Source: Acidisoma sp. PAMC 29798
Lineage (GTDB): Bacteria; Pseudomonadota; Alphaproteobacteria; Acetobacterales; Acetobacteraceae
Assembly: GCF_030252425.1 (NCBI RefSeq)
Contig: NZ_CP126994.1
Span: forward strand, 3,467,001-3,531,000
Reading direction: 5' to 3'
Length of the DNA: 64,000 nt
Shown: piece by piece, positions 1-64,000 of the stretch
How positions within the stretch are numbered: position 1 is the first letter of the stretch
How the letters are laid out: every line of letters starts with the position of its first letter
The notes under the pieces: model-generated
Database searches by the model: none
The model's input: only the letters and a program-made list of their open reading frames with translations
Told to the model about the DNA's origin: nothing
Made by a program: the position numbers and the translations under genes

Positions 1-168
1 CTTTGTCTTCCGAACGATGAAGGTTCCAAAGCTCGGAAGCGTAAATCGGCCGCTCTTTTTCAGCTCCTTCACAATCGCCTGCATCACATCGGTAGCAGCG
101 CGATTGGCGGCGACGCCCGTTGTTTCAGCGGACTCTTGAATAACCTGGGCGAGAAATGCTTTCGACAT
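1..168 (-). CDS. HU/IHF-family DNA-binding protein, C-terminal part cut by window edge
   Basis: Only the first 56 codons are inside the window; the gene runs off the left edge. The visible protein begins MSKAFLAQVIQESAE and continues through a helix-rich segment to FTLPSFGTFIVRKTK, which matches the HU/IHF fold: an N-terminal helical dimerisation part followed by the first beta strand (the F-G-x-F turn) that leads to the DNA-binding arm. Such proteins bend and compact DNA as dimers in the nucleoid. The ATG is preceded by GAGG at a five-base spacing, which supports this start. The arm with the conserved proline is outside the window, so HU, IHF or a diverged HU-like protein cannot be told apart. 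Confidence 0.8.
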   Translation of the reverse strand, partial: MSKAFLAQVIQESAETTGVAANRAATDVMQAIVKELKKSGRFTLPSFGTFIVRKTK

Positions 169-397
169 CAAAACCTCGATGATTGTCAGAGTTGTCGCGC
201 CACCTTGTTCTCAGAACAAGACCGAATCGCGTCTAAGCCTGATACAAGCGTCACGCTTCTTCCGCATCTTCGGTTGTGCGTCAACTAGTTTATGATCGTT
301 CCATGCAAAAGACTGATATGATCAGCCGCACGATTGCAAACGATCGATTTTTGCAGTCGATGAGAGGAGCTTTATGAAGATCCCCTCATGAAAGCGT

Positions 398-1726
398 TCA
401 GAAACTACGAAGAACATGTCGCAATATTGCGAACATCTCGTCTAGGTCGGACTTTTCACAAATGAAGGGTGGCGCCAGAATGACGGTGTCGCCCGCCAGA
501 CGCGGCACCAGCCCAGCCTCGAAGCAACGCTTCATCACCTCGAAGCCTCGGGCACCCGGCGTGGCGCCAGGTGCGAGGTCGAAGGCGCCGAGTAAACCGA
601 AACCTCGTGTATCTGTCACGATGGGCATGTCGCGCATGCCCCCGATCAGGTCCAGGAAATACGGGGACAGCGCCTGGCCGCGCGCGAAGAGGTCATCATC
701 CTCATAAAGCCGCAGCGCCGCGATTGCCGCCGCACAGGCCACCGGATGGGCCGAATAGGTATAACCGTGAAAGAACTCGATCGCGTCGGGTGCCGCGACA
801 TCCATGATCGTCTGGCAGATGCCCTCGCGCACGGCGACGGCGCCCATTGGAATATTGCCGTTATTGATCGCCTTGGCCATGGTCATGATATCGGGCGTGA
901 CGCCGAAGGCCTGCGACCCGAAGGCCGGTCCGGTGCGGCCGAATCCGCAGATCACTTCGTCGAAGATCAGCAAGATGCCATGCTTGTCGCAAATCGCGCG
1001 CAGGCGATCGAGGTAGCCTTTGGGCGGAACGAGAATTCCAACCGAACCCGCGATGGGCTCGACGATGCAGGCCGCAATCGTATCGGCGCCATAAAGATCG
1101 ACCTGACGCTGCAGGTCGTCCGCCAAGGCTTCGCCGCCATGCTCGCCCTGACCCATCTGAAACCGGTTTTCGGGGATCATGGTATGGCGGATATGGGAAA
1201 CGCCGGGCAGGCCCAGGCCGAACATCTGGCGGTTCTTCACCATCCCGCCGACCGACCAACCACCGAAGTTGACGCCGTGGTAGCCCTTCTCACGACCGAC
1301 CAGGCGCAGACGTTGCCCTTCGCCACGGGCACGGTGATAATTGATCGCGATCTTCAAGGCGGTCTCGACCGATTCAGATCCGCCGCCGGTGAAGAAGATA
1401 CGATTGAGATCGCCGGGCGTCATCGCCGCCAGCATCGAGGCAAGACGGAAGGACCCGGGCGTGCCGAACTGGAAGGCAGGGGCGTAGTCGAGCTCGGCCA
1501 TCTGCTTCGTCACGGCCTCGCGAATCTCGACGCGGCCATGTCCTGCGGGCGTCGTATAGAGACCGGAAATGCCGTCGATAATGCGGTCGCCTTGCGGATT
1601 CCAGTAATGGATGCCTTCCGCGCGCACGATAATACGCGGCGCCTCCCGGAACTGCCGATTGGCCGTGAACGGCATCCAGTGATTGTCCAACGGCTCGTTG
1701 AACAGGGCGGCGGTTGAATGATCCAT
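398..1726 (-). CDS. Class III omega-aminotransferase (beta-alanine:pyruvate type)
   Basis: A 442-residue PLP enzyme that moves an amino group from an omega-amino acid or amine to pyruvate or another keto acid in the cytosol. The N-terminus HWMPFTANRQF is typical of beta-alanine:pyruvate aminotransferases. The cofactor-binding aspartate lies in LLIFDEVICGFGRTG (about residues 248-262) and the Schiff-base lysine in MTMAKAINNG (about 277-286). I start at the ATG at 1726, which has GAGGT about nine bases upstream; a longer reading to 1741 or beyond has no ribosome site and adds non-conserved sequence. It stands alone with no catabolic partner beside it, so the true amine substrate cannot be deduced from context. 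Confidence 0.88.
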   Translation of the reverse strand: MDHSTAALFNEPLDNHWMPFTANRQFREAPRIIVRAEGIHYWNPQGDRIIDGISGLYTTPAGHGRVEIREAVTKQMAELDYAPAFQFGTPGSFRLASMLAAMTPGDLNRIFFTGGGSESVETALKIAINYHRARGEGQRLRLVGREKGYHGVNFGGWSVGGMVKNRQMFGLGLPGVSHIRHTMIPENRFQMGQGEHGGEALADDLQRQVDLYGADTIAACIVEPIAGSVGILVPPKGYLDRLRAICDKHGILLIFDEVICGFGRTGPAFGSQAFGVTPDIMTMAKAINNGNIPMGAVAVREGICQTIMDVAAPDAIEFFHGYTYSAHPVACAAAIAALRLYEDDDLFARGQALSPYFLDLIGGMRDMPIVTDTRGFGLLGAFDLAPGATPGARGFEVMKRCFEAGLVPRLAGDTVILAPPFICEKSDLDEMFAILRHVLRSF

Positions 1727-1820
1727 AGTCGGTGACCTCATCGCGAGACGGAGCGATTGGTATAGACATCCGTCCGTGCCACGACCAGTGTTTGGGATCA
1801 AACCAATTACCTGCCGTTCA

Positions 1821-1850
1821 GTGGAATGCGCTACGCTTTTCCACCCTACG
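1821..1850 (+). repeat. Single arm of an interspersed palindromic repeat
   Basis: This stretch differs by only three bases from the left arm of the long inverted repeat at 6798-6862 (common cores GGAATGCGCT and GCTTTTCC plus CCCTACG). Here only one arm is present and no complementary arm follows. It lies upstream of the aminotransferase gene. Repeats of this look, about 30 bases and palindromic in pairs, are scattered through many proteobacterial genomes; I infer that it is a solo copy of such an element. Confidence 0.6.
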
Positions 1851-1900
1851 ACGTCGCGGCTTGGAACTCCTTCGTGGCAAGGCAATTAGCTTGCAGGAGT

Positions 1901-1918
1901 GATATCGTATGCGATATC
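1901..1918 (+). promoter_or_regulatory. Inverted repeat enclosing the PIN-gene start codon
   Basis: GATATCG and CGATATC form perfect seven-base arms separated by TATG. The ATG inside the loop is the likely original start of the PIN-domain gene, and AGGAG lies just upstream at 1895-1899. The element could be an operator for autoregulation, as is common in toxin-antitoxin loci, or an mRNA hairpin over the start. Confidence 0.4.
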
Positions 1919-2347
1919 GTCTTTTGGGTGATCATCGCCGATGCGAACGTTGTTCTGAGCGCTCTTCGGTCTCGGAACGGAGCGTCGTTTCTGGTGTAAA
2001 CCGGAATGTTGTCAGGCAGGATCCTCTTCGCCGTGTCTCCGGCCATCATTGTGGAATACGAGAGCGTCTTGAAGAGGCCGGGCATTCTCGGCGGGACTCC
2101 TTGGATCAGCGCGGTGCAGATCGACGGAATACTCGATGCGATATGTGCCGTTGGGGCGCTTGTTGAGCCATGGTTCCACTTCCGGCCATTCCTGGATGAT
2201 CCAGCAGACGACCCTTATATCGACTGTGCTCTTGCCGCGAACGCTTCCATTATCCTGTCACGAGACAAGCATTTTCGTCACCCCGCAGTAGAGGCCTTCG
2301 GCCTTCGTGTGATGTCTGCGGGCGAGTATCTGAGCAGTTTGCAATGA
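1909..2347 (+). pseudogene. PIN-family toxin gene broken by a frameshift and a stop codon
   Basis: Conceptual translation gives a PIN-domain ribonuclease of the toxin-antitoxin type: IIADANVVLSALRSRNGASFLV, then GRILFAVSPAIIVEYESVLKRPG, and near the end DDPADDPYIDCALAANASIILSRDKHF, which supply the acidic catalytic residues. Two lesions interrupt it. The ATG at 1909, which has a good AGGAG site, is in frame 1, while the PIN sequence is in frame 2; removing one G from the GGG at 1926-1928 would join them. An in-frame TAA at 1997-1999 then stops translation where a leucine codon would be expected. Restart at the ATG at 2006 would give 113 residues lacking the first catalytic aspartate. I therefore call it inactive. 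Sequencing error at the G run is possible, but would not explain the TAA. Confidence 0.72.
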
Positions 2348-2372
2348 GCCCATCCGATTAAAGGAGATCATC

Positions 2373-2624
2373 GTGAGCGGATTCGCCCTTCGGGTTCCCG
2401 AACACATCCTGACGCAGGCCAAAGCCGCAGCGGTAGAAGAAAAGGTGTCGATCAACCAGCTTCTCGTGTCCCTCATCTCGGAAGGGTTAGGTCATCGCCG
2501 CGGATTGCGTGATCTCCAGGGGCGCGCCGCGCGGGCGGATGTCGCCGCCGCACTGAGCCTTCTTCAGGATGTTGCGGATATCCCGGCCGACCTTGGGGAC
2601 GAGCCGCCAGCCCATCAGCCATAG
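2373..2624 (+). CDS. Small ribbon-helix-helix-like protein, probable antitoxin
   Basis: An 83-residue protein starting with GTG, preceded by AAGGAG at a good distance and 25 bases after the PIN reading frame. The N-terminal half, FALRVPEHILTQAKAAAVEEKVSINQLLVSLISEGL, has the strand-helix-helix pattern of HicB-like or Arc/MetJ-type DNA-binding antitoxins: a short basic strand, then two amphipathic helices with SINQ at the turn. The tail is acidic and proline-rich, as in toxin-binding tails. The pairing with a PIN-family gene supports an antitoxin role that binds the toxin and represses the locus. With the toxin gene broken, it may be a surviving orphan. Order toxin-then-antitoxin is the less common arrangement. 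Confidence 0.68.
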   Translation: MSGFALRVPEHILTQAKAAAVEEKVSINQLLVSLISEGLGHRRGLRDLQGRAARADVAAALSLLQDVADIPADLGDEPPAHQP

Positions 2625-2710
2625 CGCCGAAGCGGGGCACCGCAGCCATCGCTTTGACTGTCGCGCCATCATGCTTATTTTAGAACGACCTTCTCGCAGG
2701 CGGATTTCGC

Positions 2711-4090
2711 ATGTCCTCGTATGATTTCGACCTCTTCGTCATCGGCGGCGGCTCCGGTGGCACACGCTGCGCCCGCATCAGCGCGACCCACGGCGCCCGC
2801 GTCGGTGTGGCCGAGGAACGCTTCTGGGGGGGCACCTGCGTCAATGTCGGCTGCGTGCCCAAGAAGCTCATGGTCCAGGCGGCGGAATACGGCGCCTGGG
2901 TCGAGGATGCGCGCGCCTTCGGCTGGGACGCGACGAAAGCTGGCTTCGACTGGAAGGGCTTCGTCGCCGCCAAGGACACTGAGATCGACCGCCTCAAGGC
3001 GATCTACGCCTCCATGCTGCAACGCGCCGGCGCCAAGACCTTCGAGGCGCATGTACGTTTTCTCGACCCCCATACGCTGGATGTCGGCGGCAAGCGCATG
3101 ACCGCCGAGCACATCGTCATCGCCACCGGCAGCACGCCCCGCAGGGCGGCCATTCCCGGGGCCGAACTCGCCGGCATCACCGACGACCTGTTCTATTTGC
3201 CTGAGCGGCCGGCGCGCCTCGCCATTATCGGCGGAGGCTACAGCGCCGTAGAATTCGCCGGCATCTTCGCCGGCCTCGGCACCGAAGTGCATCTGATCTA
3301 CCGCCAACCCCTGCCGCTGCGGGGGTTCGACGGCGACATGAGGCAGGCGGTGGCCGAGGCACTCGAAGCGCAGGGTGTCATCATTCATCACGGCGTGCTG
3401 CCGACGCAGATCACGGCTGAGGGCGAGGGCCGTCTGGTCCATCTGTCGGACGTGACCGAGATCGCGGTCGATTACGTCGTCATGACCACGGGCCGCGTGC
3501 CGAATGTCGATGGGCTGGGTCTCCAAGCCTCTGGCGTCAAGCTGAACGCCTCCGGCGCGATCGCGGTCGATGACGGCAGCCACACGAATGTGCCGCATAT
3601 CTATGCCATCGGCGATGTCACCGATCGTCTCAACCTCACCCCCGTCGCGATCGCCGAGGGCCACGCCCTGGCCGATACCCTGTTCGGCCACAATCCGCGC
3701 GAGGCCTCGCTGCATAACGTGCCGACCGCCGTCTTCTCCAGCCCGCCGATGGCGACCGTCGGGTTGACGGAGGAGGAGGCCGCCCTGCTTGGCCCGATGG
3801 ACATTTATGTCAGCCGCTTCTCGCTGTTGCGCCACACCCTCACCGGCCGCCAGGGCCGGAAGACCATTATGAAGCTCGTCGTCGATCAGCGCAGCCAGAA
3901 GGTGCTCGGCGCCCATATGCTGGGGGAGGACGCGGCCGAGATCATGCAAGGCATTGGCATCGCCGTGCAGATGGGTGCCACGAAGCAGGATTTCGATCGT
4001 ACCATCGGCATCCACCCAACCTCGGCCGAGGAATTCGTGACCATGCGCACGCGGACCCGCGTTGCGGGCATAGCAGAAGCGGCCGAGTAG
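2711..4090 (+). CDS. gor: Glutathione-disulfide reductase
   Basis: A 459-residue flavoprotein that reduces GSSG to GSH with NADPH in the cytosol. The FAD-binding motif GGGSGGTR is at about residues 12-19, the redox-active disulfide in GGTCVNVGCVPKK at about 40-52, a second dinucleotide-binding motif IIGGGYSAVEFAG at about 171-183, and the C-terminal catalytic histidine in IHPTSAEE near 439. Length and motif order match glutathione reductase rather than lipoamide dehydrogenase or mercuric reductase. There is no strong ribosome site before the ATG. It appears to be transcribed alone or with the downstream DAHP synthase gene, 119 bases away. Confidence 0.93.
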   Translation: MSSYDFDLFVIGGGSGGTRCARISATHGARVGVAEERFWGGTCVNVGCVPKKLMVQAAEYGAWVEDARAFGWDATKAGFDWKGFVAAKDTEIDRLKAIYASMLQRAGAKTFEAHVRFLDPHTLDVGGKRMTAEHIVIATGSTPRRAAIPGAELAGITDDLFYLPERPARLAIIGGGYSAVEFAGIFAGLGTEVHLIYRQPLPLRGFDGDMRQAVAEALEAQGVIIHHGVLPTQITAEGEGRLVHLSDVTEIAVDYVVMTTGRVPNVDGLGLQASGVKLNASGAIAVDDGSHTNVPHIYAIGDVTDRLNLTPVAIAEGHALADTLFGHNPREASLHNVPTAVFSSPPMATVGLTEEEAALLGPMDIYVSRFSLLRHTLTGRQGRKTIMKLVVDQRSQKVLGAHMLGEDAAEIMQGIGIAVQMGATKQDFDRTIGIHPTSAEEFVTMRTRTRVAGIAEAAE

Positions 4091-4209
4091 CCTTTTAGCC
4101 GATTTCGGCGGATAAGCGCCGACTGCGCCTGGACAGACTGTGATCCATGGCGTGCGAACGGCATCATGCCAGCCACCAGGTTGGAGGATGCGAATACGAG
4201 GAAAAGACC

Positions 4210-5625
4210 ATGAGCTTGGCGGGTTCCAGCCGTCCTCTCGACACTCAGCCCTCTCCGTGGACCCCCGCCAGCTGGCGTGGCTTTCCGGTGCGGCAGATGC
4301 CGGTCTATCCCGACCCGCAGCGCCTCTCGGCCGTCGAAGCGCGCCTGCGCCGCTATCCGCCGTTGGTGTTTGCCGGTGAGGCGCGCCGCCTGAAGGCCTC
4401 CCTCGCCGAGGTCGCGGCCGGCCGCGCCTTCGTGCTTCAGGGTGGCGATTGCGCCGAAAGCTTCGATGATTTCACCGCCAATATCATCCGCGACACCTTC
4501 CGGGTGCTGTTGCAGATGGCGGTGGTGCTGACCTTCGGCAGCAGCGTGCCCGTAGTGAAGATGGGCCGCATGGCCGGCCAGTTCGCCAAGCCACGTAGCT
4601 CCGACAACGAGACGATCGACGGGGAGACGCTGCCCAGCTATCGCGGCGACATCATCAACGGCCCCGCCTTCACCTCTGAAGCGCGGATACCTGATCCCAC
4701 GCGCATGGAAACCGGCTATTTCCAGTCCGCCGGCACGCTCAATCTGCTGCGCGCCTTCGCGACGGGCGGCTATGCCGATCTGCACAGCGTCCATGCCTGG
4801 AACCTCGGCTTCGTCGAGCGCAGCCCCCTCGCCGCCCGCTACCAGGATCTGGCCGCCCGCATCGATGAGACGCTGAGCTTCATGAAGGCCTGCGGCATGA
4901 CAGCCGAAACCGCCCCGCAGATCCGCGAGACGGAGTTCTACACCAGCCATGAGGCGCTTCTGCTTCCCTATGAGGAAGCGCTGGCCCGCGTCGATTCCAC
5001 CACCGGCGAAACCTATGCCTGTTCGGCGCATTTCGTCTGGATCGGCGACCGCACCCGGCATCTCGATGGCGCGCATGTCGAGTTCATGCGTGGCATCCGC
5101 AACCCGATCGGGTTGAAGGTTGGCCCGAGCACCGAGCCTGAGGATCTGCTGCGCCTGATCGACGCCCTCAACCCGTCCAACGAGCCGGGGCGGTTGACGC
5201 TGATCAGTCGTATGGGTGTGGACAAGGTGGAGAGCAAGCTGCCGCGTCTGCTGCGCGCTGTGCGCCAGTCCGGCGCATCAGTCGTGTGGCTCTGCGATCC
5301 CATGCATGGCAACACCATCTCGACCACCCATGGCCGCAAGACGCGCCGCTTCGATTCCATCCTCGGTGAGGTGCGCGGCTTCTTCGAGGCGCATGCGGCG
5401 GAAGGCACCTGGCCCGGCGGCATCCATGTGGAAATGACCGGCCAGGAAGTGACGGAATGCGTCGGCGGCGCGCATCGCTTGACGGAGGCCGATCTCGGCC
5501 GTCGCTACGAATCCTTCTGCGATCCGCGCCTGAACGCCGAGCAGTCCCTCGAACTCGCCTTCCTCGTCGCCGAGGAACTCAAGGCGCGACGGCTGCCGAC
5601 CCCCGCCGCCGTCGTTGCGGCCTAG
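4210..5625 (+). CDS. Class II 3-deoxy-7-phosphoheptulonate (DAHP) synthase
   Basis: A 471-residue enzyme condensing phosphoenolpyruvate and erythrose 4-phosphate, the first step of the shikimate pathway. Class II features are clear: [15 protein letters not shown] near the N-terminus, GGDCAE (about 79-84), [20 protein letters not shown], the metal and substrate segment CDPMHGNT, and VTECVGGAH near the C-terminus. I choose the ATG at 4210 because GAGG lies about eight bases upstream and the family usually begins close to this point; an ATG at 4147 would add 21 unconserved residues. It is followed 10 bases later by nicotinate phosphoribosyltransferase. Confidence 0.92.
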
Positions 5626-5635
5626 GACGACCGAG

Positions 5636-6793
5636 ATGGACACGCTGGTGGCGGATGATCTGGTGCGCTCGGAAACGATCGCCGCCTATACCGATACCTA
5701 TTTCAACAAGACCAAGCAGATCGTCAGCCGCTTCGGGGACAAGACCGTCACCTACGCGGTCTTCCTCCGGCGGCCGGTGATTTCTGCGCCGAAGCTCATG
5801 CTCGACTGGATTCTCGAAGTCGCGGCGGCGCGTAAAACCGTCTTCGACATCGAGGTGCTGCATGCCGAAGGCGAGTGGGTCGGCGCCGGTGAGCCGCTGC
5901 TCTATATCTCCGGCAGCTACGTTCATCTCACCGATCTCGAAACGCTGATCCTGCAAAAGCTCGGCTCGGTCTGCGTCGCGGCCCACCACGCCTATCAGAT
6001 GTGCATCGCCCTGCCCGAGGTCACCTTCCTCGCCATGGAAGCGCGGCACTGCGCGGGCACCGAGATGCAGGCGATGATGTCCTATGGTGCCGCCGTCGGC
6101 AGCCGCGCCGCCCAGCGCGAAGGTGCGAAGGGCTTCATCGGCAATGCCAATGACGCGACGGCGCATTTCTTCGGCGCACCGCGCGGCCTGGGCACCATGC
6201 CGCATGCCCTGATCGGCTACGCCGGGTCCACGCTGCGCGCTGCCGAAATGTATCGCGAGACCTTTCCCAAGGATCCGCTGACGGTTCTGGTCGATTACTT
6301 CGGCCGGGAAATCACCGATGGCCTGGAAGTCTGCCGACGCTTCCCCGACCTGGCGGCTGAGGGCCGGCTCAGCGTACGCCTCGACACGCATGGCGGTCGC
6401 TTCCTCGAAACGCTCGACCCTGCGACGAGCTATGCGGTGTTGGAGCGTCACGACCCCGTCGCCATCCGCCGGTATCGCAGCGACGCCGAGCTGCGTCACC
6501 TCGTCGGCACCGGCGTGTCCGCCGCCGCCATCTGGCGGATGCGCGAGGCCCTGGACGAGGCCGGCTTCCCGAAGGTGCGCATTGTCGCCTCCTCCGGTTT
6601 CGGCGTCGATAAGTGCCGCGTCATGGCGGATGCGAAAGCCCCGATCGACATCGTCGGTACCGGCAGCTTCATTCCCGATCATTGGCATGAGACCTACGCA
6701 ACGGCCGATATCATTGCCTATGACGGCGAGGCGCGCGTGAAGCTCGGCCGCGAATTCCTGTTGCAACGCCGGAACGGTTCCGCCAAGGGCTGA
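5636..6793 (+). CDS. Nicotinate phosphoribosyltransferase
   Basis: A 385-residue protein of the nicotinate/quinolinate phosphoribosyltransferase family, which makes nicotinate mononucleotide from nicotinate and PRPP in NAD salvage. Support comes from the N-terminal AAYTDTYFNKTKQI, the conserved MEARHCAGTEMQAMMSYGAAVGSR segment, VRLDTHGGRF, the SSGFGVDK loop and the late phosphate-binding IVGTGSFIP. Quinolinate phosphoribosyltransferase is shorter and lacks this layout. The ATG at 5636 is ten bases after the DAHP synthase stop, and a TTG at 5615 would overlap it. A long perfect-looking hairpin follows the stop and may end the transcript. Confidence 0.85.
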   Translation: MDTLVADDLVRSETIAAYTDTYFNKTKQIVSRFGDKTVTYAVFLRRPVISAPKLMLDWILEVAAARKTVFDIEVLHAEGEWVGAGEPLLYISGSYVHLTDLETLILQKLGSVCVAAHHAYQMCIALPEVTFLAMEARHCAGTEMQAMMSYGAAVGSRAAQREGAKGFIGNANDATAHFFGAPRGLGTMPHALIGYAGSTLRAAEMYRETFPKDPLTVLVDYFGREITDGLEVCRRFPDLAAEGRLSVRLDTHGGRFLETLDPATSYAVLERHDPVAIRRYRSDAELRHLVGTGVSAAAIWRMREALDEAGFPKVRIVASSGFGVDKCRVMADAKAPIDIVGTGSFIPDHWHETYATADIIAYDGEARVKLGREFLLQRRNGSAKG

Positions 6794-6797
6794 ACCT

Positions 6798-6862
6798 GGC
6801 GGAATGCGCTGCGCTTTTCCGCCCTACGCTGCGTAGGGTGGAAAAGCGCAGCGCATTCCACC
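6798..6862 (+). repeat. Long inverted repeat (about 32-base arms) between two genes
   Basis: The two arms, 6798-6829 and 6831-6862, are complementary except for one mismatch and one G-T pair; the core of each contains GGAATGCGCTGCGCTTTTCC or its complement. It starts five bases after the nicotinate phosphoribosyltransferase stop and ends 39 bases before gltX. Transcribed, it would form a very stable hairpin, but there is no following T run, so simple rho-independent termination is unlikely. The related single arm at 1821-1850 argues for an interspersed repeat element. It may protect mRNA ends or separate the two genes. Confidence 0.82.
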
Positions 6863-6901
6863 ATTCTTTCGCCGCCTCCTCGCGCCATCTAGGATCATCC
6901 A

Positions 6902-8275
6902 ATGCCTGCCGCTTCCCCTCTCCTCCGCTTCGCGCCGAGTCCCACCGGCTATCTCCATGTCGGCAATCTGCGCATCGCGGTCGCGAATTTCCTCTTCGCC
7001 CGGCGCCATGGCGGCCAGGTCATGCTGCGCATGGACGACACCGATGTCGCGCGTTCCCGCACCGAATATGAAGACGCTATTCAAGAAGATCTGCGCTGGC
7101 TCGGCCTCGATTGGGACCAGTTCGCGCGCCAGTCTGAGCGGATCGATCGTTACGCTGCCGCCGCTGAGCGTCTGAAGGAGTCCGGACACCTCTATCCGTG
7201 CTTCGAGAGCGAGGAGGAACTCGCCGCCAAGCGCGTGATGCGCCTGAAGCGGAAATTGCCGCCGATCTATGATCGCGCCATGCTGCAGCTCACGGAGGAG
7301 CAGCGTGCCGCCGCCGAAGCCAATGGCAAAACCCCTTACTGGCGCTTCAAACTTTCGCCGCAGACCATCACCTGGAATGATCTCGTGCTCGGCGAGCGGC
7401 AGGTGAAACTCACCGCCGTGTCCGACCCCGTGCTGATCCGCGCCGACGGCACCTTCCTCTACACCTTCACCTCGGTCGTCGATGACATGGAATTCGGTGT
7501 CACGCACATCATCCGTGGCGAGGACCACATCACCAATACCGGCATTCAAATCGACCTGATCCATGCCCTCGACACCGCGCATCGCCATGCGAGCGGCGGC
7601 CGGAAAGCCGGTGGTATCACCTTCGGCCATCTGCCGCTCTTGACGGATGGTGAGGGCGGCAAACTGTCCAAGCGTTTCGACTCGCTCTCGCTGCGCAGCC
7701 TGCGCAAGGATGGGCTGGAGCCTGACGCCATCATCGCCTATCTCGCCCGCCTCGGTTCGGCCGATGACATGCTGCCCCTCACGCGGCAGGAGTTGGTCGA
7801 GAGTTTCGATCTCGGCCGCATGTCCCATTCCGCTGCCGCTTTCGATCCGCGCCAGTTGCTGGCCATCAACCGCCATCTGCTGCATCGCTTGACCTTCGCG
7901 GAGGTCGCGGACCGCCTGCCCCCGACAGCGACCGAGGCCTTTTGGCTCGCCGTGCGGGGCAATCTCGACCTCATGTCCGAGGCGCGGGATTGGTGGCGCA
8001 TCGTAGCGGAGGACATCATCCCACCGACGATGCTCGAGGAGGCGACGTTCCTGCACACCGCGCGCGACCTGCTGCCGCCGGAGCCTTGGGATGCGACGAT
8101 CGCCGGCGTCTGGACCAAGGCGCTGGGCGCAGAGACGGCACGCAAGGGCAAGACGCTGTTCCATCCGCTGCGCCTGGCACTGACGGGCGAGGACAGCGGG
8201 CCGGACTTGAAGGATCTGTTGCCGCTCATCGGCCGCGACCGCGCGGCGCGCCGGCTCACCGAAGCGGCGGGTTGA
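6902..8275 (+). CDS. gltX: Glutamyl-tRNA synthetase
   Basis: A 457-residue class I aminoacyl-tRNA synthetase that charges tRNA-Glu. The HIGH-type motif appears as PSPTGYLHVGNLR at about residues 12-24, the substrate-binding region LMLRMDDTD follows, and the KMSKS-type motif is GGKLSKRFDS at about 250-259. The C-terminal alpha-helical anticodon-binding domain is present but short, as in the second GluRS of many alphaproteobacteria, which often charge both tRNA-Glu and tRNA-Gln; whether this copy is that one cannot be decided here. The gene stands alone between the long hairpin and the convergent kdsB. Confidence 0.94.
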   Translation: MPAASPLLRFAPSPTGYLHVGNLRIAVANFLFARRHGGQVMLRMDDTDVARSRTEYEDAIQEDLRWLGLDWDQFARQSERIDRYAAAAERLKESGHLYPCFESEEELAAKRVMRLKRKLPPIYDRAMLQLTEEQRAAAEANGKTPYWRFKLSPQTITWNDLVLGERQVKLTAVSDPVLIRADGTFLYTFTSVVDDMEFGVTHIIRGEDHITNTGIQIDLIHALDTAHRHASGGRKAGGITFGHLPLLTDGEGGKLSKRFDSLSLRSLRKDGLEPDAIIAYLARLGSADDMLPLTRQELVESFDLGRMSHSAAAFDPRQLLAINRHLLHRLTFAEVADRLPPTATEAFWLAVRGNLDLMSEARDWWRIVAEDIIPPTMLEEATFLHTARDLLPPEPWDATIAGVWTKALGAETARKGKTLFHPLRLALTGEDSGPDLKDLLPLIGRDRAARRLTEAAG

Positions 8276-8345
8276 CGGGTCTATAGAACTCGGCCGGCGC
8301 GATCAGGCCCCTGGCGCGGAGGGCCCTTCGTCCACGGCGTCCAGC

Positions 8346-8372
8346 GCATCGATGCTACGACGTCATCGATGC
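8346..8372 (+). terminator. Hairpin between convergent gltX and kdsB
   Basis: GCATCGATG and CATCGATGC make perfect nine-base arms around a nine-base loop, placed in the 120-base gap between the converging genes. There is no T run on either side, so it is a candidate bidirectional terminator or transcript-end stabiliser only. Confidence 0.45.
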
Positions 8373-8395
8373 CGGGTGCGTGGGCCGCAATAGTC

Positions 8396-9124
8396 TCATG
8401 ATTTGAGCATGTCACGCGCACGCTCCAGGTCGGCCGCTGTATCCACCCCCAACGGTACGTCTTTGACCAAGATGGCATGGATTTTCATTCCGGCTTCAAG
8501 CGCCCGTAGCTGTTCCAATTTCTCACGCAATTCAAGCGATGAGGGCGGCAAAGCCACGAATGCATCGAAGGCCTCACGGCGCCATGCATAAAGACCGATG
8601 TGATGGTACAAGGGCCCCTCGCCCCAAGGCGCTTGAGCCCGGGTGAAATACAAGACTCGGAAGCGCCCCTCTCCCAGCGGCACCCCTATCATCTTGACCA
8701 CGCTGGGGGCTTCGGCCTCTCGCATGTTCGTAATTTCAGCCACCGGGGTCGCGAGCGACACTTCCGATTGATTGAGCAAGGCGACGGTGGCGAGCGTCAC
8801 CCCAGGGGAAACAGTTGGGAGGTCACCCTGGAAATTGACGACCACATCATGATGACCCCGCGGATCCACCTGAGCCAGAGCTTCAGCCAAACGGTCTGTA
8901 CCGGACGGATGGTCAGGCCGGGTCATGACAACCTCACCCCCGACATCCGAGACCGCAGCGGCGATTGCGGGGTGGTCCGTCGCCACAATCACCCGCCCCA
9001 GACCGGTCTCCATCGCGCGGCGCCATACGTGCACGATCATTGGCTGCCCATGGATCATCGCCATCGGCTTATCGGGCAACCGCGTGGAGCTCATCCGTGC
9101 GGGTATGATGACAATCGGGTTCAT
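8396..9124 (-). CDS. kdsB: 3-deoxy-manno-octulosonate cytidylyltransferase (CMP-KDO synthetase)
   Basis: A 242-residue nucleotidyltransferase that activates KDO with CTP for lipopolysaccharide inner-core synthesis. The N-terminus IVIIPARMSSTRLPDKPM is the CTP-binding loop, followed by GQPMIVHVWRRA, VATDH, MTRPDHPSGTDRLAEA and VNFQGDLP, and the late HHIGLYAWRREAF. All are hallmarks of KdsB. I use the ATG at 9124; a start at 9151 would add nine unconserved residues. It follows kdsD by 54 bases on the same strand, so the two probably form one operon. Confidence 0.94.
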   Translation of the reverse strand: MNPIVIIPARMSSTRLPDKPMAMIHGQPMIVHVWRRAMETGLGRVIVATDHPAIAAAVSDVGGEVVMTRPDHPSGTDRLAEALAQVDPRGHHDVVVNFQGDLPTVSPGVTLATVALLNQSEVSLATPVAEITNMREAEAPSVVKMIGVPLGEGRFRVLYFTRAQAPWGEGPLYHHIGLYAWRREAFDAFVALPPSSLELREKLEQLRALEAGMKIHAILVKDVPLGVDTAADLERARDMLKS

Positions 9125-9178
9125 AGGACACTGCCTAGCAAGAACCACCAAACGCGACCAGCACGCGGCGTATCCAAT

Positions 9179-10183
9179 CTAGGCGATGCCCGCTCTCAGC
9201 AGGTCATGGATATGAACAAGGCCGACAGGAACATCGCCTTCCAAGACGAAGATGCATGTGATGCGCGCATCGTTCATCTGCGCCAGAGCCTTCGCGGCAA
9301 GGACATCTGCCGTTACGGCCTGCGGCCGTTTCCCCATGGCTTGTTCGACTGGAATGTCAACGAAGGCCGCACTGAAGGCGCGACGCAGGTCGCCATCGGT
9401 CAAGACCCCGACGAGATGGCCTGCCTCATCAACCACGGCCGCGATGCCAAACCGCTTCGACGTCATTTCAACGATGCCCGCCGAGAGCGTGGCACCTCGA
9501 CGCACGATCGGCAGTGCATCGCCTTGGTGCATAATCTGCCCGACCGTCAAAAGCCTGGAGCCAAGCTTGCCCCCCGGATGGAAGCGTTGGAAATCACTGG
9601 CAGAGAATCCGCGCCGTTCCAGCAGCATCACCGCCAGAGCATCGCCGGCCACGAGTTGCATCGTGGTGCTCGTGGTCGGAGCGAGCCCGTTCGGGCAAGC
9701 CTCCTCACTGACCGGCAGAAATAGACCGATATCCGCGGCTCGCCCCAGCGCGCTGTCAGGCCGGGATGTGAGCGCCACGAGCTTGATGTCGAAGCGCCGT
9801 GTATATGCGACGATATCCGCGAGCTCCGGCGTCTCGCCCGACCAAGACAGCGCCAAGACGACGTCCGTCTGGGCAATCATACCAAGGTCCCCATGACTCG
9901 CCTCGGCAGAGTGGACGAAGTGGCTTGGCGTCCCCGTGCTCGCCAGGGTGGACGCAATTTTTCGGCCGATCAGACCTGACTTTCCCATGCCCGTTACGAT
10001 GACGCGACCGCCACTCCGCTCGATGAGTTCGGCCGTAGCAACAAAGGATTTGGCCAGGCCGAGGGGAAGGGCCGCCTGGAGCGCGACCAGACCCTGCCGC
10101 TCAGTCTCTATTGTGCGCGCCAAGATGTCATCGGACAGATGAGCCAATGGCCGAACTACAGTCGTCGCTCCGACAGATGTCAT
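9179..10183 (-). CDS. kdsD: Arabinose-5-phosphate isomerase
   Basis: A 334-residue cytosolic enzyme converting ribulose 5-phosphate to arabinose 5-phosphate, the precursor of KDO. It has a SIS sugar-isomerase domain (about 40-175) with VIVTGMGKSGLIGRKIASTLASTGTPS and HGDLGMI, LSWSGETPEL, then two CBS motifs (about 210-265 and 275-330) starting at LTVGQIMHQGDALPIV and MGKRPQAVTADVL. This architecture is that of KdsD/KpsF/GutQ. Its place directly upstream of kdsB supports the KDO assignment over a sugar-specific paralogue. A 230-base gap to the next gene upstream should hold the promoter. Confidence 0.93.
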   Translation of the reverse strand: MTSVGATTVVRPLAHLSDDILARTIETERQGLVALQAALPLGLAKSFVATAELIERSGGRVIVTGMGKSGLIGRKIASTLASTGTPSHFVHSAEASHGDLGMIAQTDVVLALSWSGETPELADIVAYTRRFDIKLVALTSRPDSALGRAADIGLFLPVSEEACPNGLAPTTSTTMQLVAGDALAVMLLERRGFSASDFQRFHPGGKLGSRLLTVGQIMHQGDALPIVRRGATLSAGIVEMTSKRFGIAAVVDEAGHLVGVLTDGDLRRAFSAAFVDIPVEQAMGKRPQAVTADVLAAKALAQMNDARITCIFVLEGDVPVGLVHIHDLLRAGIA

Positions 10184-10413
10184 AGAATATTACTTTGCCA
10201 CAGTCCCAACTTGGTCGTCTTTTCTAGCCGCTTGCGTTGCCGTGTGCCAGCCATTCGCGCTGTGCTGTCTCATGAAGAGCTTGCGCTCTTCCGCCAGATC
10301 GACGGATGAGTCGAAATTCCATGAGCTTCGGGAACACGAAACCTATCCCTTCTCGCAGAATCATGACTGCGCCACATCTGGAAGCCACGCAAAAAAGACA
10401 TCGTCACGCGAAG

Positions 10414-11019
10414 CTAAGCGCGACAAGAAGACATAACCGCCCGAACAACAAGTGCGATGCGTTCGCCGCGCGCGCTGGGCCGAATACGGCCTGAACGTTC
10501 GAGTGCAGCGAGCCCATGAAGGGCCGCCCAAAACGTCTCAGTGACGAGATCGACATCGACACAGAATGGCGTCACGACGGCCGCAAGTGCCCCGAAAGCG
10601 GCCCGTAGCTCCGGTCTGGTGCCACTTTCCGCGAACCGCAAAGGCGTCGGCAGGATCAACATGGCTTCGTAAAGTGCAGGACGGCTGAGCGCAAAGACCA
10701 GATAGGCCATGGCAACATTCTGGAGGGCGTCTTGTTGCCCGGTCGAGCCGCTTGCCGCTTCCCGAAGAGCGACTGTAATGTCCTTAAATCCCTCGACTGC
10801 AACGGCGGCGACAATGGCATCCCGATTCTCGAAATGTGAGTAGAGCACTGGCTGACTATATTCGATTTCATGGGCCAGGCGGCGGATGGTAACGGCATCC
10901 CATCCCTCACGCTCCGCGATCACGCGCGCTGCCGCGATGATGCGATCCTCGCGCTCAGCCCGGTCCCGTCCTTTCCGCTCGGCGATACTCAATCCCTGAT
11001 CTCCCAGACCTATCGACAC
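10414..11019 (-). CDS. TetR-family transcriptional regulator
   Basis: A regulator of about 200 residues. The N-terminal helix-turn-helix covers about residues 25-70 (ARVIAEREGWDAVTIRRLAHEIEYSQPVLYSHFENRDAIVAAV); the C-terminal part resembles the ligand-binding domain of TetR proteins with a WHG-like region (ETFWAALHGLAALERSGR). The start is uncertain: GTG at 11019 has no clear ribosome site, while TTG at 10992 lies eight bases after GGGAG. It is divergent from the two small membrane-protein genes, and two near-identical palindromes lie between them, so it most likely represses them and itself in response to a small molecule. Confidence 0.88.
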   Translation of the reverse strand: MSIGLGDQGLSIAERKGRDRAEREDRIIAAARVIAEREGWDAVTIRRLAHEIEYSQPVLYSHFENRDAIVAAVAVEGFKDITVALREAASGSTGQQDALQNVAMAYLVFALSRPALYEAMLILPTPLRFAESGTRPELRAAFGALAAVVTPFCVDVDLVTETFWAALHGLAALERSGRIRPSARGERIALVVRAVMSSCRA

Positions 11020-11044
11020 GCATATCTGGGCACCATACTGATGC

Positions 11045-11073
11045 TTGACGATCTAGCAATGCTATATTATCTA
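11045..11073 (+). promoter_or_regulatory. Probable sigma-70 promoter for the small membrane-protein operon
   Basis: TTGACG at 11045-11050 and TATCTA at 11068-11073 are 17 bases apart, a good match in spacing to a sigma-70 promoter directed rightward at the genes from 11120. Both TetR operator candidates overlap it or its expected start point. Confidence 0.55.
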
Positions 11074-11094
11074 TCCTAGCAACGCTAGATCGTC
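11047..11094 (+). promoter_or_regulatory. Paired palindromic operators, probably for the TetR regulator
   Basis: Two 11-base palindromes, TAGCAATGCTA (11054-11064) and TAGCAACGCTA (11077-11087), are 23 bases apart. In addition GACGATCTAGC (11047-11057) and GCTAGATCGTC (11084-11094) form a larger perfect inverted repeat around both. The first lies between the -35 and -10 boxes and the second on the likely start site, the classic position for TetR repression. Binding is inferred. Confidence 0.65.
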
Positions 11095-11119
11095 TGATTT
11101 GGCCAGAAAGGACAGTGTC

Positions 11120-11347
11120 ATGCATTGGCTTCCACTCGGAGTAGCTTTGGTCCTGGCGCTCGCGATTGTCGCGATCGCCATCACCTCTATCGTGAGCCCG
11201 ATGACCGCGACACGCAGTTTCGGCTTGCCCCTGCCTGAAGATGGCACCCACATTGCCTGGTGGCTTCGCCTCAAAGCAGTGCGGGAGATTGTAGCCGGAT
11301 TGGCCGTGATTTTGACCGCCATACCCATGTTAATTGGAGCGCGCTGA
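11120..11347 (+). CDS. Small membrane protein, DUF4267-like
   Basis: A 75-residue protein with an N-terminal membrane helix (about 4-26), a conserved-looking stretch ending in WWLRLKAVREIVAGL, and a second helix to the C-terminus. The R-x-K-x-x-R-E/D-I-x-x-G-L pattern recalls DUF4267 proteins, which are usually longer with about four helices, so this one may be a short form or truncated. The ATG at 11120 has AAAGGA at about nine bases. The stop is one base before the next start, so it is co-translated with the DoxX-like protein. Function unknown. Confidence 0.7.
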   Translation: MHWLPLGVALVLALAIVAIAITSIVSPMTATRSFGLPLPEDGTHIAWWLRLKAVREIVAGLAVILTAIPMLIGAR

Positions 11348-11348
11348 G

Positions 11349-11669
11349 ATGGTCCATACTATTTCGATCTGGCTTCTCGTGGCCGGGTTCTTTGGCGCCG
11401 GCCTTTTCAACGCGATCGGCACGCAAGGGACGCGTAGCGATTTCGTTCGCTGGGGCTACCCCCGCTGGTGGGGCATCGTGACGGGCGGACTGGAGATGAT
11501 CAGCGCCGTGTTGATTGCCCTCCCTGTCACGCGCATTCCAGGCCTCGCACTGGGCGCGGTCATCATGGTGGCAGCGGTCGTGACCGTTCTGCGCCACCGC
11601 GACTTTTCGCACCTTGTGCCACTGAGCGTCTTTATCGCTTTCCTCGCTCTCGCAGAGATCTCGGTCTAA
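11349..11669 (+). CDS. DoxX-like small membrane protein
   Basis: A 106-residue inner-membrane protein with about four hydrophobic segments. FVRWGYPRWWGIVTGGLEMISAVLIALPVTRIPGLALG matches the DoxX-like family, with its tryptophan-glycine-rich first loop and glutamate in helix two. Family members are of poorly known function; some are linked to redox stress. The ATG at 11349 has GGAG nine bases upstream, inside the preceding gene. The two genes form an operon that is probably controlled by the divergent TetR regulator. Confidence 0.75.
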   Translation: MVHTISIWLLVAGFFGAGLFNAIGTQGTRSDFVRWGYPRWWGIVTGGLEMISAVLIALPVTRIPGLALGAVIMVAAVVTVLRHRDFSHLVPLSVFIAFLALAEISV

Positions 11670-11690
11670 AAAAGCGCAGGCCGGCTTATG

Positions 11691-11705
11691 ACGCGGCCGC
11701 CGCGT
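11691..11705 (+). terminator. GC-rich palindrome between convergent genes
   Basis: ACGCGGC and GCCGCGT flank a single C. It sits between the end of the DoxX-like gene and the end of the convergent SDR operon. It may mark transcript ends in both directions, but there is no T run and the loop is too small for a normal hairpin. Confidence 0.3.
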
Positions 11706-11720
11706 TAAGCTCCCATCGCA

Positions 11721-12506
11721 TCAGGACACGCTGTAACCACCATCGACCATCAGCAGATGGCCCGTGATTCCACTGGCAGCGTCAGAGGCGAGAAAGGTGA
11801 CGGCATTGGCGATTTCCCGCCGGTCCATCAAACGGCCCATAGGAATATCGTCAAGCCACCGCTTCAAGACCTCAGGATGGGCGCTGCCGACATCGGCGAG
11901 CATCTCGGTGTCTGTATAGCCCGGACCCACGGCATTGACGCGCACATTATGCGGCGCCCATTCGCAGCCCAGCACCTTACACATGTGGGCAACGCCCGCC
12001 TTGGTGACGTCATAGCCGAGGTGATGCTCAGGCTGGACATATTTGACACCGGCGATGGAGGATATCGCGACGATGGCGCCGCGTTTCTGTCTAATCATAT
12101 GCGTGCCGACATGACGGATCACAAAGAACACGCCATCGAGATTGATGGCCATGACACGCCGCCAATCCTCATCCGAATGGGTCGCACTATCGGCTTCGTA
12201 GGAAATACCCGCATTCGCCACCAGAATGTCGATCGCGCCATGGATCACGACGACATCGTCAATCGCGGCATCCACGGCCTTGCGGTCCGTGACGTCGAAA
12301 ACGATGGAGGAAGCGGCGTATCCCTGATCGGCTAGTGTTTGCGCCGCGTCTGACACAGTGACCGCGCTATCTGCCAAGACAACGGTCGCGCCCATTTCCG
12401 CCAAGCGCGTTGCGATAGCAAAGCCAATGCCGCGCCGCGCGCCGGTAACGAGAGCGACACGCCCATCAAGCCGGAAGAAGCTGTCAATTGCAGGGGTCAT
12501 GATCAT
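11721..12506 (-). CDS. Short-chain dehydrogenase/reductase, last gene of the hydroxyquinol operon
   Basis: A 261-residue classical SDR. The cofactor motif TGARRGIGFAIA is at about residues 20-31; an Asp-Ser follows beta-strand 2 (VLADSAV), which favours NAD. NAGISYEAD, the catalytic serine in ISSIAG and YDVTK supply the catalytic residues. It ends with the usual DAASGITGHLLMVDGGYS. Its ATG overlaps the stop of the preceding SDR (ATGA), so the two are translationally coupled. It presumably oxidises a secondary alcohol in the pathway of this operon; the substrate is unknown. Confidence 0.9.
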   Translation of the reverse strand: MIMTPAIDSFFRLDGRVALVTGARRGIGFAIATRLAEMGATVVLADSAVTVSDAAQTLADQGYAASSIVFDVTDRKAVDAAIDDVVVIHGAIDILVANAGISYEADSATHSDEDWRRVMAINLDGVFFVIRHVGTHMIRQKRGAIVAISSIAGVKYVQPEHHLGYDVTKAGVAHMCKVLGCEWAPHNVRVNAVGPGYTDTEMLADVGSAHPEVLKRWLDDIPMGRLMDRREIANAVTFLASDAASGITGHLLMVDGGYSVS

Positions 12507-13270
12507 TGCGCGGTATAGCCGCCGTCGCAGACCAGGCTGGCGCCGGTCACGAAGCGGGCCTCGTCCGAGGCCAGGAACAACACACAGTTTGCGACGTCCA
12601 CAGGCTCGCCCAAGGTCAGCGGATGTTTGCGGCTCATAACCTCGATATAATGATCGAGGCCGCCCGGATAGGTTTCGCCCGCTTTCATGAACAAAGGCGT
12701 TTTAACGGAGCCGGGATGAACGCAGTTCACACGAATGCCATAGGGCGCGTAACAAACGGCATCGGTCTTGGTCATCATCAGTACCGCACCCTTGGTGCCG
12801 TGATAGGGCGGCAGATCATCATTGCCGATCAAGCCGTAGATTGATGAGAAATTGACGATGGCGCCACGCTTCGCCGCCATCATATGCGGCAATACATGCT
12901 TGCTGCAGAGAAATGGCCCCCGCGTATTGACGGCAAAGACGAGATCCCATTCCTCGACCGTCGCCTCATGGGTGAACTTGTTGGCACCGGGAATGCCGGC
13001 ATTGTTGACGAGAATATCGATCTTGCCCCAGCGATCGACCACCTGCTGAACGCCGGCGACGATCGTGGCCTCCTTCGTCACATCGACCATGATGGCAATC
13101 GCCTCATAGCCTTGCGCGCGCAACCGCTCCGCCGTGCTTTCCGCGGCGGCGACATTGACATCGAAGATGGCGACGCGCGCACCTTCCTGCACAAAACGTT
13201 CGCAAGTCGCCTCGCCAATTCCTGTTCCGCCGCCGGTGATGATGGCGACCTTGTCTTCCAATCTCGACAT
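12503..13270 (-). CDS. Short-chain dehydrogenase/reductase
   Basis: A 255-residue classical SDR. TGGGTGIGEATCERF at about residues 12-26 binds the cofactor, with Asp in IFDVN pointing to NAD. The catalytic set is NNAG, NFSSIYG and YHGTK, and the C-terminus is RFVTGASLVCDGGYTAQ. The ATG at 13270 has GGAG at nine bases; the open frame extends upstream but without family similarity. It lies 19 bases after the medium-chain dehydrogenase gene and overlaps the next SDR by four bases. The pair may act on consecutive or alternative hydroxyl groups of the same compound. Confidence 0.9.
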   Translation of the reverse strand: MSRLEDKVAIITGGGTGIGEATCERFVQEGARVAIFDVNVAAAESTAERLRAQGYEAIAIMVDVTKEATIVAGVQQVVDRWGKIDILVNNAGIPGANKFTHEATVEEWDLVFAVNTRGPFLCSKHVLPHMMAAKRGAIVNFSSIYGLIGNDDLPPYHGTKGAVLMMTKTDAVCYAPYGIRVNCVHPGSVKTPLFMKAGETYPGGLDHYIEVMSRKHPLTLGEPVDVANCVLFLASDEARFVTGASLVCDGGYTAQ

Positions 13271-13289
13271 TGCTGTTTTCTCCGTCCTG

Positions 13290-14270
13290 TTAGGCGTTGA
13301 GGAGCGTGACCTTGATGCAACGGTCGGCCTGCTTGCCGAGTTCAAAGGCTGCAACGGCATCTTCGAGTGCAAAACTATGGGTGCGGATCGGCGACAGATC
13401 GAGGCGGGTGCGTTCCAGGAAACGGATCGCGGCCGGCCAGACGCCCGGCGAACCGATACAGCCCATGACGGTGAGGTTGCGCATCTGGATATTCCCGAGA
13501 TGAGAGGAAACCTCACGACCGATATTGATGCCGATCATCGCCACGCGCCCTTCTTCCCGGACGAGATCGAAGACCACGCCGAGTGAGCGATCATGGCCGG
13601 CGGCTTCGATGACGAGATCGGCGCCTTTGCCGGTCAGTTCCATGACGCGTTCCACGGCGTTTTCCGTGGCGGGATCGATCACCGTATCCGCACCGAGTTT
13701 GAGAGCCGCCGCCCTGCGATGTGCGATGGGATCGATAACGATGACGCGCGCACCCATGCCTATGGCGGCGGCGGCCGAAACAAGGCCGATAGTGCCGCCG
13801 CCGGAGACGACGACCGTCTCACTCGCATTCGTGCCACCCAGGCGCTGGACGCCGTAGAAGCCGCAGGTGAAGGGCTCGATCAATGAGGCTGCCAGGTCAT
13901 CGATGCTATCGGGCAGCTTATGCAGCCATTCCGGTCGCACCGTGAAGAACTCGCGGTCGGCGCCGTCCAGGGAAAAGCCGAAGTGGTGGACCCGATCGGG
14001 GAGCCGCACGACGCATTCGCCGACCACCCTTTCCCCGACCGCGAAGCCGCGCACATCGCGACCCACGTCCACGATCTCACCGCACCACTCATGACCCGGC
14101 GTCACCGGGTAGGAAATGGGAATGATGTAGCGCCCACCGAGCAGTTCATAATCGGAGTGACAGATGCCGACGGCTTTCATGCGCACGAGAATTTCGTTCG
14201 GCGTGATCGTCGGCATATCGACGTCGCGCAACTCAGGCCGGTCGGGTGCCGCAAAACTAAGGGCCCTCAT
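13290..14270 (-). CDS. Medium-chain zinc-type alcohol/polyol dehydrogenase
   Basis: A 326-residue MDR enzyme of the sorbitol/threonine dehydrogenase group. The catalytic zinc ligands appear in GICHSDYE and PGHEWCGEIVDVG; the NAD-binding motif is VSGGGTIGLVSAAAAIG (about 158-174) followed by VIDP. The loop that usually carries four structural-zinc cysteines is replaced by a segment reading ECVVRLPDRVHHFGFS, so only the catalytic zinc is expected. The ATG overlaps the preceding stop by one base (TGATG), showing coupling with the Gfo/Idh gene. The substrate is probably a polyol or cyclic alcohol. Confidence 0.88.
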   Translation of the reverse strand: MRALSFAAPDRPELRDVDMPTITPNEILVRMKAVGICHSDYELLGGRYIIPISYPVTPGHEWCGEIVDVGRDVRGFAVGERVVGECVVRLPDRVHHFGFSLDGADREFFTVRPEWLHKLPDSIDDLAASLIEPFTCGFYGVQRLGGTNASETVVVSGGGTIGLVSAAAAIGMGARVIVIDPIAHRRAAALKLGADTVIDPATENAVERVMELTGKGADLVIEAAGHDRSLGVVFDLVREEGRVAMIGINIGREVSSHLGNIQMRNLTVMGCIGSPGVWPAAIRFLERTRLDLSPIRTHSFALEDAVAAFELGKQADRCIKVTLLNA

Positions 14271-15316
14271 CACACCGTCTCCTGCACGGTGATAGGGCCT
14301 CTCAGCACGACCTTTTCGACGGCTTCAACCTTGCCCGACTTGGCGGCACGCACGATCGTTTCCAGCAATGTGATATTCGCGATCATCTCCTCGCCCGTGA
14401 TGGGGTAGTCTGCAATCCCTGCCACGGCTCTGCCGAAGGCTTCGAGATTGGCGACCACCGCCTCGGATGGGCCGACCTCCGTCGTCACAATCGGACCGGA
14501 CACGTCGCCCTTGATGACAACCCAACCCTCCGGCGCCTCGACATGGGCTCGGTCGCGGATTTCGACCCAACCCTTGGTGCCATAAACCGCGAAACGGGAG
14601 ATGAAGGGCGTCGCCAAGGTCGCGGAGATATAGGCGGTGCCGCCGCCGATAAAACGGATATAGGCGCTCATCGTATCACCGGAGGGCAGGTCGGAGGCAA
14701 GGGTCTCGCAGGTGACCGTGACATCCGACGCCGCACCCATCAGGCGTATCGCGAGATCGGTGAGGTGGATGCCGGTCGCGGTCATGCCGCCGGCCGGCGC
14801 CTGGTCTGGCTTGAGACGCCAATTGGTGGGGTCGAGGCTGAGGAATTTGTCGTGGCTGAAATTCGCCTCGATCTGCAACAGACGGCCAAGTTTGCCGGCG
14901 GCGGCATCCGCAAGCAATTGCGCCATCGGCGGTTCGAAGCGCCGTTCATGCCCCATGCCAAGAACGAGACCTGCGTCGCGGCAGAGCGTCACGGCCTGTG
15001 CAGCACCCGCGCCCGTGAGGGCGAGCGGCTTTTCGCAGAAAACATGCTTGCCGGCCGCGACGGATTGGGCGATCTGCTGCTCGTGAAAGGCATGCGGTGT
15101 CGCGAGGATCACGGCATCGATATCGGGATCTGCGAGGGCCTCGGCCAGACTGTCGCCCAACGGCAGGTTGCGCGCCGCTGCAAACTCCCGCGCCGCATCG
15201 ATTGCCGGGTCAACGGCGCGGGTAATGCGAAGGACATCGCCATGCGCGGCCATGGTATCGACCATCTTCCGACCCCACCAACCGAGGCCAACAAGCGCAA
15301 CCTTTATGGTTGTCAT
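14270..15316 (-). CDS. Gfo/Idh/MocA-family oxidoreductase
   Basis: A 348-residue NAD(P)-dependent enzyme related to inositol and glucose dehydrogenases. The N-terminal Rossmann motif is VALVGLGWWGRKM, the central DAVILATPHAFHEQQI, and the family signature VFCEKPLAL lies at about residues 92-100. The C-terminal beta-sheet domain includes GGMTATGIHLTDLAIRLMG, with the catalytic-type His-x-x-Asp. This family oxidises or reduces sugars and cyclitols. In this operon it sits between a regulator-like fusion and a medium-chain dehydrogenase, so it likely works on a cyclic polyol or sugar precursor. Confidence 0.9.
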   Translation of the reverse strand: MTTIKVALVGLGWWGRKMVDTMAAHGDVLRITRAVDPAIDAAREFAAARNLPLGDSLAEALADPDIDAVILATPHAFHEQQIAQSVAAGKHVFCEKPLALTGAGAAQAVTLCRDAGLVLGMGHERRFEPPMAQLLADAAAGKLGRLLQIEANFSHDKFLSLDPTNWRLKPDQAPAGGMTATGIHLTDLAIRLMGAASDVTVTCETLASDLPSGDTMSAYIRFIGGGTAYISATLATPFISRFAVYGTKGWVEIRDRAHVEAPEGWVVIKGDVSGPIVTTEVGPSEAVVANLEAFGRAVAGIADYPITGEEMIANITLLETIVRAAKSGKVEAVEKVVLRGPITVQETV

Positions 15317-15337
15317 CTTTATTCTCTCCCTAAGATT

Positions 15338-17038
15338 TTAGAGTCTTTCGAGGAGCGCCTCACGATTGGACGTGTAAAGCGCGTCAATGGCCTGTTGCGC
15401 TGCCAACAATGCCTCGACATCAGTTTTCCGGCCCGTCAGGGCATCATGAACCTCATCCCCTAGAATACGCTCGACAGCGGGGTATTCGGGAATTGGCGGC
15501 CGCTGCCACGTGTCGAGCAGATTGAGCTGTGCGACACGCTCGACAAAATGAACGATCGGCGAGCTTTGCTGCATTTCGGGATCGGACGCGAGGCTGAAAC
15601 GCGGCAGGATCGGAAATCCGCTTTTGACATGGCTTCTGACGGCATCAGGCGAGTGCATCCAGGCGATGGCATCCACCGCCGTTTGCACGCGTGAGCTCGG
15701 AAGATTGGCCGGTATCGCGAGCACGAACCCGCCCACAGGTGCTACGCTGGCGCCTTCAGGCCCTGCGGGATGCGGGAGGTAATCGACCTGCCTGCGCACA
15801 CGGGAACGCGTGTCGTATTCGAATCGCGTCGCCCGCATGCTCCAGCAGTAGGACATGGCGGCATGGCCATCTAAGAACGTCTCCAGACTCGATTCCCAAT
15901 CGAGTTCCGTCACATCAGGCGGAGAAATCTCAGTCAGTCGGTGCATATAATTGAGAACTCGCAGGCCCTGCTTGATAGGAACGATCGGTCTCGCTTCCGC
16001 ACCTTCGGCGCCGCGGCTGACGAGATAGGCGCCGCAGCAACTCAGAAAGAACAGAAAGCTTGACGCGATCGGCATGCCCCGCGCCGCATTCCAGGCAATG
16101 CCGTACCGCCCCAGCGCCGGCGCATGGAGGGAACGGCCGGCTGCGATGACTTCGTCGAAGGTCCTCGGCGCTTGCAGACCGGCGGCCTGAAACAGATCGC
16201 GGCGAATGGCCAGAGTCTCGATCGTGCAATAGATGGGCACACCGTATTGCTTTCCGTGCCATTGCCCGCCCGGCCAGAACTGGTGATGAAAATCATCGGG
16301 CTTGATGCCGGCGGTGGCGAGTTCTTCCCCAATCGGTCTGATGAGACCGCGGCTGGCGAATTCCCCAACCCAGGGAAAATTGACGGCGATGACATCGTAT
16401 TCGGAAACGGATCGCGCGGCATTGGCCATTGCCAGTCGATACAGTTGCGGCAGGCGCACCAGTTCGAAGTCGCGGCGGGATCCGAAACTCGTCCTTAGGT
16501 CGGACCACATGTTTTGCAGAGCGATGAAGTAATTGTCTTCCGCCATCAGGAAGCGTAGGTCCAGGCGGCGGCCCTGTTGTTGCAGCAACCTGAGGGGCGG
16601 CCCCATGATTTCGCCAGACGGCATCCCGCCGAAATAGTAGCTGTCCGCCTCCTCGGTCTTTTCGCGATTACCGAAGGTCCGGGCCAGCAGCCCCTTGACC
16701 TCCCGCATATAGGTTTCGAAGGCGGTCGTGAGCGTCGGGCTCGGCTCCAAGGCAAAAGACCGCCCGGTATTGCCGCGCGGAGTCTTCAGAATCAGGCCGG
16801 CGCCGATGAGTTCCTCCACCTTGCGTTGCGCCGTCGTGTAGGGTGCATAGCCGGCCTGGGCGAGAGCGGAAATCGTCACCACCTCGCCGCGCAGGGTGCC
16901 GCGAATGAGGTGATTGACGATACGCCAGACAAGTTCAGGATCGCCGTAGGGAAAGAGCGTCGTCCAAGGCGTGCGGATATGGTCGAGGAATTCCAGGATC
17001 CGGATTGTCTCCAGCGCGTTGGTGCGGGCGCGGCCCAT
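15338..17038 (-). CDS. Winged-helix DNA-binding domain fused to a sugar-type solute-binding domain
   Basis: A 566-residue protein with no signal peptide. Residues about 10-105 look like a winged helix: ILEFLDHI, then VTISALAQAGYAPYTTAQRKVEELIGAGLI with a basic wing TPRGNTGRSFAL. After a linker rich in arginine, residues about 155-560 resemble a family 1 extracellular solute-binding protein: AEDNYFIALQ, YDVIAVNFPWVGEFASRGLIRPI, FHHQFWPGGQWHGKQYGVPIY, FDEVIAAGRSL and a long alpha-helical C-terminus. SgrR of Escherichia coli is a known precedent for a helix-turn-helix fused to a (different, family 5) binding domain. I infer a cytoplasmic one-component sensor of the operon's substrate. It lies inside the operon, eight bases after the 3-HIB-dehydrogenase-like gene. 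Confidence 0.78.
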   Translation of the reverse strand: MGRARTNALETIRILEFLDHIRTPWTTLFPYGDPELVWRIVNHLIRGTLRGEVVTISALAQAGYAPYTTAQRKVEELIGAGLILKTPRGNTGRSFALEPSPTLTTAFETYMREVKGLLARTFGNREKTEEADSYYFGGMPSGEIMGPPLRLLQQQGRRLDLRFLMAEDNYFIALQNMWSDLRTSFGSRRDFELVRLPQLYRLAMANAARSVSEYDVIAVNFPWVGEFASRGLIRPIGEELATAGIKPDDFHHQFWPGGQWHGKQYGVPIYCTIETLAIRRDLFQAAGLQAPRTFDEVIAAGRSLHAPALGRYGIAWNAARGMPIASSFLFFLSCCGAYLVSRGAEGAEARPIVPIKQGLRVLNYMHRLTEISPPDVTELDWESSLETFLDGHAAMSYCWSMRATRFEYDTRSRVRRQVDYLPHPAGPEGASVAPVGGFVLAIPANLPSSRVQTAVDAIAWMHSPDAVRSHVKSGFPILPRFSLASDPEMQQSSPIVHFVERVAQLNLLDTWQRPPIPEYPAVERILGDEVHDALTGRKTDVEALLAAQQAIDALYTSNREALLERL

Positions 17039-17046
17039 CGCCTGTT

Positions 17047-17973
17047 TCAGTCGGCTGCTGAGGACAGTAAGGGGGCAGACAATCCGGCCGATGCCTCATA
17101 TTGCTCCAGCAATACAAAGAAGTCCTGTTCCCCCGCGCCCTGAGCATAGGCCGCTTCGTATTGTTGCCGGATCAAGGCCACGAGATAGACCGGGATATGC
17201 TGCATGCGCGCGGTGTCGAGGACGAGGTCGAAGTCCTTGATCATCTGCGTGACCGTGAAGGCGGGCGTGAAATCGCGGCGTGACAGCATGTCACGCTTAT
17301 AGGCGATGAGCGGGGACGCGACGGCGCTTTCGCCGATGACCTCCAGCATCTGCGCGATATCGAGATTGCCCTTGCGCCCGAAGGTCAATGCCTCCGCCAG
17401 GATCGCCGAGGTGGATCCCACAAGCATGTTGATGGCGAGCTTGAGATAGCGCGCCTCTTCGCCGGCGCCGAGATAGAAGCGGCGTGTGGAGAAAGCCTCC
17501 AGCAAAGGCTCAATGCGGCGATACGCCGCTTCCGGTCCCGAGGCGAGAACCGTGAGCTTGGCCGTGACCGCCGTCGCTGTGCTGCCGGAGATCGGCGCCC
17601 GCAGATACTCGACACCGGCACCCGTGAGCGCTTTGGCGACCTCTTCCGACATGGCGGGAGACACGGTGCTGGTCTCGACGATGATCTGTCCACGACGCAG
17701 GCTGGAGAGGATGCCCTGCGCGCCGAGGATCAGCCCGCTCAGCGCCGCATCATGGGGCATGGAGATGAAGATGATCTCCGCCGACTGCACTACATGGCGG
17801 GCCGAGGCCGCAATGGCGCCGCCTTCCGCCCCGGCCTGCAGCATCGCGCTCGCCATGGTGTCGAAAACATCGACAGCATGTCCGGCCTTGATGAGATGCA
17901 GGCACATCGGCGCGCCCATTTTCCCCAGGCCGATCCAGCCGAGGCGCGGGTTGTCCGCTCGCGCGTCGGTCAT
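17047..17973 (-). CDS. 3-hydroxyisobutyrate-dehydrogenase-like NAD-binding oxidoreductase
   Basis: A 308-residue beta-hydroxyacid dehydrogenase. The N-terminal Rossmann motif is LGWIGLGKMGAPMCLHL; the substrate loop reads RAPISGSTATA, close to the family's P-V-S-G signature; the catalytic lysine is in LKLAINMLVG (about 176-185). The C-terminal helical domain contains FTPAFTVTQMIKDFDLVLDTA. Related enzymes include tartronate semialdehyde reductase and 3-hydroxyisobutyrate dehydrogenase. It overlaps the dioxygenase gene by four bases, so it belongs to this catabolic operon, where it may act on a hydroxy-acid or side product. Confidence 0.88.
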   Translation of the reverse strand: MTDARADNPRLGWIGLGKMGAPMCLHLIKAGHAVDVFDTMASAMLQAGAEGGAIAASARHVVQSAEIIFISMPHDAALSGLILGAQGILSSLRRGQIIVETSTVSPAMSEEVAKALTGAGVEYLRAPISGSTATAVTAKLTVLASGPEAAYRRIEPLLEAFSTRRFYLGAGEEARYLKLAINMLVGSTSAILAEALTFGRKGNLDIAQMLEVIGESAVASPLIAYKRDMLSRRDFTPAFTVTQMIKDFDLVLDTARMQHIPVYLVALIRQQYEAAYAQGAGEQDFFVLLEQYEASAGLSAPLLSSAAD

Positions 17974-18872
17974 TCTTGCGGTCCTTGCGAAAGCGTTGCG
18001 GCTTCGTGCTGCAGCCGGATGTCGGTATCGAGATACTTGAACGGCGCCTGCATACCCCGCGCGGCGGCCCGTTCGGCATCGGTCGAGGTGAGAACGTCGC
18101 GAATCAGCGCCTCCTTGACGCCGAACACGGCGTCACTGCTGAGATAGGGGTCGCCCGCGAGGAAGACATGTGTCGTCAACGCGTCATAGCCCTGGGCCGA
18201 GACGATGAAGTGGATATGCGCCGGTCGCATGGGATGACGCCCCAAAGCCGCGAGCATCTTGCCCACCGGCCCATCATTCGGAATTGGATAGGACGCGGGA
18301 ACGATGGTGCGAAACCAGAAGTGTCCGTCCGCACCGGTGCGGAACACACCGCGCAGATTCATGTCCGGCTGGCTGGGATCCTGCGTATCGTAGAAACCAT
18401 CTTCCGACGTCTGCCAAATATCGAGGACCGCGCCTTCGATCGGCACGCCCCGCTCATCGAGCACGCGGCCTTCGACCAGCAGAGGCTCCCCACGACCGTC
18501 GAGGGAGATGGTGCCGCCCATGTCCATTTCGGGCGCACCATCGACATGGAAGGGGCCAAGAACGGTTGACGGTGTCACGTCATCGAGCTTGCGATTGTTG
18601 ATAGCATCGACGAGCATCGACACACCGAGCGTATCGGACAGCAGAATGAACTCCTGCCGCCGATCGCTGGAGATCTGGCCCGTGGCGGTGAGGAAGGCGA
18701 TGGCGGCCATCCATTCCGCCGATGTGAGATCAAGCTCGCGCACCACCGCATGCAGATGAGGCACCAGCACCGCCATAATCTGCGTGAGGCGAGGCAGCGA
18801 GCACGCCTCGTTGCGGCCGAGCACGATGTCGGTGGCGGTCTCTTCGGTAAAGTCGCGGTCGAGCGCTCTCAT
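17970..18872 (-). CDS. Hydroxyquinol 1,2-dioxygenase (intradiol type)
   Basis: A 300-residue non-heme iron enzyme that opens the ring of 1,2,4-trihydroxybenzene to maleylacetate. It has the N-terminal helical dimerisation domain (about 1-100) and then the intradiol fold: TPSTVLGPFHVDGAPEM, VLDIWQTSEDGFYDTQDPSQPDMNLRGVFRTGADGHFWFRT, SYPIPNDGPVG and HPMRPAHIHF. The two tyrosines and two histidines that bind iron(III) are all visible. Sequence length and the SYPIPNDGPVG segment fit hydroxyquinol rather than catechol dioxygenases, and the adjacent maleylacetate reductase gene agrees. It overlaps genes on both sides by four bases. Confidence 0.92.
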   Translation of the reverse strand: MRALDRDFTEETATDIVLGRNEACSLPRLTQIMAVLVPHLHAVVRELDLTSAEWMAAIAFLTATGQISSDRRQEFILLSDTLGVSMLVDAINNRKLDDVTPSTVLGPFHVDGAPEMDMGGTISLDGRGEPLLVEGRVLDERGVPIEGAVLDIWQTSEDGFYDTQDPSQPDMNLRGVFRTGADGHFWFRTIVPASYPIPNDGPVGKMLAALGRHPMRPAHIHFIVSAQGYDALTTHVFLAGDPYLSSDAVFGVKEALIRDVLTSTDAERAAARGMQAPFKYLDTDIRLQHEAATLSQGPQE

Positions 18873-19957
18873 GCGGCGACGCCCCGCTGGCTGACGGTAT
18901 GCGGACGCGTGCCATGAAAGGCATCGTCGAGCAAACCGCGAATGGCGCCGCGCTCCAGCGGCCTCGGATTGGGATAGGGCCGTGCGGTCGCGAGATCCGC
19001 CGCCCGATCGAGGTCGCTTTCCTTCATGCCGAGCTGTGCCAAAGTGATCGGCGCGCCGAGCGTATTCGCAAGATCGTAGAGGCCGCCTGCCGCGTCCGAT
19101 ACACCGAGGGCGCGTGCCACACGGCTCATCGCTTCCGGTGCAGCTGCGGCATTATAGGCCACCGCATGCGGCAGAATAACCGTATGGGTTTCGGCATGGG
19201 GAAGGCCGAAGGACCCGCCGAGCACATGGCAAAGCTTGTGATGCAGCGCCATGCCCACACTGCCGAGCACCACACCGCAAAGCCAGGCACCATACTGCGC
19301 CTTCGACCGCGCTTCGATGTCACGGGGGTTTTTGACGATGATGGGCAGAGCGCTTGCAAGAGCCGCGATCGCCTCTTCCGCCATCAGGGAGATGATCGGG
19401 TTGCCGGCCTCGGCATAGAGCCCTTCCACTGCATGGGCGATGGCGTTCATGCCACTCGTGGCACTGAGACTGACGGGAAGGCTCAGCGTCAGCGTGACGT
19501 CATACAGCGTCGTTTCGGGTAGAACCTTGAGGGTTCGCTGCGTGACCTTCTCGCCGTCGCGCGTTTCGCCGAGGATGGGCGTCATTTCCGAGCCCGCATA
19601 GGTGGTGGGAATGACGATCTGCGGCAGATCGGTGCGCAGGGCGATGGCCTTGCCGAGGCCGATGGTGGAGCCGCCACCGATTGAGACGACGCCATCGACC
19701 GCCGCCGACCGCACGAGTTCCAGGGCCGCTTCGGTCACGTCATTGGGCGTGTGCATCGTAGCCCGTGAAAACACCCCCACGCTCACCGAGCCGAGCAAGG
19801 CGGCGATGGTATTGGCCTGGGAAACCTGTTCGGGCGTTGACAGCACCAACGCCCGTTTCATGCCAAGCCGATCAGCTTCGGCGGCCACGTGCGAGACGGC
19901 ACCTTCCTCGAAGATGACGCGCATCGGTAGCGCCTCATAGGCGAACGGCCTGAACAT
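18869..19957 (-). CDS. Maleylacetate reductase
   Basis: A 362-residue iron-type alcohol-dehydrogenase family protein that reduces maleylacetate to 3-oxoadipate with NAD(P)H. Conserved segments are VSIGGGSTIGLGKAIAL, IPTTYAGSEMTPILGETRDGEKVT, GMNAIAHAVEGLYA, MALHHKLCHVLGGSFGLPHAETHTVILPHAVAYNAA and the C-terminal RPYPNPRPLERGAIRGLLDDAFHGTRP, which is specific to this reductase group. The ATG at 19957 has GGAGG at eight bases. It is the first gene of the leftward operon and divides a 217-base intergenic region with the rightward importer operon. Confidence 0.93.
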   Translation of the reverse strand: MFRPFAYEALPMRVIFEEGAVSHVAAEADRLGMKRALVLSTPEQVSQANTIAALLGSVSVGVFSRATMHTPNDVTEAALELVRSAAVDGVVSIGGGSTIGLGKAIALRTDLPQIVIPTTYAGSEMTPILGETRDGEKVTQRTLKVLPETTLYDVTLTLSLPVSLSATSGMNAIAHAVEGLYAEAGNPIISLMAEEAIAALASALPIIVKNPRDIEARSKAQYGAWLCGVVLGSVGMALHHKLCHVLGGSFGLPHAETHTVILPHAVAYNAAAAPEAMSRVARALGVSDAAGGLYDLANTLGAPITLAQLGMKESDLDRAADLATARPYPNPRPLERGAIRGLLDDAFHGTRPHTVSQRGVAA

Positions 19958-20073
19958 CGGTGCTTCCTCCAGCCCTTTATCGGTCAGTCTTGTTCGCGGT
20001 TGCACAATGGCGCCGCGTTCCAACTCTTACGCCAAGTCTACCCCCAGGCGCACCCATGGCGAGAGTCAAAATA

Positions 20074-20084
20074 TCCAAATTGGA
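20074..20084 (+). promoter_or_regulatory. Palindrome TCCAAATTGGA in the divergent promoter region
   Basis: An 11-base near-perfect palindrome in an AT-rich patch between maleylacetate reductase and the solute-binding protein gene. It is well placed to serve as an operator for both operons, perhaps for the winged-helix fusion protein; this is inference from position only. Confidence 0.35.
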
Positions 20085-20174
20085 CAAAATCGCAGTTTTC
20101 ATTTTCCGGGGGCTTCATACACTTGAATCAACAAGAACCAGCTGCATTGGATGGCTGGTAAAAGGGAGGACGTA

Positions 20175-21311
20175 ATGCGGAACAGCCTCAAGTCCGTGCT
20201 ATTTGGCATGGTTGCCTTAAGCACCCTCAGTGTGCCCGCTTTCGCCGATGGTTACACCGGCGCGCCGCGCACCATGCTCTTCAATCCGGCCCTGACGACC
20301 TGTCTGCGCGATACGGCGAAATACAAGAAAGCGCCGCCGTATACGATCGGCTTCTCGAATGCCGGCCTGGGTGACAGTTGGCGCGTCGTGATGCTCGATG
20401 AAATCAAGCAAGGTGCCGAGGATCACAAGGACAAGATTGCCAAACTGATCATCACCGATGCCGGGCATGATGACTCAAAGCAAGTGTCCGATGTGCAGGA
20501 CTTGGTGTCCCAGGGCGTCGATCTTCTCATCGTCAGCGCGAATACTGAAAAAGCGCTCGACCCCGTGGTGACGCGCGCCATGCGCAAGGGCATTCCGGTC
20601 ATCATGCTCGATCGCCGCATCTCCTCCGACAACTTCGTGACCTATGTGAACGCATCCGATCCGATGATGGGGCGGCTGTGGGCGCAGTGGATCGTGGAGA
20701 AGCTGCATGGCCACGGCAATATCGTGTTGCTCGGCGGCCAGGCAGGATCGAGCCCGAATGAGAATCGCATGGGCCCGGCGAAGGAAATCTTCGCCCAGTA
20801 TCCGGACATCCATATTCTCGACACAGTCTATTCCGATTGGAGCCCGGTGAAGGCCAAGCAGGTGATGCAGGCCGTCATTGCCAAATACGGCCACAAGATC
20901 GATGCGGTCTGGTCTGCGCATGGTTTGCAGGTTCCGGGCTCGATCGAGGCCTTTGTCGAAGCCGGTTTCAAGCCGGGTGAAATCCCGATGCATACCACCG
21001 CCGATATCAATGGCGCCTTGCAGGACGCCCTGAAATATCATGTGCCCATGCTGGAGATCGGCGACCCACCGGCCCAGGGCCGCCTCGCCATCGACGTGGC
21101 GATCAAGGTGCTGTCCGGCACGACCGTTCCTTGTGTGGTGACGGTGAATTCCCAGATCGGCCTGACAGATGGTGACGAAACACCCTCGGTTCACGCCGAT
21201 CGCGCGATCAAGGATATGGTGGTGCCGAACGGCCCGCCCGATCTGCTGATCACCAACGACCTCGGGCCAACCTACAACCCAGCGACAGCGCATATTCAGT
21301 ATCCGCACTAG
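20175..21311 (+). CDS. Ribose-type ABC transporter periplasmic binding protein
   Basis: A 378-residue protein with a signal peptide (about 1-24, ending VPAFADG) and the type I periplasmic-binding fold: YTIGFSNAGLGDSWRVVMLDEIKQGAED, VQDLVSQGVDLLIVSANTEKALDPVVTRAMRKGIPVIMLDRRI, GRLWAQWI and the C-terminal PMLEIGDPPAQGRLAIDVAIKVL. The ATG at 20175 has a strong GGGAGGA seven bases away; the open frame extends to 20151 but that part would break the signal peptide. It is longer than RbsB and has a C-terminal extension. It is the first gene of an import operon; the ligand is unknown. Confidence 0.92.
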   Translation: MRNSLKSVLFGMVALSTLSVPAFADGYTGAPRTMLFNPALTTCLRDTAKYKKAPPYTIGFSNAGLGDSWRVVMLDEIKQGAEDHKDKIAKLIITDAGHDDSKQVSDVQDLVSQGVDLLIVSANTEKALDPVVTRAMRKGIPVIMLDRRISSDNFVTYVNASDPMMGRLWAQWIVEKLHGHGNIVLLGGQAGSSPNENRMGPAKEIFAQYPDIHILDTVYSDWSPVKAKQVMQAVIAKYGHKIDAVWSAHGLQVPGSIEAFVEAGFKPGEIPMHTTADINGALQDALKYHVPMLEIGDPPAQGRLAIDVAIKVLSGTTVPCVVTVNSQIGLTDGDETPSVHADRAIKDMVVPNGPPDLLITNDLGPTYNPATAHIQYPH

Positions 21312-21326
21312 AGCTGGGAGGTTCGC

Positions 21327-22801
21327 GTGCTCTCCGTCACCGGCATCAGCAAGCGTTTCCCTGGCGTCCAAGCGCTCTCCGATCTTTCGTTGGAGGTGGC
21401 CGCTGGGGAAATTCATGCCTTGGTTGGAGAGAACGGCGCCGGCAAATCGACCCTGACCAAGATCATCGCGGGGGTACAACCCCCCGATGAAGGCGAGATC
21501 AGGCTCGATGGTCGTGTTGTCAAATGGCGTGGGCCGGCGGATGCGAAGGTCGCCGGCATCCATGTCATCTACCAGGAATTCGTGTTGTTTCCGCACCTTA
21601 CGGTGGCGGAGAACATCTTTATCGGCCAAGCTCCACGCAGCCGGATCGGCTTTCTCGATGGGCGCCGCGCGGTCACCGCCGCGCGCGAGGTGCTCGGCCG
21701 CATGGGCGTTTCGATCGACCCACGACGCTTGATCGATAGCCTGACGGTGGCCGATCAGCAGATGGTCGAAATCGCCAAGGCGCTTGTCCATCGGCCAAAG
21801 GTTCTCATTCTCGATGAACCGACGGCGGTAATCGCAGGGCAGGAGGTGGTGCTGCTGTTCGAGCGGCTGCGCCGGCTGCGCGATGAAGGCGTCGCCATCA
21901 TCTACATCTCCCACCGATTGGAGGAGATATTCCAGCTCTGCGACCGGCTGACCGTGGTGAAGGATGGTCGCCTCGTCGGCAGCAAGCCAGTGTCCGAAGT
22001 GACGCGGCAAGACCTCATCACCATGATGGTCGGCCGCGATCTCAGCCATCTCTTTCCACCGAAGCTTTCGCCCACGGCGGCGCAGAGGGACGAGACGGAG
22101 GTTTTGAGCGCGGAGGGTATCGTTGTCGCACCGCGCGTGCGCGGCGCGGGCCTCAAGCTCCAGGCGGGCGTCATCACCGGCCTCGCGGGCCTTGTCGGCG
22201 CTGGCCGGTCCGAACTCGCCATGGCGATCTTTGGCGGCACGAAGATGGAAGCCGGGTCGGTTACGGTCGGCGGACGCACCTTCACCAGCATGACCCCGGC
22301 CATCGCCATCGCGATGGGCATCGGTTTCGTCACGGAAGATCGCAAGAGCGAAGGTCTCGCCATGCTTTTGGACGTCGGCGCCAATATCACCGCCTCGTCC
22401 CTCGATAGCCTCCGGCGTGGCCCTTTCCTTGACCGCGCAAAGGAAGCGGCGATGTCGGAGGAGGATATCGCCAATTACCGCATCGCCTGCCGTGGCCCGT
22501 CCAATCCCGTGGCGACAATGTCGGGCGGGCACGCACCTGCCACCGCGTTCTCATCCTGGATGAGCCGACGCGTGGCGTCGATGTGGGCGCACGCACGGAA
22601 ATCTATCGCATTATGCGCGACCTGGCGGCGCGTGGGATCGCCATCCTCATGATCAGTTCCGAATTGCCGGAAGTGATCGGCATGTCCGACCGAGTTTATG
22701 TCATGCGGGAGGGCCGGATCAGTGGCTTGCTCCAAGGCCAGGACATGACGGAGGAAGCAGTGATGGAACTTGCGACCCATCACGCCCTCGCGGCCGAATA
22801 A
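21327..22801 (+). pseudogene. Ribose-type ABC transporter ATPase gene with internal deletion and frameshift
   Basis: The first ABC domain is intact: Walker A GENGAGKSTLTK (about residues 36-47), the usual degenerate signature TVADQQMVEIAKAL and Walker [11 protein letters not shown]. The second domain runs normally to MSGG (ending near 22529). At that point about 31-34 bases are missing compared with the usual N-Q-Q-K-V-x-L-A-R-W-L stretch, and the rest, [23 protein letters not shown] to the end at 22801, is in another frame. The frame from the GTG at 21327 instead ends at 22652 with unrelated sequence. The GTG has GGGAGG upstream. The transporter is probably inactive unless another ATPase substitutes; an assembly error is the alternative. 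Confidence 0.8.
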
Positions 22802-22810
22802 GGAGGCGAT

Positions 22811-23788
22811 GTGAGCAACACGACCCAAACGGGCGGGACGCGGTTCGCGGCCCTGCGGCCATCCTCCCATACCGTTCGACTGGCCTTGGTGGTCTTGTTC
22901 ATCATCGTGCTCATTGTCGTGGGCTCGACCATCACGGACCGCTTTGCCCGTGGTGAGAACTTCCTCAATATCTATGAGCAATCCACCGATCTGGCTTTGG
23001 TCTCGCTTGGACAGACATTGACGATCCTGACCGGGGGCATCGATCTGTCCGTGGGTTCGATGATCAGCCTGCTGTCGACTCTGACATCGGGCCTGATCAA
23101 CAGTGACCAGTCGATGGTCTTGCCGGTCTGCGCCGGCATCATTCTGCTCGGCCTTGTCATCGGTGCCATCAACGGTCTTGGCGTCGTCTTCCTCAAAATC
23201 CATCCCCTGATCGTGACACTCGGCATGGGCGCGGTGTTGCAAGGCGCGGTCTTGCTCTATGCGCGTGGGCCGGCCGGCGGCACGCCGGATGGGTTCGATT
23301 TGCTGGCCTATGGCCGCGTTTATGACATATCGGTCGGCGCGACGATCACCATCGTGCTCTACCTCATCGTGGCAGTCTTGATGCGCAAGACAGCGACGGG
23401 CCGCGCCATCTATGCGGTGGGGGACGAGCCGGCTGCCGCCGTTCTTCTGGGCCTGCCCGTGCGGCGCGTGACGGTGCTGGTCTATGCCCTGTCGGGCTTC
23501 TTCTGCGCCCTGACGGCGATCTACCTTGTGTCGCGCTTCGGCACCGGCCAGCCCTATGCGGGCCAATATTACACGCTGCAATCGGTCACGCCCGTCGTGG
23601 TCGGTGGCACCTTGTTGAGCGGTGGGCGCGGTGGCGTCATCGGCACGCTGCTCGGTGCTTATCTTCTGGCCGTTCTGAACAATCTGTTGAACTTCATGCA
23701 TGTTTCGACGCAGATACAGCTCATCGCCCAAGGCCTGATCATCATGGCCGCCGTCTCTGCCTACGTCGAACGCAAGAAGGTGGCGTGA
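22811..23788 (+). CDS. Ribose-type ABC transporter permease
   Basis: A 325-residue inner-membrane permease with about eight to ten membrane helices. LVSLGQTLTILTGGIDLSVGSMISLLS and VVVGGTLLSGGRGGVIGTLLGAYLL are the family signatures of the RbsC/BPD-type 2 permeases. The GTG start has AAGGAGG six bases upstream, nine bases after the ATPase stop. It pairs with the next permease, giving a heterodimeric channel, unlike the homodimeric ribose permease. Confidence 0.9.
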   Translation: MSNTTQTGGTRFAALRPSSHTVRLALVVLFIIVLIVVGSTITDRFARGENFLNIYEQSTDLALVSLGQTLTILTGGIDLSVGSMISLLSTLTSGLINSDQSMVLPVCAGIILLGLVIGAINGLGVVFLKIHPLIVTLGMGAVLQGAVLLYARGPAGGTPDGFDLLAYGRVYDISVGATITIVLYLIVAVLMRKTATGRAIYAVGDEPAAAVLLGLPVRRVTVLVYALSGFFCALTAIYLVSRFGTGQPYAGQYYTLQSVTPVVVGGTLLSGGRGGVIGTLLGAYLLAVLNNLLNFMHVSTQIQLIAQGLIIMAAVSAYVERKKVA

Positions 23789-23790
23789 CG

Positions 23791-24765
23791 ATGGATCAGG
23801 TGCTGCCGACCACCACCCGGAATGCCGTTTCCAAACGCAATGGCGGGGAGCTTCGCGCCCTCGCCGGCCGTTGGGGCATCTATGTCTTCCTCGTGTTTTT
23901 CATCATTCTGGCCGGCATCCTCGCCCCGTCGTTTTTGCACCCGGATAATCTGTCCAATCTTGTCATCCAGCTTGTGCCGCTGGCGCTTGTGGCGGTTGGC
24001 CAGTCCCTGGTCATCTTGGTGCGCGGCCTTGATCTCTCCGTCTCCTCCGTCATGGCGACGGCGGCCGTGGTCGGCACCAGCTTCGCCGGTACGGCCCATC
24101 CCGAGCTTCCGACCATCGTCGTCGCCATCATCATCGGCGGCCTGACGGGCGTCGTGAACGGTTTGCTGGTCACCAAGCGCCAGGTCTCCCCCTTCCTTGC
24201 GACACTCGCGAGCATGATCGTGCTCCAGGGCCTGCGCTTCGCCTGGACGCATGGCGCGCCGACCGGCGCCATGCCGCCTTTCTTTCGCGTCATCGGCACC
24301 GGCCGCTGGCATGAACTGCCGGTCAACCTTCTGGTTCTGATCCCCATCGTGGTGATTGTCGGCATCGTCGTGCATCGCACGGTGCTTGGCCGGAAACTCT
24401 ATATCACCGGCGGCAATCCCGTAACGGCCCGTCTGCTGGGCTACAGGGTGACTAGCATCACCATCGGGGCCTATGTCGCGTCCGGCGTTCTCGCCGCCAT
24501 CGCGGGCCTCGTGCTGGGCGGCTATTCGGAGATCGTCGACAATTCGGTCGGCGAGGGCTTCGAGCTTGATAGCATCGTCGCCGCCGTCATCGGTGGTTTC
24601 GCGCTATCGGGCGGACGCGGCACCGTGCCCGGTGCGCTCGCGGGCGCGGCCGTGTTGGTCTTGGTGTCCAACATCGTGCTTCTTGTAGGGCTGCCGATCC
24701 AATTCCAGATCATCCTCAAGGGACTCGTCATCGTCCTGGCGGCCGCCTGCTATCGCACCCGATAG
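23791..24765 (+). CDS. Second ribose-type ABC transporter permease
   Basis: A permease of about 324 residues with the family motifs VAVGQSLVILVRGLDLSVSSVMA and VIGGFALSGGRGTVPGALAGAAVLV. Start choice: ATG at 23791 lies ten bases after AAGG; a GTG at 23785 would overlap the upstream stop by four bases but is only four bases from the same site. It forms the membrane channel with the preceding permease. The operon continues into metabolic genes after 27 bases. Confidence 0.9.
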   Translation: MDQVLPTTTRNAVSKRNGGELRALAGRWGIYVFLVFFIILAGILAPSFLHPDNLSNLVIQLVPLALVAVGQSLVILVRGLDLSVSSVMATAAVVGTSFAGTAHPELPTIVVAIIIGGLTGVVNGLLVTKRQVSPFLATLASMIVLQGLRFAWTHGAPTGAMPPFFRVIGTGRWHELPVNLLVLIPIVVIVGIVVHRTVLGRKLYITGGNPVTARLLGYRVTSITIGAYVASGVLAAIAGLVLGGYSEIVDNSVGEGFELDSIVAAVIGGFALSGGRGTVPGALAGAAVLVLVSNIVLLVGLPIQFQIILKGLVIVLAAACYRTR

Positions 24766-24792
24766 AACCATCGCATCGAAAGTAGTCTGACC

Positions 24793-25080
24793 ATGCATTT
24801 CATCATCCACTGCCTCGACTATCCGGGCGCGGTCGATCGCCGCTTGGCGCATTACGAGGCCCACAAGACCTATCTGTCGGCGCCGTCTGTGAAGATCGTC
24901 ATTTCCGGCCCTCTGCTCGCGCCGGGCACGGAGACGATGATCGGCAGCCTGTTCCTCGTCGAAGCCGAAACCATGGCGGAGGCTCAGGCCTTTCACGACA
25001 ACGACCCCTTCAAGGCCGCGAACATTTGGGAGAAGGTTTCGATCAATCCCTTCCTCAAGCGCATGGACAACCGCGACTAA
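24793..25080 (+). CDS. YciI family protein
   Basis: A 95-residue protein of the YciI/muconolactone-isomerase-like ferredoxin fold. MHFIIHCLDYPGAVDRRLAHYEAHKTYL, SGPLLAPGTETMIGSLFLVEAETMAEAQAFHDNDPF and a histidine-aspartate pair (H in AHYEAH, D in NDPF) match the family. Some members act on ring-cleavage products or on reactive intermediates; others have no known activity. Its place in an operon facing hydroxyquinol ring-cleavage genes is suggestive, but no function can be assigned. Confidence 0.85.
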   Translation: MHFIIHCLDYPGAVDRRLAHYEAHKTYLSAPSVKIVISGPLLAPGTETMIGSLFLVEAETMAEAQAFHDNDPFKAANIWEKVSINPFLKRMDNRD

Positions 25081-25107
25081 GCCTGGCTGCAATCGGAGAT
25101 CACCATC

Positions 25108-26172
25108 ATGCGCGCCGTTCGCTTCTACGATAAACGGGACATCCGGGTTGAAGAGGTCGCCGATCCCGCCGAGCCGGGTGACGATCAGGTCCTGGTCGCG
25201 CCCTTGCTCTGCGGCATTTGCGGCACCGATCTGCACGAGTATATCGCCGGTCCCATCGTCACGCCGAAAACGCCAAACAGCCTGACCGGGGCCGTGCTGC
25301 CGCAGATCCTCGGCCACGAATTTTCGGCCCGCGTGCTGAAGGTCGGCAAGGCCGTCACCAACCTCAAGCCCGGCGACCGTGTCTCCATCCAGCCTCTCAT
25401 GGCGCCGGTGGATGACTATTTCGCCAAGCGCGGGCTGATCCATCTCAGTGACCGGCTCGGCGTCGTTGGCCTGTCATGGGCCTGGGGCGGCTTGGGGCAG
25501 ATGGCGATCGTCGATGCCATCAACGCCATTCCGGTGCCCGACAGCCTGACCGATGCGCAGGCCGCCCTGATCGAGCCGGCGGCCGTCGCGGTTTATGCGG
25601 TGGATCGCGGGCGCGTGGCGGCTGGTTCCTCAGTGCTCGTCTCCGGCGCCGGGCCGATCGGTGCCTTGACGCTGCTCGCCGCGCGCGCGGCTGGTGCCAG
25701 CGTCTTGTTCGTGGCCGAGACGAATGCCAAGCGCCTGGCCAAGGCGCAGGAGATCGTGCCCGGCGTCATCGCCGTTAATCCGAAAGAGCAGGATGTCGCG
25801 GCCTTCGTGCGCAGCCGCACGGAAGAAGGCATCGGCGTTGATACCGCCATCGAATGCGTCGGCAACGAAGCGTCCCTCAATGCCTGTGTCGATGCCGTGC
25901 GCCGCCAGGGCGTGGTGGTTCAGGCCGGACTGCATATCAAGGCGGCTTCGGTGACGCCGATGACCTGGGCGCTGAAGGATATCAGTATCGAGGCCACCTG
26001 GTGCTATCCGGTGCAGAGTTGGTCGCGCATCGCGCGCATGATCGCGGCCGGCATCTTCCCGGTCGAGCGTGTGGTGACGGCGACGATCGATGCCGAGGAT
26101 GTGGTGCAGGGCGGGTTCGAGGCGCTGCTCGATCCACAGGGCCAGCACCTCAAGATTCTCGTCCGACCCTAG
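25108..26172 (+). CDS. Medium-chain zinc-type dehydrogenase, butanediol-dehydrogenase-like
   Basis: A 354-residue MDR enzyme. Catalytic-zinc ligands lie in LLCGICGTDLHEY and ILGHEFSARV, with EPAAVAVYAV as the third position; the NAD motif is VLVSGAGPIGALTLLAARAAG (about 172-192). FIxGPI-like sequence IAGPIVTPKTPNSLTGAVLPQILGHE is typical of 2,3-butanediol dehydrogenases. The structural-zinc loop is present in length but all four cysteines are missing (PLMAPVDDYFAKRG). It likely oxidises a vicinal diol or polyol. Confidence 0.88.
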   Translation: MRAVRFYDKRDIRVEEVADPAEPGDDQVLVAPLLCGICGTDLHEYIAGPIVTPKTPNSLTGAVLPQILGHEFSARVLKVGKAVTNLKPGDRVSIQPLMAPVDDYFAKRGLIHLSDRLGVVGLSWAWGGLGQMAIVDAINAIPVPDSLTDAQAALIEPAAVAVYAVDRGRVAAGSSVLVSGAGPIGALTLLAARAAGASVLFVAETNAKRLAKAQEIVPGVIAVNPKEQDVAAFVRSRTEEGIGVDTAIECVGNEASLNACVDAVRRQGVVVQAGLHIKAASVTPMTWALKDISIEATWCYPVQSWSRIARMIAAGIFPVERVVTATIDAEDVVQGGFEALLDPQGQHLKILVRP

Positions 26173-26200
26173 ACCTTCGCCTCATAAAAGGAGTTTTGCT

Positions 26201-27265
26201 ATGGACCGAACAGCGCTCGTTGTCGGGGCAAGCGGCATTGTCGGCAATAATCTTGCCCGTCACCTGCTGGACAAGGGCTGGGCGGTGCATGGCCTGGCGC
26301 GCCGGCCGCCCAAGGACATCCCTGGCCTTCAGCCTGTAGCGGCCGATCTGCTCGACCCGTCGTCGCTGGAGACTGCATTGGCGGGCCTCACGGTGACCGA
26401 TGTTTTCATTGCCACCTGGATGCGGCAGCCGACCGAGGCCGAGAACATCAAGGTCAATGCTGGAATGGTGCGGAACCTTCTCACCGCCACCGCGCGCAGC
26501 GGATCGGTGCGGCATGTCGGTCTCGTCACCGGCCTCAAGCACTATCTCGGGCCATTCGAGGCTTACGGCAAAGGTGTTCTGCCAGCCACGCCGTTCCGTG
26601 AGGAGCAGTCACGGCTGGATATCGAGAACTTCTACTACGCGCAGGAGGATGAGGTCTTCGCCGCCGCTGCGCGGGACGGCTTTGGCTGGAGCATCCATCG
26701 CCCCCACACCATCATTGGCTATGCCATCGGCAATGCCATGAACATGGGCGTGACCCTTGCGACCTATGCTACCATCTGCCGCGAAACGGGTCGGCCCTTC
26801 GTGTTTCCCGGCTCCGCGATGCAGTGGAACAGCCTGACGGACATGACGGATGCGCGCGTTCTCGCGCGACAGCTCGAATGGGCGGCGACTACCGAAGCCG
26901 CGCATAATCAGGCCTTCAACATCGTCAATGGAGACGTCTTCCGCTGGAAGTGGATGTGGTCCCGGATCGCCGAATGGTTTGGACTCGAGGCCGCGCCTTT
27001 TCCGAATGATCTGTCACCGCTGGAAGATCAGCTCTCGGATGCGGCGCCGATCTGGGCGGGGATAGCCCAAAAGTATGGCCTGGCGGAGCCCGATCTGAAC
27101 GTCTTGGCGTCTGCATGGCATACCGACGCCGATCTCGGCCGCCCGATCGAGGTCGTGACGGATATGGCGAAAAGCCGGAAGCTCGGCTTCCTCGACTATC
27201 AACCGACGGATGACAGCTTCTTCTCGTTGTTCGATCATCTGCGGGCCAATCGCATCATCCCGTGA
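26201..27265 (+). CDS. PRISE-type SDR (progesterone 5-beta-reductase/iridoid-synthase-like)
   Basis: A 354-residue extended/atypical SDR. ALVVGASGIVGNNLARHLL binds NADPH, followed by LARRPP; FIATWMRQPTEAENIKVNAGMVRNLL, the conserved KHYLGPFEAYG (with lysine), PFREEQSRLDIENFYYAQED and WSIHRPHTIIGYAIGNAMNMG fit the PRISE family, and WKWMWSRIAEWFGLE is a family hallmark. These enzymes reduce activated C=C bonds of enones. The ATG at 26201 has AAAAGGAG eight bases away. In the operon it may reduce an unsaturated ketone intermediate made by the dehydrogenases. Confidence 0.85.
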   Translation: MDRTALVVGASGIVGNNLARHLLDKGWAVHGLARRPPKDIPGLQPVAADLLDPSSLETALAGLTVTDVFIATWMRQPTEAENIKVNAGMVRNLLTATARSGSVRHVGLVTGLKHYLGPFEAYGKGVLPATPFREEQSRLDIENFYYAQEDEVFAAAARDGFGWSIHRPHTIIGYAIGNAMNMGVTLATYATICRETGRPFVFPGSAMQWNSLTDMTDARVLARQLEWAATTEAAHNQAFNIVNGDVFRWKWMWSRIAEWFGLEAAPFPNDLSPLEDQLSDAAPIWAGIAQKYGLAEPDLNVLASAWHTDADLGRPIEVVTDMAKSRKLGFLDYQPTDDSFFSLFDHLRANRIIP

Positions 27266-27310
27266 AGCCGGCGTAGCGCTGGTTCGCGGGCTCATATCAC
27301 GGAGAAGACA

Positions 27311-28099
27311 ATGAACACCCAAGCAAGAGGTGGGGCGATCGTCACAGGGGCCGCACGCGGTATCGGGCGAGAGATCGCGGCGGGTCTGGTGGCGGATGGT
27401 TTTGGGGTCATCATCGCCGACGTCGATCAGACGGCCGGTGAAGCGACCGCGGCGGCGCTGACGGCGGAAGGCGGCGGGGAAGCGGTCTTCGTCCGCGTCG
27501 ACGTCACCGATCGTGCCAGCGTCAAGGCCGCCGTCGAGGCCTGCCGGGCGCGCTTCGGCAGCCTGAGGGTGATGATCAACAATGCAGGCTTCAACAAGCC
27601 TGAACCCTTTCTGGAGATTACCGAAAAGACCTGGCACGGCATTCTGGAGGTCAATGCCCTCGGTGTGCTGATCGGCATTCAGGAAGCCGGCAAGGCGATG
27701 ATTGCCGATGGCATCAAGGGCAAGATCATCAACACCGCCTCCATCGCGGGCCGCACGGGCTTTGCCGATTTCGCCGCCTATTCCGTCAGCAAGGCGGCCG
27801 TGATCAGCCTTACCCAGGCCGGCGCTCGCGCGCTGGCGCCGAAGGGCATCACCGTCAACGCCTTTGCGCCGGGCGTGGTCGCGACACCCTTGTGGGAACA
27901 ACTCGACAAGGACCTCTATGCCATGGGGGCTAGCGCCGCGCCGGGTGAGGCGATGAATTCTCTTGCCAGCCAGATCCTGCTCGGCCGTGTCGCGGATCCG
28001 AAAGACGTTGTCGGCACCGTCAAATTCCTATGGTCGGAACAGTCCGATTACATGACCGGCCAGGTGCTTCTCATCGACGGCGGGATGGTGCTGCAATGA
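27311..28099 (+). CDS. Short-chain dehydrogenase/reductase, acetoin/polyol-dehydrogenase-like
   Basis: A 262-residue classical SDR. TGAARGIGREIAAGL binds the cofactor with Asp in IIADVDQ indicating NAD; NNAGFNK, INTASIAGRTG and YSVSK hold the catalytic residues; it ends with DYMTGQVLLIDGGMVLQ. The length and GIQEAGKAMI segment resemble sorbitol and acetoin dehydrogenases. It closes the rightward operon, 45 bases after the PRISE gene. Confidence 0.9.
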   Translation: MNTQARGGAIVTGAARGIGREIAAGLVADGFGVIIADVDQTAGEATAAALTAEGGGEAVFVRVDVTDRASVKAAVEACRARFGSLRVMINNAGFNKPEPFLEITEKTWHGILEVNALGVLIGIQEAGKAMIADGIKGKIINTASIAGRTGFADFAAYSVSKAAVISLTQAGARALAPKGITVNAFAPGVVATPLWEQLDKDLYAMGASAAPGEAMNSLASQILLGRVADPKDVVGTVKFLWSEQSDYMTGQVLLIDGGMVLQ

Positions 28100-28163
28100 G
28101 TGGCTCCGGCGCGGCCGGCGGCGGCTAGGATTGCAGCACCATCCAGCAGCTCAGCTCGTGTCG

Positions 28164-30092
28164 ATGGCATGGACCACGATTTACGCCATCGCAATCGGGC
28201 TTCTTCTGACCTTGGCCTTCTTCGGCTACGGACAGCTGCTGGCACGCATGACGGGTCAACCAAACCGGTTCGATGGTGGGACGAAAGGGGCCCTCGGGCT
28301 GGCCGCTTACCTCGCGTTCTGCGGCCTCATCGAACTGTGCCAACTGGCGAGCGTCGCGCTCTTTTTTGTCGTGACGCTTCTCGGTATCGCGCTCGCCGCG
28401 CGGGACCTGCGCCGATGGCCACAGCAATTTCATCTCAATAGGCTGACGCACAAACCCATCCTCGCTGTCTTGCTGATGCTCTATGTGCTGCTCATCATCG
28501 GCATCGCCACCTGGCACTTCGGCAATCCGGACGATTTGCAGGGCTACCTCGTGATGCCCGAGCGTATCCTGCAAACCGGCAGCACAGGCCTGGACCCGTT
28601 CCTGTTTCGTCGTATCGAAGCCGCGCTTGGCGGCAGTCACTATCTCTTTGCCATCGGTTTGGCGTTCTTGGACTTCACCCATCTCCGCATTGTCGACATC
28701 GGTATCGGCAGCCTTCTGCTCGCCATCATCGTCGGTCGCCATGCCCAGGACAGCCAGCGCGGAGCCTCGCTGATGGCGCTCTCCCTCGGCCTCGCCCTGA
28801 TCGCCGTGACCTTCGTGCCCGTCGTCAACCTGACGCCGGATATCTGCGCCATGGCATTGCTTTATGCCGCGCTGAAGATGGCACTCGGGCTCTCCCGCGC
28901 AGAGACGATCCTGCAGGCGGACCATCTTCTGTTTGGCCTGCTGCTGTTCGGCCTTGCCTGCCTGCGAACGACCTATATCACGCCCGCCGCCGCCGTTTAC
29001 GCGGCCCTCTACCTCACCTTGGTCATCGGCCGAAAGCCTTGGCCGGCGTTCAAGACGGCCCTGCTGACGGCCTTGTTCGGCCTGGTTCTGATGGTGCCGT
29101 GGATGGTGGTCTGCTTCCGCATCGCCGGAACGCCGCTCTACCCGTTCTTGGGCCTGGGCACGCTCTCAGGTGCGGAGGTCGCCGGCTACGCGTCGCGCAT
29201 TGTTCTGCTGCGATCTTTGATTGTGGTGGGCGCCTGCTACGCCCTGGCGGTGGGGTCGGTCTACTGGGTATTGGCATCCCGCCAAGCAAGGCCGGCGACC
29301 AGCATCTTTCTCGTTGCAGTTACAACGCTCGCCTTGGCGGCGATCGGCCTGTCTCAACTCAAACTGACGCTTTACGCCACCCGCTACAGCTACGTCGGCC
29401 TCACCACAATCCCGCTCTTCCTCTTTGTCGAGAGCTCTCATTACAGCCTGCCTAAGAGCGCACTACGCGGCGTGCGAGTCGCGCTGATGGCGGCGGTCGC
29501 TCTGTTTGTGCTGGTCCTGGTGCGGGCGGCGCCAGGGACCGTCCGGTCCGGGCAGCTCTCATGGGTCCATGCCGGTTCTATGGACGACATGCATGGCGGC
29601 GAGGCGCTGGCCAACCTTGCAGATCCCGATCAGCGCGCGGCCGTCACCGCGCAGATCGCCGCCCTTCAGAATGCGGTACCCCCAGGCAAGCGCATCCTCG
29701 TCCGGCTGGACGATCCCTTCCTGCTGAACTTCCGACGTAATCCCATCTGGGTGATGGATCATCCAGGGGTGATCGGCCCTGCACCCGGCGTCCCCGCGAC
29801 GGACACGGCTGAGGCATGGCTGCGTTATCTCAGCATCCTCAAAATCCCTTACCTCGCCTATGCCTACGGGAACGAAGCGGGTGATTCCGTGGCGCTCGGC
29901 CTGTGGTTTACGAGCCACCTGTCTGGCCCGAGCCATTGGCAGAAGACGTTACAGACGCGAACCGCTTCGGTGCAGGCCATGTTGCTCACGCTGCGGACAA
30001 AGCAAAGGACCATCTACGATGACGGGACACGCTATGTCCTCGCCATCAGCCCTGATTCTCAGTCGATCCAGCCGCCCAATCCCTCACGGTAA
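28164..30092 (+). CDS. Large polytopic membrane protein, GT-C glycosyltransferase-like
   Basis: A protein of about 642 residues with roughly eleven to thirteen hydrophobic segments up to residue about 455 and a soluble, probably periplasmic, C-terminal part. The short loop after an early helix contains FGNPDDLQGYLVMPERILQTGS, whose acidic residues in the first periplasmic loop recall GT-C enzymes that use lipid-linked sugars. I do not recognise a specific family. The ATG at 28164 lacks a clear ribosome site; a TTG at 28131 is an alternative. Its last nine bases overlap the end of the convergent permease gene. Confidence 0.6.
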   Translation: MAWTTIYAIAIGLLLTLAFFGYGQLLARMTGQPNRFDGGTKGALGLAAYLAFCGLIELCQLASVALFFVVTLLGIALAARDLRRWPQQFHLNRLTHKPILAVLLMLYVLLIIGIATWHFGNPDDLQGYLVMPERILQTGSTGLDPFLFRRIEAALGGSHYLFAIGLAFLDFTHLRIVDIGIGSLLLAIIVGRHAQDSQRGASLMALSLGLALIAVTFVPVVNLTPDICAMALLYAALKMALGLSRAETILQADHLLFGLLLFGLACLRTTYITPAAAVYAALYLTLVIGRKPWPAFKTALLTALFGLVLMVPWMVVCFRIAGTPLYPFLGLGTLSGAEVAGYASRIVLLRSLIVVGACYALAVGSVYWVLASRQARPATSIFLVAVTTLALAAIGLSQLKLTLYATRYSYVGLTTIPLFLFVESSHYSLPKSALRGVRVALMAAVALFVLVLVRAAPGTVRSGQLSWVHAGSMDDMHGGEALANLADPDQRAAVTAQIAALQNAVPPGKRILVRLDDPFLLNFRRNPIWVMDHPGVIGPAPGVPATDTAEAWLRYLSILKIPYLAYAYGNEAGDSVALGLWFTSHLSGPSHWQKTLQTRTASVQAMLLTLRTKQRTIYDDGTRYVLAISPDSQSIQPPNPSR

Positions 30093-31097
30093 TCCAACGC
30101 CACGCCCTGCAGCCCGGCGCTGCTGGATGACGACGGCAATGACCAGCAAGCCGCCCTGCGCGATGTCCTGCCAGAAGGAATTCACGTTGAGGATGATCAG
30201 GCCATTCTCCAACACGCCCAGCAGGATCACGGCGAGGATTGTGCCCACAATGGTCCCGCGACCACCCTGGAGCGATACCCCGCCGAGCGCCGCTGCCGTG
30301 ATGGATTGCAGCTCCAGGCCCTGACTGCCCGATGTCGGCTGACCGGACCCGGTGCGCGCCGTCAAGAGAATGCCCGCGAGGGCCGCGACCACGCCCACCA
30401 GCATATAGATGCCGATGATATACCGATTGAGCGGAATGCCGGCGAGGCGCGCCGCCGTCGCATTGCCGCCGACGGCATAGATGTTCCGCCCGACATCCGT
30501 GTAATGCAGCATCAACTGCACCAACAGCGCCACGAGCAGAAGAATCCAGATCAGTGCGGGAATGCCGAGAATGTCGCCCCGCGCCAGAAACACGAAGACA
30601 TGGTTGATGCCCGTATAGCCCTGGGCGCGACCGTTGGAGACCAGATTGGCGACGCCCCGGTAGGCGGCGAAGGTCGCCAAGGTCGCGATCACGGCATTGA
30701 CGCGGCCGTAGATGATGACGACACCGTTGAGCAGGCCCGTGCAAAGCCCGAGCACCAGGGCCGCCGCGATGCCTGCCAGCGCGCTGCCAGTGCTCGTGAA
30801 AACCATGGCCGACACCACGGAGGTCAGTCCCGCCTGCGACCCCACCGAAATGTCGAGACCACCGAGCAGCATCACAACCGTCTGCACGACCGCCAAGACA
30901 CCGACAATCGCGACGGTAGTGCCGATCGTCGCGATATTGCTGGTGTAGAAAAAGTTGCTGTTCTGAACGCCAATAAAGATCACCAGCGCCGCGAGTGCCA
31001 GCAATAGGCTGACATTCTGCACGCCGATCGCGGCAAGCGCGCGGCGGAAGAAGGCGGGTCGTTCGGCGACAATCGTGCCGGCAGCAGACTCCGTCAT
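30084..31097 (-). CDS. Ribose-type ABC transporter permease
   Basis: A 337-residue RbsC-like permease with about nine membrane helices. VVMLLGGLDISVGSQAGLTSVV and AAALGGVSLQGGRGTIVGTILAVILLGVLENGL are the diagnostic segments. It overlaps the ATPase stop by four bases and completes a binding protein-ATPase-permease operon read leftward. Confidence 0.91.
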   Translation of the reverse strand: MTESAAGTIVAERPAFFRRALAAIGVQNVSLLLALAALVIFIGVQNSNFFYTSNIATIGTTVAIVGVLAVVQTVVMLLGGLDISVGSQAGLTSVVSAMVFTSTGSALAGIAAALVLGLCTGLLNGVVIIYGRVNAVIATLATFAAYRGVANLVSNGRAQGYTGINHVFVFLARGDILGIPALIWILLLVALLVQLMLHYTDVGRNIYAVGGNATAARLAGIPLNRYIIGIYMLVGVVAALAGILLTARTGSGQPTSGSQGLELQSITAAALGGVSLQGGRGTIVGTILAVILLGVLENGLIILNVNSFWQDIAQGGLLVIAVVIQQRRAAGRGVGLP

Positions 31098-32593
31098 GGA
31101 GCATCCTCCAGAATGGCGAGGGACAGAATCTTTTCCTCCGTGGCCTCGGCGCGGGACAGTTCACCCGTAATCCGGCCGCCCTGCATGACAATGATGCGGT
31201 CCGCGAGGCCCAGAACCTCGGGCAGCTCCGAAGAGATCACCAAGATGGCGCTGCCCTCGGCGGCGAGCTTGTCGATGATGGCATAAATATCCGCCTTGGC
31301 GCCGACATCGACGCCGCGTGTCGGCTCATCGAGGATGAGCATCTTGGCCTGGCGGGCGAGCCAGCGCGCGAGTACCGTCTTCTGCTGATTGCCGCCGGAC
31401 AGCGTGGAGACTTCCTGCTCGATCGTCGGTGTGCGGACACGCAATTCCTGCACATAGCGACGGGCGATTCGCGATTCCTCTGCGCGACTGACGATATGGA
31501 ATCTCTGCAGCCGGCTGAGCACGGCGAGGCAAATATTGTCCCGCACCGAGCGCTTCATCAGCAGCGCCTGCTGCTTGCGCTCCTCCGGTGCCAGGGCGAG
31601 GCCGGCCCGCACCGCATCCCGCGGCGAGCGCAGATGCAGCGGCTTGTCCTCCACCTCCACACTGCCGGACAGGATCGGCGTATCGCCGATCACGGCATGG
31701 GCCAGTTCGGTGCGCCCCGCGCCGACAAGACCGGCGAGGGCCACCACCTCCCCCGCCCGCACCTCAAAGCTGATGCCGGAGACGTCTGCCGTAGTGACAT
31801 CGCGCAGGCGCAGCACGGTGCGACCGATGGTGCGCGGGCTGCGCGCAAACAGCGCGGACAGGTCCCGCCCGACCATCATGCGTACCAACTCACCGTCATT
31901 CGTCTCGGCCGCGATGCGTTCGCCGACCGAGGCACCGTCACGCAACACCAAGATGCGCGTGGCGACGCGGAAGATCTCTTTCATGCGGTGGGAGACGTAG
32001 ATGACCGCGATACCCTCCGCCGTGAGTTGCGCGATCAAGCGGAACAGCGATTCGACCTCATGGTCCGACAGAGACGAAGTCGGCTCATCGAAGGCGATGA
32101 TGCGCGCGCCGCCAGTCAGCGCCCGCAGGATCTCCACGATCTGGCGTTGCGCGGGCGACAGGGTGCGGCCTGCCTGCTCCGGCCGGATGACGCCAGTGAA
32201 GCCGTAGCGCGCGATATCCTTGCCGACCTGCGCATGAAGACCGGCACGGTCGAAGATGCGACCGCGACGGGGCAGGGCACCGGCATAGACATTCTCGGAG
32301 ACCGAGACATCGGGAATGATTTCCGGTTCCTGCACCACCACGCGCACACCGCTGGCGCGCGCGGCCGATGGTGTCGCGAACACCACCGCCTTGCCATCGA
32401 CCGTGATGGTGCCGTCATCAGGTTGATGCACGCCGCTCATCAACCGCAACAAAGTCGACTTGCCGGCGCCGTTTTCCCCCATCAGCGCCAGCACTTCGCC
32501 GCGCCGCGCCGCAAGGGACACGCCGCGCAACGCCTGAACGGGGCCAAAGCGCTTGCCGACCCCCTCCATGCGCAGCACGACGCCATCTGTCAT
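31094..32593 (-). CDS. Ribose-type ABC transporter ATPase (two ABC domains)
   Basis: A 499-residue RbsA-like protein with two nucleotide-binding domains. The first has GENGAGKSTLLRLM, the signature-like LSPAQRQIVEILRAL and IIAFDEPTSSLS; the second keeps STLSGGNQQKTVLARWLARQ and [16 protein letters not shown], so it is complete, in contrast to the damaged gene at 21327-22801. I start at the ATG at 32593, eight bases after the binding-protein stop. In principle it could also power the neighbouring importer with the broken ATPase. Confidence 0.93.
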   Translation of the reverse strand: MTDGVVLRMEGVGKRFGPVQALRGVSLAARRGEVLALMGENGAGKSTLLRLMSGVHQPDDGTITVDGKAVVFATPSAARASGVRVVVQEPEIIPDVSVSENVYAGALPRRGRIFDRAGLHAQVGKDIARYGFTGVIRPEQAGRTLSPAQRQIVEILRALTGGARIIAFDEPTSSLSDHEVESLFRLIAQLTAEGIAVIYVSHRMKEIFRVATRILVLRDGASVGERIAAETNDGELVRMMVGRDLSALFARSPRTIGRTVLRLRDVTTADVSGISFEVRAGEVVALAGLVGAGRTELAHAVIGDTPILSGSVEVEDKPLHLRSPRDAVRAGLALAPEERKQQALLMKRSVRDNICLAVLSRLQRFHIVSRAEESRIARRYVQELRVRTPTIEQEVSTLSGGNQQKTVLARWLARQAKMLILDEPTRGVDVGAKADIYAIIDKLAAEGSAILVISSELPEVLGLADRIIVMQGGRITGELSRAEATEEKILSLAILEDAP

Positions 32594-32601
32594 CGCAGGG
32601 C

Positions 32602-33585
32602 TCAGCTGCAGCTTCCCATGACAGCCTTCCAATTCGCGGGCGTCACGATGGTGGTCGTGGCGATCGTCTTGGCAGGCAGCGGCGTCTTGTTGCGAATGGA
32701 CTCGACCAGCGCCTTCACGGCGGCGCTGCCGACATCATGGCCACTGATGAACAGTGCGGCCTTGTTGCCGCTGGTCTGGCCAGCCTGCCAATCCTTGCAG
32801 GTGAGATAGGCACCGAGGCCCACGCCGATGATGCCATCCGGCGTCATCCCGGCATTGGTCAGCGCCGTGACGGCGCCAGTCTCGTTCTCATCGTTGCAGC
32901 CCCAGACAACCCAATGCTTGATCTGCGGATTGGCGGTCACAACGGCGGAGGTGCGATTCTGAGCATCCACGACCGAATTATCCGTGCCGATCTTGATGAT
33001 CGTCGGAACGGTTCCGGCCGCTGCCGCGAAACCTTCTTCCTCACCCTTCTGCCGATCGGCGCAGACGGAAAGCTGCTGTTCGTAGGCGGCGGCGACGCGC
33101 GTGGTATCCGGCGCCCAGCCTGCCGTCTTGTAGAACATGCCGGCAGCCTGCCCGACCTTGTAGCCCATCTGATAGCCATCGAAACCGACGAAGGGCGCAA
33201 CGCTTCCGGTACCGCTTTTGATCGGATCATCCGAGGAGACCAACGGAATGCTCGCGCCATTCGCCATGTCGATGACCTGCGGGCCGATCTGCTGGTCGGG
33301 CACGACGATCGCGATGCCATTGACCTTCTGGCCGACCATGACGTTCATGGCGCTGATGGCGGCATTCGCATCCATCTGAACATTGACGACATCGACTTTG
33401 ACATTGCCGAGGGCCTTGGCCTCATCCTTCGCGCCCGTCGCCTCATCAACGAAATACTGCTGGTCGCCCTGCTTCTGGATATAGGCGATGGTCAGCGGCG
33501 TGGTGTCCGCCGCGGTCGCAATCGATAACGTTGCCAGACTCGTCAGAATTCCACTGGCGACGGCGGCACCGATCAATTTCTTCAT
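32602..33585 (-). CDS. Ribose-type ABC transporter periplasmic binding protein
   Basis: A 327-residue protein with a signal peptide (about 1-25, LSIATAADTT) and a type I binding fold: LTIAYIQKQGDQQYFVDEATGAKDEAK, GIAIVVPDQQIGPQVIDMANGASIPLVSSDDPI, VWGCNDENETGAVTALTNAGM and a C-terminal domain. The pattern resembles arabinose- and galactose-type binding proteins (such as the QQYFVDEATG start). The ATG at 33585 has GGGGA nine bases upstream. A FadR-type operator candidate lies about 90 bases upstream. Confidence 0.92.
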   Translation of the reverse strand: MKKLIGAAVASGILTSLATLSIATAADTTPLTIAYIQKQGDQQYFVDEATGAKDEAKALGNVKVDVVNVQMDANAAISAMNVMVGQKVNGIAIVVPDQQIGPQVIDMANGASIPLVSSDDPIKSGTGSVAPFVGFDGYQMGYKVGQAAGMFYKTAGWAPDTTRVAAAYEQQLSVCADRQKGEEEGFAAAAGTVPTIIKIGTDNSVVDAQNRTSAVVTANPQIKHWVVWGCNDENETGAVTALTNAGMTPDGIIGVGLGAYLTCKDWQAGQTSGNKAALFISGHDVGSAAVKALVESIRNKTPLPAKTIATTTIVTPANWKAVMGSCS

Positions 33586-33676
33586 AGGACATTTTCCCCG
33601 TTGTTGTTCCAAGCCTTGGCAGCTCGGTAAGGCGCTCGCGGTCTCATACGCTATTCATGAGATCACGACAGTATAA

Positions 33677-33687
33677 TAGTCGGATAA
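33677..33687 (+). promoter_or_regulatory. FadR-type GntR site upstream of the second importer operon
   Basis: TAGTCGGATAA fits TNGTNNNACNA with one mismatch, and shares the larger sequence AATAGTCGGAT with the site at 35790-35800 in front of the GntR gene itself. Placed to control the leftward importer operon starting at 33585. Confidence 0.55.
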
Positions 33688-33718
33688 TTGGCTGACGCAC
33701 ATCGAAATAATCGCGCCG

Positions 33719-34495
33719 TCACTCATGATACAACACCGAGCGACCGCCATCGATAGCGATGCTGGCGGCGTTGATGAAGGGTGCCTCGTCCGACGCAAGA
33801 AACACCGCCGTCATCGCCACCTCCTCCGGCTGGCCGATCCGCTTCGGCGGATGCAAGGCCTCCGCCCGCGCACGCTCGGCAGCGGGATCCGCGAATGTCG
33901 CCCAATAGTCACGCGCAATTTCGGTATCGATATAGCCGGGTGCGATGGCATTCACGCGCACACCCCGCGCCGCGTATTCGATCCCTAGGGCGCGGGTGAG
34001 GCCGAGCAGGCCATGCTTCGCCACAGGATAGGGGAAGGTGCCGGGAATGATCGTGCTGGAATGGCTGGAGGCGATATTGACGATCGCCCCGGCGCCCTGG
34101 CGCAGCATCGCTGGCAAGGCCGCGCGACACATATACCAAACCCCGTCGAGATCGACCGAGAAGCATCGCCGCCATTCGGCATCCGACGTGTCCAGCGGCT
34201 CATGAAAGACATTGATGCCGGCATTGTTGACCAGAATATCCAAGGCGCCAAAGCCACCCATCGTCGCCGCAACCGCATGCTCCGCCGCGTCGACTTGGGA
34301 CACGTCGGTTTCCACGAACAGCGCTTGCGCACCGTCGGCTCGCAACCGCGCCGCCATCGCCTCGCCGGTTGCGGCATCCTTCTCGGCAATGACCACGGCC
34401 GCCCCTTCCCGCGCGAAAGCGACGGCGATCGCCGCACCGATTCCGCGCCCGGCACCGGTAACCAGAGCGACCTTGCCTGCCAGTCGACCTGTCAT
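33719..34495 (-). CDS. Short-chain dehydrogenase/reductase linked to a sugar-acid dehydratase
   Basis: A 258-residue classical SDR. TGAGRGIGAAIAVAFAREG binds the cofactor; NNAGINVFHEPLDTSD, NIASSHSSTIIPGTFPYPVAK and the final DEAPFINAASIAIDGGRSVLYHE match the family. The YxxxK motif reads YPVAK. The ATG at 34495 overlaps the dehydratase stop by one base (TGATG), showing coupling. It most likely oxidises a sugar or sugar acid in the same pathway as the dehydratase. Confidence 0.9.
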   Translation of the reverse strand: MTGRLAGKVALVTGAGRGIGAAIAVAFAREGAAVVIAEKDAATGEAMAARLRADGAQALFVETDVSQVDAAEHAVAATMGGFGALDILVNNAGINVFHEPLDTSDAEWRRCFSVDLDGVWYMCRAALPAMLRQGAGAIVNIASSHSSTIIPGTFPYPVAKHGLLGLTRALGIEYAARGVRVNAIAPGYIDTEIARDYWATFADPAAERARAEALHPPKRIGQPEEVAMTAVFLASDEAPFINAASIAIDGGRSVLYHE

Positions 34496-35667
34496 CACCA
34501 ATCCACCACGGTGCCATCCGGCAAGACCGCATCGGTGGCGGTCAACAGCTCCTGTTTGAAGGGATGGCGGGCAGCGACCGCCTCATCGATTTCAATGCCG
34601 AGGCCTGGCGCCTCGGGGATCTGCCAATGCCCATCGACCATACGAATGGGCCCCTGCAACACTTCCCCATACCAAGGCACCGCACCTGTCATCTCCTCCT
34701 GAATCACGAAGTTCGGCGTTGCAATATCAAAATGCAGCGCCGCGACCCCGGCCAGAGGACCGAGCGGATTATGGGGCGCAATGCCAACGCCCGCGACCTC
34801 GGCCATGGCGGCGATCTTGCGCGCCTCGGTAAAGCCGCCGACGTGGCAAAGATCGGGCTGGGCGATGTCGATCGATCTGTCACGAAACAGGGGAGCGAAT
34901 TCCCAACGATCGACCAGCCGCTCCCCCGCCGCCAGAGGCACGTGGGTGCGCGCGGCCAGCATGCGCATGCCGTCGGTGTCATGCGGCTGCAAAGGCTCCT
35001 CCACGAACAAGGGCCGGCCCTCGGCGAGCGCATCGATGTAATGCAGCGCCGACCCAACGGACGCACAGCGGCCGTGGAAATCGACCATGAGTTCGACATC
35101 ATTGCCGACCGACGCGCGCAATTCGTTCATCATGCGCGCGACATTGTCGATCTCGCGCGGTGGCGCGGTGTAATGGGTATAGGGGATGAACACGACCTTC
35201 ATCGCGGTATAGCCGCGTGCGAGCACTTGATGCGCACGCTCGATCAAGGGACCCACGGACATGCTGTTGTACACGGCATCGATCTGGCCGAGACCGAGAT
35301 GGGTATAGACGCGCACACGATCCCGCATCTTACCGCCGAGCAGGCGCCAGACCGGAACACCAAGGCTTTTGCCGAGAATATCCCAGAGTGCGACTTCGAT
35401 TCCGGCCACCGCACTGGTGCCGATGACGCCGATGCGCCAGAAGCCGTGCTTGTGCATGATGCGCAGCAATTGTTCGATGTCACGCGGGTCCCGACCCATG
35501 ATCAGGGGGGCGAGATCCTCCACCGCGCCGACGACAGCGCGGGTCTTCCACTCCAGCGTCGCTTCCCCCCAGCCATACAGCCCTGGCTGGTCGGTATCGA
35601 CGCGCACAAAGATCCAATTCCGCATCTCGGCATTGACGACGACGGTGCGAATACCGGTGATCTTCAT
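34495..35667 (-). CDS. Enolase-superfamily sugar-acid dehydratase, D-galactonate-dehydratase-like
   Basis: A 390-residue member of the mandelate racemase/muconate lactonizing group. The metal ligands are visible in VELMVDFHGRCA, LFVEEPLQP and AAGERL, and a catalytic histidine in GIAPHNPLGP. VDFHGR and the histidine position match D-galactonate dehydratase-type enzymes, which remove water from an aldonate to give a 2-keto-3-deoxy acid. Other aldonates are possible. It is divergent from a FadR-type GntR regulator, as dgoD-like genes often are, and 140 bases separate them. Confidence 0.88.
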   Translation of the reverse strand: MKITGIRTVVVNAEMRNWIFVRVDTDQPGLYGWGEATLEWKTRAVVGAVEDLAPLIMGRDPRDIEQLLRIMHKHGFWRIGVIGTSAVAGIEVALWDILGKSLGVPVWRLLGGKMRDRVRVYTHLGLGQIDAVYNSMSVGPLIERAHQVLARGYTAMKVVFIPYTHYTAPPREIDNVARMMNELRASVGNDVELMVDFHGRCASVGSALHYIDALAEGRPLFVEEPLQPHDTDGMRMLAARTHVPLAAGERLVDRWEFAPLFRDRSIDIAQPDLCHVGGFTEARKIAAMAEVAGVGIAPHNPLGPLAGVAALHFDIATPNFVIQEEMTGAVPWYGEVLQGPIRMVDGHWQIPEAPGLGIEIDEAVAARHPFKQELLTATDAVLPDGTVVDW

Positions 35668-35789
35668 GACATACTGCCGATAGTCTGAGGGAGTTCGCCG
35701 GGAGAGAATGACACCGTGCCGCTCAACCTCCGTCCAGTTCCCGCTTCCCGATGGCTCGGCAGCAGGTATTATGGTTCACCACATCACAA

Positions 35790-35800
35790 TAGTCGGATCA
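35790..35800 (+). promoter_or_regulatory. FadR-type GntR site in the divergent dehydratase/regulator region
   Basis: TAGTCGGATCA fits TNGTNNNACNA with one mismatch and lies seven bases before the GntR gene start, on the side expected for autoregulation. It shares AATAGTCGGAT with the site at 33677. Confidence 0.58.
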
Positions 35801-35807
35801 TTCATTC

Positions 35808-36524
35808 GTGCAAGTCCGAATTAACAGCCGCCCTCGCGTGCATCAGGATGTGGTCGCGACCCTTGGCCGCCGGATCCTATCCGGTGATCTCGCCCCCGGG
35901 CACAGCCTGCCCAATACCGTGCAGCTGAGCGACGATCTGGGCGTCAGCCGGTCCGCCTTGCGGGAGGCGATCAAGGTTCTGAGCGCGAAGGGGCTGCTCG
36001 AGGTGCGGCCGCGCACCGGGACCCGCGTCAGGGGGCGCGACAACTGGAACCTGATGGACCCCGAGGTGCTGGCCTGGTGCGGGCCGGAGCTTGACGCGGA
36101 ACTGCTGCGCAGCCTGCTCGAATGCCGCGCGCTGATCGAACCTGGGGCCGCCGCCCTCGCTGCCGGCAATGCGACGGCCAAGCAACTCGCGGTCATCGAG
36201 GCGGCTTTCGATCGGATGCTGCGAGCGGACGATATCAACATCCGCGTTCAAGCCGACCTCGATTTCCACGTCGCCGTGTTGAAGGCGAGCGGAAACCTGT
36301 TCCTGGCGCAGTGGGCCGGAACCGTCTCATCGGTGTTGCTGGCGGCCTTTCGTCTCTCCACCGCCACAGCGAATTCGAGTGACGATGTTTTTGCCGCCCA
36401 TCGGGATGTCATGGAAGCGATCCGGCTTCACAACGCACCGCGCGCCGACCGCGCCATGCGGCGACTCCTCGCCATCGCCGCCATCGATTTGCACGTGACG
36501 AACGCCGCGGCCAAGTCCGCCTAA
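35808..36524 (+). CDS. GntR-family (FadR subfamily) transcriptional regulator
   Basis: A 238-residue repressor. The winged helix is at about residues 10-75 (VHQDVVATLGRRILSGDLAPGHSLPNTVQLSDDLGVSRSALREAIKVLSAKGLLEVRPRTGTRV), and the C-terminal all-helical FCD domain contains ECRALIEPGAAALAAGNAT, DLDFHVAVLKASGN and a late histidine cluster, AAHRDVMEAI, that binds metal in this group. Relatives such as DgoR respond to sugar acids. The start is a GTG. Candidate binding sites occur at 35790, 33677, 37214 and 53975. Confidence 0.92.
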   Translation: MQVRINSRPRVHQDVVATLGRRILSGDLAPGHSLPNTVQLSDDLGVSRSALREAIKVLSAKGLLEVRPRTGTRVRGRDNWNLMDPEVLAWCGPELDAELLRSLLECRALIEPGAAALAAGNATAKQLAVIEAAFDRMLRADDINIRVQADLDFHVAVLKASGNLFLAQWAGTVSSVLLAAFRLSTATANSSDDVFAAHRDVMEAIRLHNAPRADRAMRRLLAIAAIDLHVTNAAAKSA

Positions 36525-36532
36525 CGCCACCG

Positions 36533-37150
36533 CTAGTACAGAGGCGGCGTGATCACCCACAGCACCTCGGACCGCGTCGGCACAGCATTTTCAAAACGAT
36601 GCGGAATTGTGCTGCGAAACCGGAAACTGTCACCTTCCGTCAATTCGTAGACCTGATCCTCGATCCACAGGCGCATGGCGCCTTTGATGATGAAACCGCA
36701 CTCCTCGCCGCGATGGGTATAATGCTCGGGGCCGGAGGCGCCGCCCGGCTCGATGGTCACCAGCAGCATTTCGAGCTCGCCGGTCAGATCGGGCGTCAGC
36801 AGCCATTTCGACACGCCATTGCTGGGGAGTTTGAGCTGCCGCCCCTGCCCGCGCCGCACGATGCGGCCGATCTCCTCCGGCGGCGGATGACCTTCCTCGC
36901 GGAAGAAGCGCGCCGGCGTCACGCCCAAAGCCTCGCTGATCTGGCGCAGCGAACGGATGGAGGGCGAGCACAAGCCGCGCTCGATCTGGCTGAGCAAGCC
37001 CACGGACAAGCCCGACTGCCCGGCGATCTGTTGCAGGGACAGGCCCTTGCTCTTGCGCAGATCACGGACCTGTAACCCGAGCCAGATATCCGCAGGTTCC
37101 AGCGCCTTGTCGGCGGCTTTGATGGCAGAAGGCAAAGTGGCGGAGGACAA
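36533..37150 (-). CDS. XRE-type regulator with C-terminal cupin domain
   Basis: A 205-residue regulator with a helix-turn-helix at about 27-82 (LRKSKGLSLQQIAGQSGLSVGLLSQIERGLCSPSIRSLRQISEALG) and a cupin at about 125-203 (LVTIEPGGASGPEHYTHRGEECGFIIKGAMRLWIEDQVYELTEGDSFRFRSTIPHRFEN). PuuR-type proteins with this layout control putrescine uptake and use. It faces away from a spermidine/putrescine-type importer, with a palindrome between them. The apparent start is TTG at 37150 with a weak ribosome site, so the N-terminus is uncertain. Confidence 0.87.
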   Translation of the reverse strand: MSSATLPSAIKAADKALEPADIWLGLQVRDLRKSKGLSLQQIAGQSGLSVGLLSQIERGLCSPSIRSLRQISEALGVTPARFFREEGHPPPEEIGRIVRRGQGRQLKLPSNGVSKWLLTPDLTGELEMLLVTIEPGGASGPEHYTHRGEECGFIIKGAMRLWIEDQVYELTEGDSFRFRSTIPHRFENAVPTRSEVLWVITPPLY

Positions 37151-37213
37151 GAACCAGGATCTTTCACAGGGCCGGGGGCATCATCGCCCGCTTCGATCAA
37201 AACGGCAATATTT

Positions 37214-37224
37214 TAGTCCTACTA
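37214..37224 (+). promoter_or_regulatory. Perfect FadR-type palindrome before the polyamine-type importer
   Basis: TAGTCCTACTA matches TNGTNNNACNA exactly and extends to TTTAGT-CCT-ACTAAA at 37212-37226 in an AT-rich patch. It sits between the XRE-cupin gene and the permease gene at 37283, so either the FadR-type or the XRE regulator could use it. Confidence 0.55.
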
Positions 37225-37282
37225 AATATTCTTGCCGGAATCTGATTGACATTAACGCCATACTGAAACTCAATCGGGGGCA

Positions 37283-38131
37283 ATGAAACGCCGCAGCCTC
37301 TTCGAGACCGTGATCAATCTGCCGGCCGCGCTCATTGCGGTGACAGGCGTGCTGTTCGCGCTCGGGCTGCTGCTGGTGCTGAGCTTTCGCCAAAATGACG
37401 GCATGCTGGTCGCCTGGGCCTTCACCACGGACAACTTCACCGATCTCGTCGATGGGCCGCTGTTCGGGCGGATTCTGGGCCGGTCGGTGATCATTTCCGG
37501 CCTCGCGAGCCTCACGACCGTCTTGCTCGCCTACCCGGTCGCCTATTTCATCACCTTCCGCGCCGGCAACCGTCGGGCGCTGTGGTTGATCCTGGTGACG
37601 CTGCCTTTCTGGACGAGCTATCTGCTGCGCGTCTTCGCCTGGAAAACCATCCTGGGCTACAATGGCATCCTCAATTCCGCCCTGGTCCGCCTGCATATCC
37701 CCGGCGCCCCCTTCGAAAGTCTTCTGTATAATCCTGGCGCCGTCGTCGTCACGCTCGCGCATGCCTATGCGGCCTTCGCCATCCTGCCGATCTTCGTTAG
37801 CCTCAGCGCAATCGATCCTAAGCTGATCGAAGCTGGCCTCGATCTCGGGGCCGCGCCGGCCGTGTTTCGCCGCGTCGTGTTGCCGCTGTCGTTACCCGGC
37901 GTCGCGGCCGCCTTTGTGCTGGTGTTCGTGCCGACGCTCGGGGACTACGCAACCCCGCTGCTGGTGGGCGGCCCGACCAGCACGATGATCGGCAATCTCA
38001 TTCAAGATCAGTTCGGGTCGATCGGCGATTGGCCGGCGGGCGCCGCGATGGCTGTCACCGTTATGGCCGCCCTCGCCTTAACCTATGGCCTGGGTCGCGC
38101 GGCCCTGCGCGGCTGGCAGCGCTTCGCATGA
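37283..38131 (+). CDS. Spermidine/putrescine-type ABC permease (PotB-like)
   Basis: A 282-residue inner-membrane permease with about six helices. The EAA loop reads LIEAGLDLGAAPAVFRRVVLPLSLPGV, and WTSYLLRVFAWKTILGYNGILN is typical of PotB/PotH. GGGGGC lies just before the ATG. Its last four bases overlap the next permease gene (ATGA). Confidence 0.92.
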   Translation: MKRRSLFETVINLPAALIAVTGVLFALGLLLVLSFRQNDGMLVAWAFTTDNFTDLVDGPLFGRILGRSVIISGLASLTTVLLAYPVAYFITFRAGNRRALWLILVTLPFWTSYLLRVFAWKTILGYNGILNSALVRLHIPGAPFESLLYNPGAVVVTLAHAYAAFAILPIFVSLSAIDPKLIEAGLDLGAAPAVFRRVVLPLSLPGVAAAFVLVFVPTLGDYATPLLVGGPTSTMIGNLIQDQFGSIGDWPAGAAMAVTVMAALALTYGLGRAALRGWQRFA

Positions 38132-38925
38132 AGATGCGGGGGCGCATGCTGGGCCTCTATGCCGCCCTGTACCTCGTTTTCCTCTATGCACCCGTTCTCA
38201 TGTTGCCGCTGTTTTCCTTCAACGACGCGACCTATGTCGCCTTCCCGCTGCGTGGCTTCACCACCCATTGGTATGCGCAGCTTTTCGCCGATGCGGATCT
38301 CCGCGCGGCGGCGCTCAATAGTCTGAAGGTCGCGGTCGTCGCCTCCCTCACCGCCACGGCGGCCGGCACGCTCACCGCCTATGCGCTCACCCGGCGACGC
38401 GGCATCGCCACGAAGCCGGTCGCGGTCTTGTCGGTGGCGCCGCTATTTGTGCCAGGCGTCATCCTCGGCATCGGGTTGCTGATCGTCGCCAACCTGATCG
38501 GCCTGGGTCCGTCGCTCATCGCCGTCACCTTTGGCCATATCGCAATCTGCCTGCCGCTCAGCATCGTCATCATGCGCGGTCGTTTCGCGGCCTATAGCCC
38601 CTCGCTGGAAGAAGCCGCGATGGATCTCGGCGCGCCGCCCTGGACCACGTTCCGCCGCATCTCGCTGCCGATCGCCGCTCCCGGCGTCTTCTCCTGCCTG
38701 ATCCTGTCCTTCACCACGTCGATCGACGAATTTATCGTATCGTTCTTCCTCGTGGGGCAAGACCAGACCCTGCCCTTGTTCATCTGGGCGCATCTGCGAT
38801 TTCCCACTCAGCTTCCACGCATGTTGGCGCTGGGCACCATCATTCTCGTTCTGTCCTGCCTGCTCGTGCTCTGCGCCGAGATCATCCGCCGGCGCGGCGC
38901 GGATCGCGCCACAGTCATTGCCTGA
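38128..38925 (+). CDS. Spermidine/putrescine-type ABC permease (PotC-like)
   Basis: A 265-residue permease with about six helices; the EAA loop is LEEAAMDLGAPPWTTFRRISLPIAAPGV and LYLVFLYAPVLMLPLFSFND is the usual PotC start. The ATG at 38128 overlaps the PotB-like stop. It pairs with it as a heterodimer. Confidence 0.92.
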   Translation: MKMRGRMLGLYAALYLVFLYAPVLMLPLFSFNDATYVAFPLRGFTTHWYAQLFADADLRAAALNSLKVAVVASLTATAAGTLTAYALTRRRGIATKPVAVLSVAPLFVPGVILGIGLLIVANLIGLGPSLIAVTFGHIAICLPLSIVIMRGRFAAYSPSLEEAAMDLGAPPWTTFRRISLPIAAPGVFSCLILSFTTSIDEFIVSFFLVGQDQTLPLFIWAHLRFPTQLPRMLALGTIILVLSCLLVLCAEIIRRRGADRATVIA

Positions 38926-38950
38926 ACCCTCACGTTATGGAGCTGCAAAG

Positions 38951-40024
38951 ATGTCAGATCGTGCATTGAGCTGTCACCGGCTGCTGGGCGCCGCCGCCCT
39001 GGCTGTGGCCTTCGCCGCCTCCACCTTTCTGTCGGGTCCTGCCCGCGCAGCCGACAAGGTCAGCTACTACACCTGGTCCGGCTACGAGCTGCCGGAGTTC
39101 CACAAGCCTTACATGGCCGAGCACCCGGAAGGTGCCGCCATCACCGTCTTTGGCGATGACGACGAGGCTTTGGCCAAGGTGCGCGCTGGCTTTCGTCCCG
39201 ATATCGCGCATCCCTGCACGGATAAGCTGCCCGAGTGGAAGAAGGCCGGGCTGCTGCAACCCATCGACCCCGCGCGGATCAAGAACTGGGACAAGATCTA
39301 TCCCGTCTTCAAGCAGATGTCGGGCGTGATGGAAGATGGCAAGGTCTGGATGGTGCCGTGGGACTGGGGCAATACCTCCATCCTCTACCGCACCGACCTC
39401 GTGAAGAACCCGGAGATGAGCTGGAAACTGCTCTGGGACCCACAATACAAGCAGAAGCTTGCCACCATCGATGCGGTGCATGATACCTGGATCGTCGGCG
39501 CACTCGTCGCGGGGGTCGATCCCTTCACCGAAAGCAAAGCCGATATCAAGAAGGTTTCAGAAACCCTCGCCCAGCAGCGGCCGCTGCTGCGGTTCTATAC
39601 CAACGACATGACCTCCATCGAGCAGGGTCTCGCCTCCGGCGAGTTGGTCGCCGCGATGACCTGGAATTCGTCCTATACCTCGCTGCGCAAGCAGAAGGTG
39701 CCTGTCGCCTTCATGAACCCCAAGGAGAAGATGCTGACCTGGGTCTGCGGCATGGTCGTGCTCAAAGGCGCCAAGGACATGGACAAGGTCTATGACTTTA
39801 TCAACGCGCAGGAAGATGTTGCCTCCACCAAGATGCTGGTGAGCGAATACGGCTATGGCACGGCCAATAGCGCGGCGTTCGAAAGCTTCACCCCCGCGCA
39901 GTTGGCCGATCTCGGCCTGCCTGCCGACCCCGAAACCGCGATCCGCAACACTATCCTGACCGTTCCGATGGTCAATCGCCCGGCGATCGAAACCGCCTTC
40001 GAAAGAATGAAGGCAGGTGAATAA
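38951..40024 (+). CDS. Spermidine/putrescine-type periplasmic binding protein (PotD/F-like)
   Basis: A 357-residue protein with a signal peptide (about 1-34, ending GPARAAD) and a type II binding fold: VSYYTWSGYELPEFHKPYM, AKVRAGFRPDIAHPCTDKLPEWKKAGLLQPIDP, VPWDWGNTSILYRTDLV, MTWNSSYTSLRKQKV and FINAQEDVASTKMLVSEYGYGTANSAA. The ATG at 38951 has GGAG eight bases upstream. The ligand may be a polyamine or a related cation such as an amino-alcohol; the exact one cannot be read from sequence. Confidence 0.9.
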   Translation: MSDRALSCHRLLGAAALAVAFAASTFLSGPARAADKVSYYTWSGYELPEFHKPYMAEHPEGAAITVFGDDDEALAKVRAGFRPDIAHPCTDKLPEWKKAGLLQPIDPARIKNWDKIYPVFKQMSGVMEDGKVWMVPWDWGNTSILYRTDLVKNPEMSWKLLWDPQYKQKLATIDAVHDTWIVGALVAGVDPFTESKADIKKVSETLAQQRPLLRFYTNDMTSIEQGLASGELVAAMTWNSSYTSLRKQKVPVAFMNPKEKMLTWVCGMVVLKGAKDMDKVYDFINAQEDVASTKMLVSEYGYGTANSAAFESFTPAQLADLGLPADPETAIRNTILTVPMVNRPAIETAFERMKAGE

Positions 40025-41114
40025 CATCCCTGACAGGGAGGCGCGTTCCGAAAGGGACGCGCCGATCATCTCTCTCCTTGGCGTCGAGAAGAATTTCGGA
40101 ACCGGCACTGCCGCCGTCACCGATTTCAACCTGCTGATCCAGCCTGGCGAATTCCTCACCCTGCTCGGGCCGTCCGGCTGCGGCAAGACCACGACGCTGC
40201 GCATGATCGCGGGCTTTGAAATGCCCACCGCCGGCCGCATCCTGCTCCGTGACCGCGACATCACCGAGGTTCCGCCTTATCGCCGGCCGGTGAACACGGT
40301 CTTCCAAGACTACGCTCTGTTCCCGCATATGACGGTGGCGGACAATGTCGGCTTCGGCCTCAGCGTGGCCAAGATCTCCCGTGCCGAGATCGCCCGTCGC
40401 GTGACCGAAATGCTCGCCCTCGTCGGTCTGTCGGACAAGGCCGCGCGAAAACCCGCCGCGTTGTCAGGCGGTCAAAGGCAGCGGGTCGCCTTGGCGCGCG
40501 CGCTGATCCGCCACCCCGAGGTTCTTCTGCTCGATGAGCCGCTCTCCGCCCTCGATGCCCATCTGCGGCAGCAGATGCAGGATGAATTGAAGCAGCTCCA
40601 GGCCCGCGTCGGCATCACCTTCATCATGGTCACGCATGACCAGACCGAGGCGCTGGCGATGTCGGATCGGATCGTGGTCATGAATGCCGGCCGCATCGCC
40701 CAGATTGGCACGCCCGCCGCGTTGTATGATCGCCCGGAAAGTCCCTTCGTGGCGAGCTTCCTGGGGGACACGAATCTCTTGCCCGCGCGAATTCTGGGTC
40801 GTGACGCCGGGGGGCTGATGCTTGCCTGCGGCAGCGCGCGGCTGCATGTGCCGCCGTCGCCTGAGATTGCCACCGAGGCGACGGAGTGCCTAGTGAGCGT
40901 CCGGCCGGAACAACTGGCCATCGCGACGGAACGGCCTTTGTTTCAGGGCATCGTCCTGCGCAGCATCTTCCACGGCAGCACCATCCGCGCCCATGTCGAT
41001 ATCGGCGCCGATCGCCCCTTGTTGGTCGATCTGCCGCGTGCGGCGGAGGATCTGGCCGCACCCGGCGCCATGCTGTCCCTCACCACCGAGGCGCGGAATA
41101 TCCGCCTGTTCTAG
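40017..41114 (+). CDS. Spermidine/putrescine-type ABC ATPase (PotA-like)
   Basis: A 365-residue ATPase. Walker A GPSGCGKTTTLRMIAG (about 45-60), signature LSGGQRQRVALARAL, Walker B VLLLDEPLSALDAHLR and MVTHDQTEALAMSDRIVVMNAGRI are followed by a C-terminal TOBE domain (about 270-365). The GTG start overlaps the binding-protein end by eight bases. Its stop codon shares the palindrome CTAG with the stop of the convergent LuxR-type gene. Confidence 0.93.
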   Translation: MNNIPDREARSERDAPIISLLGVEKNFGTGTAAVTDFNLLIQPGEFLTLLGPSGCGKTTTLRMIAGFEMPTAGRILLRDRDITEVPPYRRPVNTVFQDYALFPHMTVADNVGFGLSVAKISRAEIARRVTEMLALVGLSDKAARKPAALSGGQRQRVALARALIRHPEVLLLDEPLSALDAHLRQQMQDELKQLQARVGITFIMVTHDQTEALAMSDRIVVMNAGRIAQIGTPAALYDRPESPFVASFLGDTNLLPARILGRDAGGLMLACGSARLHVPPSPEIATEATECLVSVRPEQLAIATERPLFQGIVLRSIFHGSTIRAHVDIGADRPLLVDLPRAAEDLAAPGAMLSLTTEARNIRLF

Positions 41115-41830
41115 AAGGCGACTTCACTTTCCATGTGGTTGATGCGCGACACCAGAGACGTTCGGTTCTCAACCCCCAGCTTGTCGAAGACGCGCATGAC
41201 ATGGCTTTTCACCGTGCCCAGCGAAATGCGGAGTTCATCGACCACGTCATGATTGGTGCAGCCTTGACGCAGCAGCATCGCGACCTCGATCTCCCGCCGC
41301 GTCAACTTGAAGCCACTCAGCCGCTGCGTCAGCCGTTGCTGGCGCAGGCGCGGATGGCTCGCCAAATTGAACTCGATATACGGCTGCATGGAGGCGGCGA
41401 AGCTCATGGCCTCGTCGCAGAACGGCGGATCCTCGGGTGTCTTGAGAATACCGAGACCCGCGAAGGCGAAACCATCTTTCCAGAAGACGAAGTCCAGCAC
41501 ATCGGCAATCCGGCTGGCATCGAGATAGGTCTGGTAATGCGCGAACTCAGCGAGTGAAACGAGATCGTTATCGCCTCGCAATGTCGAGATACGCCGACCG
41601 GACTTGACCAAGCGGGGAATATTCAGCGGATCGAAGGCCTGCATGCCGTCCTGATACAGGTGGAAATTCTGCTGACACAGGCCGGATAGTTCCACGCCCT
41701 GCATGTGCTGGTCTTCGTCGATCCAGTAAAAGATGGATGAGGACGCTCGCAAAGCGCCCAGCGCGAAACGCCTGACTTCCTCGATCCGGGCGTCGGGACG
41801 CGTTTCGCTCAAACAATGACCCTCTGACAT
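41111..41830 (-). CDS. LuxR-family transcriptional regulator
   Basis: A 239-residue regulator. The C-terminal LuxR-type helix-turn-helix is at about 170-232 (KLTRREIEVAMLLRQGCTNHDVVDELRISLGTVKSHVMRVFDKLGVENRTSLVSRI). The N-terminal domain (about 20-160) has no receiver aspartate pattern and contains FYWIDEDQHMQG and FWKDGFAFAGLGILK, like sensory domains of solo LuxR regulators. ATG at 41830 has GGAGG at eight bases. It sits at the end of the dipeptide-type operon and the polyamine-type operon and may control either. Confidence 0.87.
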   Translation of the reverse strand: MSEGHCLSETRPDARIEEVRRFALGALRASSSIFYWIDEDQHMQGVELSGLCQQNFHLYQDGMQAFDPLNIPRLVKSGRRISTLRGDNDLVSLAEFAHYQTYLDASRIADVLDFVFWKDGFAFAGLGILKTPEDPPFCDEAMSFAASMQPYIEFNLASHPRLRQQRLTQRLSGFKLTRREIEVAMLLRQGCTNHDVVDELRISLGTVKSHVMRVFDKLGVENRTSLVSRINHMESEVAF

Positions 41831-41886
41831 CAACAACACCTCCAGGGTGGTGCCAATGCCTATGCAGGTATCATACCACGCGGTGT

Positions 41887-42873
41887 TCAGCGGGACGGGT
41901 AGTGGCAGCTCGCATAGTGGCCTTGGGCCACGGGCAGCAAGGGCGGCTCGATATCGGCGCAGGTTTGGGTGGCCTTCGGGCAGCGCGTCCGAAAGCCGCA
42001 GCCGCTCGGGCGGTCCGACGGGCTGGGGATTTCGCCGCGCAGCACGATCCGCTGGCGTTTCCTCTCCCGCACCGGGTCCGGCACAGGTGCCGCCGACAGC
42101 AACGCCTGCGTATAGGGATGCGCGGGCTGCGTGTAGAGGGCGTCGCGCGGCGCCAGCTCGATGATCTTGCCCAGATACATCACCGCCACGCGGTCCGAGA
42201 TATGCCGCACCACGGACAGGTTATGGGCGATGAACAGATAGGCCAGGCCCCGCGCAGCCTGCAGGTCTTTAAGCAGGTTGAGCACCCCGGCCTGGACCGA
42301 CACGTCGAGTGCCGAGACCGGCTCATCCAGCACCACCAGCTCGGGGTTCACGGCCAGCGCGCGGGCGATGCCGATACGCTGTCGCTGTCCGCCCGAAAAG
42401 GCGAAGGGATAGCGCCCGGCCTGGTCGGGCAGCAGCTGCACCTGCGCCATCGCCTCGGCAACGCGCGCATCCTGCGACCGCCGATCGAGGCCCAGCATGC
42501 GCAGCGGCTCGGCGATGATGTCCCGGGCCGTCATCCGGGGATGCAGGCAGGCATAGGGGTTCTGGAACACCAGCTGGAGATGCTGGCGATACGGCCGCAT
42601 CTCGGCCGGCGTCAGCCGCGACAGGTCCGTGCCCTTGAACAGGATGCGCCCCGTGCTCGGCGCACCGAGGCGCAGGATGGCGCGCGCCAGCGTCGATTTG
42701 CCGCAACCGGACTCGCCCACGAGGCTCAGCGTCTCCCCCGCCGCGAGGTCGAGGGACACGCCGGCGACCGCGCCGATGCTGCCGACCTTGCGTTGAAACA
42801 CGAGCCCCTTGGTCACGGGGAACTCGACGCGCATATCCTCCACGCGCAGCAGCGGAACCGTCGCGTCACTCAT
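41887..42873 (-). CDS. Dipeptide/oligopeptide-type ABC ATPase (DppF-like)
   Basis: A 328-residue ATPase: [78 protein letters not shown], then the peptide-family C-terminal region [16 protein letters not shown] and [10 protein letters not shown]. It overlaps the DppD-like gene by eight bases. Last gene of the leftward operon. Confidence 0.92.
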
Positions 42874-43870
42874 GGACGACACCCGCGAAGGGCAGGTCTT
42901 CGCCAGCCCTGTGGCACGCCGCCATCGAGGGACCGAACCACTGGAAGTCTGGGTCGCGCTCGGCGCAAATAGGCAGTGCAAAGCCGCAGCGCGGGTGGAA
43001 CTGGCAGCCGGATGGCCGCGCGGACAAGGACGGCGGTGTGCCGTCGATTGCGTGCAGCCGCGCGATGGTGCTCTCGATTGAGGGCACAGCCGCCAGCAGG
43101 CCGGCGGTATAGGGGTGGCGCGGACGATGGAACACCGCGTCGATCGCGCCGCGCTCCGCAACACGGCCGGCATAGAGGATCGTCACGCGGTCGGCGAGGC
43201 CGGCGACGAGCCCAAGGTCATGCGTGATCAGGACGATCGACAGGCCCTTTTCCTGCCGCAGACGGTCGAAGATCTCCACGATCTGCGCCTGGATGGTGAC
43301 ATCCAGCGCCGTGGTCGGCTCGTCCGCAATCAGAAGCTCCGGGTCGTTGGCGACCGCGATGGCGATCACGACACGCTGGCGCATGCCACCTGAAAACTCG
43401 TGCGGATATTGGTCGAACCGCCGTTCCGGCATGGGGATCGAGACGAGTTCCAACAGCCCGACCGCGCGCGCCCGCAGCGCCCGCCGTGACAAAGACGGGT
43501 TGTGCAGCATCAGGGCCTCAGTGATCTGCGCGCCGATCGTCATCACCGGATTGAGCGCCGTCATCGGATCCTGGAACACCATCGCGATGCGCCGCCCGCG
43601 CAAAGCCCGCAGCCGGCGTGGCGAGGCGCCCAGAATCTCCTCCCCCGCGAAGCGGATGGACCCCGACGCCTGCAAGCCGCGCGGCAATAAGCCCATCACG
43701 GCGAGCATCGACAGGCTTTTACCCGAGCCGGATTCGCCGACCAGACCCAAAACCTCCCCGCGCGCGACTTCGAAATCGACATTCGACACCGCAAAGCGCT
43801 CGCCGTCCCGACTGGGGATGGTGATGTGCAAGCCCCGAATGTCGAGCAGGTTTTCGGACATCTCGCTCAT
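42866..43870 (-). CDS. Dipeptide/oligopeptide-type ABC ATPase (DppD-like)
   Basis: A 334-residue ATPase: [80 protein letters not shown] and the C-terminal [16 protein letters not shown] with [14 protein letters not shown]. The open frame continues far upstream without similarity; ATG at 43870 is the family start and overlaps the permease stop by four bases. Confidence 0.92.
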
Positions 43871-44745
43871 GTCGACATCCGCGCGCGCGGATCGATCAGA
43901 TCGCGCACGCCGTCCCCCAGGAAGTTGAAGGACAGGGAGATGAGGAAGATCGCGAGCCCTGGCCCGAGCGCGATCCACCAGGAATAGAAGCTGCTCGCCC
44001 CTTCCGCGATCATCTGCCCCCATTCCGGGGTGGGCGGCTGCGCGCCAAGGCCGATGAAGCTCAGCCCGCTCGCGAGCAAGATCACCTGACCGACATCCAT
44101 CGTCATATTGACCAGGATCGGGCTCCAGCACAGCGGCACGATATGCTTGAACAGCACGCGGCCGGGCATGGCGCCAGCGATGACGGCGGCATCGACATGG
44201 TCGAGGCTTTTGATGTTCAACACCTGCGCCCGCATCAGCCGGGCATAGATCGGCCACCAGACCACAATCAGCGCGATGGCCGTATGCAACAATCCCGGCC
44301 CGAGCGACGCCGCGATGGCCATGGCGAGCAAAATGGGCGGGAATGACAGCGTGATATCGGCAAACCGCATCACCGCGCTGTCCAGAAAGCCCCCCACGAA
44401 GCCGGCGACGGCGCCCACCAGCGCGCCGATGCTGACACCCGCCGCCAGCACGATGGCCGCGATCGGCAGGGAATAACGGGTGCCATACAGCGTGCGGATC
44501 AGCACATCGCGGCCGAGGGCGTCGGTGCCGCACCAATGATCGATGCTCGGCGGCTGTAACCGCCGGCCAGCGAGCGCGATCGGGTCATACGGCGTCCAGA
44601 GCAGGATCGTGATGGCGATCACGATGAAGGCGAGGATGATGACGACGCCGAGGATGACGGGCGCCGAGCGCCAGCTCAGGCGACCCGCGAACCGGCCGTA
44701 GAGTCCGCGACGAAATCCGATGGCCATGATGGTATTGGCGGACAT
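43867..44745 (-). CDS. Dipeptide-type ABC permease (DppC-like)
   Basis: A 292-residue permease with about six helices. HWCGTDALGRDVLIRTLYGTRYSL is the DppC/OppC signature near the N-terminus, and the EAA-like loop is VDAAVIAGAMPGRVLFKHIVPLCWSPILV. ATG at 44745 was chosen because a longer start would run into the DppB-like gene. Confidence 0.92.
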   Translation of the reverse strand: MSANTIMAIGFRRGLYGRFAGRLSWRSAPVILGVVIILAFIVIAITILLWTPYDPIALAGRRLQPPSIDHWCGTDALGRDVLIRTLYGTRYSLPIAAIVLAAGVSIGALVGAVAGFVGGFLDSAVMRFADITLSFPPILLAMAIAASLGPGLLHTAIALIVVWWPIYARLMRAQVLNIKSLDHVDAAVIAGAMPGRVLFKHIVPLCWSPILVNMTMDVGQVILLASGLSFIGLGAQPPTPEWGQMIAEGASSFYSWWIALGPGLAIFLISLSFNFLGDGVRDLIDPRARMST

Positions 44746-44749
44746 CGCG

Positions 44750-45766
44750 TCAGGCCGCCGCGCGCATGCGTGGATCGACCGCCGCATAGGCGATGTCGGT
44801 CAGCAGATTGGCGATCAGGAAGCCGAGCCCGCCCACGATCGTCACGCCGGTGATGGCCGGGTAGTCGAGTGAGCGCGCGGCATCCACAGCATAGGACCCA
44901 ATCCCGGGCCAGCTGAAGATCGTCTCGACCAGCACAGAACCGGTGATGAGATAGGCGAAGGTGAAGCCCAAAATGGTCAGCGCTGGGATCAGCGCATTGC
45001 GCAGGGCGTGATTGACCAGCACGCGCACTTCACCGGCGCCTTTGGAGCGCGCCATCGTCACGAAGTCCTGGCCGAGCACATCGAGCATGGAGGCGCGCAC
45101 CATCCGCGCGACGATGCCGGTGACCGACCAGCCCAGCACCAGCGACGGCAGTATCAGATGGCGCGCAGCGTCCATGAACGACGCCCATTCGCCCGATACC
45201 AAAGTATCGATCAATAGAAATCCGGTGATCGTCGGCGGCGGATCGGCGCGGATATCAACCCGCCCCGGACCGGGCAGCAGATGCGTCTGCACGGAGAAGA
45301 TGAACAGGGCCAGCAGCCCGAGCCAGAACATCGGAATGCAGGAGCCGAGCAACGCGAACAATCGCGCCGCGTGATCGGCCGGCGTGTCACGGAACTGCGC
45401 CGAAACCACGCCGAGGATAATGCCGCTGACCGCGCCCACCATCATGGCGCAGATCACCAGTTCCAGCGTCGCCGGTAGACGCTGCGCCAGATCGAGCAGA
45501 ACCGGCTGCTTGGTGCGAAAGGAGGTGCCGAGATCGCCATGCGCCAGGTTGTCGACGTAGATGAGGTAGCGCTCGGGCACTGAGCGATCGAGCCCCCAAC
45601 GCGCTTTGGCGGCGGCCACGACATCGGGGTTATCGAGTGCGCGCGCCCCGATGATGGACACCAGCGGATTGCCCTTGGTGAACTGCGCCAGCACGAAGGT
45701 CGCGGTGACGATGCCCAGGATCAGGAACGGCATCAGGACGAGCCGTTTGAGGATGACCCTGAGCAT
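44750..45766 (-). CDS. Dipeptide-type ABC permease (DppB-like)
   Basis: A 338-residue permease with about six helices. It starts MLRVILKRLVLMPFLILGI, has GLDRSVPERYLIYVDNLAHGDLGTSFRTKQPV and the EAA-like loop FVTMARSKGAGEVRVLVNHALRNALIPALTILG, all standard for DppB/OppB. It follows the binding-protein gene by 15 bases. Confidence 0.92.
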   Translation of the reverse strand: MLRVILKRLVLMPFLILGIVTATFVLAQFTKGNPLVSIIGARALDNPDVVAAAKARWGLDRSVPERYLIYVDNLAHGDLGTSFRTKQPVLLDLAQRLPATLELVICAMMVGAVSGIILGVVSAQFRDTPADHAARLFALLGSCIPMFWLGLLALFIFSVQTHLLPGPGRVDIRADPPPTITGFLLIDTLVSGEWASFMDAARHLILPSLVLGWSVTGIVARMVRASMLDVLGQDFVTMARSKGAGEVRVLVNHALRNALIPALTILGFTFAYLITGSVLVETIFSWPGIGSYAVDAARSLDYPAITGVTIVGGLGFLIANLLTDIAYAAVDPRMRAAA

Positions 45767-45781
45767 CGCGCCGTATTCCGC

Positions 45782-47392
45782 TTAGTGCTTGACGATTTCG
45801 GCGAGCGGCAGATTGCAACAAGCGCTGTAGCGCATCCCGCTGATGTCGTTGCGGTAGGCCAGGACGAGATCGGGACTGACGATGGGCAGAATGATCTTAT
45901 CGGCGATCATCTGCATGCCGATGGCCTTATAGGCATCTTCCTGCGCGGGGCCGGCAGCGGCCAGGGCCTTGTTGAACTGGTCCAGCTCCATCTTGCCGTC
46001 GAGGCCGGGCGTGGTGCCGACACCGGCGCGCTTGCCCCAGGGCATATCGGCCATCATGCCGAAATACTGCGCGTATTGGGCGCTGCCGAAATAGTCGGGT
46101 GCAAAGAAGCCGATGGTGAACGGCACGCCGGGGGTATCGATATCGCCGATCCAGACGTTGAAGGTGGCGGGTTTCAGAACAAGATCGACCTTGATCTTGG
46201 CAAGGTCCTGCTGGAGCTTCTGGGCGAGCAGGGAGAGGTCGATGCCATAGACATCCATCGCCGGGAATTCCAGGCTGAGCTTGAAGCCGTCGGGGTATCC
46301 GGCCTTCGCAAGCAGCGCCTTGGCTTGCGTAATATCAGTGACCGGATCGGGCAGGCTCGCGGTGCCCGGAAAGCCGTTCGGAATGGCGGAAGGCTGCATT
46401 TTGCCTTCACCACCGACCGTGAAGTCGATCGCGCCCTTGTAGTCGATCGCGAGTGCGATCGCTTCCCGCACGTCATGCGTCAGCGGCACGGCCGCGCCCT
46501 TCGCGATGGGGCTGAAGGCGAGATAGACGTAGTTGAAGGACGGCACGGTCTTGAAGACGATGTTCGGATCGTGGATCGTCTTAGACGTATCGGGATCGAT
46601 CTGCATCGCGATATCGGCCGCGCCCGACTGCAACATCTGCGCCTGCGTCACCGCGTCGGCGGTCTGCTTGAGGATGACGCCGCCGACCGAGGCCTTTTTG
46701 CCCCAGTAGCTGTCATTGCGCTTCAGGCGCAGCGCATCGTCGGCCTTGTAGCTCTGCAACACGAACGCGCCGCTGCCGGCGGAATGAGACAGGAACCAGG
46801 TATCGGCCGTGTCGCTTGTCGCCGCATTCGCATCCGCATTGGCGCCGTGGGCCATGGCGAGCTTGCTGTTAATGATGCCGACATAAGTCGCCGACAGAAT
46901 GCCGAGGAACTCAGAATTCGGCGTCTTCGTCGTCACGACGAGGGTATGCGGATCCTTGACCTCGATCGACTTCAGGCTGTCCATCAAATAGGCCGCACCG
47001 CCCTTGATGTTCTTCAAACGCTCCATCGACCATTTGACGTCGGTCGCGGTCACCGGACTGCCATCCGAAAAGACGGCTGTCGGGCTGAGATGGAAGGTGA
47101 AGGTTGTGACGTCGGGGCTCACTTCCCAGCTGGTCGCGAGATCGGGCACGATGGTTTTGTTGTCGGGCCCAAGCGTCAGCAGCGTGTCATACACCGCCGA
47201 GAGATAGATCTGGCAGGTGTCGCAATAGGCCCGCGCGGGGTCGAGCGAGTTCAGATCCATGGCGCGCGCCACGACGATTTCGGCATCATCCGCCTTTGCC
47301 GGCGTACTCGCGCTCAAGAGAGCTGCGGTGCCAAGGATCATCACGGAAGCAGCCGAGAGCAGGCCGCGTCGCCAGTTTTGTGCAGTCACCAT
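45782..47392 (-). CDS. Dipeptide/nickel-type periplasmic binding protein (family 5)
   Basis: A 536-residue protein with a signal peptide (about 1-35, ending PAKADD). NSLDPARAYCDTCQIYLSAVYDTLLTLG, TIVPDLATSWEVSPDVTTFTFHLSPTAVFSDGSPVTATDVKWSMERLKN and YVYLAFSPIAKGAAVPLTHDVREAIALAIDYKGAI match family 5. Two cysteines in CDTC and two near the end (CCN) may form disulfides. ATG has GGAG eight bases before it. With the aminotransferase and oxidase upstream, the ligand is likely an amino compound or short peptide. Confidence 0.92.
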   Translation of the reverse strand: MVTAQNWRRGLLSAASVMILGTAALLSASTPAKADDAEIVVARAMDLNSLDPARAYCDTCQIYLSAVYDTLLTLGPDNKTIVPDLATSWEVSPDVTTFTFHLSPTAVFSDGSPVTATDVKWSMERLKNIKGGAAYLMDSLKSIEVKDPHTLVVTTKTPNSEFLGILSATYVGIINSKLAMAHGANADANAATSDTADTWFLSHSAGSGAFVLQSYKADDALRLKRNDSYWGKKASVGGVILKQTADAVTQAQMLQSGAADIAMQIDPDTSKTIHDPNIVFKTVPSFNYVYLAFSPIAKGAAVPLTHDVREAIALAIDYKGAIDFTVGGEGKMQPSAIPNGFPGTASLPDPVTDITQAKALLAKAGYPDGFKLSLEFPAMDVYGIDLSLLAQKLQQDLAKIKVDLVLKPATFNVWIGDIDTPGVPFTIGFFAPDYFGSAQYAQYFGMMADMPWGKRAGVGTTPGLDGKMELDQFNKALAAAGPAQEDAYKAIGMQMIADKIILPIVSPDLVLAYRNDISGMRYSACCNLPLAEIVKH

Positions 47393-47430
47393 CTTCGAGA
47401 CTCCAAGGGTTGACGACGTTGAAGCAGAGA

Positions 47431-48672
47431 TTAGTCGTGGGCCGCCGGCATGGCGCGGGCCGCCTTGAAACCGTGGTCGGCGGCGTCGAGCGCACGGGCG
47501 ATGTCATCAGTCGTATGGGCGACCGACAGGAACATATTGTGCAGCGGATGGAAGTAGACGCCCTGTTTCAGGGCCGCCGCGCAAAAGGCAAATCCCTTGC
47601 GATGATCGGCATCATCGTCGAACAGAACCATCGGCATCTGTACTGGTCCAGTCTGACGGATTGGCAGACTATGGGTGACACTCAGCGCTTCGAGCCCATC
47701 GCGCAGCATCTGGCCCAGCCGCGTCATATGGCCGACGCCGTCATCGCGCCGCAGCACGTTCAGCGTGGCCACGCCCGCGGCCATCGAAAGCGCCGAGCAC
47801 CAGAAGGAGCCGGTGGTGAAAATGGACGATGTCGCCTCACGAAAACGATCATTGCCGGTGATGGCGGCCAACGCAAAGCCATTCGCGATCGACTTGCTCC
47901 AAGCCGAGAGATCGGGTTTGACGCCGAGAGTTTCCCAGCTGCCGCCCAGATTCAAGCGGAACCCGGCTCGGACGTCATCGACAATCAGGGCGGCATCCTC
48001 ACGGTCACACAAGGCGCGCGCGGCCTGGGCGAAAGCCAGCGTCGGCAGTGTCTGATCCTTGCCGTAATCATGCTGGAAGGCGCTGACGACGATGCCGGCC
48101 AAATCGCCCGAGGCTTCAGCCACCGCGCGCTCAAGGCTGTCTACGTCATTGTAGTCGTACAGAATGATATGGGCACGGTCCTCGGTCGTGACACCGACGA
48201 GGGACGGCGAACACCAGGGCACCGCACCGTGATAGGCGCCGCGTGCGACCAGGATCTTACGGCGGCGGGTACCGGCACGCGCGATAGTGACGGCCGTGGT
48301 GGTCGCATCCGTGCCGTTCTTCTGGAACTGCGCCCAATCGGCGGCAGGCACGATATCGACCAGCAGTTCGGCGAGCTCGACCATCGCCTCGCTCGGCCCG
48401 TTCAGGCAATCGCCCAGATCGAGCTGACGGCGCGCGGCCTCTTCGACCTCGGGATGGCGGTGGCCGAGGATGATCGGTCCCCAGCTGCACATGAAATCCA
48501 CAAATTCGCGGCCATCGACATCCCAGAGCCGGCTACCGGCACCGCGCGCGAAGAATTGCGGATAGCCTTCGGGCAGCGCAGCGGCGTTCATATGGCCCCA
48601 CATGCCGCCGGGCACGACCACGCGCGCGCGTTCGCGGAGGCTGGTATCACGCGAGTTCGTCAAGCCGGACAT
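47431..48672 (-). CDS. Class III aminotransferase, glutamate-1-semialdehyde-aminomutase-like
   Basis: A 413-residue PLP enzyme. VPGGMWGHMNAAALPEGYPQFFARGAGSRLWDVDGREFVDFMCSWGPIILGH is the GSA-type N-terminus; KNGTDATTTAVTIAR, AALIVDDVRAGFRLN (PLP-binding Asp) and LSAWSKSIANGFALAAITG (Schiff-base Lys) follow. Being between a FAD amine oxidase and an amino-compound importer, it is more likely a catabolic aminotransferase or aminomutase than the heme-synthesis enzyme. It lies 38 bases upstream of the binding-protein gene in the same operon. Confidence 0.88.
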   Translation of the reverse strand: MSGLTNSRDTSLRERARVVVPGGMWGHMNAAALPEGYPQFFARGAGSRLWDVDGREFVDFMCSWGPIILGHRHPEVEEAARRQLDLGDCLNGPSEAMVELAELLVDIVPAADWAQFQKNGTDATTTAVTIARAGTRRRKILVARGAYHGAVPWCSPSLVGVTTEDRAHIILYDYNDVDSLERAVAEASGDLAGIVVSAFQHDYGKDQTLPTLAFAQAARALCDREDAALIVDDVRAGFRLNLGGSWETLGVKPDLSAWSKSIANGFALAAITGNDRFREATSSIFTTGSFWCSALSMAAGVATLNVLRRDDGVGHMTRLGQMLRDGLEALSVTHSLPIRQTGPVQMPMVLFDDDADHRKGFAFCAAALKQGVYFHPLHNMFLSVAHTTDDIARALDAADHGFKAARAMPAAHD

Positions 48673-48727
48673 GCGGGCCCCACCGTCAATTGCGAGGTGT
48701 CACCGTATGAGTGTCCTGATTAGCCGC

Positions 48728-48759
48728 CTATCGGCCGAAAGTAAGAGATCGGCCGATAG
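48728..48759 (+). promoter_or_regulatory. Inverted repeat built from two TCGGCCGA palindromes
   Basis: CTATCGGCCGA (48728-48738) and TCGGCCGATAG (48749-48759) are perfect inverted arms ten bases apart, and each contains the self-palindrome TCGGCCGA. It lies 56 bases upstream of the aminotransferase start, between that gene and the oxidase, and could be an operator or a hairpin. The same 12-base palindrome occurs at 63797. Confidence 0.55.
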
Positions 48760-48800
48760 CCGATCAGGCGGGAGGATCGGGATCAGGACCGATCATGACG

Positions 48801-50126
48801 TCACAGACCAGATTGAAAGGTGATGGGGGAGCCATCGGTGAAACGGCTGTAGCGGAACGGGGTGGCATCGACGATCGTCGGTCGCCCGGTCGCAATCTCG
48901 GCCGCCAGTCGCCCCGCAGCCGGGCCAATGCCGAAGCCATGACCCGAGAAGCCGGTAGCAATGACCAGGCCGGGCACGCTGTCCACTTCGGAGATGACAG
49001 GCACCACATCCGGCGTCACGTCGATCATGCCCGCCCATTGCTGGGTGATCGGCACGCCTCGAAACAACGGAAAGACCTCGCCAAGCGATGTCGCGGCCTC
49101 GGCATTGATCGATGTCACGGGGTCGGGGTCCAGCATGCGGATCGTCTCGAAGGGGCTGGGCTTGTCCATCGCCCAATGCTTGGGCGTCCGCGCTTCCTGC
49201 ATGAACCGGTGATCGAGGCGAAGGCGCAATCCACGACGCTCGGCCTTCGCTGTCGGCAGAAATTCGCGGAAGAATTTGAAGGTATCGGGCGTGATGGGCA
49301 CCACGTTGCTGTTCCCATTTGCAATCGTGTAGCCGCCATCCAGACGCCGCCGATAGGCGAATGTGCCGAGCCAGGCCGAGGTCTCGGGGCCATCCGCGAT
49401 GGGCGCCGTGCGATAGACGGAAGCGCGGACCTTCAATTGCGGCAGGCGAAGATCCAGGCTGCCGCAGAACAGGCGCGACCAGGCGCCGCTGGCCAGGATG
49501 GCGCTGTCGCAGGCAATCACGCCACGTTCCGTCACCACGCCCACCACCCGGCCAGCCTGGCGGTCGAGGCCACGCACGGCGCAATTCTCCAGGACGATCG
49601 CGCCGGCCGCGCGCGCAGCGGCGGCCATCGCCGGCACTGCCTTCTGCGGCTCCGCCCGCCCATCGGTCGCCGTATACAGCGCGCCCTTATAGGCCCGATT
49701 CGCGCCCTTCAGGTGGCCCGCCAATTCTGCGCCACCGATCATGCGGCTGCCCATCTGATAGGGCTGAACCATGTCGAGCCAAGTCTGGTAGCCCCCAAGA
49801 TCCGCATCCGTCTGCCCGACATACAGCACGCCGCATTCGCGGAAACCGGTTGCGATGCCCTCGCGCTCGATCTCCTTCCACATCCGCAGGCTTTCGATGA
49901 TCAGCGGCACTTCGCGCAGGTCGCGGCCGGTCTTGCGCACCCAGCCCCAGTTCCGGCTCGACTGCTCACCGGCGAGCTTGCCCTTCTCGCACAGCACGAC
50001 CGACACGCCCTGTCGCGCCAGGAACAGCGCCGCGCTGATGCCGATAATGCCGCCGCCGATGATGACGACATCGGCGCGCGGCGGCATCGTGTCATCCGTG
50101 GTCACCGCGTCGATTTCTGGTCCCAT
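48801..50126 (-). CDS. FAD-dependent amine/amino-acid oxidoreductase (DAO family)
   Basis: A 441-residue flavoprotein. The FAD motif is ADVVIIGGGIIGISAALFLARQGVSVVLCEKG (about 18-50), followed by SSRNWGWVRKTGRD, and near the C-terminus PVISEVDSVPGLVIATGFSGHGFGIGPAAGRLAAEIATG. These are typical of D-amino-acid dehydrogenase, sarcosine oxidase and gamma-glutamylputrescine oxidase relatives. The ATG at 50126 has GAGG eight bases upstream. As first gene of the operon with an aminotransferase and importer it probably oxidises the imported amine. Confidence 0.9.
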   Translation of the reverse strand: MGPEIDAVTTDDTMPPRADVVIIGGGIIGISAALFLARQGVSVVLCEKGKLAGEQSSRNWGWVRKTGRDLREVPLIIESLRMWKEIEREGIATGFRECGVLYVGQTDADLGGYQTWLDMVQPYQMGSRMIGGAELAGHLKGANRAYKGALYTATDGRAEPQKAVPAMAAAARAAGAIVLENCAVRGLDRQAGRVVGVVTERGVIACDSAILASGAWSRLFCGSLDLRLPQLKVRASVYRTAPIADGPETSAWLGTFAYRRRLDGGYTIANGNSNVVPITPDTFKFFREFLPTAKAERRGLRLRLDHRFMQEARTPKHWAMDKPSPFETIRMLDPDPVTSINAEAATSLGEVFPLFRGVPITQQWAGMIDVTPDVVPVISEVDSVPGLVIATGFSGHGFGIGPAAGRLAAEIATGRPTIVDATPFRYSRFTDGSPITFQSGL

Positions 50127-50287
50127 GGGTAAACCTCAAGCTTCGACCCGCTCCGGCCCCTCCGCCGCGCAGGCCGGCTCAGCATAGCGGCAGCAGGTGC
50201 GGAAGGCACAACCCGATCCCTCCCGAGACTGGCACCGTCCAAACCAATGGCATGCCGTTCAGGGTGCAGCGAAGGCGGCGCTGGCGG

Positions 50288-51268
50288 TTACCGCGCCGCG
50301 GCGCGTGCGGCCTCGGCATCGCGGCGCCGCAACCGGAACCGACCCCATTGCTGATCGACGGTGATGCCGATCAGAATGACGCCGCCCATCACCGCAAAAT
50401 TGAGCGAGGATGGGATGCCCAGCAGATTCACCAGATTCTGCAACTCCTGCAACAGCACGACACCAAGGACGACACCGACGATCGAGCCCTCCCCGCCGCG
50501 CAGCGAAAAACCGCCCAGCACGGCGGCCGCGATCGCATAGAGTTCGTAGAAATTGCCTTGTGACGCCGGGGAAATCGACCCCGTATACATAGCGAAATAC
50601 ACCGCCGCGCCCACGGTCAGCACCTGACAGATGATATAGGCGCCGATAATGACGCGATCGGTGCGAATACCGGAAAAGCGTGCCGCTTCCTCGTTTTTGC
50701 CGACGGCGAACAGATACCGCCCAAACACCGTGCGATGCAGCACCACCCACATGATGGCAGCGACGATGATCATGGCAATGAAGGAATGTGGCACGCCAAA
50801 GGTCTGACCACCCGTCAGCCAATTCAGGGCAGGAAAGTTCTGGCCGAAGCCGAAGCCGACCGTCGCGTCCTGGGTGTAGAAGCGCGCGACACCGCGATAG
50901 ACCAGTAGGCCGCATAGCGTGACGATGAAGGGCTGCAGCTTGAGCTTCGTAATTAGCAACCCATGGGCAAGTCCGACCAACACGCCCAGCACCAGCATCA
51001 GCGCCAGGGCGATCGGCCACGGCACACCACGATTGGCGATCAGATCGATAAACAGCACGCCCACAAGGGCGATCATCGACCCGACCGAAAGCTCGATACC
51101 GCCTGTGATGATCACGAAGGCCTGGCCGATTGCCGAGAGGCCAAACAAACCCACGAGGTTTGAGGTATTGGCGAGATTGACCGGCAGCAGGAAGCGCGGA
51201 TTGAGGATGGCCACCACCACGCCGACCGAAATGATCAGGATGAGGAGGCCGAGATCTTTCTTATTCAT
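50288..51268 (-). CDS. Ribose-type ABC transporter permease
   Basis: A 326-residue RbsC-like permease with about nine helices; IGQAFVIITGGIELSVGSMIALVG and AVLGGFSLRGGEGSIVGVVLGVVLLQELQNLVNLLG are diagnostic. It overlaps the ATPase stop by four bases. Last gene of the third sugar-type importer operon. Confidence 0.91.
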   Translation of the reverse strand: MNKKDLGLLILIISVGVVVAILNPRFLLPVNLANTSNLVGLFGLSAIGQAFVIITGGIELSVGSMIALVGVLFIDLIANRGVPWPIALALMLVLGVLVGLAHGLLITKLKLQPFIVTLCGLLVYRGVARFYTQDATVGFGFGQNFPALNWLTGGQTFGVPHSFIAMIIVAAIMWVVLHRTVFGRYLFAVGKNEEAARFSGIRTDRVIIGAYIICQVLTVGAAVYFAMYTGSISPASQGNFYELYAIAAAVLGGFSLRGGEGSIVGVVLGVVLLQELQNLVNLLGIPSSLNFAVMGGVILIGITVDQQWGRFRLRRRDAEAARAAAR

Positions 51269-52824
51269 ACCGTTCCCGCTGAGTGAGGCGTCTTGCCGAC
51301 CGCGAGAAGAAGCACATTCTCCTCACTGAATTGGCCGCGCGCGAGGAAGCCTGAAATGGCCCCTTCATGCATGACCGCGATACGGTCTGACACGCCGATG
51401 ACCTCTTCCATGTCGCTCGAAATCATCAGCACGGCGACGCCCGCCTTGGCGAGGGCGCGCATCAGCCGATAGATTTCCGCCTTGGCCCCGATATCGATGC
51501 CGCGTGTCGGCTCATCGAGAATCATCACCTTTGGCGTCATCGCCAGCCATTTCCCCAACACCACCTTTTGCTGATTGCCACCGGACAGCAAACCGGTGAG
51601 CGTCGTCAACTTTGGAGCCTTGATGTTGAGATTGTCGCGCTGCGTGCTGGCCGTGGCCGCCTCCATCGCCTTTGAGACCATGTAGTTCCGCGCATGCGCT
51701 TCGAGATTGGGCAGCGCAATATTTTCCTGGATCGGCAGATCCAGAAGGATGCCGGCGCCTTTCCGATCCTCGGGCACCAGGAAGATCCCCTGCGCCACGG
51801 CATCGGCGGCCGAGCGAAATTTCATCGGCGCGCCGTTCAAGGCGATGTGGCCGCCGAGCATCGGGTCGATACCGAAAATGACGCGCGCGAGTTCGGTGCG
51901 CCCGGCACCGACAAGCCCGGCGAGGCCGAGAATTTCCCCGGCGTGCAGGTCGAGATCGACCGGCTGACGGGGATAAGCGGTTGTCTGCACACCCTTCAAG
52001 GACAGCACGACCGGTCCGGCGGCGACCGCATCACTGGCTTGCACCATCAAGTCGCGCCCGATCATAAGTTTGACCATGCGATCGTGACTGATCTCGTCCT
52101 TCGCCAAGGTGCCGGCCAGGCTTCCGTCACGCAGGGCGATCACGCGGTCGGCCGCGCGTTCCACCTCATGCAGGCGATGGGAAATGAAGATCACGCTGAT
52201 GCCATCGGCCTTGAGGCTCGCGATGACCTCCAGCAATTTCTCCGTCTCGGCTAAAGGCAGGCTGGATGTCGGCTCATCAAGGATCACCAGCCGCGCATCA
52301 ACCGACAAAGCCTTGGCAATTTCGACCATTTGGCGCTGCGCCAGGGACAGGGTGGAAACCGGCGTGTCCGGCGAGAAATTGGCGCCCACACGCTTGAGCA
52401 GCGGCGCCGTCATTGCCCTCTGCTTCTCCCGATCCACGATTTGCAACCAACCCGCCTTACGCGGCTCGCGCCCGATGAAGACATTGCCGGCGACATCGAG
52501 ATTGTCGAACAGGTTGAGTTCCTGATGCACGAAGGCAATGCCGGCCGCGCTGCTCTCCGCGACGGACAATGCCGTGTGCTCGGTCTTGTCCGTGGTGATG
52601 GTTCCGCTGTCGGGTGCGATGACGCCGCCCAGGATCTTCATCAAGGTCGATTTGCCAGCACCGTTCTCACCGACGATGCCGATCACCTCGCCCGGCGAGA
52701 CGCTCATCGAAAAGCCACGCAGGGCGCGCACGCCAACGTAGCTCTTGCTGAGATCCGTGAGGACGAGGAAGGGATCGGTCGTCGACGCCGCGATCGTGGT
52801 CTGCTCGGGAGAGGTCATAGTCAT
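51265..52824 (-). CDS. Ribose-type ABC transporter ATPase (two ABC domains)
   Basis: A 519-residue RbsA-like protein. Domain one: GENGAGKSTLMKILGG, TLSLAQRQMVEIAKAL, LVILDEPTSSLPL; domain two: [40 protein letters not shown]. Both are intact. The first 20 residues before FLVLTDLSKSYVGVRAL are less conserved, so the exact start is uncertain (ATG at 52824 or 52818). Confidence 0.92.
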   Translation of the reverse strand: MTMTSPEQTTIAASTTDPFLVLTDLSKSYVGVRALRGFSMSVSPGEVIGIVGENGAGKSTLMKILGGVIAPDSGTITTDKTEHTALSVAESSAAGIAFVHQELNLFDNLDVAGNVFIGREPRKAGWLQIVDREKQRAMTAPLLKRVGANFSPDTPVSTLSLAQRQMVEIAKALSVDARLVILDEPTSSLPLAETEKLLEVIASLKADGISVIFISHRLHEVERAADRVIALRDGSLAGTLAKDEISHDRMVKLMIGRDLMVQASDAVAAGPVVLSLKGVQTTAYPRQPVDLDLHAGEILGLAGLVGAGRTELARVIFGIDPMLGGHIALNGAPMKFRSAADAVAQGIFLVPEDRKGAGILLDLPIQENIALPNLEAHARNYMVSKAMEAATASTQRDNLNIKAPKLTTLTGLLSGGNQQKVVLGKWLAMTPKVMILDEPTRGIDIGAKAEIYRLMRALAKAGVAVLMISSDMEEVIGVSDRIAVMHEGAISGFLARGQFSEENVLLLAVGKTPHSAGTV

Positions 52825-52883
52825 TCCGTCACCGTCGCGCCGCGCAGGAGGAAGAAGACCCCGCGCGGCGCGAGCATCGTGGC

Positions 52884-53840
52884 TCAGTTGGCCGACATCG
52901 CCTTTTGCTCAGCGACATAAGCATCGACCGTATCTTTCGAGACGATTTTGGTCGGCTCGATGATTAGATTGCCGGCCGGGATGCCAGACTTGTCGCCCTT
53001 CACATAGGCGGCCATTAGCTTCATCCCCTGATAGGCCCAAAGGAAGGGCTGCTGCACGACCGTGCCGGCAATGGTGCCTTCCTTCACGCCACCCAAGGTG
53101 ACCGGATCGCCGTCAAAACCAACGACCGTGATCTTGCCGAGCGCGCCGCCCTGCTTGAGTGCGGCATAGATCTGCGGTGTATTGTAAGAATAGAAGCCGA
53201 CCATGCAGGTCACGTTCGGATCGGCGACCAGCGCGTCAGATACGTTCTCCTTGGCGCGAGTCTGGTCCAGATCGTCACCACGGACGTCCACCAGCGTGAT
53301 CTGCGTGCCGGCGAGACCTTGCTTGAAGCCCTGGATGCGCTCACGCGCATTGTCGGCGCCGAGCAGACCGACGAAGCCGAGGCATTTGCCGCCGTTCGGC
53401 ATGGCCTTCTTGGCGATCTCGGCCGCTTGCTCACCGGCGTCGATATTGGACGACCCGATATAGGCCACGCGGTTGGTCTGCGGCGCATCGCTGTCTGTGG
53501 TGAACAGCGCGGTCTCAGACGCGATCTTGTTGAGACCAGTGGTCGAGGTCTTCGGATCGACCGCCGAGACCATGATGCCCTTGGCGCCCGCCGTCACCAG
53601 ATCATCCATGAGCTGCTGTTGTGCGGCAACCGTGGCCTGCTGCGGATATTCGAGTTCGAGCTTGTAGCCCGGCAATTCGGCCTGCGCCTTCTTGATCCCC
53701 GCGGCCGCGGCCTGCCAGAAATCGGATGCGCCATTGGGCACGAAGACCAGCAACGGCTTGCTTTGGGCCAAGGCCGGCGACACGGCACCGAGTGATAGGC
53801 CTGTCGCCAGGAGAGCAGCCATCTTGATTGCGGATTTCAT
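52884..53840 (-). CDS. Ribose-type ABC transporter periplasmic binding protein
   Basis: A 318-residue binding protein with a signal peptide (about 1-25, ending PALAQS). LLVFVPNGASDFWQAAAAGIKKAQAEL, AAQQQLMDDLVTAGAKGIMVSAVDPKTSTTGLNKIASETALFTTDSDAP and MVGFYSYNTPQIYAALKQGG fit the type I fold. Two cysteines (GGKCLGF, NVTCMV) are present. First gene of the operon; a TTGACA box and a perfect FadR-type palindrome lie upstream. Confidence 0.92.
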   Translation of the reverse strand: MKSAIKMAALLATGLSLGAVSPALAQSKPLLVFVPNGASDFWQAAAAGIKKAQAELPGYKLELEYPQQATVAAQQQLMDDLVTAGAKGIMVSAVDPKTSTTGLNKIASETALFTTDSDAPQTNRVAYIGSSNIDAGEQAAEIAKKAMPNGGKCLGFVGLLGADNARERIQGFKQGLAGTQITLVDVRGDDLDQTRAKENVSDALVADPNVTCMVGFYSYNTPQIYAALKQGGALGKITVVGFDGDPVTLGGVKEGTIAGTVVQQPFLWAYQGMKLMAAYVKGDKSGIPAGNLIIEPTKIVSKDTVDAYVAEQKAMSAN

Positions 53841-53974
53841 TGGGTTCCCTTCTTGGCCGGTTCTGTCCCGGTCAAATTTATGGTTTCTGAGGCAGTTCCG
53901 GCGTTTCCGGACTCAGGCGTTTCGACGGTATTTCCTCCATCGTTGATTGACCGCTTGCGGGCCCTGACACGCAA

Positions 53975-54009
53975 TAGTCACACTAATTAGGTCGGGCTAG
54001 ATCTGTCAA
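53975..54009 (-). promoter_or_regulatory. Promoter with perfect FadR-type operator for the third importer operon
   Basis: On the minus strand TTGACA (54009-54004) is followed about 15 bases later by TAATTA, a plausible sigma-70 promoter. TAGTCACACTA at 53975-53985 matches TNGTNNNACNA exactly and overlaps the expected start point, ideal for repression. Regulator identity is inferred from the consensus only. Confidence 0.55.
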
Positions 54010-54124
54010 TCATGCGGCGCCTGTCTCAGCGATGCCAGCGTGACCGACAGCCACGGGCGTATCGCGATGGACACCTGCCCGGACGGCCCGCACTGTCGAG
54101 CCTGGTTGATCAAGGATGCCTCGG

Positions 54125-55483
54125 ATGCCTCGCGGACCCATGAGTTTGGCGGCGTTTTTCTTCAATCCCCAAGGCGACCACCGGATGTCCTGGCGGCATG
54201 CGCATGCGCCGCGTCACGAGGTCTTCGGCCTGGACTATTACCGCCGGCTGGCCGAGGCCGCCGAAGGTGCCAAGCTGGATACGATCTTCATCGCCGATCA
54301 CCTCGGCATTTGGGATAGCTTTGACAGCGGCGTCGCGCATTATGCGAATGCGCGTCTCGAACCTTTGTCACTGGTCGCCGCCCTGTCAGCCGTGACGAAG
54401 GATATCGGCTTCATCGTGACGGCCTCGACGTCGTACACCGAGCCGTACAATATCGCGCGCAGCTTTGCCTCGATCGATCACATCAGCCAAGGTCGCGTCG
54501 GCTGGAATGTCGTGACATCGGCCTTGACGGAAGAAGCGCTCAATTTCGGTCTCGACGGCAATATCGAACATGCGCGCCGCTATGAACGCGCGGGTGAGTT
54601 TCTCGATGTCACCAAGGCGCTTTGGGATAGCTGGGAAGACGGCGCCGTGGTGATCGACAAAGACTCCGGCCTTTTTGCGGACCCGCAGCGGGTCCATTAT
54701 CTCCATCACAAGGGCCCGCATTTTCGCGTCAAAGGCCCGTTGAACGTGCCGCGCCCTCCCCAAGGACATCCACTGATCGTGCAAGCCGGCTCGTCCGACG
54801 CCGGGAAGGATCTCGCGGCCGCGCATGCCGATGTTCATTTCGCCGTCATTCGCAGCGAAGCGGAAGGGATGCGCTATCGTGCGGATATGGACCAACGTTT
54901 GGCCAAGCGAGGCCGCCGGCCTGACAGCCTCCGGCTGCTGCCGGGTGTGCTGCCAATCGTCGCTGGCTCACGCGATGAAGCGCAGGAAAAGCAGGCCATG
55001 CTTGAGGAGCTGATGCTCGATCAGGTCAGTATCGATCTGCTGTCGAGCTGGGCCGGCGTTGACCTCTCCCTTTATCCGCTTGATGGACCCATCCCGGAAC
55101 TGCCCAATGAGGCGACCTTCAACGGGTGGCGCACCTGGCTCACGCTGGTTAAGGACGAAGCAAACCGGGGTTTGTCCATTCGTCAGCTCGCGCGCAAAAT
55201 CGCCAATACCGGGTCCGTGCCGATCGTCGCCGGAACTGCGTCGCAGATCGCCGACCAGTTAGAGGCTTGGTTCATCTCCGGCGCGGCCGACGGATACAAC
55301 CTGATGTTCCCCCTGCTGCCGGACGATTGGATGAACTTCATGGCGACGGTTGTGCCCGAGTTGCAAAGACGCGGACTGCATCGAACCGACTATGAAGCCG
55401 GAACCTTGCGCGATCGCATGGGCCTCGCTCGCCCGGAAAACTCGTTCTTGATCCGTCAACAGAACGCGCCGACCGCGCCCTGA
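54125..55483 (+). CDS. Flavin-dependent monooxygenase of the nitrilotriacetate/DszA type
   Basis: A 452-residue luciferase-like (LLM class) enzyme that uses reduced FMN and oxygen. FFFNPQGDHRMSWRH, DYYRRLAEAAEGAKLDTIFIADHLGIWD, SRGRVGWNVVTS-like DHISQGRVGWNVVTSALTEEALNFG, YERAGEFLDVTKALWDSWEDGAVV and HPLIVQAGSSDAGKDLAAAHADV match the NtaA/SnaA/DszA group, which oxidises organosulfur or amino-carboxylate compounds. ATG at 54125 has AAGGA eight bases upstream; an ATG at 54116 is also in frame. No flavin reductase gene is adjacent, so the reductant source is elsewhere. Confidence 0.88.
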   Translation: MPRGPMSLAAFFFNPQGDHRMSWRHAHAPRHEVFGLDYYRRLAEAAEGAKLDTIFIADHLGIWDSFDSGVAHYANARLEPLSLVAALSAVTKDIGFIVTASTSYTEPYNIARSFASIDHISQGRVGWNVVTSALTEEALNFGLDGNIEHARRYERAGEFLDVTKALWDSWEDGAVVIDKDSGLFADPQRVHYLHHKGPHFRVKGPLNVPRPPQGHPLIVQAGSSDAGKDLAAAHADVHFAVIRSEAEGMRYRADMDQRLAKRGRRPDSLRLLPGVLPIVAGSRDEAQEKQAMLEELMLDQVSIDLLSSWAGVDLSLYPLDGPIPELPNEATFNGWRTWLTLVKDEANRGLSIRQLARKIANTGSVPIVAGTASQIADQLEAWFISGAADGYNLMFPLLPDDWMNFMATVVPELQRRGLHRTDYEAGTLRDRMGLARPENSFLIRQQNAPTAP

Positions 55484-55614
55484 GCGCTATGGGTGGAGTT
55501 GCATGGCCCGCCAACAACTTCATTTCTTTTGGCAAACGGCGCGTGCCAGGCCCATTGAACCCTGGCACGCAGCCTGAGTTTAGTGTTACTGTATGAGGGA
55601 ATAGGAGAGCCGCA

Positions 55615-56151
55615 TTGACGGATTCGATTGGTATATGCACGCGCCGAAGCCTGTTCACCGGCGTGGGCGCTGCGGCTGTTGCATCAGCGACCGGCCTCGC
55701 CCATGCCGATAGTTCCAGTCTTCCCTTGCCAAAAAGCGACCCGATTCTGACGATTTCAGGCAAGATCGGCGTCCATAATGTTGGCGACACGGCGACCTTC
55801 GACATGGCGTCTTTGGAAGCGCTCGGCGTGACAAGTTTCACCACCACGACGCCGTGGACGAAGCAGGTCGCCTTCCAGGGCGTGCTCTTCGAGACGCTCA
55901 TGAATCGCGTCGGCTCGACGGGCACCAAGGCCCTCGCCTATGCCTTGAACGACTACGTTGTGGAAATTCCCCTCAAGGGCTTCACATCAGACGGTCCGCT
56001 GCTCGCCACGAAGATGAACGGCAGCTATATGCCCATCCAGAAATTTGGCCCGCTCTTTGTCGTCTATCTGTTCGACAGCCATCCCGAGTGGCGCAACAAT
56101 GCTGTCTATGCGCGCTGCATTTGGCAGTTGCAGAAACTCGTTATTGTCTAA
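55615..56151 (+). CDS. Periplasmic molybdopterin-fold oxidoreductase-like protein
   Basis: A 178-residue protein with a twin-arginine-type leader (TRRSLFTGVGAAAVASATGLAHADS) and then a domain resembling the sulfite-oxidase molybdopterin-binding fold: ILTISGKIG, ATFDMASLEALGVTSFTTTTPW, FQGVLFETLMNRVG, YVVEIPLKGFTSDGPLLATKMNGSYMPIQKFGPLFVVYLFD. The cofactor-binding cysteine of true sulfite oxidases is not visible at the expected place, so cofactor binding is doubtful. The start is TTG with TAGGAGAG about seven bases upstream. Proteins of this type often occur near c-di-GMP enzymes; one lies 1.3 kb downstream. Confidence 0.75.
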   Translation: MTDSIGICTRRSLFTGVGAAAVASATGLAHADSSSLPLPKSDPILTISGKIGVHNVGDTATFDMASLEALGVTSFTTTTPWTKQVAFQGVLFETLMNRVGSTGTKALAYALNDYVVEIPLKGFTSDGPLLATKMNGSYMPIQKFGPLFVVYLFDSHPEWRNNAVYARCIWQLQKLVIV

Positions 56152-56219
56152 CCACACCTGTCGCCATAGACCACGCCCGGCCTCAACCATCGTCTCGCGC
56201 AACCCGGCACTGCTGCACG

Positions 56220-57011
56220 CTATACGATAACGAAGCCCTTCGGCATCGCATCAACCAGCCGTCTTATTGCATCGATATTGACACCATGCGCCGCGGAATT
56301 GGCCGCCACGTGCCAATGGTCGTTTACATATTCATAGTGCAGATCATGCTTCGCGCAAAGTATTCGCAGGCTCTCGACTGAGAAAAGACTGACGTGGCCA
56401 TTTCTGGGACCCATATACCACCAGTCTCCTTTAAGCGTCTCGATATCGCTCGGCAGGATGGTGGTGGAAAAGATAACGCAACCAGAAGTAGAGAGCAGCG
56501 TCTTCCAATCGCTCAACAAGCTATGAGGTGTTGGAACATGCTCGACGACTTCCGCACAAAAGACGATATCGAACCCGCCTTGGGGTAAGCGATCAAACAT
56601 TGGATTGAGAGCGTCGTAATTCTCGACCCGAATGTCGTCTCGCAACACGTCCGACAGCACGCCGTTTCCGGCCCCGTAATCGAGAATGCGGGGTGAAGGC
56701 GCCCCCGTATAGGCTTCGTTAATCACAGACTTGAGAAGAGATGCATTCGCCTCTGGCCGAATTCTCGTATAAAGCGGGTCGAACTTGACATAATCATGAT
56801 TATAGATCGAGATTAACAGCTCTTGATCTGTCAACGCGTCAATGTAGTGGGTGAAGACAAACCCGCACCCGGAGCATCTGTAATAGTCAACAGAGACGCC
56901 AGAAGGCGCAATCGGGGGAACGATCTGCTTGTTGCAATTCTGCAATGAGTCAACGGACGTGAAAAAATGACTGTCGCCCCCACAGACCTTGCAAGCGAAA
57001 ATATCGTTCAA
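56220..57011 (-). CDS. SAM-dependent methyltransferase with N-terminal zinc ribbon
   Basis: A 263-residue protein. Residues about 8-53 have two cysteine pairs, CKVCGG and CSGCGF, typical of a zinc ribbon. The SAM-binding motif is ILDYGAGNGVLSDVL (about 112-126), with DIVFCAEVVEHVPTPHSLLSDW further on, as in class I methyltransferases of surface-sugar clusters. Base composition is clearly lower in GC and codon use is more relaxed than its neighbours, a sign of recent transfer. It is convergent with the molybdopterin-fold gene. Substrate unknown, perhaps a nucleotide sugar or glycan. Confidence 0.82.
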   Translation of the reverse strand: MNDIFACKVCGGDSHFFTSVDSLQNCNKQIVPPIAPSGVSVDYYRCSGCGFVFTHYIDALTDQELLISIYNHDYVKFDPLYTRIRPEANASLLKSVINEAYTGAPSPRILDYGAGNGVLSDVLRDDIRVENYDALNPMFDRLPQGGFDIVFCAEVVEHVPTPHSLLSDWKTLLSTSGCVIFSTTILPSDIETLKGDWWYMGPRNGHVSLFSVESLRILCAKHDLHYEYVNDHWHVAANSAAHGVNIDAIRRLVDAMPKGFVIV

Positions 57012-57450
57012 GACTTATAGCCCCCAGCGCTTTATACTCTTCTATCTAAGAACTGGCCTGACGTCACTAGTCGAGCCTGCCCACAGCACTTGGATGTGAT
57101 TGCCGAGCGTCGATACCACGGTCGCGTCCTGTCCAAGTCCCATCGTCCGATGGAAAGAAATAACCGCCCGGCCTTGGGATTCCTCCACGACGGGCGGGAT
57201 CCGACGCGAACACCTTTGATTACAGACAGAAGTGTCATAAGTAAGAGGTCGGATAGAAACTATGGGCGTGGGGATGGAGGCTGGAGGGTCGTCGGTTGAC
57301 TGGACCAATCCTGTGATAGGTCAGTTTGTGAAGGTCGAACTATTGATGACGGCACGCGGAAGGCTGCTGCGAGGTTTCGCGTCACTGCGGGCTCAGCCGC
57401 GTGGTTGCTCCAGCCTCGGCCAGACCAACCGCTTCACGATCTGCTGAACG
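57012..57450 (+). other. 439-base region without a recognised gene
   Basis: It separates the methyltransferase start from the divergent GGDEF-EAL gene, so it should contain both promoters. I see no convincing promoter boxes or RNA gene. A minus-strand frame at 57042-57308 contains a protein-like run (AVISFHRTMGLGQDATVVST) that may be a gene remnant, but no family is recognised. Confidence 0.4.
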
Positions 57451-59940
57451 ATGCTAGCCCAACCCTTCGGGAAGCTCCGGCGGCGCAATCGCGCAAGATT
57501 GCCCCTTTTTGCTGTGCTTTTATGTTTTGGCGTTGCCACGGTCTATACATTCTATCTCTCCCTTCAACAGGATCAGACTGTCGATAGCCTTGTCTCGTAC
57601 GATGACGCCTTCGATTCGGCGCAAGGCACGATCGAAATGATGCGGCTTCAGGTCGCCGTGAGCGCCTTTGAAATGCGGCGACCCGATACTTCGGCAGAGC
57701 TGGTTAATTTGAGATTCGCGATCCTCGAAAATCGCATGAGCGTCCTCAGCCGACCGTCCTTTCTTCAGTTCATCTCCGGTCATCCGGAGACGGATGGCAT
57801 CGTCGAGAGTCTGAGCGAGACGATTGCTCAGATCAAACTACTTTTGCCCCACTTGACCGACCCCGGCGTCGCAGCCCAGATCATCACTTTATTGAACCCG
57901 CTCGATGCGGAGATGACGCAGCTCGCATCCGTTGCGAACTCTCTTGTAGGTAATCAATTCGAGTTCGATCAGTCGCGTCTGAAAAATCAGCATCTGATCT
58001 TTTCCGGCGTCATGTTCGCCCTCATCGCCATCGGCATTCTGCTCATCATCATGCTGCTTCGCGACAATCGTCTAATGATGGAGACGAACAGAGATCTCAA
58101 TCTGCTGACGGGTGACTTGCAGGCGACCAGCGCCGCCTTGGCGGCAGCGCATTCGGCGACCGCCAAGGCCAATGAGGATCTCGCGGCGCAGAACGCAGCA
58201 CTCCGCAATAGAGATGAAGCCCTTCGGATTCAAAACGCACGTTTTAACGCTGCTCTGAACAATATGTCTCATGGCCTGCTCATGGCGGACAAGCACGACC
58301 GGCTGATCGTATCCAACACCCGGTTTCTCGAAATGTTCGGGTTGCGTGGGGAAGAGACCGAACCGGGAGCGTCGCTCGAAACGGTGTTTCGCCTGATGGT
58401 CGAGCGTAAGGTTCAACCGACGATATTGATCGAACAAATTCGCGCCCATACGCGTGAGCTTGTCGCATCCAACGCCAGAGGTTTGTTTTACTCGGAAGGG
58501 GAAAACCGATCGATCCAAGTAAGCCATGTGCCGATGTTCGAGGGCGGCTGGGTCGCTACCTATGAAGACATCACGGAACGGCGGAAGATCGAGGCCAATA
58601 CCGACTACCTCGCCCATCATGACGCGCTGACCGGGCTTCCAAATCGCCTCATGTTCTCATTGTTTTTGGGCACGGCTCTTCGCAACCGAACAGAGAATGA
58701 TTTCTCATCGCTCCTGCTTCTCGACGTTGACCACTTCAAGGACGTGAACGACACACTCGGCCATCTCGGCGGGGACGCCTTGCTCGTGATGATCGCCAGC
58801 AGGTTGCAAGGGTGCATTCGCGATGACGATGTCGTGGCCCGCCTCGGTGGTGATGAATTCGCGGTCATTCAAATGCGTCCCTCCAGCCGCGATGAGACCA
58901 TTGCCCTGGCCGATCGCCTGGTCGGGGCGGTCGGGCAGCCTTACACGATTGACGGCCGGCGCGTGGTGATTGGCGTCAGCATCGGCGTGTCGATATGCAA
59001 TGATGAAACGCAGGACGCCGAGCAGTTGCTCAGGAATGCGGACATGGCGCTCTACCGCTCCAAAGCGGAAGGCCGGAGTACCTGGCGCTTCTTCGAGTCG
59101 GAAATGGAAGCGGAAGTGCGGGTGCGCAGCACGATTGCGGCCGATATTCGCGACGCATTGGAGATGGATCATCTCGAAGTGGTCTATCAGCCGGTCATTG
59201 ATGTCGTGACCGGCCAGTTGTGTCAGTTCGAAGGCTTGCTGCGCTGGAACCATCCCACGCTCGGCGTGATACAGCCGAGCCGCTTCATACCGATTGCTGA
59301 AGAAACCCGGATGATCATTCCAATCGGTGAGGCGGTTCTGCGCCGCGCCTGTTTGGATGCCGCCGAATGGCCAGCCGAGGTGCGGGTCGCCGTAAACCTG
59401 TCCCCGATGCAGTTCGAGGATCGGAGCCTGACGCGCGTCGTGGAGTCTGCCTTGCGAGACGCACGTCTCGATCCGTCCCGCCTCGAACTGGAGATTACCG
59501 AGGGCGCGCTGTTACGCGATGGCGACGAGGTGCGCGCAACCCTGGTTGAACTCAGGGCTCTCGGCGTGACGATCGCACTGGACGATTTCGGTACGGGCTA
59601 CGCGTCCCTGAGTTACCTGCGCCGGTTTCCATTCGACAAGATAAAGATCGATCGCTCCTTTATCGGCGACTCGGTACTACAAACCGATTCAATCGCCATC
59701 ATCGAAGCCATCGTCTCTCTCGCCACCAAGCTCGGAATGACGACGACCGCTGAGGGTATCGAAACCACGGATCAGTGGCGGTTGCTCAACGCGATCGGAT
59801 GCACCTACGCCCAGGGCTATTACTTTGATAGACCGCAATCTCTTCAAAGCATCAAACGGAAGATGAAAAGCGGCGCCTATCCTCTCAAGACGCCCATCGA
59901 AGCGGAACGGACGATCGGGTCTGCGACCACAGTCATATGA
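57451..59940 (+). CDS. Membrane GGDEF-EAL protein (diguanylate cyclase/phosphodiesterase)
   Basis: An 829-residue c-di-GMP enzyme. Two membrane helices (about 18-38 and 183-203) bracket a periplasmic helical sensor; a coiled coil (about 205-260), a PAS-like domain (about 262-380), GGDEF (about 385-545) and EAL (about 560-805) follow. The active site ARLGGDEFAVI is intact and RDDD lies five residues before it, a product-inhibition site. The EAL domain keeps EGLLRW, VNLSPMQF, LEITEGALL, LDDFGTGYASL, FDKIKIDRSF, TAEGIET and YAQGYYF, so phosphodiesterase activity is also expected. Its 3' end overlaps the convergent acyltransferase gene by 64 bases. Confidence 0.93.
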   Translation: MLAQPFGKLRRRNRARLPLFAVLLCFGVATVYTFYLSLQQDQTVDSLVSYDDAFDSAQGTIEMMRLQVAVSAFEMRRPDTSAELVNLRFAILENRMSVLSRPSFLQFISGHPETDGIVESLSETIAQIKLLLPHLTDPGVAAQIITLLNPLDAEMTQLASVANSLVGNQFEFDQSRLKNQHLIFSGVMFALIAIGILLIIMLLRDNRLMMETNRDLNLLTGDLQATSAALAAAHSATAKANEDLAAQNAALRNRDEALRIQNARFNAALNNMSHGLLMADKHDRLIVSNTRFLEMFGLRGEETEPGASLETVFRLMVERKVQPTILIEQIRAHTRELVASNARGLFYSEGENRSIQVSHVPMFEGGWVATYEDITERRKIEANTDYLAHHDALTGLPNRLMFSLFLGTALRNRTENDFSSLLLLDVDHFKDVNDTLGHLGGDALLVMIASRLQGCIRDDDVVARLGGDEFAVIQMRPSSRDETIALADRLVGAVGQPYTIDGRRVVIGVSIGVSICNDETQDAEQLLRNADMALYRSKAEGRSTWRFFESEMEAEVRVRSTIAADIRDALEMDHLEVVYQPVIDVVTGQLCQFEGLLRWNHPTLGVIQPSRFIPIAEETRMIIPIGEAVLRRACLDAAEWPAEVRVAVNLSPMQFEDRSLTRVVESALRDARLDPSRLELEITEGALLRDGDEVRATLVELRALGVTIALDDFGTGYASLSYLRRFPFDKIKIDRSFIGDSVLQTDSIAIIEAIVSLATKLGMTTTAEGIETTDQWRLLNAIGCTYAQGYYFDRPQSLQSIKRKMKSGAYPLKTPIEAERTIGSATTVI

Positions 59941-60971
59941 TGGTGGCGCTGCACGGACGTCTCCCGCCTCAAGCGACGCAACACGCGCTGGACGGGACGA
60001 TCAAACATCCGGTCGAAAAAGATCCCGCCAATGACGCCCGTCGCGGCACAGGCGAGGCACAGTAGGTCCGTCGAGTGAACATGAAATCGGACCAGGATCG
60101 CGGCCATGAGCGTAATCATCGAATATTGAACGAGATAGATGCTGTAAGACGCGCCGCCCACCATCACCAGTACAGCGGGCACCGCGATCTGGCCCCGCTG
60201 CTCCAGCCTCACCAACGACACGATCAAGGCCCCCGCACCGAGCGCACAGGGGATGCCGGACCATGAGATGCTGTCATCCAAGGCCATGCCTGCGGCGAAA
60301 CTGGCCAATCCGCTTGCAGTGACAACCCACCAGCCGAGGGCGGACAAACGTCCCGGCGCGCGGCGCAGCCACCAGGCGCAAGCGAGGCCGACACTGAATT
60401 CCAGGCCGATCGACCGAAGATAATAGCCCTTGAACCCAAGGTCGAAGCCGCCCAGGGTAACCACGATCGTCGCCAATTGCCACATCAACAGAGCAATGAG
60501 CCCCAGGCGACGATTGATGATCGCGAGGGCGAAGACGGCGTAGAAGAACATCTCATACGTCAAGGTCCAGGTGACGTTAACCAGTGGCGGGCCGTGCTGC
60601 GCCAGCAGAAGAAAACTCGCAACGATCGCGTCAGGGCTCAGCTTCGCTGCCTTATGCGCGCCGCCGAAGCCAAGACCGTACATCACGAGGGCCAGGGCCG
60701 TCATCATCAGAACAGCCGGATAGATCCGGCCGATGCGCTTGAACAGATACCGTGGCAGGGCCTTGGGATACCCGAGATCGCCATGGTGGATATACGCAAT
60801 GATGAAGCCACTGAGCACAAAAAACAGATCGACACCGCGATTGCCCGCAGCGAAGATGCCATAGAAGGGCACATGGCCGACAGAGGCCGCAAAGATCGTT
60901 TGCGTGTGGAACATGACCACCAGCAGAGCCGCGATGCAGCGCAGCAACTCCAGCGATCGAATCTTTTCCAC
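59877..60971 (-). CDS. Acyltransferase-3 family membrane protein
   Basis: A 364-residue inner-membrane protein with about ten helices. The N-terminal LELLRCIAALLVVMFHT has the conserved Arg-x10-His pair, and GVDLFFVLSGFII and WTLTYEMFFYAVFALA are typical of OafA/ExoZ-type enzymes that acetylate or acylate surface polysaccharides. Its C-terminal tail is encoded opposite the last 64 bases of the GGDEF-EAL gene. It sits beside manC and a glycosyltransferase-like gene, suggesting polysaccharide decoration. Confidence 0.88.
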   Translation of the reverse strand: MEKIRSLELLRCIAALLVVMFHTQTIFAASVGHVPFYGIFAAGNRGVDLFFVLSGFIIAYIHHGDLGYPKALPRYLFKRIGRIYPAVLMMTALALVMYGLGFGGAHKAAKLSPDAIVASFLLLAQHGPPLVNVTWTLTYEMFFYAVFALAIINRRLGLIALLMWQLATIVVTLGGFDLGFKGYYLRSIGLEFSVGLACAWWLRRAPGRLSALGWWVVTASGLASFAAGMALDDSISWSGIPCALGAGALIVSLVRLEQRGQIAVPAVLVMVGGASYSIYLVQYSMITLMAAILVRFHVHSTDLLCLACAATGVIGGIFFDRMFDRPVQRVLRRLRRETSVQRHHHMTVVADPIVRSASMGVLRG

Positions 60972-61025
60972 GTCCTGCCTATCGCATCTTAGAAGAAGCC
61001 ATGCGGCTTCGAGGCCGCACCGACT

Positions 61026-62015
61026 TTAATGTGTGAACATCTCCGGGTCCGCCTTTATCAACGCCAACATCTCCTTGTATTGCGGCCCGAAGGAGAAGTG
61101 GCCCGCAACGACGGCAGTCGTCACCACGATCGGGCGAGACATCACCATGGTCGCGGCGCAGAGGCAGGCTTCGTCGCCGCCAAGCGTGCTCATGCCGGCC
61201 AGCAGCTTGTGACGATGCACGTCGAAATAACCCATCGACTTCCAGAAGGCGCGTTCAAAGGCAATGACGCCGATACTGAACTGGATCGGGCAAAGAAGAT
61301 GCCGGACGTCCATCTTGTCCAGTTGTGCGGCCACCGCCAGCGGCGCTGTCCGCTCCCAAATCCAACGCGCGGCCGCCGGATTCGTATGGATCGCAAGGCC
61401 CGACGTCGCGAGCTTCGCCTTGCCGAACAGAGCCTCATACTCAGGCAGGAGTCCGAGCATGTCCAGAAGATGACGATAGCAGAAGCCATTGAGCGGTATC
61501 ATCGGCGCGACGAAGCCGGGATCGACCATCCCCTCCGCCTTGATGCGTTTATATTCCAGGAGAAGGTCGCTGATGGTATTCGGGAGCAGCACCATATCTT
61601 CGTCGAGCTTGACGATCATGTCCGCCTTGTCATGCAGACGGTAACACACGTTCTGCGCGAGGGACACGTCATTGGTGGCTGTGCTCAGATAGCTCCAGCC
61701 CTCGGTGCGGCAGAGCGTGGCAAGCTCTTCGTTCCGCGTCCCAGGGGACACAAGGCAGACGTCGGCATGTGGAAGGGCCGCCTTGAAACGCGGCATCACC
61801 AAGGACCAGAGGTCGGCCTTATAGCCCGCGAGCATGCAGACCAGTACAGGCGCGCCGCTGCGACGATCATCGAATGTCACGCGGTCATGCAGCTTGGAAC
61901 GGGTATCGGCGGCCAGGGCGATCGCCTTCACCGCGCCATAGGCCCGCGATGACAGAGATGGCTTTGCGTTGCGAACCGGCATTTTGGCGGCCAGCCTGTC
62001 GGTATCCCGCATCAT
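61026..62015 (-). CDS. Glycosyltransferase-like protein of unknown specificity
   Basis: A protein of about 329 residues. VLVCMLAGYKADLWSLVMPRFKAALPHADVCLVSPGTRNEELATLCRTEGWSYLSTATNDVSLAQNVCYRLHDKADMIVKLDEDMVLLPNTISDLL resembles a GT-A type fold with an Asp-Glu-Asp metal site, and the later FEAAFWKSMGYFD-like FERAFWKSMGYFDVHR with GGDEACLC is common in GT2-type enzymes. The start is uncertain: ATG at 62015 (or 62012) lacks a good ribosome site and the frame is open to 62189. I do not recognise the exact family. It is divergent from manC. Confidence 0.65.
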   Translation of the reverse strand: MMRDTDRLAAKMPVRNAKPSLSSRAYGAVKAIALAADTRSKLHDRVTFDDRRSGAPVLVCMLAGYKADLWSLVMPRFKAALPHADVCLVSPGTRNEELATLCRTEGWSYLSTATNDVSLAQNVCYRLHDKADMIVKLDEDMVLLPNTISDLLLEYKRIKAEGMVDPGFVAPMIPLNGFCYRHLLDMLGLLPEYEALFGKAKLATSGLAIHTNPAAARWIWERTAPLAVAAQLDKMDVRHLLCPIQFSIGVIAFERAFWKSMGYFDVHRHKLLAGMSTLGGDEACLCAATMVMSRPIVVTTAVVAGHFSFGPQYKEMLALIKADPEMFTH

Positions 62016-62216
62016 CGGGAGCACCGCGCTTTGGTTGCTAGACAAAATCCAAATTCCTCCTGGGCCGCCAACAAAGATCGCTGATTGGACTCTAGACTGG
62101 TTGGACCAAGCACGGCGGGCAACGCAGCAAGAAGAGGGGGGTCGAGGACGACCCCGGCTAATCCCTTCGTATGATCCCATCCTCCGCATGCTGAAGTTGA
62201 AGGGGGACCGCGCTTG

Positions 62217-63749
62217 ATGTCACACAGCGCCAACCGCATCCACCTCGTCAAGGACAGTGTCATCATGGATACAAACATCAGCGCCATGGTGGATCTCTCA
62301 CCTCTCGCCGATACAGCCGTGGCCTCCGCCACCGGCCCCATCGTTCCGGTGATCCTGTCGGGCGGCACGGGCACGCGGCTGTGGCCGGTGTCACGCGAAA
62401 GCTTCCCCAAGCAGTTCTGGCCCCTCGCCTCTGAACAGTCCCTCATTGCCGAGACCGCGACCCGCACGGCGGGCGGAGATTTCGCGGCCCCCGTCATCGT
62501 CTGCAATGAGGCGCATCGCTTTATGGTGGGTGAGCAGTTGCAGGCCGCCGGCATCAAGGGGGCCCGCATCCTGTTGGAGCCGGTGGGCCGCAACAGCGCC
62601 CCGGCCATTGCCGCCGCCGCCCTGCTGCTGGAGCAGGAAGACCCCCAGACCGTCATCTGTATGATGGCCGCCGACCATGCGATTCCCGATAGCGCCGCCC
62701 TGCGCGCTGCGCTGACCACCGCCGCCAAGGTCGCCCGCACCGGGCGCGTGGTCACCTTCGGCATGCGCCCCACCGCGCCCGAGACCGGCTTCGGCTATAT
62801 CGAAATCGGCGCCCCGCTGGAGGACGCACCGGAAGCCCATACCCTGACGCGCTTCATCGAAAAGCCCGATGCGGCCCGCGCCGCCGAATTGATCGCCACC
62901 GGCCAAGTGCTGTGGAACTCCGGCATCTTCGTCTTCACGGTCGCGACCTTGCTCGAAGAAATGCAGCTTCATGCGCCCGAGGTTCTGACCGCGGTGCGCG
63001 GCGCGGTTGCGGCCAGCACCACCGATCTCGACTTCATCCGCCTCGGCCGGGCGGAATTCGCCGCCTGCCCGAATATCAGCCTGGACTATGCCATCGCCGA
63101 GCGCACCACCCGCGCCGCCGTCATCGCCGTCGATTTCGACTGGTCGGATGTCGGCAGCTGGAATGCGCTGTGGGAGCTCGGCAAGAAAGATGCCGGCGGC
63201 AATGTCGCCGTGGGTGACGTGATGCTGGAAGACGCCACCAACTGCTACGTGCGCAGCGACGGCATGCTGACCACGGTTCTGGGTCTGGAAGATGCGGTCG
63301 TCATCGTGACCGAGGATGCGGTGCTGGCCATGCACCGCGACCGCGCCCAGGACGTGAAGGCGATCGTGGAGCGGTTGAAGGCGCAAAAGCGGCCGGAGGC
63401 GGTACGCCACAACCGCGACTACCGCCCTTGGGGCCATTACGAGGTGCTGACGCTGGGCGATCGTTTCCAGGTCAAGCGCATCGTCTGCAAGCCCGGTGAG
63501 AAGCTGTCCTTGCAGAAGCATTTCCACCGTGCCGAGCATTGGGTTGTGGTCGAGGGCAGCGCCATCGTGACGCGCGATCACGAGGAGATTCTGGTGCGGG
63601 AGAATGAGAGCATCTACCTGCCGCTTGGCTGCGTGCATCGGTTGTACAACCCCGGCCGCATTCCGCTGACACTCATCGAAGTGCAGTCCGGCCCGTATCT
63701 GGGCGAGGATGACATCATCCGCATCGAGGACACTTACGGCCGCGGCTGA
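62217..63749 (+). CDS. manC: Mannose-1-phosphate guanylyltransferase/mannose-6-phosphate isomerase
   Basis: A 510-residue bifunctional enzyme making GDP-mannose. The N-terminal nucleotidyltransferase (about 40-310) has PVILSGGTGTRLWPVSRESFPKQFWPL, MMAADHAI, GFGYIEIG, TRFIEKPD and WNSGIFVF; the C-terminal type II isomerase cupin (about 385-505) has RPWGHYEVL, KPGEKLSLQKHFHRAEHWVVVEGSA and LPLGCVHRLYNPGRIPLTLIEVQSGPYLGEDDIIRIEDTYGR. ATG at 62217 has AGGGGG ten bases upstream; ATG at 62265 with AAGGA is an equally spaced alternative. GDP-mannose feeds exopolysaccharide or lipopolysaccharide. Confidence 0.93.
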   Translation: MSHSANRIHLVKDSVIMDTNISAMVDLSPLADTAVASATGPIVPVILSGGTGTRLWPVSRESFPKQFWPLASEQSLIAETATRTAGGDFAAPVIVCNEAHRFMVGEQLQAAGIKGARILLEPVGRNSAPAIAAAALLLEQEDPQTVICMMAADHAIPDSAALRAALTTAAKVARTGRVVTFGMRPTAPETGFGYIEIGAPLEDAPEAHTLTRFIEKPDAARAAELIATGQVLWNSGIFVFTVATLLEEMQLHAPEVLTAVRGAVAASTTDLDFIRLGRAEFAACPNISLDYAIAERTTRAAVIAVDFDWSDVGSWNALWELGKKDAGGNVAVGDVMLEDATNCYVRSDGMLTTVLGLEDAVVIVTEDAVLAMHRDRAQDVKAIVERLKAQKRPEAVRHNRDYRPWGHYEVLTLGDRFQVKRIVCKPGEKLSLQKHFHRAEHWVVVEGSAIVTRDHEEILVRENESIYLPLGCVHRLYNPGRIPLTLIEVQSGPYLGEDDIIRIEDTYGRG

Positions 63750-63761
63750 GGCCAATCCTGG

Positions 63762-63790
63762 GCGGCTTCAGGGTCAATCCCCGAAGCCGC
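63762..63790 (+). terminator. Stem-loop after manC
   Basis: GCGGCTTC and GAAGCCGC pair, with an inner GGG/CCC and a five-base loop, starting 13 bases after the manC stop. There is no long T run, so termination efficiency is uncertain. Confidence 0.55.
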
Positions 63791-63796
63791 TCATCC

Positions 63797-63820
63797 TATC
63801 GGCCGATACGACCGCGTATC
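63797..63820 (+). promoter_or_regulatory. Palindrome TATCGGCCGATA followed by a second small inverted repeat
   Basis: A perfect 12-base palindrome (63797-63808) identical in core to the repeat at 48728-48759, overlapping GATACG-ACCG-CGTATC (63805-63820). It lies in the gap before the next gene and may be an operator shared with the amino-compound operon. Confidence 0.4.
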
Positions 63821-63914
63821 GCATACCGCCTAGAGTGAGCGTCACAGGATGATGCGCGTCCCTTACAGTGCATGCTCAGACCACGCCGCATGATCATGAT
63901 GAAGCGAGACCCAG

Positions 63915-64000
63915 ATGGCTTACGTTGGAAACCACATGTCTGACAGTATTGCCGTTTCGACCCCGATACGCCCGCTTGGGCGTCACGAGGTCGGGGCGAC
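63915..64000 (+). CDS. Start of an unidentified gene, cut by window edge
   Basis: An open frame begins MAYVGNHMSDSIAVSTPIRP and continues to the right edge (28 codons visible). ATG at 63936 (MSDSIAV) is an alternative start. The ribosome site is weak and too little is visible to assign a family. Its position after manC makes a surface-polysaccharide gene possible but unproven. Confidence 0.35.
   Translation, partial: MAYVGNHMSDSIAVSTPIRPLGRHEVGA

Follow-up and report, generated by a model that had tools for sequence, protein, structure and literature searches.

A sugar-type solute-binding domain behind a MarR-like winged helix: a predicted cytosolic regulator annotated as an extracellular protein in Acidisoma sp. 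PAMC 29798 and its relatives

SgrR (E. coli) and DsvR (V. cholerae) are regulators in which a helix-turn-helix is combined with a family-5 binding domain, SBP_bac_5 (PMC13060122; PMC4021124). The protein considered here, encoded in a 64-kb stretch of the genome of Acidisoma sp. PAMC 29798 (the window), resembles them in the joining of an N-terminal helix-turn-helix to a full solute-binding protein (SBP) domain and in its connection with the regulation of carbon metabolism. It differs from them in that its SBP domain belongs to family 1 (the sugar type), its N domain is MarR-like, and its gene, unlike theirs, adjoins an importer and a catabolic operon. In a Pfam scan extended to E=10, only SBP_bac_1, SBP_bac_8 and MarR_2 are matched, and SgrR_N and SBP_bac_5 are absent; the earlier note, too, treated SgrR as a different design with a family-5 binding domain. 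This HTH-SBP protein would work like SgrR, but it is not a member of the SgrR family. The description "unusual regulator class", given in the earlier note, is fair as far as it goes, but the class is not unique, since SgrR and DsvR share the general pairing (PMC13060122).

The conversion of a binding protein into a sensor is a known evolutionary route, because LysR, LacI and Btr exemplify it. LacI has a sensor of the type-I fold and LysR of a short type-II fold, and the DNA-binding domains of both differ from that of the HTH-SBP protein. Btr of B. subtilis is an AraC-type regulator with a siderophore-binding SBP domain; it is similar to the HTH-SBP protein in having a cytosolic SBP-like domain that senses an imported substrate, and it differs in the DNA-binding family and in the SBP class. 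The likeness of LacI/GalR and LysR regulators consists in sensors related to periplasmic binding proteins, the companion domain of LysR being of the PBP II type (PMC5882156); neither the LacI helix-turn-helix nor a Peripla_BP sensor is matched in the HTH-SBP protein by the Pfam scan. No earlier description of a regulator combining SBP_bac_1 with a helix-turn-helix was found in open-licence PMC papers. The features of the locus are collected in Table 1.

Table 1. Features of the HTH-SBP locus, in positions of the window.
Feature	Position	Strand	Basis or remark
HTH-SBP regulator gene	15338..17038	minus	ATG start, 566 aa; full-length homologues
MarR-like winged-helix domain, residues 1-125	16664..17038	minus	AlphaFold model, structural matches
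Linker, residues 126-156	16571..16663	minus	pLDDT 44-57 over most of 121-160, low confidence
Family-1 (SBP_bac_1) solute-binding domain, residues 157-559	15362..16570	minus	Pfam and 5iai match
Predicted operator ATATCCAAATTGGACAA, 17-bp palindrome	20071..20087	unstranded	Divergent promoter region of the catabolic and importer operons
Maleylacetate reductase-like Fe-ADH, leading gene of the operon	18869..19957	minus	Probable ATG at 19957; homologues annotated as maleylacetate reductase
Intradiol ring-cleavage dioxygenase, catechol/hydroxyquinol 1,2-dioxygenase type	17970..18872	minus	Elsewhere paired with maleylacetate reductase
HIBADH-type NAD-dependent reductase, immediately preceding the regulator gene	17047..17973	minus	Operon partner at several other loci
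Gfo/Idh/MocA oxidoreductase, downstream of the regulator	14270..15316	minus	
Zinc-type dehydrogenase (MDR), downstream of the regulator	13290..14273	minus	
Exported RbsB-type (Peripla_BP_4) binding protein, divergent CUT2 importer	20151..21311	plus	Pfam E=3.9e-53
RbsA-type ABC ATPase, apparently frameshifted	21327..22795	plus	Intact frame ends at 22652
Two RbsC-type permeases	22811..24765	plus	

Because VIA-align on the full-length model returned SBP folds only, a separate model of the N domain was built and used for the structural searches. In the AlphaFold model built with 27 relatives (pLDDT 86.1, pTM 0.79), the winged-helix fold proper occupies residues 8-122. Helices at 8-28, 36-49 and 56-62 are followed by a recognition helix at 67-79, wing strands at 83-87 and 95-99, and a dimer-type helix at 101-122, so that the topology is helix-helix-helix-recognition helix-strand-wing-strand-helix, the MarR order. 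Foldseek matches the domain almost exclusively to MarR proteins (probability 1.0, with weak E-values of ~2e-3). VIA-align matches it to DNA-bound MepR (Z 9.1) and TubR (Z 8.8, rmsd 2.3 Å over 81 residues), as well as to the winged-helix DNA-binding proteins AspA and CzrA, with MarR proteins at Z 7.5-9.1; identity in these structural matches is 10-20%, and a Z of ~9 is typical of a small common fold. A profile of the domain run against solved structures hits TubR (E=6e-4) and MarR chains (E=0.009); from this search a match to the designed PPR protein 5i9d was rejected as a repeat artefact. The HTH-SBP protein itself matches Pfam MarR_2 at E=0.031 in the Pfam scan, and its best MarR/MarR_2 value is E=0.0031, where 18.1 bits lie below the gathering cut-off of 27; MarR_2 is matched individually by 21 of 27 members (best family member, E 1.5e-5). 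Residues T69, R72 and P99 are invariant in the 27-sequence set, and strong matches to the N-domain profile, found among 60 relatives, are confined to the HTH-SBP family. Thus the winged-helix-like domain anticipated at the N terminus is recovered in the predicted structure and its structural matches: the first ~120 residues fold as a DNA-binding type.

Regulators of the MarR family (MepR, HpaR, HcaR) share with the HTH-SBP protein this predicted fold and topology, including the long N- and C-terminal dimer helices seen in the model, and short palindromic operators. They are proteins of ~150 aa that bind the ligand within a small winged-helix dimer, whereas the HTH-SBP protein has 566 aa with an SBP domain of 400 residues and lacks the final helix of the MarR fold. 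The stand-alone form of ~150 aa was not found, the SBP domain being present in all relatives.

Pfam SBP_bac_1 is matched at residues 205-466 (E=4.9e-20) and by all 37 family members. Among solved structures, 5iai is the nearest in sequence (E=1.8e-32; 24% identity across the SBP domain). In the full-length AlphaFold model (pLDDT 80.3), residues 154-555 superimpose on 5iai by VIA-align with Z 42.4 and rmsd 2.5 Å over 393 aligned residues, the TM-score of the domain being 0.89 by target length. The fold of the periplasmic sugar type, described earlier as full, is therefore complete.

An alternative is a regulator whose SBP domain has lost ligand binding and serves only as a platform for dimerisation or protein interaction. 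The domain could have been retained as a scaffold, but W223, W316, R279, D281, E407 and G436-G437 are invariant or nearly so in the family, and a set of aromatic, charged and glycine residues conserved in this way fits a retained binding site as judged from the sequences. Loss of binding is consequently an unlikely explanation, and a ligand-binding sensor is the preferred one.

The search for the same layout in other genomes, proposed together with the original observation, yields full-length two-domain relatives. In the survey sample of Pseudomonadota genomes and plasmid records they occur in 12 of the 397 genomes of the order, in seven more genomes of the class sample and in others of the phylum sample, mainly in Alphaproteobacteria. 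Relatives at ≥80% query cover are also carried by 34 plasmid records (Rhizobium, Phaeobacter, Shinella, Skermanella, Paraburkholderia and others). Among full-length homologues of 82 to 25% identity, conservation spans residues from ~2-10 to ~555; the two-domain layout is common to 36 homologues, which make 37 members with the window protein. The SBP parts of the family form one clade with support of 0.98 against a small outgroup of nine exported SBPs.

The placement of the gene within a catabolic operon is confirmed by its neighbours. The operon begins with the gene for the maleylacetate reductase-like Fe-ADH, followed by those for the intradiol dioxygenase and the HIBADH-type reductase; after the HTH-SBP gene come the Gfo/Idh/MocA oxidoreductase, the zinc-type dehydrogenase and finally two SDRs. 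This operon diverges from an importer operon of the RbsB/RbsA/RbsC type (CUT2). The frame of the RbsA-type ATPase is lost near 22540-22560, where the signature stretch after MSGG is absent and the C-terminal part is found in a different frame, which means a broken importer in this strain or an error in the assembly. Beside the importer (24765-27265) lie genes for a YciI-like small protein (64% match) and a PRISE-like reductase (26090-27265), both recurrent in many homologue clusters.

Three types of cluster surround the family. The first, with dioxygenase and maleylacetate reductase as in the window, is found in Acetobacteraceae, Rhizobium and Aminobacter; the second, in Rhodobacterales, contains a Xaa-Pro-peptidase-like protein and a 2-oxoacid dehydrogenase complex; the third is of the inositol-dehydrogenase type. 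A recurrent, mostly Rhodobacterales cluster with a CUT2 importer and SDRs is seen at nine loci (L042, L043, L046, L049, L050, L064, L066, L067 and L071), often with genes for a ThuA-like protein, a Xaa-Pro-peptidase-like protein and 2-oxoacid dehydrogenase, to which annotated loci add succinate-semialdehyde dehydrogenase.

A CUT2 ATPase or permease lies nearby in 32 of the 37 locus rows, usually with an exported RbsB-type SBP and often divergent from the HTH-SBP gene. Since the neighbouring CUT2 importer usually has its own RbsB-type receptor, the SBP domain of the HTH-SBP protein is not needed for import. A complete adjacent CUT1 importer is found at L045 and L047 only, each with its own SBP gene, and among the 37 locus rows there is no adjacent CUT1 permease without another SBP that could be cognate to the family. 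Because the neighbouring importers, including those of the CUT1 type, have their own SBPs, no transporter remains for the family-1 domain.

These data bear on the alternative that follows the annotation: an ordinary exported SBP that serves an ABC importer and merely has an odd extension at its N terminus. It is favoured by the complete fold and by the database name, since nearly every annotated record, plasmid records included, is called "extracellular solute-binding protein". It is hardly credible against the importers equipped with receptors of their own and the conserved N domain with its winged-helix fold in the model. An N-terminal hydrophobic segment is absent from 37 of 37 members by simple hydropathy of translations from likely starts, but present by hydropathy in exported family-1 paralogues of the same genome. 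The lack of a signal peptide, first remarked for the window protein, thus extends to 36 homologues. The earlier note had named two outcomes that would speak against its reading, an N terminus without a DNA-binding fold and homologues with export signals; neither was found. The importer SBPs of family 1 (5iai Arad_9887, SmoF and MalE types) share the fold, and the HTH-SBP protein differs from them in the missing export signal, the missing permease of its own and the winged helix in front. By these feature tests it is neither an ordinary MarR regulator nor an exported SBP. According to the model and the sequences, the protein that annotation routinely makes a secreted sugar-binding protein almost certainly acts in the cytosol as a gene switch, and the family appears to represent a transport receptor turned into a sensor. 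The misannotation is systematic, and the proteins are likely tallied as transport in genome surveys.

The region 19958-20174, suggested earlier as the target of the regulator, contains a palindrome that is conserved in the loci of distant homologues. It was found by alignment of the divergent promoter region of seven Acetobacteraceae, in all of which it is conserved; its consensus is TTRTCCAAATTGGAYAA. The window site scores 28.3 of 28.8 bits and is the sole site in 64 kb at three or fewer mismatches (two rows for one site; 0.11 rows expected). Its symmetry appears only at the true centre (0.67 versus ≤0.40 elsewhere). In an eighth genome, which belongs to the same genus and was left out of the training, a site of 27.7 bits lies at the same position, and a degenerate pattern search gave nine sites in 5 Mb, the window site being the strongest among the stretches rescored. 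No sigma-70 promoter was detected when the intergenic region was scanned.

The 17-bp matrix trained on the seven Acetobacteraceae sites was applied to held-out loci, a strong site being one of at least 17 bits. Strong sites are present in 24 of 29 held-out homologue loci, a count in which loci inside one clade are not independent. They are lacking at L002, L040, L041, L045 and L048; L040 and L048 have divergent N domains, which does not account for the other three. Within 500 bp upstream of the transcription unit of the regulator, the best site beats shuffled sequences (p≤0.01) in 20 of the 29 held-out loci, and at six loci pairs of sites are spaced by exactly 21 bp, or two helical turns. No strong site occurs in 20 Acetobacteraceae dioxygenase clusters without the HTH-SBP gene (best 4.2-16.8 bits), nor near 26 distant RbsB homologues in shorter loci that also lack it; what these controls have in common with the family loci is the dioxygenase or an RbsB, in most cases a distant one (~30%), rather than the whole cluster. 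The difference between the held-out loci and the dioxygenase controls, in GC-rich loci, is significant by the Mann-Whitney test (p=8e-8). Locus L175 (G090:C72:1-12000) has no regulator and no operator near its orthologous, broken RbsB (73%; best scores 4.7 and 6.0 bits). Its RbsB and RbsA are decayed, each split between frames, and adjoin Xaa-Pro-peptidase-like and 2-oxoacid dehydrogenase E1 genes, as in the Rhodobacterales version of the cluster.

The palindrome could instead belong to another regulator, for instance of the GntR/FCD or LacI type, with the HTH-SBP protein acting elsewhere or not on DNA. FCD proteins do occur near some relatives, and an FCD-type GntR gene beside a second intradiol dioxygenase has a 25.2-bit match (L123:8328; G000:C1:3342327-3342343) 77 bp upstream. 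This match was considered as a second target in the same genome and dropped, the site being lacking in three sister genomes. The site tracks the HTH-SBP gene amid differing enzymes and is absent from clusters without the gene, which makes ownership by such a regulator very unlikely. The palindrome is most simply assigned to the HTH-SBP protein, because the enzymes differ by cluster type and no other regulator gene is common to the loci. It is conceivable, though, that the site belongs to a further regulator which is unlinked but constantly accompanies the HTH-SBP gene.

With both folds, the absence of an export signal, the single-clade layout, the linkage to separate importers and the palindrome following the gene obtained by computation, the protein is very probably a cytosolic one-component regulator, in which, to judge from model and sequence, the MarR-like head would sit on the predicted operator and the SBP domain would sense a cytosolic ligand. 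The MarR-like domain could dimerise through its long first and last helices, and the dimer would bind the 17-bp palindrome in the promoter region common to the catabolic operon and the divergent CUT2 importer operon. The SBP domain would close on a small cytosolic ligand resembling a sugar, polyol or cyclitol, either the imported substrate or an early intermediate, a ligand class suggested by the SBP relatives and the neighbouring dehydrogenases. Direct sensing of the imported substrate, which the earlier note had in view, would be one of these two options. Closure would alter DNA binding and so control both the importer and the catabolic operon.

The sign of this control is predicted with less assurance. 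Relief of repression by the ligand would be the likelier mode, because some loci hold the site shortly before the start of the regulator itself (24-33 bp before its start codon at L052, L069 and L070), a position typical of repression; in addition, MarR-type domains are mostly repressors. The same architecture and operator could serve a ligand-dependent activator, for which the window site is far enough upstream, its centre being ~96 bp away from where RbsB starts and ~122 bp from the start of the maleylacetate reductase, and with which the tandem sites 21 bp apart at several loci agree. Activation is a sizeable possibility, although the start-proximal sites and the general habit of MarR-type domains speak against it, and repression relieved by the ligand is retained as the preferred mode.

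The HTH-SBP proteins probably constitute an undescribed monophyletic class, Alphaproteobacteria-wide, in which a sugar-type SBP would have been captured once by a MarR-like winged helix and would read, in the cytosol and via a conserved operator, the substrate of an unrelated CUT2 importer, the class being hidden by its annotation. Recognition of the class corrects the systematic misannotation of the family, and the predicted operator predicts its regulons. The fusion would be a ready-made scaffold for sugar biosensors. The family also gives a handle on uncharacterised catabolic clusters, in which a ring-cleaving dioxygenase and maleylacetate reductase are joined to sugar- or cyclitol-type dehydrogenases. 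The family suggests that an import receptor has, once more and independently, become a gene switch, and the sugar chemistry of its sensor fold is well understood.
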